A DNA stretch of 64,000 bases from Dermatophagoides farinae (taxonomy: Eukaryota; Arthropoda; Arachnida; Sarcoptiformes; Pyroglyphidae): the NCBI RefSeq assembly GCF_024713945.1, contig NC_134683.1, forward strand, positions 3,163,501-3,227,500, read 5' to 3'. Position 1 is the first letter of the stretch. Each line of letters begins with the position of its first letter. The notes beneath the pieces were generated by a model. The model saw only the letters and a program-made list of their open reading frames with translations. It was not told the origin of the DNA and did not search any database. This document shows positions 1-64,000 of the stretch, one piece after another. Position numbers and translations under genes: made by a program.

Positions 1-1663
1 TCATAAATGATGATGATGGCGATGGTGATGGCGATATTTTTGCATGGATGGTTTGATTCTCACACAAACTCAATGGCTTTGTTGTTCTTTCATTGTTTTT
101 TGTTCTCATTCATTTTTTCATTCACTATAACCTTAGCCTTGAGATAATATACATGGCCTTTCCCTTTTTATAAACTAGTAGTTTTTTTTTCTTCTTCTCT
201 ATCCATCAACAACAATACAGAAAACTGGGTTCTGTGACAATTGTCAAGAATCAAACCAAAAAAAAAAAAAAATGTGTAAAAATATAGATCATCATAATCG
301 AAAGTGAGTCAGTCAGTCGTTATAGAGAATTTTTTTTCAATCATTGTGTTATTGATTTTGAAGAATCCAAAAGTCAAAAAAAAAGATGGATTTTTGGTTC
401 ATTTTTTTTTTTGGTTCACAATCATATCATCATTGAAAGAAAATTGTTCGGGTGTTTCACTATGAACAAACAACACAACCCATACTGACTGACTTTGTGA
501 ATGTAATTTTTAAGACTTGATGATCCTCTCATCATTCAATCAAAGGAACAACAAAACGAAATACAAAAAAATACAAAATAGAAAAAAGTTCAACCGACTT
601 GAAACGAATCATTATCGTCATCATCATCATCATCATTGTCGGTCATCAGAGCATTACGATTTAGTTTCTTTCTTTCTTTTCGTTTGTCGTTTTTTTCCTC
701 CTTAACGACGACCAATTTTCAACAAAGACAATTTTTTTTTTGTTTGCCCAAAAACGAATATGAATGTGAATGTTGAATGGGAAGAAAATGAAACTTATCA
801 ACATAGCAAGCAAAAGTGGAAACAAAAAATTGGTCGCAATGTTATATTAATGATAGGGATGTATGGATTCTTCTTTTCGGTGCGTAATTTCAGAATCGAT
901 CCAATAGAAAAAGTAACAACAAAACATGGGAAAAGGGCACGAGGAATTTTTTTGTTTTATCCAATGACAACACAATCCAAGTCCTTTTTTTCGCTGAAAT
1001 ATGAATTACATTTCAACAAGGAAAATTTAAACCACGCAAAAACAATTGATTTTTTCCCTCTCTCGATAATTCGTGCACATCAATCAATCAATCAACGAAT
1101 TCATGAAAAATGTATAGGGCCTATATTTCAAATGGTTGGTTCAAACAAAAACCTATATGATACTGATGATGATGATGATGTTAAGTTTCATATTTCATAT
1201 TTTTTTTCACTCAGAAAAAAAAATGAAGAAAGAAAACGCACAATATACGTATGTTTTAATTAACAATTTATATAGGACACATTATCATCATCATCAACAT
1301 TATGGTATTGCTAGAATAAAGAATAATGTGTGTACACGTTCTGTATACACACATTATAATCAATTCAACCGTACGAAACAATAAAACACAATGAAAAGTG
1401 AATATTATTGTTTTGCTGATGGTTCGTGATATCAATTTTTAATTTTTAATTTTTTTTTTTCATCATCATCATCATAAATTTTTCACTGTGCTACTATGTT
1501 GCAGAATTCTTTTTCAGTTTTTTTTTTATTATATTGTTGGAAACAATAAGCGTCAAGTTGATTTATTTGTAATTTCATAATTTTGTTTCATGTGTACTGA
1601 AAATAGATTTTTTTTTTTGAATTGGTTGGGCAAGACCAAATGCAATTGAAAGAAGAAGTAGAA

Positions 1664-1683
1664 ATTTCATACGCGTATGAAAT
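1664..1683. repeat. 20-bp perfect palindrome with MluI core
   Basis: The sequence ATTTCATACG is followed directly by its reverse complement CGTATGAAAT, giving a gapless 20-bp palindrome centred on ACGCGT. It is not made of the surrounding microsatellite units. It could be a dimeric transcription-factor site, but no function can be assigned. Confidence 0.8.
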
Positions 1684-1685
1684 CA

Positions 1686-1710
1686 TGATGATGATGATGA
1701 TGATGATGAT
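1686..1710. repeat. (ATG)n trinucleotide microsatellite
   Basis: About eight uninterrupted ATG units. This unit (CAT on the other strand) is the commonest microsatellite in the window and recurs dozens of times in non-coding DNA. Confidence 0.9.
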
Positions 1711-4700
1711 AATGTTGTTGATGACTAGAATTTTAATTTTTCTTTACTGGATTTCAAAGCCAAAATATAATGATTCTATATCTTTCCGGAAATATAATTG
1801 ACTAATCAGAAAAGTTTTGTTGTAATTCTATCCCAATTGCATTTACAGGATTTTTTTCTTTGCCAATGAACGGCACCATGATTATCCATTATGATGATGA
1901 TGATGAAGGGATACAAACTCAAATTGTGTACCATAAAAGATATCGATCGAATCAAGAAGAAAAAAGATTCATCTTGGGAGATTTTTTTTTTGTAAATCGA
2001 TACAATCGATTCTTTTTTTTCTACATTCTGCACTTTATCATTCATTCATCAATCTTGTATTTTTTTTTTTTTTTTTTGATTCTATGGAATCTATTTTTTT
2101 GTTTGTTTGTCTGAGTAAAATAATGACGACAACAACAACAACAACAACGATGGCAAAAAGAACCATTATCTAGAAAACATACATCAAAGTAGCTAAAACT
2201 TTTTTTTATTTCATCGCCTTTCACCGTTCAACCGAATATGGTTGCTCTTGAAGAGACTTTGGACGGAAAAGAAAAGAAAAGAAAAAAAGCAACAACCAAA
2301 TTATAGACTTGACGTTATTTTTTCAAGTGATGCGTTTGATTCCAACAAACATGGCCACATGGTTAACATTTTTCGTTGGTGCTCTCTTTCTCTAATGATA
2401 GCCTTTTCCGATTGTGCAAGCCAAATCGACATTATTTTCTAAGCTACCATATAGAGAGAGAATGAAAGAATTTATTACTTTTACACAAATGAATATAACA
2501 GGATTCTATTCGGAAATTCTACTTTGAAAATCATTTATACCAAGTTATTGTAAAGCGAAAAAAACTTCATTCATTCATTTCATTTTAATTCTAAATGCTG
2601 GAATATATATTTCAATAAAATTGAATGTATGGTATACGTACATGGACCATCTCATGGGACGACAAACTTTCTACTACTATTATGGATGTAGATGATAGGG
2701 CCCTGGATCAGAACATGAAAACAAAACAAAAAAATTTGTTATCATCATTATCCATGGATGGCTGGTTGGTTGGTTGATACCATTTTTGCTGGTTCTGGTT
2801 TTTTTTTCTCGTTGTTGTTGTTGTTGTTGTTGTCTAGTAGTAGTGTTACTGTAACAGTATTTTCTCTCTCTCTATCGTTGAACCGCCTAATTACGCCTAG
2901 AGACACGCCTTTTTTCATGTGCATTCACAGACATTTTTTTTTTATTCACATAGTCTCAAATAGTGTCAGTCTGAATCAACACAATGTGTAACGTACAGGG
3001 AAATAAAAAAATTACAACAATTGCTACAATGAATGAACTCATCATCATCATCATCATTCAAATGGAATTTTTAAAAGACCAAAAATATGAAACAAACATT
3101 TTCCTGGTGATGGAATTGACTTTTTTTTCGAACCAAAAAAAAAAAAAAAAACAGCATATACGAATTCTGGATCAAAAATTCGGTCAACCAACTGAATCCA
3201 GATGCACACATACACACACATAGACATACAGTATTGAAAAATTCTTTAGACATGAATTTCAATTCAATCATTCAATGAATCATTGAATTTCAATTTTCAA
3301 ATTTCCAACCAATGAAAAAGAAAACCTGAAATCGGAAATAATTTGCATATTATTATTCGAAACAAAACAAAATAAAAAAAATAACATTTGAATACTGGGC
3401 AATGATTAATTCGTGTTATTTAAACACTGATATTGAATCCGAATTGAATCCAAAATGAAATCGACAATGCACGTGTCTAATATTTGTATATATTTTTTTT
3501 CTGCTTGAAATAAATTGCGTATCATCTCTGTCTCTCTGTCTCTCTTTTAACCCACGCACACACACACACATCTATCTAAGCATCTAATATGTTCAAACAA
3601 GTTTTGTGATGGCCAAACAAATCATCATCAAGTGAAGCAAGAAAAAAAACGAAATTTGCATACAAACAAGTTTTTTTTCTGTATATCTGGTATCGTTTGT
3701 TTCTGGTTGCTATAGGAATGATGAAATTCAATATTCAGAAAAAAATGACAACGACGACGACGACGACGAATGATGGAATGCCAAAAAATGATGTTTGAAT
3801 ATTATCCATCCATTCAAACAAAATTCAAAAGGCGTTGACACATGATCAAGATTATTATGTCATCGAGTTCATCATCATCATCATCATAAACCGTGGATAA
3901 TATCGAAGATTGAGAAAAAAAATTCGCAACCAGAAAAAATCCATATGTCTCATATCTGTGAGACCGAATTATTTTTTCTTTGTTTTTGGTTTTGGTTTTG
4001 TTTTTTAAAAAACTCGATTATAATCACATTTTAAATTTTCAAAATTCTATAGAATCTAAATGATGAAAAGTGTATCCAATAATAATAAGTGTTGAAAATG
4101 AAATGGTCGTGGGTCAATGAAAAAAAAATTTTCAATTTTTCAACCATTGAACCAGAAATAAATAACAAAAAAAAGGAAGAAGAAAGGAAGTGTGATGGGC
4201 AACATTTTTAAGCCGGTTTAAAGCCAACAAATGTTTGCTTGGTTGAATGAATTTTTTTTTTGCAGAGAAAAAAAAATTTTTTAAATTAAATTGTAATGAT
4301 GATCAAATGTGATTATCAAATATATTTGAGAATTGTGAATGGCGGCAAATGAAAGACTGAAAAACAAAACTGTGCACAAAATCCGCACACACACACACAC
4401 ACACGCCATTCACGGGTATTAAACGATGGGTTAATTCACAGAATCCCTTTTTTTTTGGTTACGAATCGAATTTCATTGAAAGTTTTTTTATTTGTTCTGT
4501 GTCTTTTTTTTGTATTTTGAAATTCAATTTTAAAATTAAAGATCTGAACGGGGAAAAAAATATAAAAATCACCATCATCATCATCTAAATAATCTGGGTG
4601 CGACTTGGATATTTCAAGAGTTTTTTGATCATCTGTTATTTTGGGCGCCATTCATCATCATTCATTCATTCATTCATTCATTCATTGATGATCATTTGTC

Positions 4701-5632
4701 ACAATCATAATAATAATGATCATCATCATCAAGCTACTGTGTGTGTGTGTCTGTATTGTTATTATTCAATTCTTATGTTGTTGCTGCTGATGCTGCTGTT
4801 TTTGTTTTGTTTTGTTTTGTTTGAATTTATAGCCATTGGCCATATTATATAGACATTGATAATATTATTGTTCACGTGATAATAGCAGTAATCATTATTC
4901 ATTCAAATTCAAATTCAATTTTGATTCAAGATGATGATGATCATGATCATGATGATGATGGTTGTATTCTATTTCAATAGATATTTGATGATTATAATCA
5001 TAATAATAATAAATAAATAATGATAACATGAACAACGAACCAACCAGACAAACAAAACAAATTGAAAAAAAATAGAAATAGAAAACTACACAAACAAATC
5101 GACAACAACAACATAAACAATTTGCTTAAAGCTATTTCATTCATTCATTCAGAATGATTTGTCAACTCTTTTCATGATGATGAAATGGAGATTATAATTG
5201 GCCAATGGATGGATGGATGGATTAATCAAATCGATTTTTACTACTACCAGTACCACAACCACCATCACCACCACTAATGATCAAAGATAATGATAATGAA
5301 TTTTGCAGCTATACAAAGAATATTTAAAATTGAAAATCAATTAGACTCTAATTCAACTATCGATTGATTGATTGTGAATCGATTTTTTTTTGTTTGAATT
5401 CAAATTCAAATCACACAAATTGAATGATTCAAATGGAGAAAAAAAATCGATCGTGTTTTCAAATCGAATGATTTGAGATACGAAAACAAAATGAAAAAAA
5501 AACCAAGAAAAAAAACCGAAAAAAAGAAATCATGTTTTGCATTTCGAAGAAAAAAAATTTTTTTTGATTTTTTCTTTTTTTTCGGACAATTGCTGACCAT
5601 TGTAAATATGTGTGTGTTGGTCGGTTGGTTGA

Positions 5633-5634
<2 letters not shown>

Positions 5635-5663
<29 letters not shown>
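5635..5663. repeat. (TG)n dinucleotide microsatellite
   Basis: About fourteen uninterrupted TG units, among the longest dinucleotide tracts in the left part of the window. Similar shorter tracts occur near 4386-4404, 9568-9590, 11849-11872, 12957-12981 and 14460-14482. Confidence 0.9.
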
Positions 5664-5665
<2 letters not shown>

Positions 5666-7313
5666 ACAAACCTAGTAATCAAATTCAATCATTTCATCAT
5701 CATAGCCATATTCATTGTCATTGTTCAATGTAAAATGTATATATATGTGGAAATGGAGTGTGGGGTGTGGGGGTTAGATTTTGATGAAGATCACGAAGAT
5801 TGACCAATCAATGATTCATACATAAAATGTAAAGTAATACAAAGCCGGATCCTTTCAACAACAAATGCAAAAAAAAAAGAATGAAGAAAAAAAAGTTTCA
5901 GACATGACATACACAATCCATATTATTATATCCATACAATCATCATCATATACAGTGGTGGTGGTGGACATTGGTTGTACATTTTGAGAAATGATGATGA
6001 TGATGATGAAAAAAAATCAATTTCAATTGACTGACCAACCAAACAAAAAATTGTACGTTCTTTTTTTTTCTTCATTGGAAATTGACTCGAAATGATTGGA
6101 CAATAGCAACAACAACAACAACAACAACAAATTTTGTTGCAGCACCATGGTTTGATGACAAAATTGATTTCGTTTTTTTTCGTGTTCGATTTTGAATTCG
6201 ATAAACATTTCAGTTACGAGTTCAGCTGCTGCTGCTGCTGCTGTTAATGGTGACACACACACACACAAACAGCCTGTTTTTGGCCTCTTTCTTTCTTTCT
6301 GTATTTGGGTTTGTGTGATTGTGATTGACATCCAAAGGAAAAAAAAAGAAACACGCATTTGGTCTAGGTCTCATGAACATGCAAATTGTTGAGATTATTA
6401 TGGGATTTTTTTTTCTTTTAGCCTTAGTGAGAAATGATGATGATGATAATACCTTGATGGTCCAGACAGAGGTGATATTGGATTTTTGAAATTGAAATCG
6501 ATCATGTCGCCATCATGTCCGCCGTTCATCATCATCATCATCATCATGTGATCATGATGATGACCGGCCAATTTTTTTTGAGGGTCATCAACGAATAGCT
6601 CTATATCCACCATCACCAACATTGATGAGTGGCCGTCGATTTCATCGATGGTCAATTATATTGAAAAGCCGCCAATGAATATACAAACAGACAGGCAGGT
6701 AAGAAAAAAAAACCACAACAATGTTCATGATGATGATGATGATGATGGGGCTCATCATACCATCATCATCATCATCACTATGAAAGAAACTAAAAACCAC
6801 ATAGGGGTAGTTTCACTATATATCAATGTTGACGATGAAAAAAAAGAAGAAAAAAAAGGCAGGTAATTGAAGACCATTGCCGATCTCTGTGTGTATGTGT
6901 GTGTGTGGACCAATTTTCGCCAATTCCTCATCATCATCATCATCCATGGATAGGTTTTGTCGATAATGACACACTGTGTGTCCACATGATGATGATGATG
7001 ATGATGATGATGACAATGAGATTGACCAGCCTGAATGAATGAATTATATAAAGAAATAGAATCTATCAAATGTCCATGTATAAGATCGAATAGATTGTGA
7101 ATGTGTGTGTGGGGGGAAAGAATAGAGAGATAATGACAACAAAAAAAAAGAAAAAAAATTATTTTTCGACCAGCTGAGAATTGACTTGTGGTCAACATAT
7201 TTTAGCACTATATATTCTATATATGTGGTTCTATAACCTATGATTATGTCAGTCACATCGACAGATCAAGCAAGAGAGTGGACATAGACCAAAATGTAAA
7301 TGGCTGACTGAAA

Positions 7314-7335
7314 TGACTGACTGACTGACTGACTG
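7314..7335. repeat. (CTGA)n tetranucleotide repeat
   Basis: Five to six CTGA/GACT units that run into CTGG/GGCT variants and then a CATn tract. A (GGAT)n array lies 150 bp downstream at about 7479-7500, so two different tetranucleotide arrays lie close together. Confidence 0.85.
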
Positions 7336-9770
7336 GCTGGTTGGCTGGCTAGCTAGCTCATCATCATCATCATCATCATTGATTCCAAATTGGTTGTGGA
7401 ACAAAAAATGATTGAAAGAAAAAAAATTTGGAACTAAAACAAAACAAAACAAAAAAAATATCACTGGAACCAAATGACGGATGGATGGATGGATGGATGA
7501 ATGGACGGGAAAGATCGACAACAGTAATGAGTCAGCCAGTCAGTAAATATTTAATTCAGTCAGCTGCATTCTCGATGACGATATATGTGATATAGATAAT
7601 AATTTCGATAATTGTGACAGCAACAGCCAGCAGTTGGTTTGATCATCATCATCATCATATTTGTTAATCGTTGCTCGTTAACTAATATGACTTCATGGTA
7701 TATTTATTCATAAAAAAAAAGAAATTTGCATATACGACCGACGTCGAGTATTAGTATATTATATGAGAGCGCCAATCAGTCGAATCGCCATCAAAAAAAA
7801 AAAAAAGTTCGTAATTGTTTCTTTTCAGAAAAAATCTTTTAGTCTAAAATATCGTTGTACACATCTTTATTACATACCTGAATTTTTATCTTGGACTAGA
7901 TGACGCCAATATTTATATATGGATTGAATTTGTGTGCTGGTGAATTTCTTTTCTGTTCAACAGAGAGGGTGGGTGGAGAAAAATGACGACGTTGATGATG
8001 TTTAATGATGGCCAGACATGATGTTTAATGTCTCCAAATCATGATAATGATGATGATGATGATGATAATCACATTGACATTTACATGGTCATTCGTTGTA
8101 TATGATCATATTTGGTCAAATCAATTGAAATCAATGAAAAACAACAACAACAACAACAAAGATTGTTAATTGTTGTTTGTTTTGAATTGGCTAATAACAA
8201 TTCGAATTGGATCAAAGTTCCACGATTTGACGATAGAGGTCGCTACTAGTGTCGAAATATTTACCTTTTTTCGAGTACATTCGGTATTTCATGCATATCA
8301 AATTGTTGTCGTCGTCGTTGTTTTTATTGTTTTTATCGGTCGAACGATTAAAGATATGCTTATTAATTAATTGATTTTAATTGATCAAATCAAATGAAAA
8401 AAGAAGAAAAAAAAATTCATTTTTTTTCTTTTTGATTAATGAAGATTTACGGGATGCCGATTTTGAAACAAAACAAACATGTCATCATTGGCGAAACAAA
8501 AAAAAATATCGAATGAATCGGTCGATTTAAAACAATAATCACCACATACATACACACACACACAATGATGATGTGTAATTAAATTTTTGTTTTCTTTTAA
8601 ATTTAAATTTTTAAAATTAAAATTATTCAAACCACCACCACCATAATTGATGATGATTATGATTAAAATACAGGCCATTATAATTTCATTTATGGAAAAA
8701 AACGTTACATAAATCAAATGTTCTTGTTGGTGTTCGTGTGTGACATATTTATTTTTTTTTTTCAAAAGAAAAATAAATAAATAAACAATCAAAATATATA
8801 TCAACAACACGAATCGATTGTATCGATGATTTCGATGATGATTGATGATGACATTATTCGAATTCTGTCTTTGAAACGTAAACACACACACACAGAAAAT
8901 TTGCCCTTTGTGTGTCATCACCTGTAGATATTATATGATTGATCGATTTTTTTTCTTCATCGATGTTCTTGTCCACACCTGATAATAATAGTACATTCAC
9001 CATGAAAATTATTGATTTGTTTAAATAAATTTTTTATTATATTATTTTAATAATTAATTTAAAATTCATTTTTTTTTCGTTAAATTCAAATTACAAGCAA
9101 AAAAAAATGATTGAATTGAATCAAAAAAAAGTTTCCATGATTGTGTAAGGGGATGGTGGTGGTGGGTGGTTGTGGTACTGGTTACATTCTTAAATCAATT
9201 AATTTTGGAATGAATCAAGAGATAGAGAGAGAAAGAAAAAAATTGATGATGATAAGTAGCAATAAAAAAAATGAATCAATCAATCAATCAATCGATATAT
9301 ATTGATTAATGAACAAATGCTATTTACAATAAACAAGAAAAAAAAACCATTATTGAAAATGTTCAATATTCAATGAGAATATTCACTAATTCACAAATTC
9401 AAATACATAATAATAATGATGATGAAATGTCATCGATTGTTGTTCGTTTAGTTTTTTGTTTTTTTTTTTTTTTGGTTGTCCAGAAAAAAACCTATTCCTA
9501 TTTCAACTATTTTTTTATGATACATTGTTGATTCTTCAAGTGTTGTGGGTGGAAATGGAACTATTGTGGGTGTGTGTGTTTGTGTGTGGGTGTGGGTGTG
9601 AAAAAAACAATGAACAAAACAATGAATGAATGTTGATGTAGCTTGGAGTAGATGTTTACAATTCTTGATTGAAAGCCAAAGTTTTTTCGTTTTTTTTTGT
9701 TGCAAAATTCCAAAGGTCAATAAATTCATATATAAATAATCAAATGACTATTGTGGATACACATATTCGA

Positions 9771-11636
9771 TCACCATTTGATTGATAATTCTGATGGTAA
9801 AATACCGGGTGATGTTGTCATCTGATGATGATGAAGATGATTATGATTATGATTATTATGATTATGATTATTATTATGATGATTGGGCGCTGTTTGTTGA
9901 TTATTATTTTCATTATCGCTACAATTTCCATTTTCTTTTTTAACATTACCAATAACATTACCACCACCTCCATCATTACCATTATGTGTTTTAACATGTT
10001 TACTAAGATGATCAGAACGCATAAAACGTTTATTACAAACTGGACATGCAAATCGTTTTTCGCCAGTATGTGTTCGTAAATGACGTTGTAATTCATCGGA
10101 ACGTGTAAAACGTTTTCCACAGAAAAGCCAATTACAAACAAATGGCCTTTCACCTGTATGCCATCTTAGATGTGCTTTTAGATGAGATGTTTTTCCATAA
10201 ACTTTACCACAGCCTGGTATATGACAACTATGGATGTTCTTTTTACGTAAATGAGCACCAGCTGGTCCTAAACGTTCAGCTTCCTGACAATTGGGACAAT
10301 CACAGGTAGCACGCCCAGTATAACGACGTTGTGATCGAGTTGATGTTGTCGTTGTTGTTGTTGTCGATGATGATTGATTGGCCGATGAAGCAGCCGGTGG
10401 AATCGAGGCAGTGATCGCTGCAGTCGTTGATTGTGTGGTTGCAGATAAACCAAACGGTGATGTTGCCGTTGGATTCTGGTGACTGGTTGGCAACACTGAT
10501 TTATACGTATCTTGCAACAAATGTTGACCAGATGCAGAAAGTAATGGATGGGCTGTTGCCACAGCGGCAGCCGATTGTGCTGATGCTGCAACTGCAGCAG
10601 CAGCGGCTAATGATGATCCAAGACCATAATCAGTAGCAGGTGAACCATAAGCATTAGCTTGTAGTCCAGTATGAAGACCAGTACTGGCTGTAGCCGATGT
10701 AGGTGCCATATCAAGCCAACTACTACCGGTAGCTGTGGGCATTTCCCACCAACTTGATGAATGATGATGATGATGATGATGGGCGGCTGCTGCATGATGA
10801 TTCAATGACGATTGTGTGACTGGATCATTTTTGATACAAGCACCATGATGATGACCAGAAGTATTCATTCCAAATGGCCAACTATCAACAGCATATGGAT
10901 TTGTAGCCATTCGTGAATACATATGACTGGTGCTCAAATGATTACTAGCGGCTGTATGATTTGTATGATGTGGGGTGTGTGTATGATGATGATCACCCGG
11001 ATGATGATGTGAATGCATTTTACTAAAAAAGCTCGATGATTGTCCTGTTGTACCTACATTACCACTACCATCTAACATACAGGAAGTAGTAACAGAAGAA
11101 TGAGGTGGTGGTGGTGCCGGTGGATAAACACTAAATATACTATCAGCAGTACTATAACCGATAGCTGAATTATTACTATTATTGGAATTGGGCGTTGAAT
11201 TTAATGGTGATCGATTATTATTATTTGTATTTGTATTATACATTGTTTGACCAATCGATGTCGGTGGTGAACCGGCATTCGATGATGATGAGGCTCGTTG
11301 TTGAGGTAAACCAGCATTTGGTGGTGCTGCAGAATTTGGTGATGGTGTATGATGATTAATTGGTGGTGAAATTGATGTATTATTATTGTTATTATTATTT
11401 CCGATTGTATTTGTCAATGTGTTTGTCGTTGATGATGAATTCGATGATGATGATGATGATGTAGCTTTTTTCCATGGATGAAAACTTTTACCAACGGCTG
11501 CATCGGCCAATGGTGGTGGTGTTTTCGATGCTAATTTATTGCATTGTGCTGTTAACATTGCTAATGGATTTGTTGTACCACCACCAGCACCACCAACAAC
11601 ACCGCCACCACCAGCTAAACGTGCTGTAGCTGGTTC
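9771..11636 (-). CDS. Sp6-9: Sp6-9-class zinc-finger transcription factor, 3' coding exon (5' incomplete)
   Basis: Sequence-specific nuclear activator of the Sp/KLF family that binds GC/GT boxes. The Sp6-9 clade (fly Sp1 and btd relatives, vertebrate Sp8/Sp9) acts in limb and head development. The exon starts after an acceptor ending CTAG (11638-11637) in phase 0 and encodes 621 residues to a stop at 9771. It begins with a Gly-rich run leading to the Sp box [14 protein letters not shown], then GKSFHPWKK, the N-terminal signature of Sp8/Sp9. A long Ser/Asn/His/Ala-rich middle follows. The buttonhead box CDCPNC (about 10290-10310) precedes three C2H2 fingers (about 10230-9980) with the [16 protein letters not shown] and RSDHLSKH contact helices. 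The C-terminus is His/Asn-rich. The first exon with the initiator Met was not found in the 16 kb upstream and probably lies beyond a long intron. The nearest internal Met (11558) falls inside the Sp box, so it is not the likely start. Family assignment is strong; the choice between Sp6, Sp8 and Sp9 is not resolved. Confidence 0.93.
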
Positions 11637-13938
11637 CTAGATAAAATGAAAAACAAAAAAAAAACAAAAAATTAATAATGACCAAACGTGTCAAAAGTGA
11701 ATCAGGAGTAAATAGAAAAAAAATTCAGCAATCCAATTGGATCAGCTCAGCGAAAAAAAACAAGTTTCAATACTGTCATCTGATACCTGGATTTCAAACC
11801 TCGATCACTGATCGGCCAGGTTCATTCATGAATCCATCTGCCATGTTATCAATGTGTGTGTGTGTGTGTGTGATGGTCTTGTTGTAAACATGATATTCAT
11901 TCGAATTGATTGATGAATTTTCGTGATTATTATCATCATCATCATCATCATCTCTATTGGATATAAAACCGATCCTGTTGCGTTTCGTCATCATCATCAT
12001 CATCATCATCATCAATGATTCAATTCAATTCATAGATGTCATTATATCTAATTATCGAATCAAAATGGCAAAAAAAAAATTCGTTCATTGCCATCATCAT
12101 CATCATCATAACGTAAATGATTTACAAAAAAAATGCCTGCATCAATATCAAAAAAAAAGAAAAGAAAAACACTCACTCACTCTCTCAAGTAGGGTATATA
12201 TTATTGATCAAAAACTAGAAAATTATTATTGATTTAATCAGAATCAAAATGATGATGATGATGATGATCAGATGAGGGCCACACCTCAAATCAGATCAAG
12301 TTTTTTTTTCTTCATCTTGTTTGTCTCGCTTTTATACACACAGATCAAGATCATCATCATCGTTGTTGTTGAGATTTTCGGGTGGAGTAACCAGCCGGTA
12401 GGTTGTTGTCTATGTTAACCATGATTTTTTTTTTTGTTTTTTTTTTTGGCTGCAATCGATCACACACTGAATGAATATTCAAATTAAAAAATAATAATGA
12501 AAATCAAACAAAATAACAACAACAACAGCAAAACGAAACCAAAAAAAAAAAAAAATGAATTTCAATCAATAGGGATCGATGATACTGTGGTCATCAATCG
12601 GGTTAACAATACACACACAACACACAGTAATGCATCATCATCAATAATGATGGTTAATAGTAATCTCATTCTATGTGTTTTTGTGTGTATGACAAATATA
12701 TGTTGCTGATATAAACAGGAATTTTTTACAGAGAGATAGAGAATAAAGATTCTCAGGAAGGTAGAATTTGATTTCCACCAATTTTCAATGGTTGGTCAAT
12801 CGACACAATCGATGATGCATGACTGTTTTTTTTTTCATTTTGACTTGATGATTTGGAAACATTATTTGGACAGCGAAAAAAAAAATAAAAATAATAAATT
12901 TCACTCTCTTCGTTCGGTTTATCCAGTACTAGGAATGTTTCTATTGTTTTTTTGTTTGTGTGTGTGTGTGTGTGTGTGTGTGGCTTAATTATCACATTGA
13001 TGGCCAACCAAAAAAATACACACAGAGGTTGTGACAATATTTACGAGCTTTCGATAAGCTCGAATCGACAACAACAACAATTGAAACTAAATTACAAAAA
13101 TGAAAAAAAAACGAAACATCAGTATTGTGTGAAGAATTGTGTGAATATAACGAATTTGAATCTGTCAAAATTGAAACAAAAAAAAAACAAAACAAAACAG
13201 CAGAAAAAAAATTTTTTTTTCTTGAACCGTTTTTTTTCGAAATATTTCGCAAAGAACAATGACACCATGACCACCACCGAAACAACAACAACAACAACAA
13301 ATGAATCGATTTGCATAAGAATCGATTCATTTATTGATTTTTCTCATTTTTTTTTATATAGATTATATATGTGAATATTACACATTTGCTAAATAATTTT
13401 TTCAAAATAGAAACGAAAAGAATCACCAAAAAAAAAACGTCACACACACACACATTCATGCATAGCAAAAATAAAAAGAATGGTCGAGTATAATAAATCA
13501 TTGGAATCGAATCGATGAACGAAAAAAGCAGTATCGAAAGTAATTATCGAATCGCTTCTGACAGTAATTATCTCTTGTTGTTGTTGTTGTTTTTTTTTGT
13601 TTGAAAGAAAAATTTTTTTCTAGAAAAAAAAACAAAAAAAAAATTCTTCAACCATTATCATCATCATCATCATCATCATTTGGAAGTCATATATTTGACC
13701 TTTTTTTTATATTATCTTTGATATTCCAAATCCACATTCATTACGCATGTGTACAGTAATTATCTCACCAATTTGGAATTGATGATGATGATGATGATCA
13801 TTATTATTGTTGTGAATATGATGGCCACACGATTTTTGATCATTTGAACATCATTCAAATAAAATCGATATCGAAAAAAATTATTAATTTAAGCCACACA
13901 CACACATACATACGGATACCCCCTTCAAAAATTGGTTT

Positions 13939-13963
13939 ATCCTAATGCATTATGCATTAGGAT
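13939..13963. repeat. 25-bp palindrome containing two ATGCAT cores
   Basis: Arm ATCCTAATGCAT, one-base spacer T, then the exact reverse complement of the arm. The two nested ATGCAT/TAATGCAT cores resemble homeodomain or POU half-sites. The position, in the large non-coding region upstream of a developmental transcription factor, would suit a regulatory element, but that is inference. Confidence 0.8.
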
Positions 13964-16607
13964 CATCATCTACAGATCTTTACCTATGAAAAGAAGCACG
14001 TCTTTTTTTTAAAAAAATTTTCTCTACAAAAAAAGTCGTTATTTTGTGTGTGTGTATGTACGAGTGAGTTTAAACTTTTCTTATAACAAGAATCCGTCCA
14101 GATGATCATCATCGTCATCATCGTCGTCGTCGTCCACACACACACATTTAATGAAAGAAAGAAAGAAAAAAAAAATGAAAAGAAATTTTGTTTGATTTAT
14201 GATCAAAGAACCAAAAAAAAAAGAAAAAAAAAGAAAATTAGCTCAAAAACAACAACAGGAAAACAAAAAAACGAAACGAAACGAAAGATTAACGAAAGAG
14301 GGAGAAAAAATAAGATCAAAAGTCAAAAATAGCAGCAGCAGCAGCAACAAGAAATTTGAGCTTTACGGCTTTTTTTATCGATAACTAACAACAACAAAAA
14401 TGAAAAAAAAAAAATTCTCGATCACGAACAAGGTGTTATTGGAAGGAGGAATCTATGCATGTGTGTGTGTGTGTGTGTGTGTATTTGGTTCGTGTATCGT
14501 TCGGACCATCTGCCTTATGGCCATACCATGGTTTGGATTACATTAATTAATTCAAATACACCATTTTGATATACAACACATCGAACAACAACAACAACAA
14601 CAAATAATCGACATACGAAAACTAATGATCAAAGATCATTCACACACACACACACACGCACACGGAGATATCAGATTGGGATCAATGTAGAACAAAACAA
14701 AACAAAACAAAAAAAAATTTTAAACGATAATTTTCTGGATCACCAACAACAATGATAATGATAATAGTGAAATCTCACATTTCATTTTAGAATTTTTTTT
14801 TGTTTTTTTTGCAGAATAGAATTTTATATGAACAAAATGAAAAATTTTCCAAATTCTAATCATATACGGCAAATGACAAGCCGTTTAAAAACATATATAT
14901 ATTAATAATACAATGAAAATGAAAATTATCCGCTTTTTGTGTGTTGTAATCAATCACATCGACACTAGGAGAAAAAAAAAATTTGCTGCTTGCCATCCAT
15001 CCATTTCAGCCACACACACACACACACACACACGGAGAGAATTGAGAATAATTCACAGTTTGCATTATACCCGTTTTTGTTCATTGTTTTTTATTTTTTA
15101 TTCACAAAACCACGATTGCTGTCAGTGACATTTTCTGGATTCTGATGATGATGACGATGATTACGGCGACTACAAAAAGTCAACCAGAATTTACAAAATG
15201 AACAAATGAACAAAGAATATGTATATACATGGATTATATGTTCATGATTATTATATGATGACCAATGATGTAATTTTCTAATCAAAGCAAAGCAAAACCA
15301 AAAAAACAAACCATCTAAAATTATCATGAAAATCAATTTTCGCATCAAACAAAACAAAAAAAAAACACATCAATATCGATATGATCTGATGTTGATCTCG
15401 AAACAAACATCAAATCAAAAATTATTCGTTTGTCGAATATTTATTATTATTATTGAAATGATATCACATACACACACAGAGAGAACAAATCAATTGTCCT
15501 GTCAATATCAATGTGTGTGTGTGTTCAGTGTGAATCGTTCATTTTTTTTTCTCTGATTCGATTCGATTCGATTCTCGATAATATTGCATGTCATCATCAT
15601 CATCATCATCATGCATCATGCATGCGTTCATCATTTTTCAATTTTTAAAAAAAATTGAAACAAACAAAACGTATAATTAAAACAAAAAACAAAACAAAAA
15701 AAAATTTTTTTGAAAAATTCAACCATTCAAAACTGAATGTAACAGTTAGTTATATACATTATGCATATACTGATGTGTAGATTTATCGATTCGATTCATT
15801 TTTTTCTTCTTCTTCTCCTCTTGTTGTTTTTTTTTGCTTTAGTCGGACCTGTTATATATTTTTTTTGCTTTGTTGTTTTGATTTTTTTTCTCTATTTCGA
15901 CCTGTCAAATAAATTTTTGTTGTTGTTGTTGTTGTTGTTGCCTTGATTGTTAGGCTTGTTGGTCTTTTTAATTAATTGATTCTTTCATTTTTTTTCACTT
16001 CAGGGCCAATTAAGAGTCCTGGTTGTTGTTGTTGTTGTTAGTGTCCAGTGTTAAGTATGTGTGTGAAATCGAAACAAAAATGTTCAATGTTCAATGCATG
16101 CATGCATTTAGTTCAGAATCGAATTTTTTTTTATTTTATTTTTGGCGTTCATCATCATCATCATCATTATAAATGATACTTTGTAGTTCTTCTTCTTCGG
16201 TTGTTGTTGTTATTTTTGACAATAAAATTACAGCGCCAATCACATACACACACACACAAACAACTTACATCGACTACATGTCTAATAGATGATGATGATC
16301 AATATATATCGATATAGAGAAATTATTACGGAAAAAAATAAAAACTTTTAATTTGGAAATTTGAAACACAAGAATTCTGTTGTTGTTTTTTTGGAATTCA
16401 TCAGTTGTTGTTGATATTTGAAACATTGGAATTTCGTTTTTCTTCTTCTTTCCAATATACCAGAATCAATCAAAGATAATCAATCATAATCATCATCATC
16501 AATACATCATCGTGATTGATTCGTAGTTGAATATCGAATTTCAATTTTTTGTTGTTGTTGTTGTTGTTTTCATCGAATTCAAGAATGAAAAAACAAAAAA
16601 AAACCAA

Positions 16608-16634
16608 AATCAACAACAACAACAACAACAACAA
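16608..16634. repeat. (CAA)n trinucleotide repeat
   Basis: About nine CAA/ACA units, preceded at 16551-16567 by GTT repeats on the same strand. The two tracts are complementary and could form a short hairpin. CAA/GTT is the second common trinucleotide unit in this window. Confidence 0.85.
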
Positions 16635-19600
16635 GGTCCAATAAAATAAAACATTTTCACATAGAAAAAAAAATCCCAAAATTTCACATTTATTCATCAT
16701 GATTTAATGACGATGATGATGATGATGATGATCATAATAATTTTATTAATGAAATCCATCTTTATGATTCATAATAATTCATACAAATTAAAAACCATTA
16801 TCATTCATTCATACATACATTCAGTAGGTATAAACACGATATGAATCGTGAGCATCACCATCACTATCACCATCTTCATGAATCGTGTTTATGCTGTTTT
16901 CTGTCTCACTCTCTTTGTGCATCTTTGTGCAAGTAATTTGAGAATTATGAGCGAACAAGTTAGCCATTTAATTACTTCTGATGATGATGATGATGATGAT
17001 GATATTTTTCATTGATAATGATGATGTTATAAAAAAGTTGTATTGAAAATTTTTTTTCTCATTTCAAGGCTAAGGCATTAACAACAACATTGCCGACGCC
17101 GCCGTTGCCGCTGTTAATCTTTTTTTTTTAAATTTGCTAACAAGACTTTGTTATGGTTGTTGTTGTTGTTATTAAAATGTATTTATAAATGTGTCAAGTA
17201 TACACATCACACACACACACACACACACACAATACCTGAGTGTAAAACAGATTGTTGTTTTTTTTTGGATCACGATTTTTTTTTGTTTTGTTTTGTTTTG
17301 TTTTTCTAACTATTTAACAGTTTTTATTTATACAGATTTTTCATTCATTTGATAATCATCATCATCGATTGATCGATGATCATCATCCTTATACATACAT
17401 CATAATGATGATGATGATGATGATGATGTATCTTCATCCGCAATGAACCACTGTGGATCCAATTTTTTTTTGCTGCATCATTAACAAATGAATGAATGTT
17501 TCGATCATCATCATCATCATGATGATGATGATGGTGAACAAAAAAAGAAATGAAATGGGCGCCCATCGAAATAACAAAAAAAAAACTTGATCCATATTTT
17601 CATTCATTCATTCATTCACGAGTATCTTTCTTTTCGGTCATCATCAAAGCCTAGAATTAAATTTTTTCTTATTTTTTTTTTTGGCGTCAATTTTAACACA
17701 TCTAGAACATCAAACACAAGTTTGGGCAGACACATTTGGATTCATCATCATCATCATATATATAATTGACAGGATCATATTTATAATATAATTGAATATT
17801 TCAGATAAATCAGTGAAAAACACCAAACATACCATCTGTACAATCGAACTAGCCATCATATTTTGATCTGGATTTTTTTTTTTTGCTATATTTTCAGATC
17901 GACAGGTCGTCGTCGTCGTTGTTGTTGTTGTTGTTGCTGTCGATTTTGATATCTTTTTTTTCTTATTGTTGTTGTTATTGTTGTTGTTGGATCCCAAATT
18001 ATTTGATTGACACAAAATATCACACTGACACTAATGATTGAATGAATGAATAAAACGCCCAACGGATTGGATTTTTTTTTTCGTATTCAAATGATTCAAT
18101 GGCACGCCTACACATACGCACACACACACACACACACAGAAAAACAATTTTAACAAACAAAAAAAAAATCAATTTTCAATATGCGGATGTCATGAATGAA
18201 TTTATGTCATATTTGAATACAAACAAATAAACAAACAACGAGAAAAAACTGGAACCCATTGATGAATTGAAATGTGATGATGATGATTCTTCTGATGATG
18301 ATCAAAACAAAACAAAACAAAACAAACAAAAAATATTGAAATGAGATCTTGTCCAATCAAAACAAAACAAAACAAACAAAACAAAAAAAATCAAATCAAA
18401 AATTTATTAAAAACACAAAAAACAATGACAGTAGCCATAGACAAAAAAAAACACAAATATAAAGACAAAAAGACTTGTCATTCAAAGAAAAAAAAATAAT
18501 AATAAAAATATCGAATACAATGACAAATGGACACAAAAATGGAAATATAAACGTGCACACACTCGCACACTTACACACAATAAAGATACGGGGTCGTTAT
18601 TTCACTCTATGTAGTTTTTTTTATATATATGTTGGTCGTCAATGATGATGATGATGGTGATGGCGATGATGGTCACTCTCAATCAAGTTACAATCAATGA
18701 ATGAGAATTTTTTTTTCTTGAATCCCACACAAAACACAAACGCACGCAATGTGAGATTGCTCTGCACACACACACAAACATGAACATGTTGAACACACCA
18801 AAGGTTTTCAAAATGTGGTTCCGCCTTTATTTGATCGGTTACGGCCTACTTTTAGTTTATTTACACGCTAGTTTTTCTGCCTCTTTTTTCACTTTGATGG
18901 AAAAAAATTTTTTTGGATTGTTTTTTTTTTTTTTTTTTGGTTTCGTTCTGCAATTCTTCTGTGTCTGTGTATTATTTATTATTATTATTCTCCATAATAT
19001 TCACTTTCACGCACACAGATTGATGTGTGTGTGTGTGTGGAAGTTGAAAAAGGAAAAAAAGTTTTTTTTCTTCTTTCAATTCATCATCATCATCTGACAT
19101 CATCAGAGGACAACCCCATTTTTTTGTTTGTTTGTTTGTGTTACACGTGCGCGGGCGCGTGTATCATTTCATTAGAATGAATTTCACTTTTTTTTTGGGC
19201 GTCTTCTCATAGAGCATGCGTATGATGAAAAAGAAAAAAATTTTTTTCGTTTGATTCTTGATTTTGATCATCATCAGAATTGCTAAAAGTATATATGGCA
19301 CTTTAGTAGCCCATGAAAATAATTCGAGTGGACCTCTCTCTCTCTCTGTCTATTGTTTGGGAGTGGGGATGAAAAGCGAGTGGGTGATAGAATCAGGAAA
19401 AAAAATTTCCCACCACCACCACCACCATTCATTCTAATTGGTTGATGATGATCAAAATCGATTGCGTGTGATATGATTCGTCATCATCATCATCATCGAA
19501 ATCGACATCGAAATCGACATTCGGAAATTATATTTTCACGAATGATATATTAAAGAATGTAAAAAAAAGGATTCAATTAGGACACTCGAAATTGTCGAGA

Positions 19601-22600
19601 CATCAATGTATTTCGATGTGCATTTGTGTGTGTGTGTGTGTATGAAAACCTCCATTCTTTTACACTCTGGGCATTGATTCGTTTTGATTTAAATGATCAA
19701 AATCCATTGACATGTTCCGTATCCGCCTACTTGTTTTGTTTTGTTTTGTTTTTTTTTTATTATTTCTTTGCTTCATTCTTCTTACATAGTTCTAGGTTGG
19801 TTTTTTTTCGGATCAATATTTTCAATGGAAAGCGAAAAATTTTTTTTTTCTTTCTCCCATATATAGCAGCAGCAGCGACAGCAGCACCATTTGACGAATA
19901 TACATCGTATTTTGTCCGTTTTTTTCTTCACCATTTTCTGCTTTCTGCATTCATCGGTCGGGTGTTAGGATGGATCACCATCAGCAGCAATAACAACAAC
20001 AACAACAAAAACAGCATCAAACAAAACAAAAAAAAACGTCTGGTTATGACGTTATCCACCACCAAAGCATCAGGCTCAAACAATTGTTCGTATATACGGT
20101 TCAATTCACCATTAAATCATATCACCAGACCGTATTCATCCATTCCAATGGAATGGAAACCATTTTTTTTTGTTGCATACGCGATATGCAAATGAGCAAC
20201 CAATGAAAAAAAAAATGAACTAGAATTGTATATTGAAAGCATCTTTTATAATGGAATATTCAAATATTCACGATTTTTTTTTTTCAATTTAACCATTTTT
20301 TTTGCAGTTAATTAATTTCCTCTTGCTAATGATAACGATGATTTTTTTTTGTTCCAATGAGTCATATGATTTGTAGGGGAAAAAAACTCCATGTGCAACA
20401 GCAACAAAAAAATACAAAAAAAAATTGCGTGACAATCCAGGAATTATTATCACCGGAATTTGAAACTTGAATTCGAAATTCGATCCATTGTGTATAGTGG
20501 AAAGAAAATCTTTATTGAAATGAAATAAGATCATCATCAATGATGTGATTACGAAGGAGTATTCAGCAGCAGCAGCAAAAGTTTTTTTATTCCATCTCCA
20601 AACAATCGAATATGATGACAATAACTCGAGCAACAACAATACACACACACACACACAAATCTTATGGCGAAGATTATAGAATACCAAAAAAAAAAATGCC
20701 ATGGCAATTGAAACGTTTTTTTTGTCTACTTTTAATATAGAGGTTATTACTTTACACACAACATGAATCACAAGGCATCGCAACAACAACAACAACAACA
20801 ACAAAACGAATGGAAAACAACGACAACAACAACAACAAAAGATAAAGATAAAATAAATAAATAAAGAAAGAAAAAAAAAACTCAAGACTTTCAAAGAAAA
20901 TCTTCATCATCGACAATTTTCGGGCTCAGAAGTAAAATAAAAAAAAAAAAAAATAAAACAAACTTCGACACGCCTAATTTGGCTGATTAATTGTAGCCTT
21001 TTTATCCATCATCATCATCGTGTGTTTTTTTCGTTTCATTCTTTCATTCTTGGTCAATTGAAAAAGCTTTGAGTGTGTGTGTATGAGTGTATGTCATGTT
21101 ATTATTTAGGCTTCTCTTTAATTTCCGCCCCATCATCATTGACTTTTACCCCATTGATGCTGTTTGTTTATTTGTTTGTTGTCGATGATTTTATTTCATT
21201 TTCTGTTGTTGAATTGTTTGAACAGAACTATTTCTACACACACACACACACACAAACAGCGGATGTATTAAGGTAAATAAACGAATTTAGGCAAACGAAA
21301 CAAAACGAAAAAAAAAATAGCTTGGCACCTGAGATTTTCTTATGAATTGGAAATGAATTTTTTTTTCGCTTTTTAAAATGTTATGAATTTTTTTTTCGTT
21401 GTTGTTCTTCTTCAAGAAAGTAAAAAAAAACACACACACACGGTTCCAGTATAATTATATGGTCCATATGATTGTATAAGTAGTAATGGTGTGAGTGTGT
21501 GTGTGTGTGTGATTTTAATGAAAATAAATAGATAAATTGATTGTTTCAAATGAATGAATGAATAAATGAATGGTCGAATTTTAATTAGGTAATAAACACA
21601 CCATCATTATTATTGTTATCGATTTATGATTTACGATGATTTATAATTATTATTAAAAAAAACTAATAATTTTTTTAACACCACCACCACAACCACCACC
21701 ATCACCACCATTATTAATAATAGTAATAACTCTTTTCTGATTGAATGAATGATCAGATGAATGGTCAATGGAAATTTTCTTTTTTTTTTTTTTTTTACTT
21801 TTCGTCTGGCCATTTTCATTGGCCACAATTATCACCTCGACAATGTAGACAGTGTGTGTGTGTGTGTTTGATGAATTGTCTGATGATTGAAAAGTTTTTT
21901 TTTCTTTGAAAAAAAACATCATCGATTGTGATTTTTATTGGTCAATTTTTTTTCAAAAAGTAAAAAAAAAATTCAAATTCTACATGATTCTTATCAAATT
22001 GAATGAACAATCGATTGACAAGGCAATTGATTTTCTATGTATGATGTTGATGTTGTTTTACAATCAATTAACAATTATCAAATAATGATGATTGAACAAC
22101 CACAAACACAACGTTCGATTTGTTGTTATCGAATGATGACAAGAAATAATTTGTCAGTCAAAAAAAAAAAGAAAAAACAAATAAAATAAGGGTCGTGTGC
22201 CATAGCCAATATATATTGAATTATTTTGTTCGTTTTGTTTCATCAAACAAATTGAATTTGAACGAATAAAACAACAACAACAACAACAACAACAATAATG
22301 ATTCAATGATGATGATGATGATGATGATGACAGGCAACAATCACATCTCAAACAAAACCAAAAAATGAAACGAAACGAAAAAATTTTTTTTTTTTTGATT
22401 TTTCTGGTAATGACTTTTCTGGCTATGTCAAAACAACAGAAAATGATTATTGTTATCATCCATAAAAATCCACCAATTGGACACACGACCTGATGACGTG
22501 TGTGTGATGATGATGACAGGCAGTATTCATTCATATTCTGTATTCACCAATGTGTGTTTGTGTGTGTGTGTTAACAATAATTTTCCATTTTCGATTTTTT

Positions 22601-23595
22601 TTTGCCATTTCAAATCAGGGAAAAAATCCAATTCGAAATACATCCGCTAGATCTATGTATCAATTCAATACATCAACACATTCATTTGTCATTTCATTCG
22701 ATCAATAGATCGATTCAAAATGAAGAAGAAGAAAGAGAACCAAGTAACAAATATTCAAAGGCGTGAAGGAGAAAAAAAAATTTTTTTTTAAATTGATTCA
22801 GCCCATTATCATCATGATCATCCATATGGGATAGTCGCCCACCACACATGAAAACCATGCATAACAAATATCAAATAGATAATGAATGATAATGGCCCCC
22901 AAAAATGATAATCATCATCATCATCATCATGATAAAATGACGCTTCCAAGTATCACACACACACACACATACACAGTGATGGAAAAAACCAAACCTGCAA
23001 ATAAGAGAAAAATGGAAATGTGAAACAAAAAAAAAAAATTCAGAGAATTGGAAAACATACACACACACACACACATTTATCCAGATAATTGATGATGATA
23101 TCTTCTGATTATTGTTACTATTGCTGTTGTTATTTGGAATTTTGATTTGAAATTTTTTTTTTCATTTCATTTCATTTCATTTTGAAAATAAAAAAAAAAT
23201 TCAATCGACTATATATTTGCAATGTTTAGAATTCGAAAGATTAGCTCATCTTTTTTTTGCAGTTTGTTTTTTTTAAACCGATAATTGGCCTAATTGATCA
23301 ACAGAAAACATCTGAATTCACATTATATGAACAGAACATGAATGAAAAAAATGTTATCTAATATCAAATATCCACACACACACAGGGAGAGAAGAAAAAA
23401 ATTTTCAAACCATCCTTAATGTCGATAATTGTAGCTTCGGATAATTTTTTTTTTTTGAAACTTTGAAGCTGACCAATTGATATGATAATTCACACACACA
23501 CACCATACACATAAAGACAGTGAATATAAGATGATTTTCAAAATTATCATCATCATCATCATCATCATTTGTACATTGCCCTGTGTTGTGGTACA

Positions 23596-23626
<31 letters not shown>

Positions 23627-24586
23627 CCGCAAATCGCCTTAAGCATTTAAAGATTATTAAAGATTCGATTTTTTTTTTATAAGTAAATTGATGATGATTA
23701 TGATGAATAAAAGTGATTTATGAATTATGATGACTATTACTACTACTACCACTACTAATGATGCTAATACCACCATCAATTTAATAACCAATATGGGTAG
23801 AATAATTTTTCAAAATTCGATTGATTTATAAGCCGAGCCTTTTTTTTCTTGAATTCTTGTGTGAACCACAAGTTTGTTTGTTTGTTTGGTTCAGAGAGAT
23901 GTAAACACGGGGAAAAAAACGAATCAGATTTTTGTTGTTTCTTTTTGAAAATTTTTCAAAAGTCAAAATTTTTTTTTTCGTTTTGAATTTCATGTGAAAA
24001 ATGATTTCAGATATTTTTTTCTCTTACTTGGGTTTGAAATAATTATTTTTTTGTTTTGTTTTTCGTTTCATTATCATATTTTGGTACGTGTTTTTTTTCA
24101 AACAAACGAAAAACGAATGAAATCGACTAATTAACCCGATCAATGGGGTTCTTGTTGTGTTCGTTGTTGTTGTTGTTGTTATAAGCAGGACAATTATTTT
24201 GGGATTTATTTCATTTATATAGAGGAAAAAAACCGACCTGAAGATGAACAAAAAAAAAAAAACAAAAATCAAACGCGGCTTTTTGATGACTTTGATTCAG
24301 ACCGTTGGTGGCGGTGGTGATAGTGGTGGTGGACCACATGATGATGTTTAAAAAAAATTGATTGGACCAAGTTTTCCACTTTTTTCAACAACAAAAATCA
24401 ATAATTGGGCCCCACAATTGACCTTCATCATCATCATCATCATCATCATAATCATTAAACATAACCCTTCTTTTCACAAGTTTGAAGCGTTGATTTATTT
24501 ATTCTGTTCATGGTAAAAAAAAAACAAATCAAAATGAAAAACGAAAGTTCGGTCTTGTCAGTTTCATTGTGGACGCTCAGAGCAGC

Positions 24587-24606
24587 GGCCGCCGCCGCCG
24601 CCGCCA
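24587..24606. repeat. (GCC)n tract with NotI site, rare GC-rich spot
   Basis: Six to seven GCC/CCG units joined to GCGGCCGC inside a strongly A+T-rich region. CpG-rich patches are exceptional here; a weaker one is near 17090-17115. No open frame with domain character covers it. Confidence 0.85.
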
Positions 24607-27600
24607 CTACTATCCATTGACTGACACTGACATGTTTCTGAAATGATTTTCAATCAATTCAGAAAAAAAAGAGGTAAACGAAAAAAAAGACATTAATAAT
24701 CGACTTATTATGGACAACAAAAACAGAATTTGACTTTTTGAATTCGACATACCGACCGACCGACCGACCTAACAGACAGAAAAAAAAATTTAAAAAAAAC
24801 AAAAACAAAATTCGATTCGAATGAGTAAATTAAACAACTTGGAACAATTTGGCCGCAAGGTATGTGTGTGTGTGTGTGTGTCGGCTTTCAGTTGTTGAAA
24901 TTTTGTCCTTGAAACAATTTTAATGTTTCTAGGTCGAATGTGTTTATGGTGGTGTACCAATTGTTTTTCATCGTTTGTTTGTTGGTCGTTTTGTTTGTCA
25001 TTTTGTTTATTTGATTTGATTTGGTTTTTTTTTCTTTGTAAATAGACATTATGGATGTGTGGAAGGAGAAAAAAAAACATATTTATGTTTACCACAAACA
25101 AACAAACACACAAACAAACAAACACACACACACAATTAAATGAATGATGATGAAAATCACATCACAAATCAACAAGAGATATAAAAAAAAACCTAAATAG
25201 ACAAAATGACATCATCATCATCATCAACAATATGGCTATTTTTACAATTAACCTATGTCACGCAAGTTCCATGTACAAATAAACATCATCATCATAAATA
25301 AATATATACAGGTAAATTGTGTTTGTGTGTGCGGTTCCATAGACAATAATCGGTCCTTACCACTATACAATACCAGAAATCAAATGATCAGATTTTAGTC
25401 GTATATAAAAAAAAAAATAGAATTGCCAAGATAATCATGATGATGAACCAAATGAAACACGAAAATTGAACAAATCCATTTTTGTTTTTTGAATGGATTT
25501 ATTGATGTTCTGATAGAATTTTCATTCATTCATTTTTTTCTTTGTTTTGATTAACTGCAATGATGATGATTGTGTTGATTTTAAATCGTTTTTTCTTTCT
25601 TTCTTTCTAATCCAATCTGATGGTAGTAGCAACTTGGTTTTTTTTTGTATTCAATGAACAAATCGGATGTGTTGTTTTTTTTCATTTTTCTGGTCAATCA
25701 TCATTTTTGATATTTGAACGTTTCAATTCATTCCGAAAAAAATGGCCGGCCACCACCAACAAAAAAAAAATTCTTTGCGGTTATGACACGCAAAAAGTTC
25801 ATCAAAAGTTTTTTTTTGGTTATTGTATTTTATGTGGATTTCATCATACGGTTTTGACACTTGATTCTTCTTAATGATCATCTATGATGATGATGAGCTA
25901 TGGCGAATTGCATGCAAAATGGCCACTAAAAAAAAAACAAAATTCCTTTTTTTTATTCTTCGACATTCCAATGATTTTGAATTATTATTATTATTATTAT
26001 TATTATTAACATCATTATGGCCATTTTGGATGTTGATTTGCCGATTTATTGCCGATTAATAATGATAGAAATTCGGATTGGCCATCCATTTTTTCTTGTT
26101 TGTTGATGGTGTGGTGGTTAATAGATCGTTTTTGGTTGGATGGCCAAAAAAAAAGTCTGGATTCTTATGGCCATTATACAGTGCGTCAATAATATATTGC
26201 AACCGAAACGAATTTGAATCAACATTTGGTGAATGCATTCATTCTCTTTGGATTTTATGAGTTTTTTTTTGTTCGATTCATTCATTCATGTATTCTATTC
26301 ACAGTCAGTATATAGGAAAATTGATGATAATTTTATTCAATTTTCAGAATCATCAATGATGAACGAACAAAAAAAAACTTTTCGAAATCAAACAACAACA
26401 ACGACAACGACTACTAATAGAACCATTTGCAGAATAATTGAATCGATCCGGTCTGATTTGTCGATTAACCAAAAAAAAAAAAGAAAAAAAACGACAGATT
26501 TGACAAAATGATCAATCTGGTCATCAAGAGGAACACACATACAAACCAAAAAAAAAAAAAAGAAAAAGAACCAGTGATGATGATGATGATGATGAACAAA
26601 CAAAAATAATCAGCCATTCAATAACAATGTCGTCATTACTATTATTGTCGATTCATTCATGTTCAATATTCTGGTTGGCATGATGGCAACAACAACAACA
26701 AAAACAACAAAAACGGCTGGTATAATTAATGCATTGCAACCATAGAGCTCTGAATGTCATGTCACATTTTTTTTTCTATTATTTCTGTTGACCAGAATAT
26801 TGTCTATTTAACTTTTTTTTTCTCTTCTTGTTCACTTTTCATTTTCATTCTGACCATTGATTTTGTTTTCAATAAACGGAAATCTTTAACGTTTTCATTT
26901 GTTCGATTTAGTTGAAGATTTTTTTGTTTTGTTTCTGTTTCTGGTTTCATTAGTTTCGAAGGCGGTATTATAATATATAAATGGCCATAATAGAGTAATA
27001 ACACTCAACGATGATGATAATGATTAGGGTGGAAAAAAAGTAGCCATATTGTTTCTATTTCTTTGTCTTATTCTTCACTGATGATTATTAGCTTGTTTTT
27101 AATTTTTTTTTTATTTTCGAACGTCAACCCAAAATTCATTCCATTTTTGTTTCGATCATTATCCATCGTGTTTGGTTCCACATTGTTTTTGAATGGGAGA
27201 AAAAAAAACTTAATAGTTCGTTTGAAAGGGATTTCTGGTGGCTAAACATTGACGTTGACTTTTTATCTTTCGGTACATTACCATCATTATCGTCATCATC
27301 GTCATCATCATCATAGTTATCCATATTCCAAGCTCCAGTTAAGTAAAGGGGCCATTTTTTTGAATGTCGCAAAATTAAAGACTTGTAGTATATTGATGAT
27401 GATGGTTGATGGTTGATGGTGGTGGTGGTGGTGGTGGTGCTGCCGAACGGAACGAAATAAAAAAATGTGAACAACAAGTTTTAATTACATACTACGGGTA
27501 AGAACCGTGCCAATTCACGTAGGACACACATGCACATACACACACACACACACACAATCATCGCTTGAAAATAAAAATTTTTTTTTCTACTTACCCGAGA

Positions 27601-28210
27601 ATAATTATAGAGAACGATAACTAACACAAATATGACAATTCATTCATTCATTCAAAAACTCGAATGGTAATGCAACGTTTTTTTTCAAAATGATCAAACA
27701 GCCGAAAATTTGTTCCAAAATACGATTGTTGTCGTTTATTTTACAGCATAAAAAAAAAATTTTTTTTTTTCGTAGCATTTCATGGAAACGAAAAACTAAT
27801 CAATGAAATGGACTAAATGAATGAATGAGTTAGTGAAATTGAAAATGAAATGGAAAAAAACAATGAAACAAACCAAAAAAAACGATCATCATAATGGTAA
27901 TAAGTACATTTTCCAGTAGAATTCCATAGAATTGATCATTTTTTTTCAAATTCACCAATATATATCAGCTTTGATTGTTCGAATCATTCACAATGATAAT
28001 ATGCTGCCACATAGTGGACAAAAATGTAAAATATTCCATTTATCATTGTTAGTTTGTATCGTGAAAGTATACGATGATACTACTATTGTATCAATAATAA
28101 ATCGATCACATGTTGGCCACGAAATCAAATCATCGTTGAATACAGACGAATTTAAAAAAAAAAATTTTAATTTTTTATCAAATTTAAACACTAAAAAAAT
28201 AGCCAAAAAA

Positions 28211-29668
28211 ATGCCACCGAAAAAAGATCAAAAAGATTCAAATGATGTGGTTCTATTGTTGGGTCGTATGGCAACCAATCTTAAAGTTGGCATTGTTGGC
28301 GTTCCAAATGTTGGTAAATCAACATTCTTCAATGTTCTCACCAAAAGTCAAGCGGCAGCTGAGAATTTCCCCTTCTGTACTATTGATCCAAATGAAAATA
28401 AGTATCACTTTTTTTGATTCATTTTCGATCATATATTTCTACTTGTTTTATTTTTTGTTTTCCTTTTACGTCGAGTTCCAGTCCCGGATGAACGATTCGA
28501 TTTTCTTTGTGAATATCACAAACCAGCCAGGTATGATGTAAAATTTATAAATGTCAATATTTCTAATTTCCCATTTCATTCACAGTAAAGTTCCAGCGTT
28601 TTTAAACGTAGTGGACATTGCTGGCCTAGTGAAAGGAGCTAGCGAAGGACAAGGCCTAGGCAATGCTTTTCTATCACACATTAAAGCTTGTGATGCCATA
28701 TTTCATCTTTGTCGTGCATTCGAAGATGATGATGTTACCCATGTAGAAGGTGATGTTAATCCAGTACGAGATATCGAAATCATTAATGAAGAATTACGGC
28801 TCAAAGATGAAGAACTATTGAATTCGGTGATTGAAAAACTTCGTCGATTTGTTGAACGTGGTGATAAAAAAGACAAAGCTGAATATGTAAGATGAATAGA
28901 TTATCATAATATAGATTTATATTAATATTAATAATTTCGAAAAAAACCAATAGGACATTTTAATGAAAATTAAACAATTTTTGGTCGATCAAAAAAGACA
29001 TATTCGTTTTGGTGATTGGAATGCGAATGAGATTGAAATTCTCAATAAATATCTATTCATAACATCGAAACCAATGATCTATTTGGTCAATTTATCGGAA
29101 AAAGATTACATACGTAAAAAGAATAAATGGCTTATTAAGATTAAAGAATGGATCGATGAACATGATTCACATGCAGTATTGATACCATTTAGTGGCCTGT
29201 TTGAAAATAAATTGTTGGAACTAAGTGAAGATGAACGAAAATCATTTTGTGAATTGAATAAATGTCAAAGGTAAGCCGCCATCGTTTTCCATTCCTAATA
29301 AGTTTAATCTAATTCTGATATTTGAAAATTAATTATTTAGTGCATTGAACAAAATTATCGTCACCGGTTATAAGGCATTGCAATTGATTTATTTTTTTAC
29401 TGCCGGTAAAGATGAAGTGAAAGCATGGACTATACAAAAAGGAACAAAAGCACCACAAGCAGCTGGCCGTATACATACTGATTTTGAAAAAGGTTTCATT
29501 ATGGCTGAAGTGATGAAATTCGATGATTTCAAAGAGCATGGTAGTGAATCTGCAGTGAAAGCTGCTGGAAAATATCGACAACAAGGCCGTAATTATGTTG
29601 TTGAAGATGGTGATATCATTCTGTTTAAGTTCAATGCTGGTGCTGGTCTTACATCGAAGAAAAAATGA
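28211..29668 (+). CDS. OLA1: Obg-like ATPase 1 (OLA1/YchF family)
   Basis: Cytosolic P-loop ATPase of the TRAFAC class linked to translation and stress responses. Five exons: 28211-28401, 28474-28530, 28586-28886, 28954-29270, 29341-29668. Together they encode 397 residues, against 396 for human OLA1. Visible motifs are the start MPPKKDQKD, the Walker [10 protein letters not shown], the G3 motif DIAGL and the G4 variant NLSE instead of NKxD, the feature that switches YchF proteins from GTP to ATP. A C-terminal TGS domain follows ([42 protein letters not shown]). The ATG at 28211 is chosen by family N-terminus, although the frame is open further upstream. Introns 2-4 are GT-AG with correct phase. 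Intron 1 is odd: the phase and protein alignment that preserve the family sequence need an acceptor ending CG at 28472-28473, while the nearby AG sites shift the frame into a stop. A poly(A) signal cluster lies near 29744. The RTK gene converges from the right. Confidence 0.95.
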
Positions 29669-29924
29669 GCACTTTTTTCATCAAAAAAAAAAAAAATAAT
29701 GTTTTAATTTGATTGATCAAATTTTTTTTTTCTTATGAAAATTAATAAATAAAAATGCATGATTTGATTTGATTATTTAAAAATATATTTACAACAATTT
29801 ATAAAAAAAAGAAAACAGAAAAAAAAATAAAATAAAAATCGGGAACTATATTAAGTATATATAACCATGCCATTTATGAATGTGTTCATTAATCAACAAG
29901 GAATGTGTGTATGTGTGTGTGTGA

Positions 29925-32900
29925 TCACAATTTTTCACCAGAATTTCCATTATTACAACCCGGTGGTTTCAATAGATTATAATAACAATGATCAGGAAAT
30001 CTATCCAATTCAACATATTCATCATCACTACCGAATAGATTATCTAATAGACATACTAATTCACTGAATGATGGTCGATGATGTGGATTACGATCCCAAC
30101 AATAGTACATTATATTATACATTTCACGTTTACAATGTTCAGGTTTTTCCAATCGATAACCTTCACTAACTTTTTTAATTACTTCGGATGCAGTCCAACC
30201 AGGATATGGTGTACATCCTAATGTTACAATTTCCCACATTAGAATACCAAAACTCCATACATCACTTTTGGTTGTAAAAATGAAATCTTTCAATGATTCG
30301 ATTGCCATCCATCGAATTGGTAAACGACCCTATCATATAAAGAGACAGAAATGAATGTAGGTCAACATCATTTAGAAATCATTTCTGTTAATGACTTACC
30401 TCAGATTTACGTTCATAGATTTCCTGATTATATTTGGCTAGACCGAAATCGGCAATTTTACATATTTTATTATGACCAACAAGAATGTTTCGTGCGGCGA
30501 GATCACGATGTATAATCTATATGAATGAAAATTATGGATGAAAAAAATGACAATCCGTATGGACTTGATCAATTCAAAACTTACGCCTTTGGAAGATAGA
30601 TATTCCATTCCTTTGGCAATCTGATATGCAAATGAAATCAGATCATGTGATTCAAGTTTTTCATGTGGTTGTTTACTACCATAGGCAATATCTTCACGAC
30701 TATCGGCCAAATATTTTTGCAATTTACCATATGGTACATATTCCATTATCAAATAGACTGGATCACGTTCCGTACAACAAGCAATCAATGTGACAACATT
30801 TGGATGTGGATCAAGTATTTTCATCACTTGCAATTCATCAAGTAGATCACGTTTTTCTTTTTCACCAGCATTTTCTTTCAATGTTTTTACGGCTACAATT
30901 TGTGTTTGTGTTGCTGCAGTTTGATTACCATTGAATGCTTCACATTTCCAAACTTGACCAAAACAACCTTGACCAAGAATGTGCATGAATCGTAGATGAT
31001 GTCTAGGAAATTCCCATTGATTTGAAATTCTAGAAATACCCATACCGCTATCGGCACTTGTTTCATGGAATTGACGTCCACTATTTTTGAATAATGAAAC
31101 ATCGAAATCGCCGGTAAAAGAACTGGTAGTTGTTTCGATACTTTCGGATTTATTATTGTTGATAATTTTATGTGAAAATGTTTTTATTGCATTACGACTG
31201 GGCATACTACGTTTATGTATCCAACACCAGAATATTAGACATAAGGTCGGTACGAATATACTGACAAGAATGTATGGTCCTATTGGCCACAGAATATCGG
31301 TAAGTAATGAAGAATGTCTATGTGGCTTATCTTCCGTAGGCATCTGTTCATAATGATCATCACGATGATCTACTACATCTGGTTTAACAGTTATTGATTG
31401 TTGATTTTTAGTTTCATTTTTTGCTCGATTATTGAATGTATTCAATTTGGTTATTGGTGGCCTTTGTTTTCGTTGTGGTCTCAACGTTTCCAATGGAACA
31501 TCTTTAGGTGTGGGTGGATGATAAGGTCTTGTTTCAGTTTTGTTCATAAGAATATTATTTGTATTGAAAATCTGTGATGGTGGCAAATGAATATCGGGAA
31601 AATGAACAATTTGACCTTTGTCAGTGGCTTTAGATACACTGATTACAGCTTCAATTTTGGCCTATCAAAAACAAAAAAAAAACAAAAAAAAAAATTCAAA
31701 TGAATTTTTTTCTCAAGAAAAAAAAACAACTTACAGTCTGATGGCCATCATTGGCTTTGATGTACATGTTGAGAAAATTTCCACCCTGATTCAAATGGTT
31801 AAAAAAAAATTAAAAATTAGAACAAAACACAATAGCTAATAATATTGAGGTTGGAGACATTAGCATTATTTATTATTTGTGATTGACTCTCTAACTGAGA
31901 AAGGGAGTCATTCGAAAAAAGAACGGAAAAATAAGTTCAACGATAAAAAAAATTCAGGTCAAATCACGATGATTCGACAAGGAAGCGAGAAAAAAAACAA
32001 AAAATCCATTTTGATAAAAAAAAAGAGGTGATATTCTATAAAAGCTTTTTTCCAGACTTGTTGTTGTTGTTGTTGTTGTTTAACCCTTATCATCATCATC
32101 ATTGATTATTATTTACACCATCATCGCTACCACCCTTCGCCTCTTTTATCGCAATCAGGTATGATTATTATTATTATGATTACCTATGTTTGTTATATAT
32201 GAAAATAAATTAGGTTACACCTTTTCTTGTTTTTTTTTCTTTTGATCAATTTTTCGGTATATACCAGATGCGTCAATGATGATGATGACCAAACATCAAC
32301 CGCAATTGAATCACGATTTGATTTTGATTAAAGCTAGATTGGCAACCCATCTATATAGCTTATCTATTATATGGCCTCAATTCATTTTATGTATATTTGA
32401 ATTGAAATCGAAATTCTATTTTTAGTTTGCAATTACACACACACATATATATCGTCATTTGATTCGATGGCCATATCATCAAGAAGATGATCATATAAAT
32501 ACATACAACAGAAAAAAGAGTTTGAAGAGAAAGCTATATTAATGATCATCATTATTCAAGAGAGAAAAAAAAATAAAGATTCGGGATATAATGGGAGACA
32601 TATTTGCCAATCTGGTTGGTGATGAAAAAAAAAAATTAAGTAGGTCTCTCTCAACTTGTTTTTTTTCTATTCATTTAACGTTTTTTTTTCAAATTCAAGA
32701 CCTCTAACTAAGTATGAAAAAAAAGCAGTCGTCTGTTTGTCTTTGCTATTACCAATCATCAAAATTTACAGGATGATTTTCCCAGAAGAAAAAAAAAGTT
32801 ATTTTTGTCACAAGTTCTGGAAACCTAGTTATAATATGACGATCATGGTGGTTAAGCTATCAACCACCATCGGCATATTATGATATCTGAATAAATTGGT

Positions 32901-34118
32901 AGAACAAGGATGAAATGGACTTGGCTTAAATTTATCGTCAATTCGATGATAAGGAAATTTCCAACAACAACAACAAAAAATTAGAATGGTTAGAAAAACA
33001 GAAAATCTTTGATCTGTAACAGATTGTAAATATCAAGTTCAAGTTGTTATATAAACGACGAAACAGATAGTGAACATAACGTAAATCTTAATGAAAAAAA
33101 AACCAATTGGATAATGGGAAAAAAATTAATCTGATAATATCGAACCGATTTCACACACACACACACACACTCATGCAAGCAAACATATCGATATAATCGA
33201 TAATCAAAAAAAAAAAAAAAAGATTTTTCTTACCTGACCAGCTAATGATTCCCGTACAAAAATCTGTCCAGTTTTTTCATCGATACGAAAATATTTTGAT
33301 CCATCATTCCAATGTGCCGGATCAATACCATAGGTGATTATATCTTTTTCCTTATCGATCGTACGTACCATCGTTACCATTTGACCTATGTTGGCGATAA
33401 AAATAGAGATTAGAAGGATTCATATTTATATAATAAATCAATCAATCATACATACCGACAGGTGTATTTTCGGACACGAATATTTCTCGTTTAAAATCAA
33501 ATACTGGTGGACTATTGAATGCTATATATATGTAGTGTATTCAAGAAAAAAAAATGAAAAACCAATTGAAAACATTTGCAAAAGAAAAAAAAATTCTCAG
33601 ATTTCAAACTAGGGTTAACATTTCGACATTTTGACATATTACGATCGATTGCAACAAAACAAAAAAATTTCACATTCGCTTCGGGCAATACAAAATAAAA
33701 TCAAATGGCAAATGTTTTTTTTTTTCATATGTCTGTTTTCCCCTCTATTCATTTCGATCATTGACACCAAGAATGGATTTTTATATTTACCTGAAACAAT
33801 CAATGGTAATGATGATAAACATGCGATTATAATACAGATGATGATACTGATGATTCTGGTAGTAATATAATCAAACCTTGTTATTGTTGTTAATGATGAT
33901 TGAAAATAACTTTTTGATAATAATGTGGTGGCGTCGGTGGTGTTGATGGTGTTGTTGGTCTTATTTGACCATTTAATGAATTTATTTGATAATTTTCGTT
34001 TCATTTTCATCTTTGTTGTTTTCTGTATAATGATCATTTCATCATCATGATCATGATCATGATCATCAGCATTATGATGGCCACAACGTTCCATAAGTAC
34101 AACAGATGATGAATACAT
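29925..34118 (-). CDS. Cad96Ca: Cadherin-domain receptor tyrosine kinase (Cad96Ca/Stitcher-like)
   Basis: Single-pass receptor tyrosine kinase with one extracellular cadherin repeat, the layout of Drosophila Cad96Ca (Stitcher), which acts in epidermal wound repair. Exons in transcript order: 34118-33791, 33521-33456, 33385-33234, 31785-31735, 31661-30585, 30516-30400, 30329-29925. All junctions are GT-AG and in phase, giving 731 residues. A hydrophobic segment near residues 88-108 is probably the signal sequence. The cadherin repeat spans about 112-205, with [25 protein letters not shown] and IKANDG. A Pro/Lys-rich juxtamembrane stalk leads to a TM helix at about 321-344. The kinase has the Gly loop GQGCFGQV (about 429-435), VAVK (Lys about 457), HRDLAARN (about 560), DFGLA (about 580) and WMAIESL, the same APE-loop form as in RET. 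The 85-residue stretch before the hydrophobic segment is unusually long, so translation may start at a later Met. It converges with OLA1 (256 bp apart) and diverges from the MAGUK gene. Confidence 0.88.
31786..33233. other. Large intron within the cadherin-kinase gene
   Basis: A 1.45-kb intron between the two exons encoding the middle of the cadherin repeat, much longer than the other introns of this gene. It holds A/T runs, GTT repeats (about 32060-32080) and a CA tract (about 33152-33172). I see no additional exon in it. Confidence 0.75.
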
Positions 34119-35858
34119 GAATAATTATTTTGTTGTTGTTGTTGTTGTTGTTTTGTTGTTTTGTGTTAAATTATGTTAATCAAATGTTGATGAAATTTTC
34201 AAATGATGAATTTAAATTAATAAATCATAGATGACAGGCCATAGAATTTAATCATTCACATTTTTGATTGAAAACATTTGTCAATGAAGATTGTTTTTGG
34301 TTTATTTTCGGCCCGAAAAAAAATTGAGATCCGGGTATCATGTATACACACACACACGCACATACACGGACGAAAGCGAAAATTTTTGTTTTTTTGTTTC
34401 AATGTTCAAATCAAACTATTTCGAGAATGATGCTGCTTGAGGCTTGTTGTTGTTGGTGTTGTTCGATTCATTGAGTGGCCATTACATTGTTATTATTATA
34501 GAGAAAGGTATTCGACCACCACCATCATCATCATCGAATGTTCGGTTTATTCGGGTTTTGCCCATAGTTGTTTTTTTTTCAAACGATGAGCTACTTTGTG
34601 GACCATTCTATCTAAATAAAATGTACAGCCACAAATAATTTCGGTTCTACAAGTCATTGATCGATAAAAGTAAAGCAAAGAGAGACATTAGACGAGAGAG
34701 AGAGAAAGAAATCTTTGATGATCAACAACAGCAAAAATACTATACTATAGCAAGTTTAAGAGTCAATCAAAGTTGTTGGACGACTGTAAAATGAGAAAAA
34801 AAAGAAAGAAATATTTACCTGAGATAGTCTAAGATGATTGGAGTAATTTTTTTTTCTCGTTTCAGACATTGGTTACATTCTCCAATGTCTTTGTTTTGAT
34901 GATGATGATGATAGTGGTGGTGGTGGTGGTGGTGGTGGTGGTGGCCATCGAAGCGACTAAAAGAGGCCAATCATTTTTTTTTTTTTTTTGAAAGAATAGC
35001 CAGTCTTTCTTTTTTTTTCTAAATTTCATTTCACGTTCTCTTTTCGACCATTCACATTTGAGACTATCTCATTGAAAGAATGAAGTCAAACGAAAAAAAA
35101 ATCTTCATCATTCAAGTTCATTTGATTTTAGCTCAATTTTTTTTCTTTGCTTCGTCTTTTTTTCTTTATAACAAGGTCGACAATCATTTTTTTTCTTCTA
35201 CAGTGCAGTTTTAGCATTCTCTTCTTCTATTTCTATTTTTTCAAATGTGGACATTTATTGCTGAAAAAATATTGTTTTTTGTTTCTCTTTTCACAAATAA
35301 CAATAGCAATGGTCAATTAAAATATTCATCACACACAATGGACCTGGAAAATTATTATAATTTTGGGAAAAAAAATTCTGAAAAACCAGAAAAAAATTAT
35401 TATTATTATTATTGTTTATAATGATCATGAGAAAATTGTTTTTATTTTTTTTTTTGGCCATACCTTTAGGCTTGAATTGTAATCGATTCATCGATCGATA
35501 TTAACATCGAACACAGGAAAAAGAAAATGACGTATTATATGAACAGTTTATTAATTCATGAATCACATGATTTTGATTTGAATTTGTATAATAGAATCGC
35601 CAGTTCAAACAAATAATTCATGGAACACTGTATGCGTGATGGCAAGTACTCTATTTCTATACGAGAATATATTCCAAATGTTCCAAATGGAACGCTCGGA
35701 CATGAGCAGAATGTTCTCTGAATGCAATTGTGTTTATGTTTGTATTTATATGTCTGCGTTGATGATGATGATCAACATCTCCATCTCAATTATATTGGAC
35801 CAAAAAATTTTTTTTTCATTGTCAATCATCATGTGATTTAAAAACGTAATCACGTACA
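34119..35858. promoter_or_regulatory. Divergent spacer between cadherin-kinase and MAGUK genes
   Basis: 1.74 kb separating two genes transcribed away from each other, so it should contain both promoters and 5' UTRs. It holds microsatellites including a (GTG)n tract at about 34914-34943 and an ATT tract near 35398-35412. I recognise no TATA-like element I would commit to. Confidence 0.5.
34914..34943. repeat. (GTG)n trinucleotide repeat
   Basis: About ten GTG/TGG units in the divergent spacer between two genes, preceded by four GAT units. G-rich on the plus strand. Confidence 0.9.
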
Positions 35859-37739
35859 ATGAATATGGACGATAACCAATCATCACCACCACCACTGCTA
35901 TTGTCATCATCAAAACAATCGTCAAAATTATCGGTATCAACATCGTCATCATCATCATCATCATCATTGATACCGATCAATACATTAATTGAACAAATTC
36001 TCGTATCATTACGACAAGAATGGATTTCCGAATGTGATCAATTGTGCCAATTATTACAACGGCCACATCTGCTTGCTCTCATGCAAGTGGTCGATTGTGT
36101 TGCCCGTCAAATATTTGATGTTGAAATATTTGCCAATCTTGAAATGATTCTCGATAACACCAGTAAAAGTAATTTAAAAATTATTGAAAATCTTGAAAAC
36201 TATGACACTGCCAAATTGGAAACATTTCTCGATATTACCTCTGCCAAAACCATGAAACTAAAAATGCCCACTGCCACAACCACATTGGTATATTCAACGC
36301 CAAGAAAAAAACGTCGACCTTGTCAAAAAATCATACAAGTCATCAAAAGTGATGAACCATTGGGTGTAACAGTTCGATTTGATGAACGAACTGGTGACAT
36401 TATTCTTGCAAGAATATTGGTCGGCGGAGCAGCCTATCGAAGTGGTCTCGTACAAGTTGGTGATCATATTCTCGAAGTGAATGGAATTCCTTTACGTGGC
36501 CGTTCACATTTAGATGTGATAAACATATTGCAACGTGAATCAATGAAAACGATTATAACGTTAAAAATTGTTGTCATGAACTGGCAACCATCATTCGATT
36601 CTACCGCTAATAGTCAGGCTTTAAAATCCTATCTGGTAAAAGCATGTTTCGATTACAAACCAGAACAAGATCCACAGATTCCTTGTCCATCCATAGGATT
36701 GGCATTCGATAAAGGTAGCATCCTGAATGTTTTGAATAAAGACGATGCCAATTGGTGGCAAGCAAGTAAACAGATTGAATTATCAAGTAAATCACGAATG
36801 GAAATATTTCAAATAGCCGGTCTGATTCCTTCAAAAAGATTACAAGAACGACGAATCGTTGCCATTCGTGACATTAAAAGTCAACTTGATCGTGAACGTT
36901 ATATACATATTCTTGGTGGATTATTGCCACTTCCATTTCGTAAGAATAAATGGTGTGCACAGAAAATCAAAAAAATCATGTATGATTTAAGTGATTGTAT
37001 CCGCTATGATCGTGAAGAGATCAGTACATATGAACCAGTGGCCAGATATTTTCCACGTTCAGATCATTGTCGTCCTATTGTTTTGGTTGGTCCTTCTGGT
37101 GTTGGATGTTCATTACTGATTAGCTTATTATGTCAACAAAATCCTAATCGATATCGTGAACCATTAGCTCATACAACACGTTATAAACGATTTCAGGAAA
37201 ATGATTCTATCGATTATTATTTTGTCAATGAAGATTGGATGGAACATGAAATACAAACAGGTAATTTTGTTTGTTATTCAAAATATCGTGGCAATTATTA
37301 TGGTCTACATCGAGATACAATCAAACAGATTGTCGATGCTGGTGCTGTTTGCATATTCAAAATGGATGCTCAATTTTTACGACTAGTTCATACAGCTGAA
37401 TTCAAACCATACATTATATTCATACAGCCACCATATGACCTGGATCGATTGATTGAAACAAGAAGCCGTAATTATTATGATCATTCAGATTCTGTTAGTA
37501 GTCAATATAGTCAACGAAAATCTAAACAACGATTTGCATATGAAATGCATCTAATGATATATGAATCACATAAATTACAAATATTGTATGGCCATAAATT
37601 TGATACCACATTGATCAATGATGATCTCAAGGAAACATTTAATCTACTGCTTGATACAGTACGAATGGTTGAAATGAAACCAACATGGATACCTATTGCA
37701 TGGATTCAGCAACAGAATAAATCATTATGTCGAATTTAA
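35859..37739 (+). CDS. MPP7-like membrane-associated guanylate kinase (MAGUK), intronless
   Basis: Scaffold of the p55/MPP family that organises junction and polarity complexes under the plasma membrane. One uninterrupted exon of 626 residues. N-terminal Ser-rich tail, an L27-like helical domain (about 40-100), a PDZ domain (about 157-240, with the loop EPLGVTV and later GGAAYRSGLVQVGD), an SH3 domain (about 257-330, with WWQA and GLIPSKRLQERR), a Lys-rich hook region (about 365-385) and a guanylate-kinase-like domain (about 403-600, starting RPIVLVGPSGVG, with EFKPYIIFIQPP and YGHKFDTTLINDDL). The last motifs and the ending WIPIAW resemble MPP7 (fly metro) most. The GK P-loop lacks the canonical Lys/Arg-Ser/Thr pair after GVG, as expected for a non-catalytic MAGUK GK domain. 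Two Mets (35859, 35865) are possible starts. A 626-residue gene with no intron is unusual beside its multi-exon neighbours. MPP3 or MPP5 affinity cannot be excluded by eye. An AATAAA lies at 37849. Confidence 0.9.
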   Translation: MNMDDNQSSPPPLLLSSSKQSSKLSVSTSSSSSSSSLIPINTLIEQILVSLRQEWISECDQLCQLLQRPHLLALMQVVDCVARQIFDVEIFANLEMILDNTSKSNLKIIENLENYDTAKLETFLDITSAKTMKLKMPTATTTLVYSTPRKKRRPCQKIIQVIKSDEPLGVTVRFDERTGDIILARILVGGAAYRSGLVQVGDHILEVNGIPLRGRSHLDVINILQRESMKTIITLKIVVMNWQPSFDSTANSQALKSYLVKACFDYKPEQDPQIPCPSIGLAFDKGSILNVLNKDDANWWQASKQIELSSKSRMEIFQIAGLIPSKRLQERRIVAIRDIKSQLDRERYIHILGGLLPLPFRKNKWCAQKIKKIMYDLSDCIRYDREEISTYEPVARYFPRSDHCRPIVLVGPSGVGCSLLISLLCQQNPNRYREPLAHTTRYKRFQENDSIDYYFVNEDWMEHEIQTGNFVCYSKYRGNYYGLHRDTIKQIVDAGAVCIFKMDAQFLRLVHTAEFKPYIIFIQPPYDLDRLIETRSRNYYDHSDSVSSQYSQRKSKQRFAYEMHLMIYESHKLQILYGHKFDTTLINDDLKETFNLLLDTVRMVEMKPTWIPIAWIQQQNKSLCRI

Positions 37740-37805
37740 ACGTACGCACGCACACACACACACAAACACAGACAAATAATGAAAATTTAATGTAAAAAAA
37801 ATGAA

Positions 37806-37854
37806 TTTATTAATTTTTTTTAAATGGCAACAAAAACAACAACAAAAAAATAAA
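37806..37854. terminator. Overlapping opposed poly(A) signals of MAGUK and VPS8
   Basis: Between the two stop codons (37739 and 37871) there is AATAAA on the plus strand at 37849-37854 and its reverse complement TTTATT at 37806-37811, serving the minus strand. Cleavage 10-30 bases beyond each signal would make the two 3' UTRs overlap by tens of bases, and the MAGUK transcript would reach the VPS8 stop codon. Confidence 0.5.
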
Positions 37855-37870
37855 TGAATAATAATAATTT

Positions 37871-40800
37871 TTATTTAAATGGTGATAATATTGTTCTTGA
37901 ATTATTCGATTTAGATGGTGATGATCTATGATGTTGTCTTTGTTTATGAATCATCAATGATTTTAATCGACCATGATGAATTTGATTTAAAATTCTCAAT
38001 TGAATATCATTAAATATTGGCTGATGATTATTTTGATTTTTCTGATGTTTGCTAAATGTTTTATCATAATTTCGACTAGTCTGTTGTTGTATTATATGAT
38101 GACAAAATGGACAATTATTAGTTTGATTGTTTGTGTATCGTTGTAAACATGTCCAATGAACAATATGATCACAATTATGGAATGTAACAAATTTTTCACC
38201 ATCATCAACATCATCATCATTATTATTATTTTCATTATCATCACATAATTCACAATGAATCATTGAACGACGAAATATTTTTGAACGAAATTTTAATCGT
38301 CGAAATTGTTCAATAAGTTGACGATGTTCAACCGACAGGATATTAGTTGTTAATTCTAATAGAATTTTTTCATAATTATAATTCTCCAATATACATAGAA
38401 GCATTTCACGAAAATCACATATTGTATCGGATTGTTTGAGAATTTTTTCCATAATTATATCTAAAAATAGAACCAAATTCAAATGAGTAAGCATTTCACT
38501 TATAAGTGTCTCGAATAATTGATTCAATATTTTGTTCAATTCAATTTGTCCAGCCATTTCACGACGTTTTGATGATGATGATGATGATGATTTTTGTTTC
38601 GCCGATATTTGTTGTTGTTGTTGTTGTTGACAACCAGACTTTATGAATATAAGATATTCAAGTAGCTTAAGCCAATACATTTCAGGTTTATCATGATCAT
38701 GATGACGATCACAAAATTCAAGAATTTTTTGAAAATTTTTCATTGCACATTCATTATCTTCGACATTAACTAAAAAGCGATCCATATGGACAATATCATC
38801 CAATGATTTTCGAAATTGATCGAATAAAACTTCAAATGATTTTACATATTGTTTCATCGATTCCAACAAGAATGCTTGGCCATCATATGATTGTGATTCA
38901 TGACAAATTTCCAACATTTTTATTTGATCATAATTTTTCAATAGTTGAAACATTGAAACAATTTTTTCAGGTTCAAATTGTAGACATAATTCAAGGAAAA
39001 TATCTTGATTTTTTCCATCATTACAAATCTGTTCCAATATTTTCGGTTTATTCACTACATTTGATTCATCATTATTGTTCTGATTAAATTCGACCATAAT
39101 TTGTCGAAGAAATTGATAATGACGATATGGATCACTTTCAAGTTGACAAATAATTATATTAAAAAGTCCATCACATTGTTCAACAAATTGATAAAAAAGT
39201 TGAGCAGATTTTCGATGATCTATTTGAATCAAAAAACAAAACTGTTCAAATACGGTATTTAGAAAATCACTTTTGTTCCAATTATCAGTGAATTGTTGTA
39301 AATTGAAAAATCTATCATCCTGAGTGATAATCAAATCGATAAAATTAAAAATTTCATCATGTTTACTGGAATCATCAACATGTATACGAAACAGATTAAT
39401 CCAATCACGACGATCACGATAGATTTGTTCACAAATTTTATACATTCGACTTGTTTGTGCTTTTTGTAGAAAATTCTCTGCATTTAGACGTTGATTCCAA
39501 GGACGATTCCGAAAAAGTTGAATAAGAATTTGTTGTCGTTCTTCGAAACGTTTATTCGAACTTGCCGCAAACAATGAATCAATCATTTGATTGAAATGAT
39601 CATCAATTATTTTGATCGAATCATGTGATGATGACTGCGTTGAAATACAGCATCGGCCAAGGAATATGAAAAATGAATTTCGATGATCATCATTGAAATC
39701 GGTTGTATTTTGTTCGACAATAAAGGCAAGCATTTTATCGATTACAATCTGTTTGAAATAACATAAATTTGAATGATGACTATCAAGATAATCGAATCCA
39801 ATCAAAAGTGTATTGAGAAATTCGATTGAATCATATCGAAATAGAACATCAATTATATCCAATCGATTATCATCATTTACGGCCATAAGACGTTGGAAAC
39901 AAGATTCCAAATGATCTTGTTGTTGCATTTCGGGCAAAGAACCTTTGTTTGGATAGTACGTACATGTAAGCATACAATTCAAATAGACGAGTAATTTGTT
40001 TCCAATGATTATGTCGGTTTTAGATAAAAGTTGTGATTTTGTTTGAATCGAATCTCGTAATAATTTAAGCAATTCATCAAAAGGTGTAAGAAAATCATTC
40101 ATAGCACAAGTGTAGATATAAATAAATGAATCGTACAGATGATATTGGCCATAGATTCGAATTATATGATCAATATCCAATGATTGAATGTCCAAATGAA
40201 CAATCAATGAATCCAATAGATTATACCATTCTTTACCAATTAAATAATCAATCATTTCATTGACAATTAACGGATTCAATGATGGTAATTGATCATCAAA
40301 AATATGTGATTCAAGTGATTCAATAAAAATTGATTTCATTTTCGGATTCAAATTGATTCGTTCGAATAGTTCAAATATAGCCATATGTCGTTGTTCGGAT
40401 TTCAAACAAACAATGTATTTGATCAGATTGGCAATAATTTCTCTGGTCAAATCTTCAGTTTGTTTCATATTTTTCGGTTCTAATGATTGAATATAACTTG
40501 TTAATGTCTGATTCATCATTTCAATGACTTGATCAATGACATTTTCGAAATCAGAATCTGGTCGATCTTTATACGATTCATATTGATCATACAGGAATTG
40601 TAATGCCTGATCATAATTTTGACTATCATTTATTAAATGATTAACTTTTTCTATCCAATTCCGTAAGGTTACGACAAAAATCGATTGAATTCCCAGTATA
40701 TAGAGTTGATTTTTCTTAGTACGTTTATTGGAATCTTCGTTCATAATTCGTAAACAAATGGAATTATTACATGCATGTTCACCTGCTTGAGCCATTGCTT

Positions 40801-42123
40801 GACTAACGTAGCCACCATTGACTAAAGATTTATAATGGGCATTTTCATAAACTAATTCTATATGACTTAGATCAATTTTTTCCATTTCTTCCTGTACAAT
40901 TACATCGATCAAATGTCCAGTTTCATCTGTATCGATTACAAGTAATTTATCATCTTCAAACCAACTTAAATGTTGTAGCATATAATTAGTGGTGATAAAT
41001 TGATATAATGGAATAAAATTGATTTTTTCCACAAAATCTGTAACCATTCGATGAATGAAAATTTGATTTTGACGACCAAATGTCAACAGTGGCATGTATT
41101 CATTACCATATCTGAATGACAAATTCCATGCAATCAATGGTAAACATTCTAAATTTGTGGAACGTAATGTTGTGGTAAAATGTACAACAACAGATGGCCG
41201 TAATGAAATAACAATCATCTTCGTAACGGTTGCCATAGCTAACAAACAAATTTGTTCGATACCGCTGAATTCTGGTTGATCATGAGGAATGTCATCATAA
41301 GTAAGTGGTTTCAATACAAGTGCTTCGCCACGACTGCCTGAAAATACGCATTGTAATCTGGAATTTTTCTTCCGCACATCCATAATGAATATTGATCCAC
41401 TCGTATCGTTTAATACGACAAAATGTCCATTGGATAGATAGTGTATGGACAATATCGAGCTATAAAGGTCATTTAGATCGTCAATCACTCGAATCATTTC
41501 ATAAGTGATTATATTCCATAATGAAATTGAACCACGGCTACCACCGGCTAACAATCGGGTTGAGTCTCGATTTATTGTGACAGATGTTATAGAACCAAAT
41601 TCTTTCGAATGTTTTAGAAACGCAGCTAGTCTATCGTTGGCTAATTCAAACAGCAAAATATGGCCATTAAACGTACCGATTGCCAAGAATTTTTTTGACA
41701 ATGCAAACGCAGTTGGATTGCCAGAATCAATTTGATCACTTTTTGATTGAGTAAGTTGTGTTTTTATAAATGTTAATTCAACTACATTGAATGAACTTTC
41801 CGGCTGAATAGCCGAATGATCCTGATGCAATGACGGATTGATAGCCGCATTTGTCAAACTTGTATCCAACAATTCGGTACCGGAAAATTCTAGATCTTCA
41901 CCTATTAGGCTAAGATCTTGTTCAATTAGATGATCAACTTGTTCAAAAATATCATCATGATTTTCGGCAAGGATTTCGGCCAATGTGGGCGTTTCGGCAA
42001 TATATGGAATGGAAAAATCAATATCAAACTGTATACAGAAAAAAAATAGAAAAAATTTAGACAAAATATAAACAAAAATCATTTGTTTGCATCATTTACA
42101 TTCGATGATTCAACCGATGACAT
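37871..42123 (-). CDS. VPS8: VPS8 homologue, CORVET complex subunit
   Basis: Subunit of the CORVET tether that acts with Rab5 in early endosome fusion. Two exons: 42123-42100 (eight codons, MSSVESSN, donor GTAAAT) and 42028-37871 (acceptor TACAG), joined in phase 0. Together they encode 1393 residues, close to human VPS8 at 1428. The N-terminus shows the VPS8 motif FSIPYIAETPTLAEIL. A WD40-type propeller follows, with LAIGTFNGHILLFEL, LLAGGSRGSISLWNI and NDTSGSIFIMDV. The long middle is helical. A C-terminal RING-H2 (about 1265-1320) has CELC, then NCDHIVHWTC, then CPFC. An Asn/Asp-rich insert separates the first zinc-ligand pair from the second. Poly-Gln and poly-Ser runs sit near 38570-38635. 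The tiny first exon was chosen because its join restores the family N-terminus. The upstream in-frame Met at 42082 is intronic. Confidence 0.93.
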
Positions 42124-44114
42124 AATGAAATCAAAGAAAGAGTGATAACATTATATAATACATGAAAAGAATGAAAGAATACTCCTAAAATTGTTTTCAA
42201 GATTATCATTAATGATGATGATTGATGATTTGATTGATTATAATGCGAAAACAAACAAACAAAATATCGCAAATTCAAAACATTAAAATTGATTATCCAA
42301 AAAGGACGTATTTGTTAAACATCTGTATTTATTATGATACGCGTAAATATTTTTGATGATGATGATGATCACATGCAACTAGTTGTTTTTGTTTTTTAAT
42401 GATGATGATGATAGTGGTTGTTTTTTTTGTTGTTGTTGTTGTTATTTAGTTTTGTTGCGATATATCAATGATCTTCATTGATGGATCCTCAAATCCTGCA
42501 AGAGGATCATCATCATCAACCTAATGAATCGTTTACATCGTCAGCCAATATAGTCAAACAATATATCGACAAATATACATACAACTCAATAAATAAATTG
42601 CATCTGTATAACAGAGAAAAAAAATAGAAGAAAATTTCATTCAACAATACAAACCAAATGAATGATAGAGAGAGAGAGAGAGAGAGTGAAATAGAAACAC
42701 ACACACACATTGATAAATGTACCGAATGTACCAATGTATTATTCGTAGTCTTTCTTATTAATTGCAATACGAGGCATCAAACTGTAAAAAAGAAAAATCT
42801 TAAAGATCTTTTAACCCAAAGTGAACATCTACACCATCATCATCATCATCAAATCATCTACAGATTCGAACGAAAATTCATCCCGTGTCCTGTTTTTTTT
42901 TTTTTTTTTTTTCACTGGAACCTTTTTTTTTCTTACGGTACATATTGTGTGATTTACCGTTATTTTCAACTACTATATCTATGGGTAGCTGATTATTTTG
43001 ATTGAATTTCAAATAAAAAAAAAACCAAAATTGATTTATTCATTTTCTTTCTCTTTTTTTATCTCTAGTTACTCAAAAATCGATTATTTCAATTGATAGT
43101 GTATCAAAATTGAAAAAAAATTGTTTTTTTTTCAATTTTTTCGATGTTGAAACAATCCATTAATTATCAAATTGTGTTCAAATCAAGATACTAACTTTAA
43201 CCATCACAAAAATCAAATGATTTTTAATTGTCTCCATTCAATAATGAAAATAATAATAATATAATAAGGATATTACAAGGCTTTTAGTGATTTTTTTTCT
43301 GCCATTTTTTTTTGTTTAAATGTGATAACGACAATTAATGATAAAAAAATAATAACCAAAAATATCATCATAGCTCAATCACTAAGCCAAAATACAGAAC
43401 AACAACAACAACAACAACAACAACAACGACTACTAAAACGAATTGAAGACGCGAATACACAGGAAAAGAAAGAAATTTTTTTTTATTATTTATCAAATCA
43501 AACGAAGACGAAAACTATAGTGAAATAAAAAAAAAAATTCGAAGACATGATCGCGGTATATGATTGTTTGAATCTTGATTGGAAAGAAGAAGAAGAAAAA
43601 AAAACGTTTGTCGAAATCATCGAATCAAAAAAAAAATCCTGATATACATTTTTTGTCATCTTCCTTAGTTTTTTTTTTTTGGTTTTGTGTGTCCATGATG
43701 GTATGATATACAAATATTCGATATATATGTGTTTGTATGTGTGTATATGTGATGCCTGATATGCTGATTTCCGATCAAAAAAAAAATTTTTTTTTTTGTT
43801 TGCTTCATTCATTCTCATTCTCCACTCTCTTTGTGTGTGTATGGTTTTTTTTGTCTGGTGCCATTAATTTTTCTTCGAATATATATGTGTTCATCATTGT
43901 GGTCATATGGATTGAAATTAACTAGATAGATAGAGAGTAAATAAAATAGTGTTGTTACTGGAAGATTTTTTTTTCGATACAAAAAAAAAATCAATCATCA
44001 TTCAATCAATCAATCAATCCTTTCGTTATGTTTTTTTTTGTTGTTGTTTTTCGTAAAAAAAAACAAAAATTCAACTGCTATATTCATAAAGATGTGCAAA
44101 CATTTCAACATTTG

Positions 44115-44152
<38 letters not shown>

Positions 44153-44420
44153 CATCATGATATGCTGATTTTGATGAGAATTTCAAATTTTTTTTTTTAT
44201 TATAAAACTTTTAATTGTAAAAATTTTGTGTGTGTGTGTTTAAAATTGTGATTAAATTGAATTGATTGAAACCGTCATCATTACATCCAAGATTGAATTA
44301 TTTTGGGCCAAAATATCGGCTCGATTGATCGACCTACGGGTGACAATCACCGAATTACAGCTAACACAATCAATTGGCCATCTATTATTTTTATTATATC
44401 GTTCATTACGTACAACAATA
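42124..44420. promoter_or_regulatory. Divergent spacer between VPS8 and PKG genes
   Basis: 2.3 kb between two genes transcribed away from each other, expected to hold both promoters and the PKG 5' UTR. Contents are A/T homopolymers, an (AG)n tract at about 42667-42686, CAA repeats near 43402-43429 and CAT repeats near 44115-44160. An open frame runs into the PKG first exon from 44262, but the upstream part has no family resemblance. No core promoter element is claimed. Confidence 0.5.
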
Positions 44421-44972
44421 ATGTCATCATTGATGACATCAACAAATACATCGGCCATCATGATGATGGATGAAGATGAGCAGCCTCATAATGCTCAACA
44501 ACAACAACAATGCCAATCAATAGCAAAATCACAGCCATTAACAATTGAATCATTACAAAACCAAATACAATTATTACATAAACAATTACAGGAAAAAGAT
44601 GATCTAATCAATGATTTACGATCACAGGTGGATAAATATAAATCTGTTTTATCAATGTATGATGGCTATCTATCGCCTGCTGGTACTGGTCCAATGTCTA
44701 CATTTTCTCCAATACCAGGTTCATCATCAACATCATTATCATCATCATCGGCAACAATGACATCGCCATTGTCTACTGGATCACTTCATCATCAATTACA
44801 TCATTCCATTGATCCATTAATGATGATGACAACAACTAGATTTGGTATGCAAAAACCAAGAAAAAATCGTCTTATGGGTATATCGGCTGAACCAGAATCA
44901 TCATTAACATATGATGAATTATTAAAGACTAAATTTACAAATTATCCTAAAACCGAAACGTAAGTTTGATGC

Positions 44973-45013
<41 letters not shown>

Positions 45014-48000
45014 TAATGATGGTATATAATGATGATTCGACCTTAGCCAACTAATGATAATGAAATTTGTATGTGTGTGTGTGTTTGATTTGCATATCAA
45101 TATTTGATTAACCAAATCAAATCAATTGATTCAATGAATAGTGTTTGATTTTTTTTCATCCTTTTCTTTGATATACTGTCAATGTTATTGATTGATTGAT
45201 ATATTCATTTTGATGATTCGAAAAAAAAATGATTTTTTTTTTCTATTGGGTTTTTTCTTTTCTTTTCTTTTTTTTTTTGATCTTCACCATTGATTCGAAT
45301 GGAAAAAAATAGCCATCATCACATTATATATATAACGTGGAACATGAATTTTTTTTCCAGTTTGTTAGATTAAATGACAAAATATATCGATAAAGATTTT
45401 TGTTGTTGTTGTTGTTGTTTTTGGTTCCCATTTTCCTGATTACAAAAAAAAATTTTTTTTTTATTTTTCGATTATAGAAATAATATATATAATTGATGAT
45501 GACGTTCATTAAAATATTCAGTGGTCAGACGATGACAGGAAATTTTTCTCTATTTCACTTTTTTTTTCACGAGAAGAACATAAAACGAATTTATATATAA
45601 AGGAACATCGTTGTTTTTTTTTCGTGAATGTCGTTGCCATCAATCATCAATCATCATCATCAATGAATAAAAAAAAAAAGAAAGGAAAATGAATGTCGGC
45701 TGTATTCGTGTGTGTGTGTGTGTGTGTGCGTGCGTGTGTGTTGGTATATGATATACGATGATGATGGCGGTGTTAATATGATGATGGACATTTATTTGAG
45801 CTCTCTATAGCTATTTTTGAATAGAATCCAAAGTACGAATGTAACACACACACACAAGCACACAATTTGAATTTATAAAGATAGGATTGAATAGAATTGT
45901 CAAAATGATCAAACTGTTCAAAAATCAAAATAAATCAATATTGATGATGATGAATATGATGATCATCATGATGATTCATATATTTGATTGACAATGATGA
46001 ATAATGTAACGTTTTTATTGTTAATATTGGCTAAATTGTCATCATCATCAATGTGGCCAATGTATAGGTCATATAATTATCATCAAATCATCATTGATAT
46101 TATTTATCGATTATTTATTTATATAATCAATACTTTATTCCATATTAATTTGAATACAAATATAAATAATTATTGTAGATCGAAAAAATTAATAAAAGCA
46201 GCAATATCGGATAATGATTTTATGAAAAATTTGGAACAATTTCAAATCGATGAAATTACCGATTGCATGTATCCAGTTGAATATGCCAAAGATTTATATA
46301 TTATTAAAGAAGGTGATATTGGTTCGGCCGTCTACATTATTGAAGAAGGTACATTGGAAGTAACAAAAGGTGGACGTTTTCTATCGAAAATGGGCCCACA
46401 AAAAATGTTTGGAGAATTGGCCATCCTATACAATTGTACTCGTACAGCAACCGTTAAAGGTTTGTTTCATTTGTTTGAATTGTCCATTTGTGTAATTTTA
46501 TAATCGATTTTTCTTTTTTCTTTTCCCATTTCAAATATATAGCCATAACTGATTGTAAATTATGGGCAATTGAAAGACAATGTTTTCGTACTATTATGAT
46601 GCGTTCCGGTTTACTCAAACAAAAAGAATATATTGAATTCCTCAAAACAGTGCCATCATTTTCGAAATTATCCGATGAAATTGTATTGAAAATTGCCAAT
46701 GTATTGGATGAAATTACCTATAAAAAAGGTGATTATATCATACGACAAGGTGAAAAAGGTGATACTTTTTACATCATTAATCAAGGAACAGTAAATGTTA
46801 CTATCAATGATCGTAACAACACGGTTTTATCATCACCATCACGTGATCAGAATATGAATCTAACAACATCTACTACTATGGCATTGGAAAAATTTATTCG
46901 AACATTAACACGTGGAGAATTTTTCGGTGAACGTGCATTACAAGGTGAAGAAACACGATCAGCCAATATAATTGCCGAATCACCAACAGTTACTTGTTTG
47001 GTCATCGATAGAGCGTATGTAAAATTGATTTAATTATAATTTTTTTTTTGTTTCGTTGCTATTTTCATCATGATTAATGACCTACTTTTTTTTATTTTTT
47101 TTTATTTTCGGTTTTTTCCAGTTCATTCAACCAGTTGATCAGTGGTTTGAACGAAATCAAAACAAAACGATATGATCAGGATATAAGCGAACGTAAAATG
47201 TATGTTGACTTTTTTTTGTGGAAATGATTGTTTTTTTTTTGTTCTGGACTGTTGATGATTTTCCGGTTGCCTTTCTGTCTATAATAATATGTTTCTCTTT
47301 CTCTCTCTTTTTTCACTTTTTATAATTTTATCAATTTACATATAACTACTAATTGTAATTGTTACTAACTGCTAGTCGCTGTTACTAACCCCTTGTTCTT
47401 CGTCTTCTTCTTCCTCTTCTTGTTGGTGAGGTAATTTTTGTCCTTTTCATTTTTTGTTGTATGTATATTGCTTCCGGAAAGCAACATATTCTTCTTCATT
47501 TGTTTGTTTGTTTGTTTTTTTTTTTAAATTAATTTTATTGTTGTTGATCATGTTATTTGATTTTCTTAGTTTAAACGAACGATTTGCTCATCTCAAATTG
47601 GATGATTTAAAATTTGAAGTTACATTAGGTGTTGGTGGTTTTGGACGTGTTGAATTGGTTAGCCTTAGTGAAAATCGTTCAACAAGTTTTGCATTGAAAA
47701 TAATGAAAAAAGCACAGATTGTTGAAACAAGACAACAGCAACATATTCTAAATGAAAAACGAATTATGCTTGAATCGAATTGTAATTTTATCGTCAAATT
47801 GTATAAAACTTTTAAAGGTAAAAAAAATCACCACCTGTTAATAATCAAGAAAAAAACTGAAAATGAAAAATTTATCAATTTTTAATTAGATAACAAATAT
47901 CTATACATGTTGATGGAAGCTTGCCTTGGTGGTGAATTATGGACCATACTCAGGGATAAAGGAAATTTTGACGAAAAAACTGCTCGATTCTATGCTGGTT

Positions 48001-48884
48001 GTGCTATCGAAGCATTCGATTATCTTCATACAAGAAATATTATTTATCGTGATTTGAAACCGGAAAATATGTTACTGGATCCATTTGGTTATGCTAAATT
48101 GACAGATTTTGGTTTTGCCAAACGATTATTGCCACCGGGTAGAAAGACATGGACATTCTGTGGAACGTATGTATTCTATTTGAAAAAATTTCAAGAATAA
48201 TAATTCATTTCCAATATTAGGCCTGAATATGTGGCACCAGAAATCATATTGAATCGTGGACATGATCATTCTGCCGATTATTGGTCATTAGGTGTGCTCA
48301 TGTATGAATTACTCACCGGAACGTAAGTATTTTTATTTTGACATTTTTTTCTTTTGCATGCAATTTTTAACGGAATTTTTTTGAATTATTCATTAGGCCA
48401 CCATTTTGTGGTACCGATCCAATGCGTACATACAACATGATACTCAAAGGTATCGATTCAATCGATTTTCCTCGTTCGATTTCACGTGAAGGTGTTGAAT
48501 TAATTAAAAAACTTTGTCGAGATAATCCTGCTGAACGTCTTGGATATCAGAAACGTGGTATCGATGATATTAAAAATCATGAGTAAGTATATAGTAAATT
48601 GAATTAAATTTTCAAGTCTCATGATTACCCACCAATCATTTTTTTCATATTCAAAAAAAAGTTGGTTTAAAAATTTTGATTTCGAACAATTGAAATCACG
48701 CCAAATGAAACCACCATTTGTTCCTATCGTAAGTTTTAAATGTTTAAAAAAAATTTGCTGATTCATGGATAATTTATTTCAACAGATCAAAAGTGCATGC
48801 GATTCAACAAATTTTGATACATATCCACCAAATCGTGATCCTGATCCACCGGATGATTTTACCGGTTGGGATGATGAATTTTGA
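44421..48884 (+). CDS. for: cGMP-dependent protein kinase (PKG, foraging/PRKG1 type)
   Basis: Cytosolic Ser/Thr kinase of the AGC group activated by cGMP. Ten exons: 44421-44959, 46179-46459, 46543-47014, 47122-47199, 47570-47817, 47890-48166, 48221-48322, 48397-48582, 48662-48728, 48786-48884. All are GT-AG and in phase, for 782 residues. In order: an N-terminal leucine-zipper helix (about 41-77, [15 protein letters not shown]), a Ser-rich linker, the autoinhibitory segment [12 protein letters not shown] (about 150-160), CNB-A with [19 protein letters not shown] with [17 protein letters not shown] and an extra Ser/Thr/Asn-rich loop before it, then the kinase with [26 protein letters not shown] and the activation loop [11 protein letters not shown]. 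The tail ends [10 protein letters not shown], as in other PKGs. The start could also be 44262 or 44460; 44421 is a compromise. Intron 1 is 1.2 kb, long for this locus. Poly(A)-like signals lie near 49371. Confidence 0.94.
44960..46178. other. Large first intron of the PKG gene
   Basis: 1.2 kb between the leucine-zipper exon and the first cGMP-binding exon. It holds a (CA)n tract at about 44977-45012, a (GT)n tract at about 45709-45739 and A/T runs. A further promoter and first exon for a shorter isoform could lie here, as the fly for gene has several, but I see no coding evidence for one. Confidence 0.7.
44977..45012. repeat. (CA)n microsatellite directly after the PKG exon 1 donor
   Basis: About eighteen CA units starting 17 bases after the exon 1 splice donor. 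This is among the longest dinucleotide tracts in the window and lies where intronic CA repeats are known to affect splicing in other animals. Confidence 0.9.
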
Positions 48885-49268
48885 AAATTTGACAACACTC
48901 AAATGTACTCATCTAAAAAAAAGGATGTGTGTTTGGTGTTGAACATCAAGATGATGGTGATGATTGATTACTCTGGTCGAGAATTGTGTTGATATAAAAA
49001 TTCAAGTGCAAATTAATCGTTTTTTTTCTTGCCTACGATGTCTGTGTTAGCGTGTTCAATAATTTTTTTTTTAAATGAAGAAAATTCACGGATCAATCCG
49101 TGAATCTTTGATTTGATTTGATTGATTGATTTGTATTTATTCCAATTTCAAATTCACATACACAGATTGTACACCAATCAAATCAGATCCGATACACATT
49201 TTTTGAGAAAATTCAAATCAAATTCTGATTTTGTCGTTTGTTAAATGTTTTTCTTTTCCTTTTTCACA

Positions 49269-49306
<38 letters not shown>

Positions 49307-49412
49307 CAATCGGATAGAAAATTCCTGTTCTAATTCATGTCTCTTGTTTTCATATTTGTAAAAAAAAATTAATAAATAAAAAAATTGATTGATTGATTTT
49401 TTTTCGATTCGA
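48885..49412. other. PKG 3' UTR and flank
   Basis: About 530 bp of A/T-rich DNA with an (ATT)n tract at 49272-49303 and AATAAATAAA at 49371-49380, the likely poly(A) signal of PKG. No coding sequence. The inverted-repeat element begins about 30 bp after this signal. Confidence 0.65.
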
Positions 49413-49686
49413 TATATTAGATTCGACAAAAAGTCGTGTCGTTTTTTTGTATAACATTTTTGAACGACTGTCACAAAAATTTGGTAAAGGTTCCGACATC
49501 GACTATGACCTTAATTTATTCTTTGATGATCAGACTTTAATTAAAAAATAAATTTTTCCCAACTTTGCCCGCCGGAAGTGGTGGCGGGCCTCTGGTAGTG
49601 GACACATCAAAATACGAAATTTTAACCATTTTGATTTTTGCTCGTACTGACCCCGACCAAAGAGGTAATGGTCACCTGACCACTCA

Positions 49687-49944
49687 ATGGAAATTCCACA
49701 TGTCCTAGGAGTTGAAAAAAATTGTGGGCGTAATTCTTCCTCAACTCATCCTTTCTCAGGAGCGGATCAAAATCCGGTCGGTCGCTATCAGCCACTGTGT
49801 TATTCAGCCATAGGAAAAATATGCTTCAAAATGAAATTTTTAAAAAATTTTGATCAATTATCGCACGACACGTTTTCCGCTAACCAAAAAGTCAAAAAAA
49901 AAAAATTGGTTGACCAAAAATTCCAAATTTTTGAAAATTTTTAA
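49687..49944 (+). other. Mirrored short ORF in left arm, unknown
   Basis: An 85-codon open frame starting MEIPHVLGVEKN. The right arm carries the same frame on the minus strand (50914-51138, 74 codons, one early Cys/Tyr difference and a different end caused by a poly-A/T length change). It has mixed amino-acid composition, unlike the microsatellite frames elsewhere. I do not recognise it, and it does not match the transposase motifs I know. It may be chance or a decayed gene fragment carried by the element. Confidence 0.3.
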
Positions 49945-50226
49945 AATCGCATAACCGACAATGCAATGCATGTGCCGTCAGCCACTCTGCCAATGGCATT
50001 GCCCATTGAAATTGTCAACATTAACATGTTGGGTTTGTTTCATATCGACATTCATGGTGCAGAAACAAGATGAATTCATGAATTCACAACACCATAAGTC
50101 GAAAGCCAATTTTTGAATTTGATTCGTTTTCCGCTAACCAAGAAGTCAACAAAAAATTTTGGTTGACGAAAAATTCCAAATTTTTGAAAATTTTTAAAAT
50201 CGCATAACCGACCATACAATGCATGT
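49879..50226. repeat. Diverged direct repeat pair, ~96 bp, inside the element
   Basis: The stretch at about 49879-49975 (from CGCTAACCAAAAAGTC to GCAATGCATGTG) reappears at about 50131-50226 with several changes (for example AAGAAGTCAAC and CCATACAATG). The offset is about 252 bp. The first copy is in the left arm and the second begins exactly where arm symmetry ends, so the second copy marks the breakpoint between arm and spacer. The two copies differ much more than the two arms do. Confidence 0.75.
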
Positions 50227-50227
50227 G

Positions 50228-50352
50228 ATTTCAGTCTGGAAGATAAACCGCGATCTGGCCGACCTCAAGAGATTGACGATGATGAGTTGCTGGAACTGAT
50301 GGAATCGAACCCGAAGCAAACTTCCGATGAATTGTCCAAGATTGGTTTCTGA
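50228..50352 (+). pseudogene. mariner transposase fragment (N-terminal DNA-binding part), plus strand
   Basis: Translates to DFSLEDKPRSGRPQEIDD followed by DELLELMESNPKQTSDEL, then a stop at about 50350. FSLEDKPRSGRP is the characteristic linker between the two helix-turn-helix motifs of mariner transposases. The fragment lacks a start and the whole DDD catalytic domain. It directly follows the second copy of the internal direct repeat. Confidence 0.8.
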
Positions 50353-50374
50353 CAACTTGTGTCTTGTCCAATGA

Positions 50375-50604
50375 TCATCAATTCCAGCAACTTATCATCG
50401 TCAATATCGGTCGATCTTCCAGGCTGAAATCATCATCTTGAAATCATTGGAACCATCGCTGAACGGTTACAGCATTTGTATAGGCTTTGTTGATTTCAAA
50501 TGTAGCCGTAGTTGTATTGTATTCTCGTTTAAACCAGTAAGCCATTAAATGGCGGATGTGAACATCAGTTGGTCAAATTTCAGTCATTTTTGTTAATCAA
50601 TTTA
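50375..50604 (-). pseudogene. mariner transposase fragment (N-terminus), minus strand
   Basis: Reading leftward from a Met near 50590-50604, the frame gives an N-terminal helix-turn-helix region with HLMAYWFKREYN and NAVTVQRWFQ, then DDDFSLEDRP. It has two in-frame TGA codons, one likely from CGA (Arg) by CpG decay. It lacks about 12-18 bases in the SGRP region relative to the plus-strand fragment, which shifts its frame. The two fragments share sequence and face each other tail to tail, so symmetry continues imperfectly into the spacer. Confidence 0.75.
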
Positions 50605-51412
50605 TCGTTGTGTGTTCGATTTTTTTTTCATTAAATTTTTTTGTTGTTCATTAATCAATATTTTTTAAAATTTTCCAGTAATCATTCGTTCGCTGTAAAA
50701 CGAATCAAATTCAAAAATTGGCTTTCGACTTATGGTGTTGTGAATTCATGAATTCATCTTGTTTCTGCACCATGAATGTCGATATGAAACAAACCCAACA
50801 TGTTAATGTTGACAATTTCAATGGGCAATGCCATTGGCAGAGTGGCTGACGGCACATGCATTGCATTGTCGGTTATGCGATTTTAAAAATTTTCAAAAAT
50901 TTGGAATTTTTGGTCAACCAATTTTTTTTTTGACTTTTTGGTTAGCGGAAAACGTGTCGTGCGATAATTGATCAAAATTTTTTAAAAATTTCATTTTGAA
51001 GCATATTTTTCCTATGGCTGAATAACACAGTGGCTGATAGCGACCGACCGGATTTTGATCCGCTCCTGAGAAAGGATGAGTTGAGGAAGAATTACGCCCA
51101 TAATTTTTTTCAACTCCTAGGACATGTGGAATTTCCATTGAGTGTTCAGGTGACCATTACCTCTTTGGTCGGGGTCAGTACGAGCAAAAATCAAAATGGT
51201 TAAAATTTCGTATTTTGATGTGTCCACTACCAGAGGCCCGCCACCACTTCCGGAGGGCAAAGTTGGGAAAAATTTATTTTTTAATTAAAGTCTGATCATC
51301 AAAGAATAAATTAAGGTCATAGTCGATGTCGGAACCTTTACCAAATTTTTGTGACAGTCGTTCAAAAATGTTATACAAAAAAACGACACGACTTTTTGTC
51401 GAATCTAATATA

Positions 51413-51835
51413 AACAACACAATTGAAACGGGAAAATTCTTGAAAATTCGAATTGTGTAAATCTGAAACCGATAGATGGCGTTGCCTGTAATTGAAATGA
51501 TGACTTTTTATTGCATGATGAGAAATATTGTTGTTGGTACGTGTAATAGAAAAAATAAAAAATCGGCCCCCAGTACGCATGAAATTTACATTGCAATATA
51601 TAGCGGTTTTGTGTGTGTGTGTGTTATAAAAAGTTTTTTTTTGCTAATCATTTTTTACTCACTCATTTTGACTTTGTTGTTTACGATTTTCACAATTTGT
51701 TTATAAAATTTCAAATTTCAAATTTTGTTTCAAATCTTAAATCAATTATTATTCGATATTTTGGTGAAATTTTTTTGTTTTTGTTTCCAAAAATTTTCAT
51801 TTGATTGAACCACGATAACTAACCAAACAAAAAAA
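51413..51835. promoter_or_regulatory. TMBIM6 upstream region
   Basis: About 420 bp between the inverted-repeat element and the TMBIM6 start codon, A/T rich with a short TG tract at about 51611-51622. It should contain the TMBIM6 promoter and 5' UTR. No specific motif is claimed. Confidence 0.45.
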
Positions 51836-52862
51836 ATGAACGCATTCGATACATTCATGTCATCATTGGATCGGCGATTGTAAGTTTTTGAAATTTTCGT
51901 TGAAAAAATGCTAAAATATTTAACTTGGACATGTTTTAATTTCTTATTATAATAGGGAGCCACAAGTCCAAACACATTTGAAAAAAGTCTATTCAACATT
52001 GGCCATTTCGGTATTGTCGGCTTCTATTGGTGGTTATGTCCATCTTTATACTAGCCTTTCGAATGTTATTGTAAGTGAAAATTTGATCATCTAATCACTA
52101 AATTTAATCGTACATATTAGGGAGGATTCTTGAATTTTATCTTTATGACAGGTCTACTCATTGCATTGTATTCAACACCGGATAATGGAAAGAATCAACC
52201 ATTACGTTTGAATTATTTGCTTGGTTTTTCATTCTTTTCTGGCTTTGGCCTCGGTTCATTGATTGAACATTCATTATATATTAATCCAAGCATCTTACCG
52301 ACGGCATTTATGGCAACAGCATTGATATTTGCTTGTTTCACCATCTCAGCCATTTATGGTGATCGACGTAAAACATTGTTTTATGGTGGTATCCTATTCT
52401 CTGGTCTATCATTATTAACATACATGTCGTTGATTAATTTGTTCTTCAGATCACAATTAATGTTCAAGGTATGTGTGCATTTTAGATTCGATAAATTATA
52501 AAATTACTGATTATCCATTTTTAGGCTTATGTTTATATTGCATTTGCCATTATGTGTGCATTTGTCATCTATGATACGGCATTCATCATTGAGAAACGTC
52601 TTCGTGGCGATACCGATTACATTGGGTAAGTGTTTCTCTATTTGCATTCATATATCACAGACCTTTCTAATCTAATCTTTTATATTCTAGTCATTCAATC
52701 CTTTTGTTTATGGATTTAATTAGCATTTTCCGTCATTTGTTGATATTGCTTACCGAAAAGGTTGGTTATTTTTTATAAATCATTTAAAATTCAAATTAAT
52801 CATATATTTTAAAAACAAAATTATAGGAACGTAATGATCGTCGAAAACGGAATCGAAACTAA
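51836..52862 (+). CDS. TMBIM6: Bax inhibitor-1 (TMBIM6) homologue
   Basis: ER membrane protein of the BI-1/LFG family that limits ER calcium load and cell death. Six exons: 51836-51879, 51956-52070, 52121-52468, 52525-52625, 52691-52760, 52827-52862. All are GT-AG and in phase. They encode 237 residues, exactly the human TMBIM6 length. Family landmarks: EPQVQTHLKKVYSTLA near the N-terminus, then six to seven hydrophobic segments, the hallmark INPSILPTAFMATALIF, GDRRKTLFYGGIL, the acidic calcium-sensing region around FVIYDTAFIIEK, and GDTDYIGHSILLFMDLISIF. The tail is short and basic (ERNDRRKRNRN), as in animal BI-1. Several AATAAA copies lie at 53279-53302. Confidence 0.95.
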
Positions 52863-54035
52863 AAAAAACAAAATGAAACTCGAATCAGTTAAGAAGATTC
52901 ATGTGTAATTGGATCTCAAACTAGCGACGAGGAAGTGGGTGGGTACATGTGACGTTTCTTCAAACAAAAAAAAATTCATTTATTTTGTCCACATTTTTGA
53001 CAAATACACATCCACTGCAGAGAATAATAATAAAAAAAAATTCCAAATGTTATACATTATTATCATCATTATTATTATTATTACACACATACATAATAAT
53101 CAAATTACATTACAAATATTTTTGTCTGTGTCTGTGTGTGTTATAATTGTTAAGAATTGGTCGAAATTTCTATTATAAAAAAAAATTAAATTTTCAATTT
53201 TCAATCTCTATATACAATCATACACACACACATCTCACATCCTTTTCCTTGAATTTTAACTATTTGACATTTGACATATAATAATAAATAAATAAAAATA
53301 AAATCGTTCGCCATTTATTTTTCAATTATTAAAAAAAAATTGAAAATTAAAAATTTACGAATTTTTTTTTCGCGAAATTTTTTAGCTTTAAAAAAACTTG
53401 ATATAATAATAAATATATAAACGATTTGTGTATATGTGTTTATAGAGAGTGGTAGCGGTATGTGTATTTAGTATGTATGTCTATATATACATATTTATCG
53501 TGAATAGGAAAATAAAAACTAAAAAAAATAAGGAGGTAGTGGTGGCCCAATAGCAGCAGCTGCATTACACAGCTGTATCAGCTGCTGCTGCTGCTGTTGT
53601 GTATTCATATTATACATTCTTAAAACGCCAGTGGATTTTTACTTTTATTGCTTATTGATGTGTGTGTTCTGTGTGTGTGTGTATGTGTACGCGAAACTAT
53701 GAGTTTATTGTTTTGATTTTTTTTTCTCGCGATCTTGTATCGCGTTTTTTTTTCATTTTTTTTGTTGTTGTTGTTAATTTCGCTTTGATCATTCATCTAA
53801 CCTTTTTTTTAATCATCATCATCGAAATATCATCATTTTATTATCCATTCAATAGTGGAAAGCCTGAAGAATTTTCAGGCTATTCTTCTATAATCCATTC
53901 ACACTTGATACTAAATCATTTTTTCATCTAATTAAAGGCCATTATTATCACCAACCATATATTGATTGGAATTTCATCATCGATAGGAAATTTTTTTTTT
54001 CGTTTGTCCAATTTTCTCAAAAACATAAACAAAAA
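52863..54035. other. Intergenic: TMBIM6 3' UTR and HAPSTR1 upstream region
   Basis: 1.17 kb of A/T-rich DNA with AATAAA clusters near 53280-53300, a GCTGCTG/CAGCAGC-rich imperfect inverted repeat near 53550-53598 (AGCAGCAGCTGC facing CAGCTGCTGCTG) and TG tracts. I see no coding exon in it. Confidence 0.6.
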
Positions 54036-55139
54036 ATGGATCCAGTTCATAACGATAATAATAATGATGATGATGATGATAACGATTTGAATGGAACGAC
54101 GGTTAATGGTCCGAATAAATTCTCTACACATGAACAAGAATGTATTGATTATATTGAATCAACAATACCGGCCAATGTTATAATCAATGATACCGATGAT
54201 GATGATATGGATGATGAAGAACGTTTAAATTATGAACGTAAATTATGGAATTATTTCCAAAGTTCAGCCATGGCCATTGCTCAATTATACTCAAGAGGTA
54301 TGTGATTACATTCTTTTCACATTCAATTTGATTGAATTTTATATTTTTTTTAGACAATTTATCCACAGCTCACAATGTTTGGAGCACATTTCAACAAGCA
54401 TCGACCAGTGTAACCTGTCTATATAAAGAGAGTAGTGAATTTCATCGTAAACATTATGATCGATATCGTCAGATTGGCTATCATAAACGTACGAAAGAAT
54501 TATTGAATTGGATTAAAAAGAAAAAGAATCTAATTAGACGTGAAGAATTGATTGCGTTTCTCGGTGGAAATGGTAGTCCATATCACTATCATTCTCATCA
54601 CCTTAATAATCACCATCATCATCACACAGTACATCGATCAAATCGATCCGGTACTCGAACGACATCAAATCATAATTTTCGTTCATCAAATCTAAACAAC
54701 AACAATAATAATAGTATATTGAATCGTTTGGATTTGGTATCCAAATTGACACTATCTCCTGATAATAATGAATCAGATAATGATTCAATCAACAACAATA
54801 ATGTTGAACCGAATTTAGAAACATTTAAAGAAGCACTTCGTATGTGTCTTTTCGTCGTATGATATTCATTGAAATATGACTAATTTTATCATTTTTTTTT
54901 TCTCTTCAGACATGCGTAATCCGTCCGTAACATCGATGGTAACAAATCAAACAAACCACAAACGAAATAATCATGATTCACATAATAATAATAATAATCA
55001 TCATCATGAAGATTTACATGAATTTGTTGATCAACAATTTCATCGCCATAATGAATCACGTAAACGTACATCATCGATGGACATCTGTATGGTTGATTCA
55101 TCGTTGAACAATAATAATAAACGAACGAAATTCTATTAG
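54036..55139 (+). CDS. HAPSTR1: HAPSTR1 (C16orf72/TAPR1) homologue
   Basis: Homologue of the vertebrate nuclear stress-response protein HAPSTR1, a partner of the HUWE1 ubiquitin ligase. Three exons: 54036-54297, 54354-54839, 54910-55139, GT-AG and in phase, 325 residues. The conserved core aligns clearly with the family: ERKLWNYFQSSAMAIAQLY, then a second similar block WSTFQQASTSVTCLYKES, then HYDRYRQIGYHKR and KKNLIRREELIAFL. The C-terminus keeps the family feature of a basic KRTSSMD-type motif and ends NNKRTKFY. Lineage-specific inserts are the acidic N-terminus (poly-Asp) and His- and Asn-rich tracts in exon 2 and exon 3. The protein is longer than the human one (about 275 residues) because of these tracts. 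Assignment rests on remembered sequence but is distinctive. Confidence 0.87.
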
Positions 55140-55756
55140 AAGAATTATAAGAATACCTTGGTCATCGTATATTGTGTCGTAATTTTTTTTTCGCTCTTTT
55201 ATCTTTTCATTAGAATTTTTTTTTTCTTATGTAATAATTCACAGAAAATAAGTAAACAAAACATGAAACCACTAAAAGAGGTTTCATATTTTCGATTCGA
55301 ATTTCTGAAAAATGGAAATTCTGAATGTTAAATAATATATTTTATTGTTATATTCAATTTTTCCACACACACACACACACAATTGTAACGTGTATAGGGT
55401 TCTATGTTTTTTTTTCACTTTTTCATTCATTCATTTATTCGGGGTTAACACACACACACACACACACACACAAAAACAAGTAAACAAATAAGCAATAATG
55501 GCCAAAATAATCAATAATCATCGTGTTATTTTTTTTTTAAAAACAACAACAAAAAAGAATTTTTCAACACCTGAAAATATGATTGAATTTTTTCTTCATC
55601 AAATTTTTTTTTGTTTACTTATTGTTCTCTCTCTATATATAAAAAAAATTATGTTTAAATGAATAATAAATTTTTTTTTCAATATAGAGCAAATGAATAA
55701 ATTTGCTACATTGATAACAACAACAACAAAAGAGAATTGTTTTTTGTTTGTTTTTT
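55140..55756. other. Convergent intergenic spacer, HAPSTR1 and integrin alpha 3' ends
   Basis: About 620 bp between two convergent stop codons, with T/A homopolymers and two CA tracts (about 55364-55380 and 55449-55472). It should hold both 3' UTRs. I see no gene in it. Confidence 0.6.
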
Positions 55757-58700
55757 TTAAGAAATGGAACCAATTTGATGAATTTCTTGATGGCCACCAG
55801 CATTATCCATTGTGGGCAACATCATTGTCGTTGGATTGATCATCATGGACATACGTTCTTTTTTTAATTCTTCAAATTTTTTTCGTTTAAAAAATCCATA
55901 TTTAATCAATATACATGTTGTTAATATGATAATGATGATACCAAGGCCAGCACTACCAAATATAATCATATTCTGATATCGTTCATTTTCTTCATTGTTT
56001 TGACGATTGAACCAAAAAAATGGTTTCACTTCATCGAATGGTTCATTCGATAGAAAGAATATGCTATCATTTGGATAAAGTGAAAATGATGGTTCCAATA
56101 TTAGTTCACGATATTTGATACTTGGTTTTATACGTGATGATATGAACAATAATGTTATATCGAAATTTTTCATACGAAAACCACTTTCAAATCGATTCAA
56201 TTTACATTGATATTTCGAACAACCATGTGGATTTTCCGAACACGACATTTTCAATGTTCCATTCACAAGATCTAATCGTACGGATTTTTCCAATCCTTGA
56301 CGAATTTTATTACATCGATATTGAAATGGTTGTTCCATTTCAATCATCCATGGAACTTCGAATTGAACGTATGCACCATCCACATTGCTTGGACCGGATT
56401 TTTCCAATACAATCGATACGGGAAATAAAACACGTGAAACAAAATTGGAAAAATTATAATGATTTTCCATTTGCATTCGCATAACAAATTGTGCTTCCTT
56501 CAATATGGTTATATTCTTCTGGAAACGAAGTTGACTACCAGGATCAATTTGACTGCTGGTTTTTAGTTCAAAATCCCAATAAACGTATCGACTTTGTATG
56601 GATTGTGCTTCGAATCGTAATACGAATTTTTCTTTCTGTTTAGTTATCATCAATTTATTAACATTACAACGATAAACATTTTCTGTATCGATTGAATGAC
56701 AACGTGAAAAATCTGAACTTGGCATTAGATTCAACAATACTGGATTCATACGTATTATCATTTGTGTATTGATAGATGATTCACCTAGATTTGTAATCAA
56801 TGCACTTACATCGAATGTATTGTATTGACCTTCAATAATCTTATCTTTGATTATTATTGAACCATATTTAAAATTTGCATCTAACATCAATTTAGATAGA
56901 CAAAACTGATGTACACATCCATGTTCAAATCCAATATCTTGATAAATGTTAAAAGAATTGGCCACTGGACAATGTGGACAAAATTCTTCCATTTGTTTTG
57001 ATTGTTGTAATTCAATCGATAATTGTACTTCAATTGGTGTTATAATATCGAAAATATCTTCCTTGTTTTTCAATTCAATTCTAATCGGTTGTTCATTCGA
57101 ACAGTAACGATTTGATTTCGAATGGATTGTTTGATTATGACGTTTTTGTAGTACACGTTCTTCTTTTAGATCCAAATTTCTATCCGTAACCGATATGACA
57201 ATATTGAATGTTAATTCATATTGTGAGAATTGGAAACGATTTGATGATAAATCAATACAATAGGTGATTAGAAAACATGGATATTGTCGACTTTTACAGT
57301 TTCGAATATCGGAAAAATTAATGCCTCGTGGTTCGAATTCCATTGATGCATTAATGTTGATTATTGGATATGAACGCAATACAAATGACCGTTGTAATGT
57401 TCCAATGACTAAATCGACATAACCATTTGAATCGAAATCTGTCTTTGTCCATACATTGAATCCGAATCCAAGCTGATTTTGTTGTCCAAGATTTTCAGGT
57501 GCAATTCGCTAATTAGCCACACACAAAAAATGGATTAAATTTTAAAAAAAGTTTAAGGACACTAACCTTGAAATTTTCAATGTCAAGACCACGCCATGTA
57601 CTATAATAGATGTAAATGGCACCTGTACTGGATCGATCAACATTTTCTTCGAATGGAGCACTGATTATCACCTCTGTGAAAGAGATGTAAGTTTCAAAAT
57701 TATCGAAATCCAATTTAAAAAAAAAATCTTACCCTTAAATCGATCAAGATTAAGATCGACTGCAGCCAAATTGGCACCAAATCGACTACCAGCCACTTTT
57801 GATGGTGAAATGATAATTTGTTCACTATACAAACGTCTTGCACCGATTATACTTTGACGGATATTACCATAAAGATATACACGTCCAATTTCACGACGTT
57901 TTGAACTAATCGAATAAAATGGTGCACCAACAAGCAATTCTTGTTGACTATCACCATCAATATCAACAACCAGCATGGTTGCTCCATAGAATTCTGCCAT
58001 TGTATCATTTTTACTCATAAACGTGGCCAACACTTGACGACTATTCGTATCGATTAGTTCAATTTTACCTTTGAAATTAAGATATTTAGGTGTCGATGCA
58101 AGTACAGCATCGAATGATTCATCCAAAGCGTAATATGCTACACTATATCCACTATAAGTATTGGTTGTTGTTTTTCGATAATCTGGTAATTTAATTTTTT
58201 CCACTGTTAAATTTTCACTAACACGACAAACGGCACCGGAAAAATCTTTGAATCCAGGTAGACCGAAAAGTAAATCATTGTCACGGTGATTGTAGGCTAT
58301 TGAAAAACCGAAAAGATTATGTGATTCATATGGTCGATTTGAACGGACTAAAGTTTCACGGACATATTTGAATACAACACGTTGCTTGGTTGGCTCTTGA
58401 CCATCCATTGCAAAACAAATACCTTCCGGTGTATCATCCGGTCCCACCCAATTAGGAGCACAAATAATTACTGTCTGATTGGTAAGCTGTATGGTCATAC
58501 CGAACAATGATTTATTCGTTTGTTGATAATGTAGATTTGAGCCAAAGATTTCCACTATTTTAGAAACGATCAAGATTTGGAATTAGGAAATTTTTAACGA
58601 GAAAAAAACTTACCTTTGTCATTTACAAGAATCCTATTGCAATTTGATGAATTTGTCATGACTGGACATGAAAACACTGCACCGGTGATAAGATGATCCT

Positions 58701-58916
58701 GGACATTTGAATCTAGAAAATTTGGTGATCCCATCAATATAAGTTGCTGATCTTCGTGACCATTGATGGCCACTAATGAACTGAAAAATGGAACACAATT
58801 ATTATCAAAACTCTGTTGTTGTTGTTGTTGTTGTTGCTGCTGCTGTTTGTATTGATTGATCGGATCAATTGTGATTGGAAATTTCAAGTCAACATTGAAT
58901 TGCATGGATTGATGAT

Positions 58917-58948
<32 letters not shown>

Positions 58949-59064
58949 TTCTGTTGGCCATCAACAAATGTAATGATAATGATAATGAATAGCATCCAAT
59001 ATAATAAGATTCTATAAAAATTTAAATATCGATCAATGAACATTTTTTTATAGTCAAACATCAT
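55757..59064 (-). CDS. Integrin alpha subunit
   Basis: Type I membrane receptor subunit that pairs with an integrin beta for matrix or cell adhesion. Exons in transcript order: 59064-58614, 58554-57733, 57673-57567, 57508-55757. All are GT-AG and in phase, 1043 residues. A hydrophobic signal segment is followed by a Gln-rich stretch, then a propeller with FG-GAP repeats: LFGMTIQL, FGFSIAYN, YGATMLVVDIDGDSQQELL, FGANLAAVDLNLDRFKEVI and LGFGFNVWTKTDFDSNGYVDL, the last three with calcium-type acidic loops. No inserted I domain is seen. Leg domains are followed by a TM helix and the cytosolic motif YGFFKRKKFEELKKER, the conserved GFFKR. No clear furin-type RKRR site is seen, so it may not be cleaved into heavy and light chains. 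Ligand class cannot be told from the sequence. Met 59064 or the later Met of MFIDRYLNF may start translation. Confidence 0.92.
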
Positions 59065-59449
59065 TTGCTGTTGAATCTGAATTGGCTCGAATTTGTCTGT
59101 CTATCTGGTCTTTGTTTGTTTCTGTATTTCCTCCTTCTGTTTTTTTTTTGTGTATGTCTGCTTGTGTGTGTGTGTGTGTCACATCCTGTCAACAATTTTA
59201 CGATAGTAGCCATATAGTTCAATGACAATTTGTTTTATGTAATTCAAATTCAAATTAAAAAAAAAACAAAAACAACGAACGAACGAACGAAGGAACGATT
59301 TGATGTTGTAATCAAATAATCAAATGAAAAAAAAACAAATTCGATATTCGAATAGATTTTAGAATTAAAAAAAAAATGAGAAGCATGTGGAAAAGAATTT
59401 ATGGCTGTTTTATGTAAAACACAGTGGAAACAAAACAAACAAAAAAAAA
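59065..59449. promoter_or_regulatory. Compact divergent promoter region, integrin alpha and SLC35A-type transporter
   Basis: 385 bp between two divergent start codons, so both core promoters and 5' UTRs must fit here. It holds a TG tract at about 59162-59180 and a short (CGAA)n run near 59275-59290. No TATA box is obvious. A shared bidirectional promoter is an inference from spacing alone. Confidence 0.5.
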
Positions 59450-60514
59450 ATGATGAAATTATTCACAACAAATTGGCATCGTATATTTTTCATCACATAC
59501 ATTTTATTGTTTGTAATACAAAGTCAATTGATAAAATTAATCCATGTGGATACGGCAACATCAAATTATATGATGATGATTTCAACAACGACCATACATC
59601 CAACAACAATAGTATTGGCAACTGAAATATTGAAATTATTATTAGCCATTAGTATCTATGTAAAAGATAATGATTTTCGTTACATACCAAATGAATTATT
59701 TGGACATAATCGTCTTTTGCTATTGTCCTGTATACCGGCCATTCTATATTGTATTGTAAATAATTTACAATTTATCAATATGTCACATTATGATCCAGTT
59801 ACATATTCAGTGTGGATGCAATGTCGTTTAATTGCTACCGGTATTGTATATCAATTCGTATTCAAACGATATCTGAATCGAATTCAATGGTTATCATTAA
59901 CATTGTTAACAATTGGCTGTATTTTTAAACAATTTGATCATATCAATTGGTCATTGTTTGATTCATGGTTTCGAACATTTGAATTCCATGTTCAGCTACC
60001 TGATCGTTATATCATATTGGTTATTGTACAAATATTGTGTTCAACAATCGGTGGTGTTTATAATGAATATCTGATTAAAGAATCACAAGCAACGGTACAT
60101 CTTATGATGCAGAATATTTACAATTATATTCTATCAATTGGTTTTAATTTATTATTTATATTCACAATGATACCATCGGATCATGGACAACGTTGGCGAA
60201 TAATGAATTTGATTGTATTTGATGATTATCAACAAAATTTCTGGTTCTTTATTTTGATCATCAACAATGCTCTTTGTGGCATGGCAGCTAGCATTTTTCT
60301 TTCACAATTCAATTCAATAATGAAAGTTTTTGCTACCGGTTGTCATCTTATTCTAGTTACATTCATTTCATATTGGCTATTGAATGTAGCCGTAAATCTG
60401 TTTACATTCACATCAATCATAATCGTATCATTTTCCATCTATTTATATGTAAAAAATCCAGTTATTTCAATTAATAATAATAATAATAATAATGATAAAA
60501 TTCGCGCCAATTAA
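59450..60514 (+). CDS. SLC35A-type nucleotide-sugar transporter (SLC35A4/senju-like)
   Basis: Multi-pass Golgi/ER membrane protein of the nucleotide-sugar transporter family, which exchanges a UDP-sugar or CMP-sugar for the nucleoside monophosphate. A single exon gives 354 residues from the Met at 59450 (MMKLFTTNWHRIFF). The frame is open from 59387, but the upstream part is basic and unlike the family. About ten hydrophobic helices are visible. Family landmarks are TIVLATEILKLLLAIS in the second helix region, IPAILYCIVNNLQF (the YxxxNNL motif), YDPVTYSVWMQCRLIATGIVY, and STIGGVYNEYLIKE in the second half. The C-terminus is an Asn-rich tail. Substrate cannot be read from sequence. The nearest remembered relatives are SLC35A4 and fly senju, with SLC35A5 less likely. 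Confidence 0.85.
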   Translation: MMKLFTTNWHRIFFITYILLFVIQSQLIKLIHVDTATSNYMMMISTTTIHPTTIVLATEILKLLLAISIYVKDNDFRYIPNELFGHNRLLLLSCIPAILYCIVNNLQFINMSHYDPVTYSVWMQCRLIATGIVYQFVFKRYLNRIQWLSLTLLTIGCIFKQFDHINWSLFDSWFRTFEFHVQLPDRYIILVIVQILCSTIGGVYNEYLIKESQATVHLMMQNIYNYILSIGFNLLFIFTMIPSDHGQRWRIMNLIVFDDYQQNFWFFILIINNALCGMAASIFLSQFNSIMKVFATGCHLILVTFISYWLLNVAVNLFTFTSIIIVSFSIYLYVKNPVISINNNNNNNDKIRAN

Positions 60515-60943
60515 AATTATATTGAAAAATTTACTACTAGCAGTAACGATATATATGAAATGGACAACTCGTGAAAAAGTAGCAGTTTGTATAAAAGTAT
60601 CATTTGGATTGTAAACACAAAAAAAAGAGAGAGCAGTTCAAGTTTGTGAGTATGAGAGAGTCAGGCAGCCATTTTTTTCTGTTTCATTCATTATCAACGA
60701 GCAAACATCGATTTACAGTAAAATACGGCGCAGACCTCCTTCGACACCACCCATTGTATCGTTGTTCATTCGGGAGCCGCCATTTCTTAATGTTTTCTAT
60801 CGAAAACGGTTTTTTGTGGGTTGAGATAATACCATACATCCATTCGCCAATATAATAATATTGACGGTAACAACCTCCCTTTGACCGACCACCACCAGAA
60901 AGTTCCATACATTGAGTCACAACATAATAAAATCACTCCATTC

Positions 60944-60977
<34 letters not shown>

Positions 60978-61861
60978 TATACAAAACAACAACGACGGCT
61001 CATAGCCATTTCAAATGAATTTTTTTTTTGTATTGATGTAGCAAAAGAAGTGACCAGCCTTGACGGCGATCCCTCTTCATCCACAACCACGTCCCATTTC
61101 TGTCGAGGCCAGAGGCAAATTCAGGTGGAGTTTCCTGTGTGTGTTTGTTGTGTTTTGTATATGTTTTTTCATTCGATTCATTCTATCTAAATTTTTTTTT
61201 TGTGTATGGTGGTGTGGTCGCCCCAAATTGTTTTAATGTGATGTGTGTGTGTGTATTTATGGTGAATCCCATCATCTTTATACAACAACAACAACAACAT
61301 CCATCCTTGTAGGTGTTGGTTGGTTAATTTTTTCTTTTATTTTTATTTTTATTTTTTTTTTTTTGATCTATTGGATTCATGTACATGTGTGTGTGTGTAA
61401 TGTAATATACAAAATTTTCAGAATAATCTGACAACCCGTAACCAAAAATTCGACCCAGAAAATATCATCAAATGTGAAAAGAGAATATATAAATAACACA
61501 CAAACATACACACCTAGATAAATATCATATCAAAACATTCAAAAAAAACTGACAAAAACGAAAAAAACCCGCGATTCTTTGGCCACCTCCTACTTGTTCT
61601 CCGACGCCTCCTCCTCTTTCGTTCTATTTTTCTCTGTCATTTTTTTGGATCACCGATACATCCTTTTTTCGGCGTGTCCCGAATTTTATCCTCATCCCAC
61701 TCACTTGTTTTTGTTTTGTCTGTATGGTGGTCATTTCAAATATCACCATACAAAAAAAATTCAAAAAAAAACCCCGCGAATTTTAAATACTATTTTCATC
61801 TGGTTTGGTAATTAAAAACTCATTCAAATTGGCGCGACGTGGGAAATCCAAAGCGACTACT
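60515..61861. promoter_or_regulatory. Upstream region and probable 5' UTR of the Sp1-4 gene
   Basis: 1.35 kb. Between 60600 and 60910 the sequence is less repetitive and more GC-balanced, with two GCCATTT motifs (GCAGCCATTTTT near 60665 and GCCGCCATTTC near 60775), close to the YY1/Pho core GCCAT. A CA tract lies at 60946-60975, and a TG tract near 61243-61255. The frame is open just upstream of the chosen ATG but without family resemblance. Promoter position is inferred. Confidence 0.45.
60946..60975. repeat. (AC)n microsatellite
   Basis: About fifteen uninterrupted AC units in the upstream region of the Sp1-4 gene. Confidence 0.9.
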
Positions 61862-63991
61862 ATGTCGAATAATCAACAGGCCGATGATAATCAGGGCCTA
61901 TTTGGTCCTGGGCCTGGTGGTGGGAATGGTGATCATGGTGCTCAAGTAAGTTGTTATTGGAAAATTGCTCCATTTTTTGTCAATTAAAAATTAATGAGAA
62001 AATTTTTTTGTAGACCGCAATGAAAGGATCAACAACGGTAACGGCTACAAATCAGATATTAACACAAGCAACAGCAGCCACTGGTGGAACAGCTCAAGCT
62101 GTTCAATACAGTATCATACAGCCACAGATTCAATTAGCTGATGGCCAAACAGCTGAAGCTATTTTTCTACAAAGTGGACAACAAGCGATACAGATATCGG
62201 GTAATCATCATCAATTATTGTCACCAAATCATCAAGTGGTACGTGCGACTGGAACCGGACAAACACAAGCACAGGCCCAACAAGCTCAACAAGGACAACA
62301 GGTGTATATACAAGGATTAGGAAATGCGGTAATTAGTAATGGACAACCGGTAGCCGTACGACAAGCTGGTAGTATGATGCAAGCATTACAGCTACCCGTT
62401 CAACAAACCATACCCGTCCAATCCATATCGACACAGAATGGTCAAACCATACTACAGACAATCCAAATACCAATACAAGCATTACAATCACTTGGAGCAA
62501 ATGTTCAACAACCACAGATAGCCACACATCAAATGATGCCACAATTGCAACAAGTTCAAATGACGCCCATTGCCGTATCGCAAGCATCAGCATCACCAAT
62601 AAAACAGGAACCCTCCGAAAGTGCCACACAATTAGCTGTAAGTTTCTGATTCGAAACCATTTCAATAATCTAACTTGCAATTTTTAATTTTACAAAAAAA
62701 AACGAAATTGATATCATGTATCAGGCAAACGCTAATAGCCACCTGACGAATGCTCAAACCGGACAAACGGTATTGAATATTCAACTTCCAAATGGTCAAA
62801 TTGGACAACTCATATCAGCAGCACCTGCGGTTTGGCCAGCAAATTCTGTAAACATTTCCAATATTGGTGGTAAGTTTCAGACGAATCAATCAGTATAGAG
62901 TAATTATTAATTGACATGTATCTTGTGATTAGATTTATTAACTGGTATGCGAGGACAGAATGTCATTCAAGTTCAAGGTGTACAGGGCGTTCAAGGTTTG
63001 CAGACAATCCAGTTACAAGGAGGTATTCTAAATTCATACATCATTCTAAATTGAACTATTTTTTCTCATCGAATGATTTTTTTTTGTTTATGATTAGGTA
63101 ACATAATTGCAAATGCACCTAATGGTCAACCCGTTGGCCCATTAAGTCCGGTACAAGCTATTCAAATAGCCAATAGTAATCAATTAATACAGCAGCTACA
63201 ACAAGATCCAAATGATCCAAGTAAATGGCAAATTGTAGCTACACCGACAAATGCTCTTCAAGTTCAAGGAGCTATACAAGCAAATTTTGCTACGACAGCA
63301 ACTTCTGCAGCTACTGGCACTGATGGATCAACAATTCCGGTTAGTGGTGGTGGTGGTGTTGGCGGTGCTGTTGGTCCTGATGGACAACCACAACGAAAAC
63401 TTCGCCGTGTTGCTTGTACATGTCCAAATTGTCGTGATGGTGAAGGTCGTAATAGTGATACGAAAAAGAAACAGCATATATGTCACATTCCTGGATGTAA
63501 TAAAGTATATGGGAAAACATCACATTTACGTGCCCATTTACGATGGCATACAGGTGAAAGACCATTTGTTTGTAATTGGCTATTCTGTGGAAAACGTTTC
63601 ACTCGGTCAGATGAGCTTCAACGACATCGTCGAACGCATACAGGTAAATTGAATAACTTGGCTTTAAAATTCGTGAAAAATTCTGATCAATTTTTTTTCT
63701 AAAAATAAAGGTGAAAAAAGGTTTCAATGTGCTGAATGTTTAAAACGTTTCATGCGAAGTGATCATCTATCCAAACATCTGAAAACACATCAAGCACGAC
63801 GTATTGCACAGGCTGCTCAACAACAACAGATTCAGATACAAACTACACCACAACAACAGCCACAACAATTGAATCAGAATGATGTTACGAATAATATGAC
63901 AACGACAACGGCACCAGCAACAACAACATTGATAATAACATCTAATAATATTGGATCATTGAATGATCAGGTAAAATCATCGGCAAATTGA
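61862..63991 (+). CDS. Spps: Sp1-4-class zinc-finger transcription factor (Spps-like)
   Basis: Nuclear GC-box-binding factor of the Sp1-4 clade; the fly member Spps acts at Polycomb response elements together with Pho. Six exons: 61862-61945, 62014-62637, 62725-62869, 62933-63022, 63098-63643, 63711-63991, all GT-AG and in phase, 589 residues. A long Gln/Thr-rich N-terminal activation region with repeated VQG/IQ motifs is typical of Sp1-4. The buttonhead box [16 protein letters not shown] is nearly the vertebrate Sp1-4 sequence and differs from the CDCPNC form of the other Sp gene here. Three C2H2 fingers follow: [16 protein letters not shown] and RSDHLSKH. A phase-1 intron splits finger 2 from finger 3 at the THTG/EKRF linker. 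The C-terminus is Gln/Thr-rich and ends 9 bases before the window edge. The SP box seen in the Sp6-9 gene is not obvious. Confidence 0.93.
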
Positions 63992-64000
63992 CGAATTCTA

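Follow-up and report, generated by a model that had tools for sequence, protein, structure and literature searches.

The 2-kb inverted repeat found in the analyzed stretch of Dermatophagoides farinae DNA (the window; 64,000 nucleotides, positions 3,163,501 to 3,227,500 of contig NC_134683.1) is probably a non-autonomous mariner foldback that was moved in trans, and whose arm tracts were exchanged with those of its relatives and then copied from arm to arm. The reading builds on the structure of the element, its further copies with their TA sites and shared loops, and the mirrored differences, mosaic arms and one-sided arm differences present among the copies. A foldback of this kind would have its two transposase-binding ends within long inverted arms, would lack a working transposase, and would be moved by a mariner transposase from elsewhere, with insertion at TA. 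A tract of one arm, often reaching up to the tip, would be swapped with a related element, and the altered arm would then serve as template for its partner arm within that foldback, by gene conversion or by fold-back templated repair, leaving both ends again with the same sequence. We infer the mobilization in trans, the direction and molecular route of the copying, and also the benefit, namely that two identical ends would suit the transposase. The evidence on arm evolution comes from one genome, searched as 62,435,336 bases in 22 contigs. A reading frame in L041 that matches Der f 2 (290 bits) better than Der p 2 (267 bits) is in keeping with D. farinae as the host.

Near-identical inverted arms flanked by TA had been noted from the window beforehand, and the arms of the window copy (L009; Table 1), which differ by three mismatches and two gap positions when trimmed to the transposon ends, agree with this. 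The 2-kb extent of the hairpin held as well, but the start and end given for it in the preliminary description were too wide, as they took in the TA plus two further bases at either end. In the self-comparison of the window the arms appear as two inverted matches, 49413-49903/50922-51412 (491 nt, 99%) and 49896-50130/50697-50931 (235 nt, 100%). The 16 variable bases common to the two tips are also those at both ends of a relict mariner, L026. The broken transposase pieces described earlier from the spacer were recovered as two matches to a mariner gene, which overlap in the same part of the gene in opposite orientation. The sense piece lies at 1313-1431 in L009 coordinates, and its 41 amino acids had no Pfam match. 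No second copy of the whole spacer was found in the genome, where it gave 36 matches, the only full-length one being its own; the spacer of this copy was rearranged further.

Upstream of the element is a cGMP-dependent protein kinase gene with cNMP_binding and kinase domains, its best PDB match being cGMP-dependent protein kinase 1. The last coding exon, as read from the translation, ends with the stop codon at 48882-48884. Between 48901 and 49420 there is only one A(A/T)TAAA hexamer, the AATAAA of Table 1, and the element begins 40 bp after it on the kinase strand. A Bax1-I (TMBIM-type) exon comes next at 52121-52498, on the same strand as the kinase.

Table 1. Features of the foldback element and its borders, in window coordinates.
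Feature	Position	Strand	Remarks
AATAAA	49371..49376	+	downstream of kinase stop codon
TA target-site duplication, left	49415..49416	.	
Foldback mariner-type element	49417..51408	.	1,992 bp; window copy (L009); 11 further two-armed copies in genome
Left arm	49417..50130	+	714 bp
Left tip	49417..49445	+	TTAG-N16-TGTCGTTTT; N16 = ATTCGACAAAAAGTCG
Direct duplicate (~90%) of arm positions 49871-49981	50125..50234	+	~110 bp at arm/spacer border
Spacer (loop)	50131..50696	.	566 bp
Mariner transposase sense piece, N-terminal part	50225..50343	+	92% identity to L026 1775-1893
Mariner transposase antisense piece, N-terminal part	50357..50594	-	78% identity to L026 1799-2063
Right arm	50697..51408	-	712 bp; 709 identities with left arm
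Right tip	51380..51408	-	16 variable bases same as in left tip
TA target-site duplication, right	51409..51410	.	

An arm search of the genome had been proposed as a check, and it identified at least 43 matches, the two arms of L009 included. Twelve two-armed copies were defined (L009, L011-L018, L020, L021 and L022), situated at different genomic places and all with TA at both ends. The within-copy counts concern these 12 and omit the single-armed or broken L010, L019, L023/L033, L024, L025, L027 and L028 as well as the relict L026. The copies have arms of 361-714 bp. One group of about 1 kb (L011-L016) has a common loop of 243-244 bp, consisting of inner-arm sequence, and L018 has a related 274-bp loop that is about 14% diverged from it. 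Another group of about 1.8 kb (L017, L020 and L021) has a common loop of 628-629 bp with an N-terminal piece of the transposase. The remaining copies are L022 with 1.3 kb and the window copy with 2 kb. L020 and L021, at different loci, align over 1,783 bp, spacer included, with 99% identity, and therefore the foldback unit itself has moved. A scan with the tip pattern found 34 places, compared to four with the reversed control; 26 of them are both ends of 13 elements (the 12 copies and L026) and eight are single.

The spacers of L020 (1237-1572, +) and L021 (1180-1530, -) contain open frames with the DNA-binding part of the transposase and no catalytic part. The frame of L020 matches HTH_48 (E 8e-15), and its counterpart in L017 is disrupted. 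Judged from these frames, their products could act as repressors. Three lone family tips, similar in their flanks, were also found at L038 and L039 (C7:605010-607298 and C7:641519-641575), probably one old insertion spread by local duplication.

The arms of the 12 copies were compared over their first 374 bp (361 in L018). Within copies the arms differed by 0.00-1.07% in eight of the 12, and between copies by 0.3-18.4%. The less matched arms of L011 (2.7%), L012 (3.7%), L015 (2.1%) and L016 (8.3%) speak against copying. Over their whole length, the arms of L020 are identical at 573 of 573 positions; those of L022 have 99.6% identity where aligned, but the alignment includes 49 gap positions, which also counts against copying. 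With a single origin followed by drift, the difference within a copy would be expected to equal or exceed the same-arm difference between copies sharing the foldback, and the opposite was observed. L017 and L020 differ by 1.7% in the loop (11/649) and by 12.1% in the arms (69/562 and 67/563), the arm differences being mirrored (one arm versus loop, p 2.6e-14, Fisher; p-values uncorrected). Coding constraint was rejected as the cause of the low loop divergence of L017, as the loop frame has two stop codons. Among the 15 pairs of the loop class L011-L016, divergence of the left arm significantly exceeds that of the loop in seven and falls significantly below it in one (both uncorrected). We know of no coding role for the inner-arm sequence that forms this loop.

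At 149 variable columns, the left base equaled the right base in 94.9% of cells, L018 being aligned over 374 bases here and in the analysis of column variability although its arm is 361 bp, which inflates the last within-copy bin. When right arms were shuffled among copies, the mean agreement was 70% and the maximum 83.8% (none of 2,000 shuffles reached 94.9%). L010, L019, L033 and L024 served as comparison rows. Mirroring was nevertheless absent at 958 of the 3,587 pairwise differing columns, against the copying reading. The arm tree placed both arms together in eight of the 12 copies (L009, L013, L014, L017, L018, L020, L021 and L022), with weak support for the pairing in L014 and L017, but the arms of L011, L012, L015 and L016 fell apart, which again does not favor copying.

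The low arm divergence had previously been attributed to a recent origin or gene conversion. Arm-to-arm conversion, or an equivalent copying, is retained here, but a recent origin is not needed because copies with a common loop have arms 12% apart; therefore the arm identity within copies has been renewed and does not merely reflect youth. A variant of the same explanation, in which each copy would be a separate recent inverted duplication with arms matching through youth and without conversion, seems quite unlikely. It would suit L009, the arms of which differ by so few positions and the spacer of which has no second full copy. It does not account for the copies with a common loop and arms up to 12% apart in mirror image, for copies that share inner arms yet carry different outer arms, or for the foldback unit and spacer common to the two loci of L020 and L021. 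Independent recent duplications were thus rejected for the loop-sharing copies and could still apply to L009 alone. L009 has no close sister, the nearest arm of another copy being 12.3% away.

An error of the assembly, either as false palindromes from missed adapters or as arms equalized by short-read correction, is extremely unlikely. The published chromosome-level D. farinae assembly (62.43 Mb) was made of PacBio reads with Illumina correction (PMC11074847), and if the assembly used here is that one, as it probably is, small differences between arms could have been erased. Correction cannot, however, create the 12% mirrored differences between copies. The 12 copies also have TA on both sides, spacers between the arms and private mismatches, with unequal arms in four of the 12, and the mean subread reported for the published assembly, 7.4 kb, exceeds the length of the element (PMC11074847). 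With 12 two-armed TA-flanked copies, both a lone inverted duplication and an assembly error were rejected.

Exchange between elements is suggested by the distribution of differences along the arms. Between L020 and L022, columns 1-375 contain differences at 63 of 373 sites in the left arm and 61 of 358 in the right (about 17%), and inward of column 375 there are differences only at one of 168 and none of 202 sites, respectively. Up to column 322, L017 resembles L022 at 52 of 58 informative sites (left arm) and at 50 of 56 (right arm), and beyond it all informative sites (five left, four right) fit L020. The best breakpoint of L017 is at the identical column in both arms, and its maximum chi-square was matched by none of 1,000 permutations on either arm. 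The mosaic test included L017, L020, L021, L022 and L009, and a single arm from each of L012, L013 and L015. Between columns 323 and 425, L017 and L020 have no differences in 103 positions on each arm. From column 426 inward, however, L017 has 13-15 sites deviating from both L020 and L022, against a simple mosaic, and therefore a third source or an older history is needed for that part. L017, L020 and L022 are mosaics of one another.

In addition to the mirrored mosaics, one-sided differences were present. In L011 the two arms disagree at eight of 73 sites within columns 1-75 and at two of 301 farther in (p 4.9e-5). A one-sided tip difference like that of L011 is also present in L016, together with more differences along one of its arms, some of which match L020. 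Such one-sided differences would fit exchange intermediates.

The columns most variable between copies were the outer 25 (25.2%) and columns 176-200 (25.1%), both with 1.7% difference within copies. The 12 copies carry nine different 16-base tips, and in nine of the 12 the tip is the same at both ends; with shuffled tip pairs, identical tips were obtained in 1.3 copies on average and in six at most (10,000 tries). For Mos1, a pair of two preferred ends is reported to give 26-fold higher transposition in vitro than the natural unequal pair (PMC4505599). Equal ends could accordingly be favored because Mos1 transposes better with two preferred ends, and by this analogy the long arms could be a route for keeping the ends equal. 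Selection might also have matched the tips alone, if only elements with ends fitting the same transposase were moved and nothing was copied between arms. This is very unlikely, as the matching extends over the whole arm, far past the repeats of about 30 bp of ordinary mariners, and changes mirrored at least 300 bp inside the arms are unexplained by selection on ends. Selection on the ends is insufficient alone and may act together with arm-to-arm copying.

The mariner origin and foldback structure proposed in the preliminary description were both upheld by the TA sites, transposase pieces, shared tips and long arms. The family belongs to mariners by its TA, its tips in common with the transposase-bearing L026, and the Mos1-type HTH and DD34D of that relict, and to foldbacks (long-TIR elements) by the long inverted arms, short middle and several copies. 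L026 (C1:7188686-7191526) has TA at both ends and its transposase in two overlapping frames of 183 and 226 aa, matching HTH_48 (E 7.9e-14) and Transposase_1 (E 1.5e-28). There are 34 residues between the second and third D, as counted by eye; L026 thus reads DD34D and is therefore a mariner in the strict sense. Judged by its frames, it is nonfunctional as it stands. The L009 arm is 96% identical to the right end of L026 over 79 bp and 85% to the left end over 129 bp. In another relict, L023/L033, about 420 bp of arm immediately precedes the N-terminal reading frame of the transposase. On account of this arm, the long ends may date back to the ancestor of this mariner group, in which case the long arms would need no fresh inversion. 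The foldbacks may be internal-deletion products of a long-ended mariner. A few kilobases from the transposase-bearing relict on C3 there is also a retrotransposon frame (L033 4744-6000, -), which we take to be of Copia type.

A genome search with PF01359 gave four matches. The match in L026 (L029) requires two frames, those of L030 and L032 each have a stop, and that of L031/L035 is an open frame with the first catalytic D missing and no tip of the foldback family. An intact transposase with matching ends was thus not found among these four matches, PF01359 spanning only part of the transposase gene and missing copies that do not have that part. The frame in L035 (1173-2477, +; C7:892172-893476) is an uninterrupted mariner-type frame of 435 aa with HTH_48 and Transposase_1. 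Its first catalytic Asp is replaced by Gly (GGEKW), it has poly-N/H/Q runs, and no family tip is nearby; from these features it may be a mariner gene that has become domesticated.

In the Tc1/mariner superfamily, Tc4 and Tc6 of Caenorhabditis elegans are likewise almost palindromic, with 700-800 bp arms, and belong to other families than the mite foldbacks. Arms matched within copies are known from Galileo: in the subfamily Newton of Drosophila buzzatii the TIRs are reported to be over 99% identical within two copies and about 7% apart between them, and two chimeric copies have TIRs about 6% apart internally (PMC2775673). Galileo is thus similar to the mite family in its foldback-like long TIRs, matched within a copy and apart between copies, and in its chimeras. 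It differs in belonging to the P superfamily, with target duplications of 7-8 bp described from D. willistoni (PMC4168063) instead of TA, and in that the ends of the D. willistoni Galileo are reported to be more conserved than the rest (PMC4168063), whereas the outer 25 columns of the mite arms are among the most variable. With the TA duplication and mariner transposase pieces, assignment of the mite family to Galileo or the P superfamily was rejected. Tetris of Drosophila virilis, an apparently non-autonomous foldback, has long TIRs and signs of homogenization as in the mite, but also tandem repeats inside the TIRs and target duplications of 8-10 bp, and its authors suggest Mutator (PMC4079207).

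The LTIR-like elements of aphids (Apismar5, TIR ≥460 bp, and the derived MITE5) are Tc1/mariner elements; their TIRs are long, and there are copies with internal deletions (PMC5490172). Their transposases are given as DD40-41D, related to rosa/maT (PMC5490172), in contrast to the DD34D of L026, and membership in this group was rejected on that motif, one mite relict being readable there. Bari of Drosophila is another member of the Tc1-mariner superfamily with TA target, long inverted repeats of about 250 bp and non-autonomous forms (PMC4877112), its arms being shorter than those of the mite foldbacks. Neither 'gene conversion' nor 'foldback' appears in the main text of PMC5490172 or of PMC4877112. 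In the titles and abstract beginnings of the literature, among the matches listed, mostly outside subscription journals, there was no mite mariner foldback and no mirrored mosaic mariner arms, and a search for Dermatophagoides farinae together with mariner found nothing. Matching of arms within copies is thus already known from some fly transposons and is here seen in mariner-type elements of a mite.

A transcript of L009 is predicted to fold at -1444 kcal/mol into one stem, in which 707 of 712 arm positions pair within four of their mirror position, and the same prediction yielded -436 to -464 for five mononucleotide shuffles. A siRNA role of L009 is plausible. That the hairpin is a functional trigger, read through from the kinase or another promoter to give a 700-bp dsRNA from which Dicer would make siRNAs silencing mariners, is nevertheless unlikely as an account of the element. 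The position shortly past the AATAAA of the kinase would suit such read-through. The species of the published small-RNA study of house dust mites is reportedly D. farinae. According to that study, the piRNA pathway is absent in these mites and transposon siRNAs are made by Dicer from dsRNA loci (PMC5805368). The three main siRNA loci reported there, however, cover 62 kb with several kinds of transposable elements, and the words 'mariner' and 'hairpin' are absent from its main text (PMC5805368). Folding is moreover a property of any element with long arms, hence no evidence of use.

Some Piwi-domain frames were observed in the genome. Matches to PDB, compared for four of the 22, were closest to Argonaute in three frames and weakly to PIWI in one; the latter, L066 (C2:11521-12027), matched PIWI proteins only (Siwi E 2.3e-5). 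Low-scoring Piwi-domain matches (L055, L057, L059, L063-L065) were clustered within about 9 kb at C2:6491833-6500391.

The dozen transposon-derived hairpins are clear candidates for small-RNA studies, the mite group being reported to be without the piRNA pathway. The ends of a DNA transposon must fit its transposase, and it is not obvious by what means a non-autonomous copy would alter its two ends in concert. With mirrored mosaic arms and one-sided differences in a single genome, the order of exchange followed by copying becomes testable. We suggest tentatively, and with considerable doubt, that the long arms may even be an end-swapping device, by which a new recognition tip would be taken from a diverged mariner at one end and copied to the other. 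If so, a foldback would remain mobile through the turnover of transposases that prefer different ends, and the nine tips of the 12 copies would preserve, like fossils, the end types of the past.
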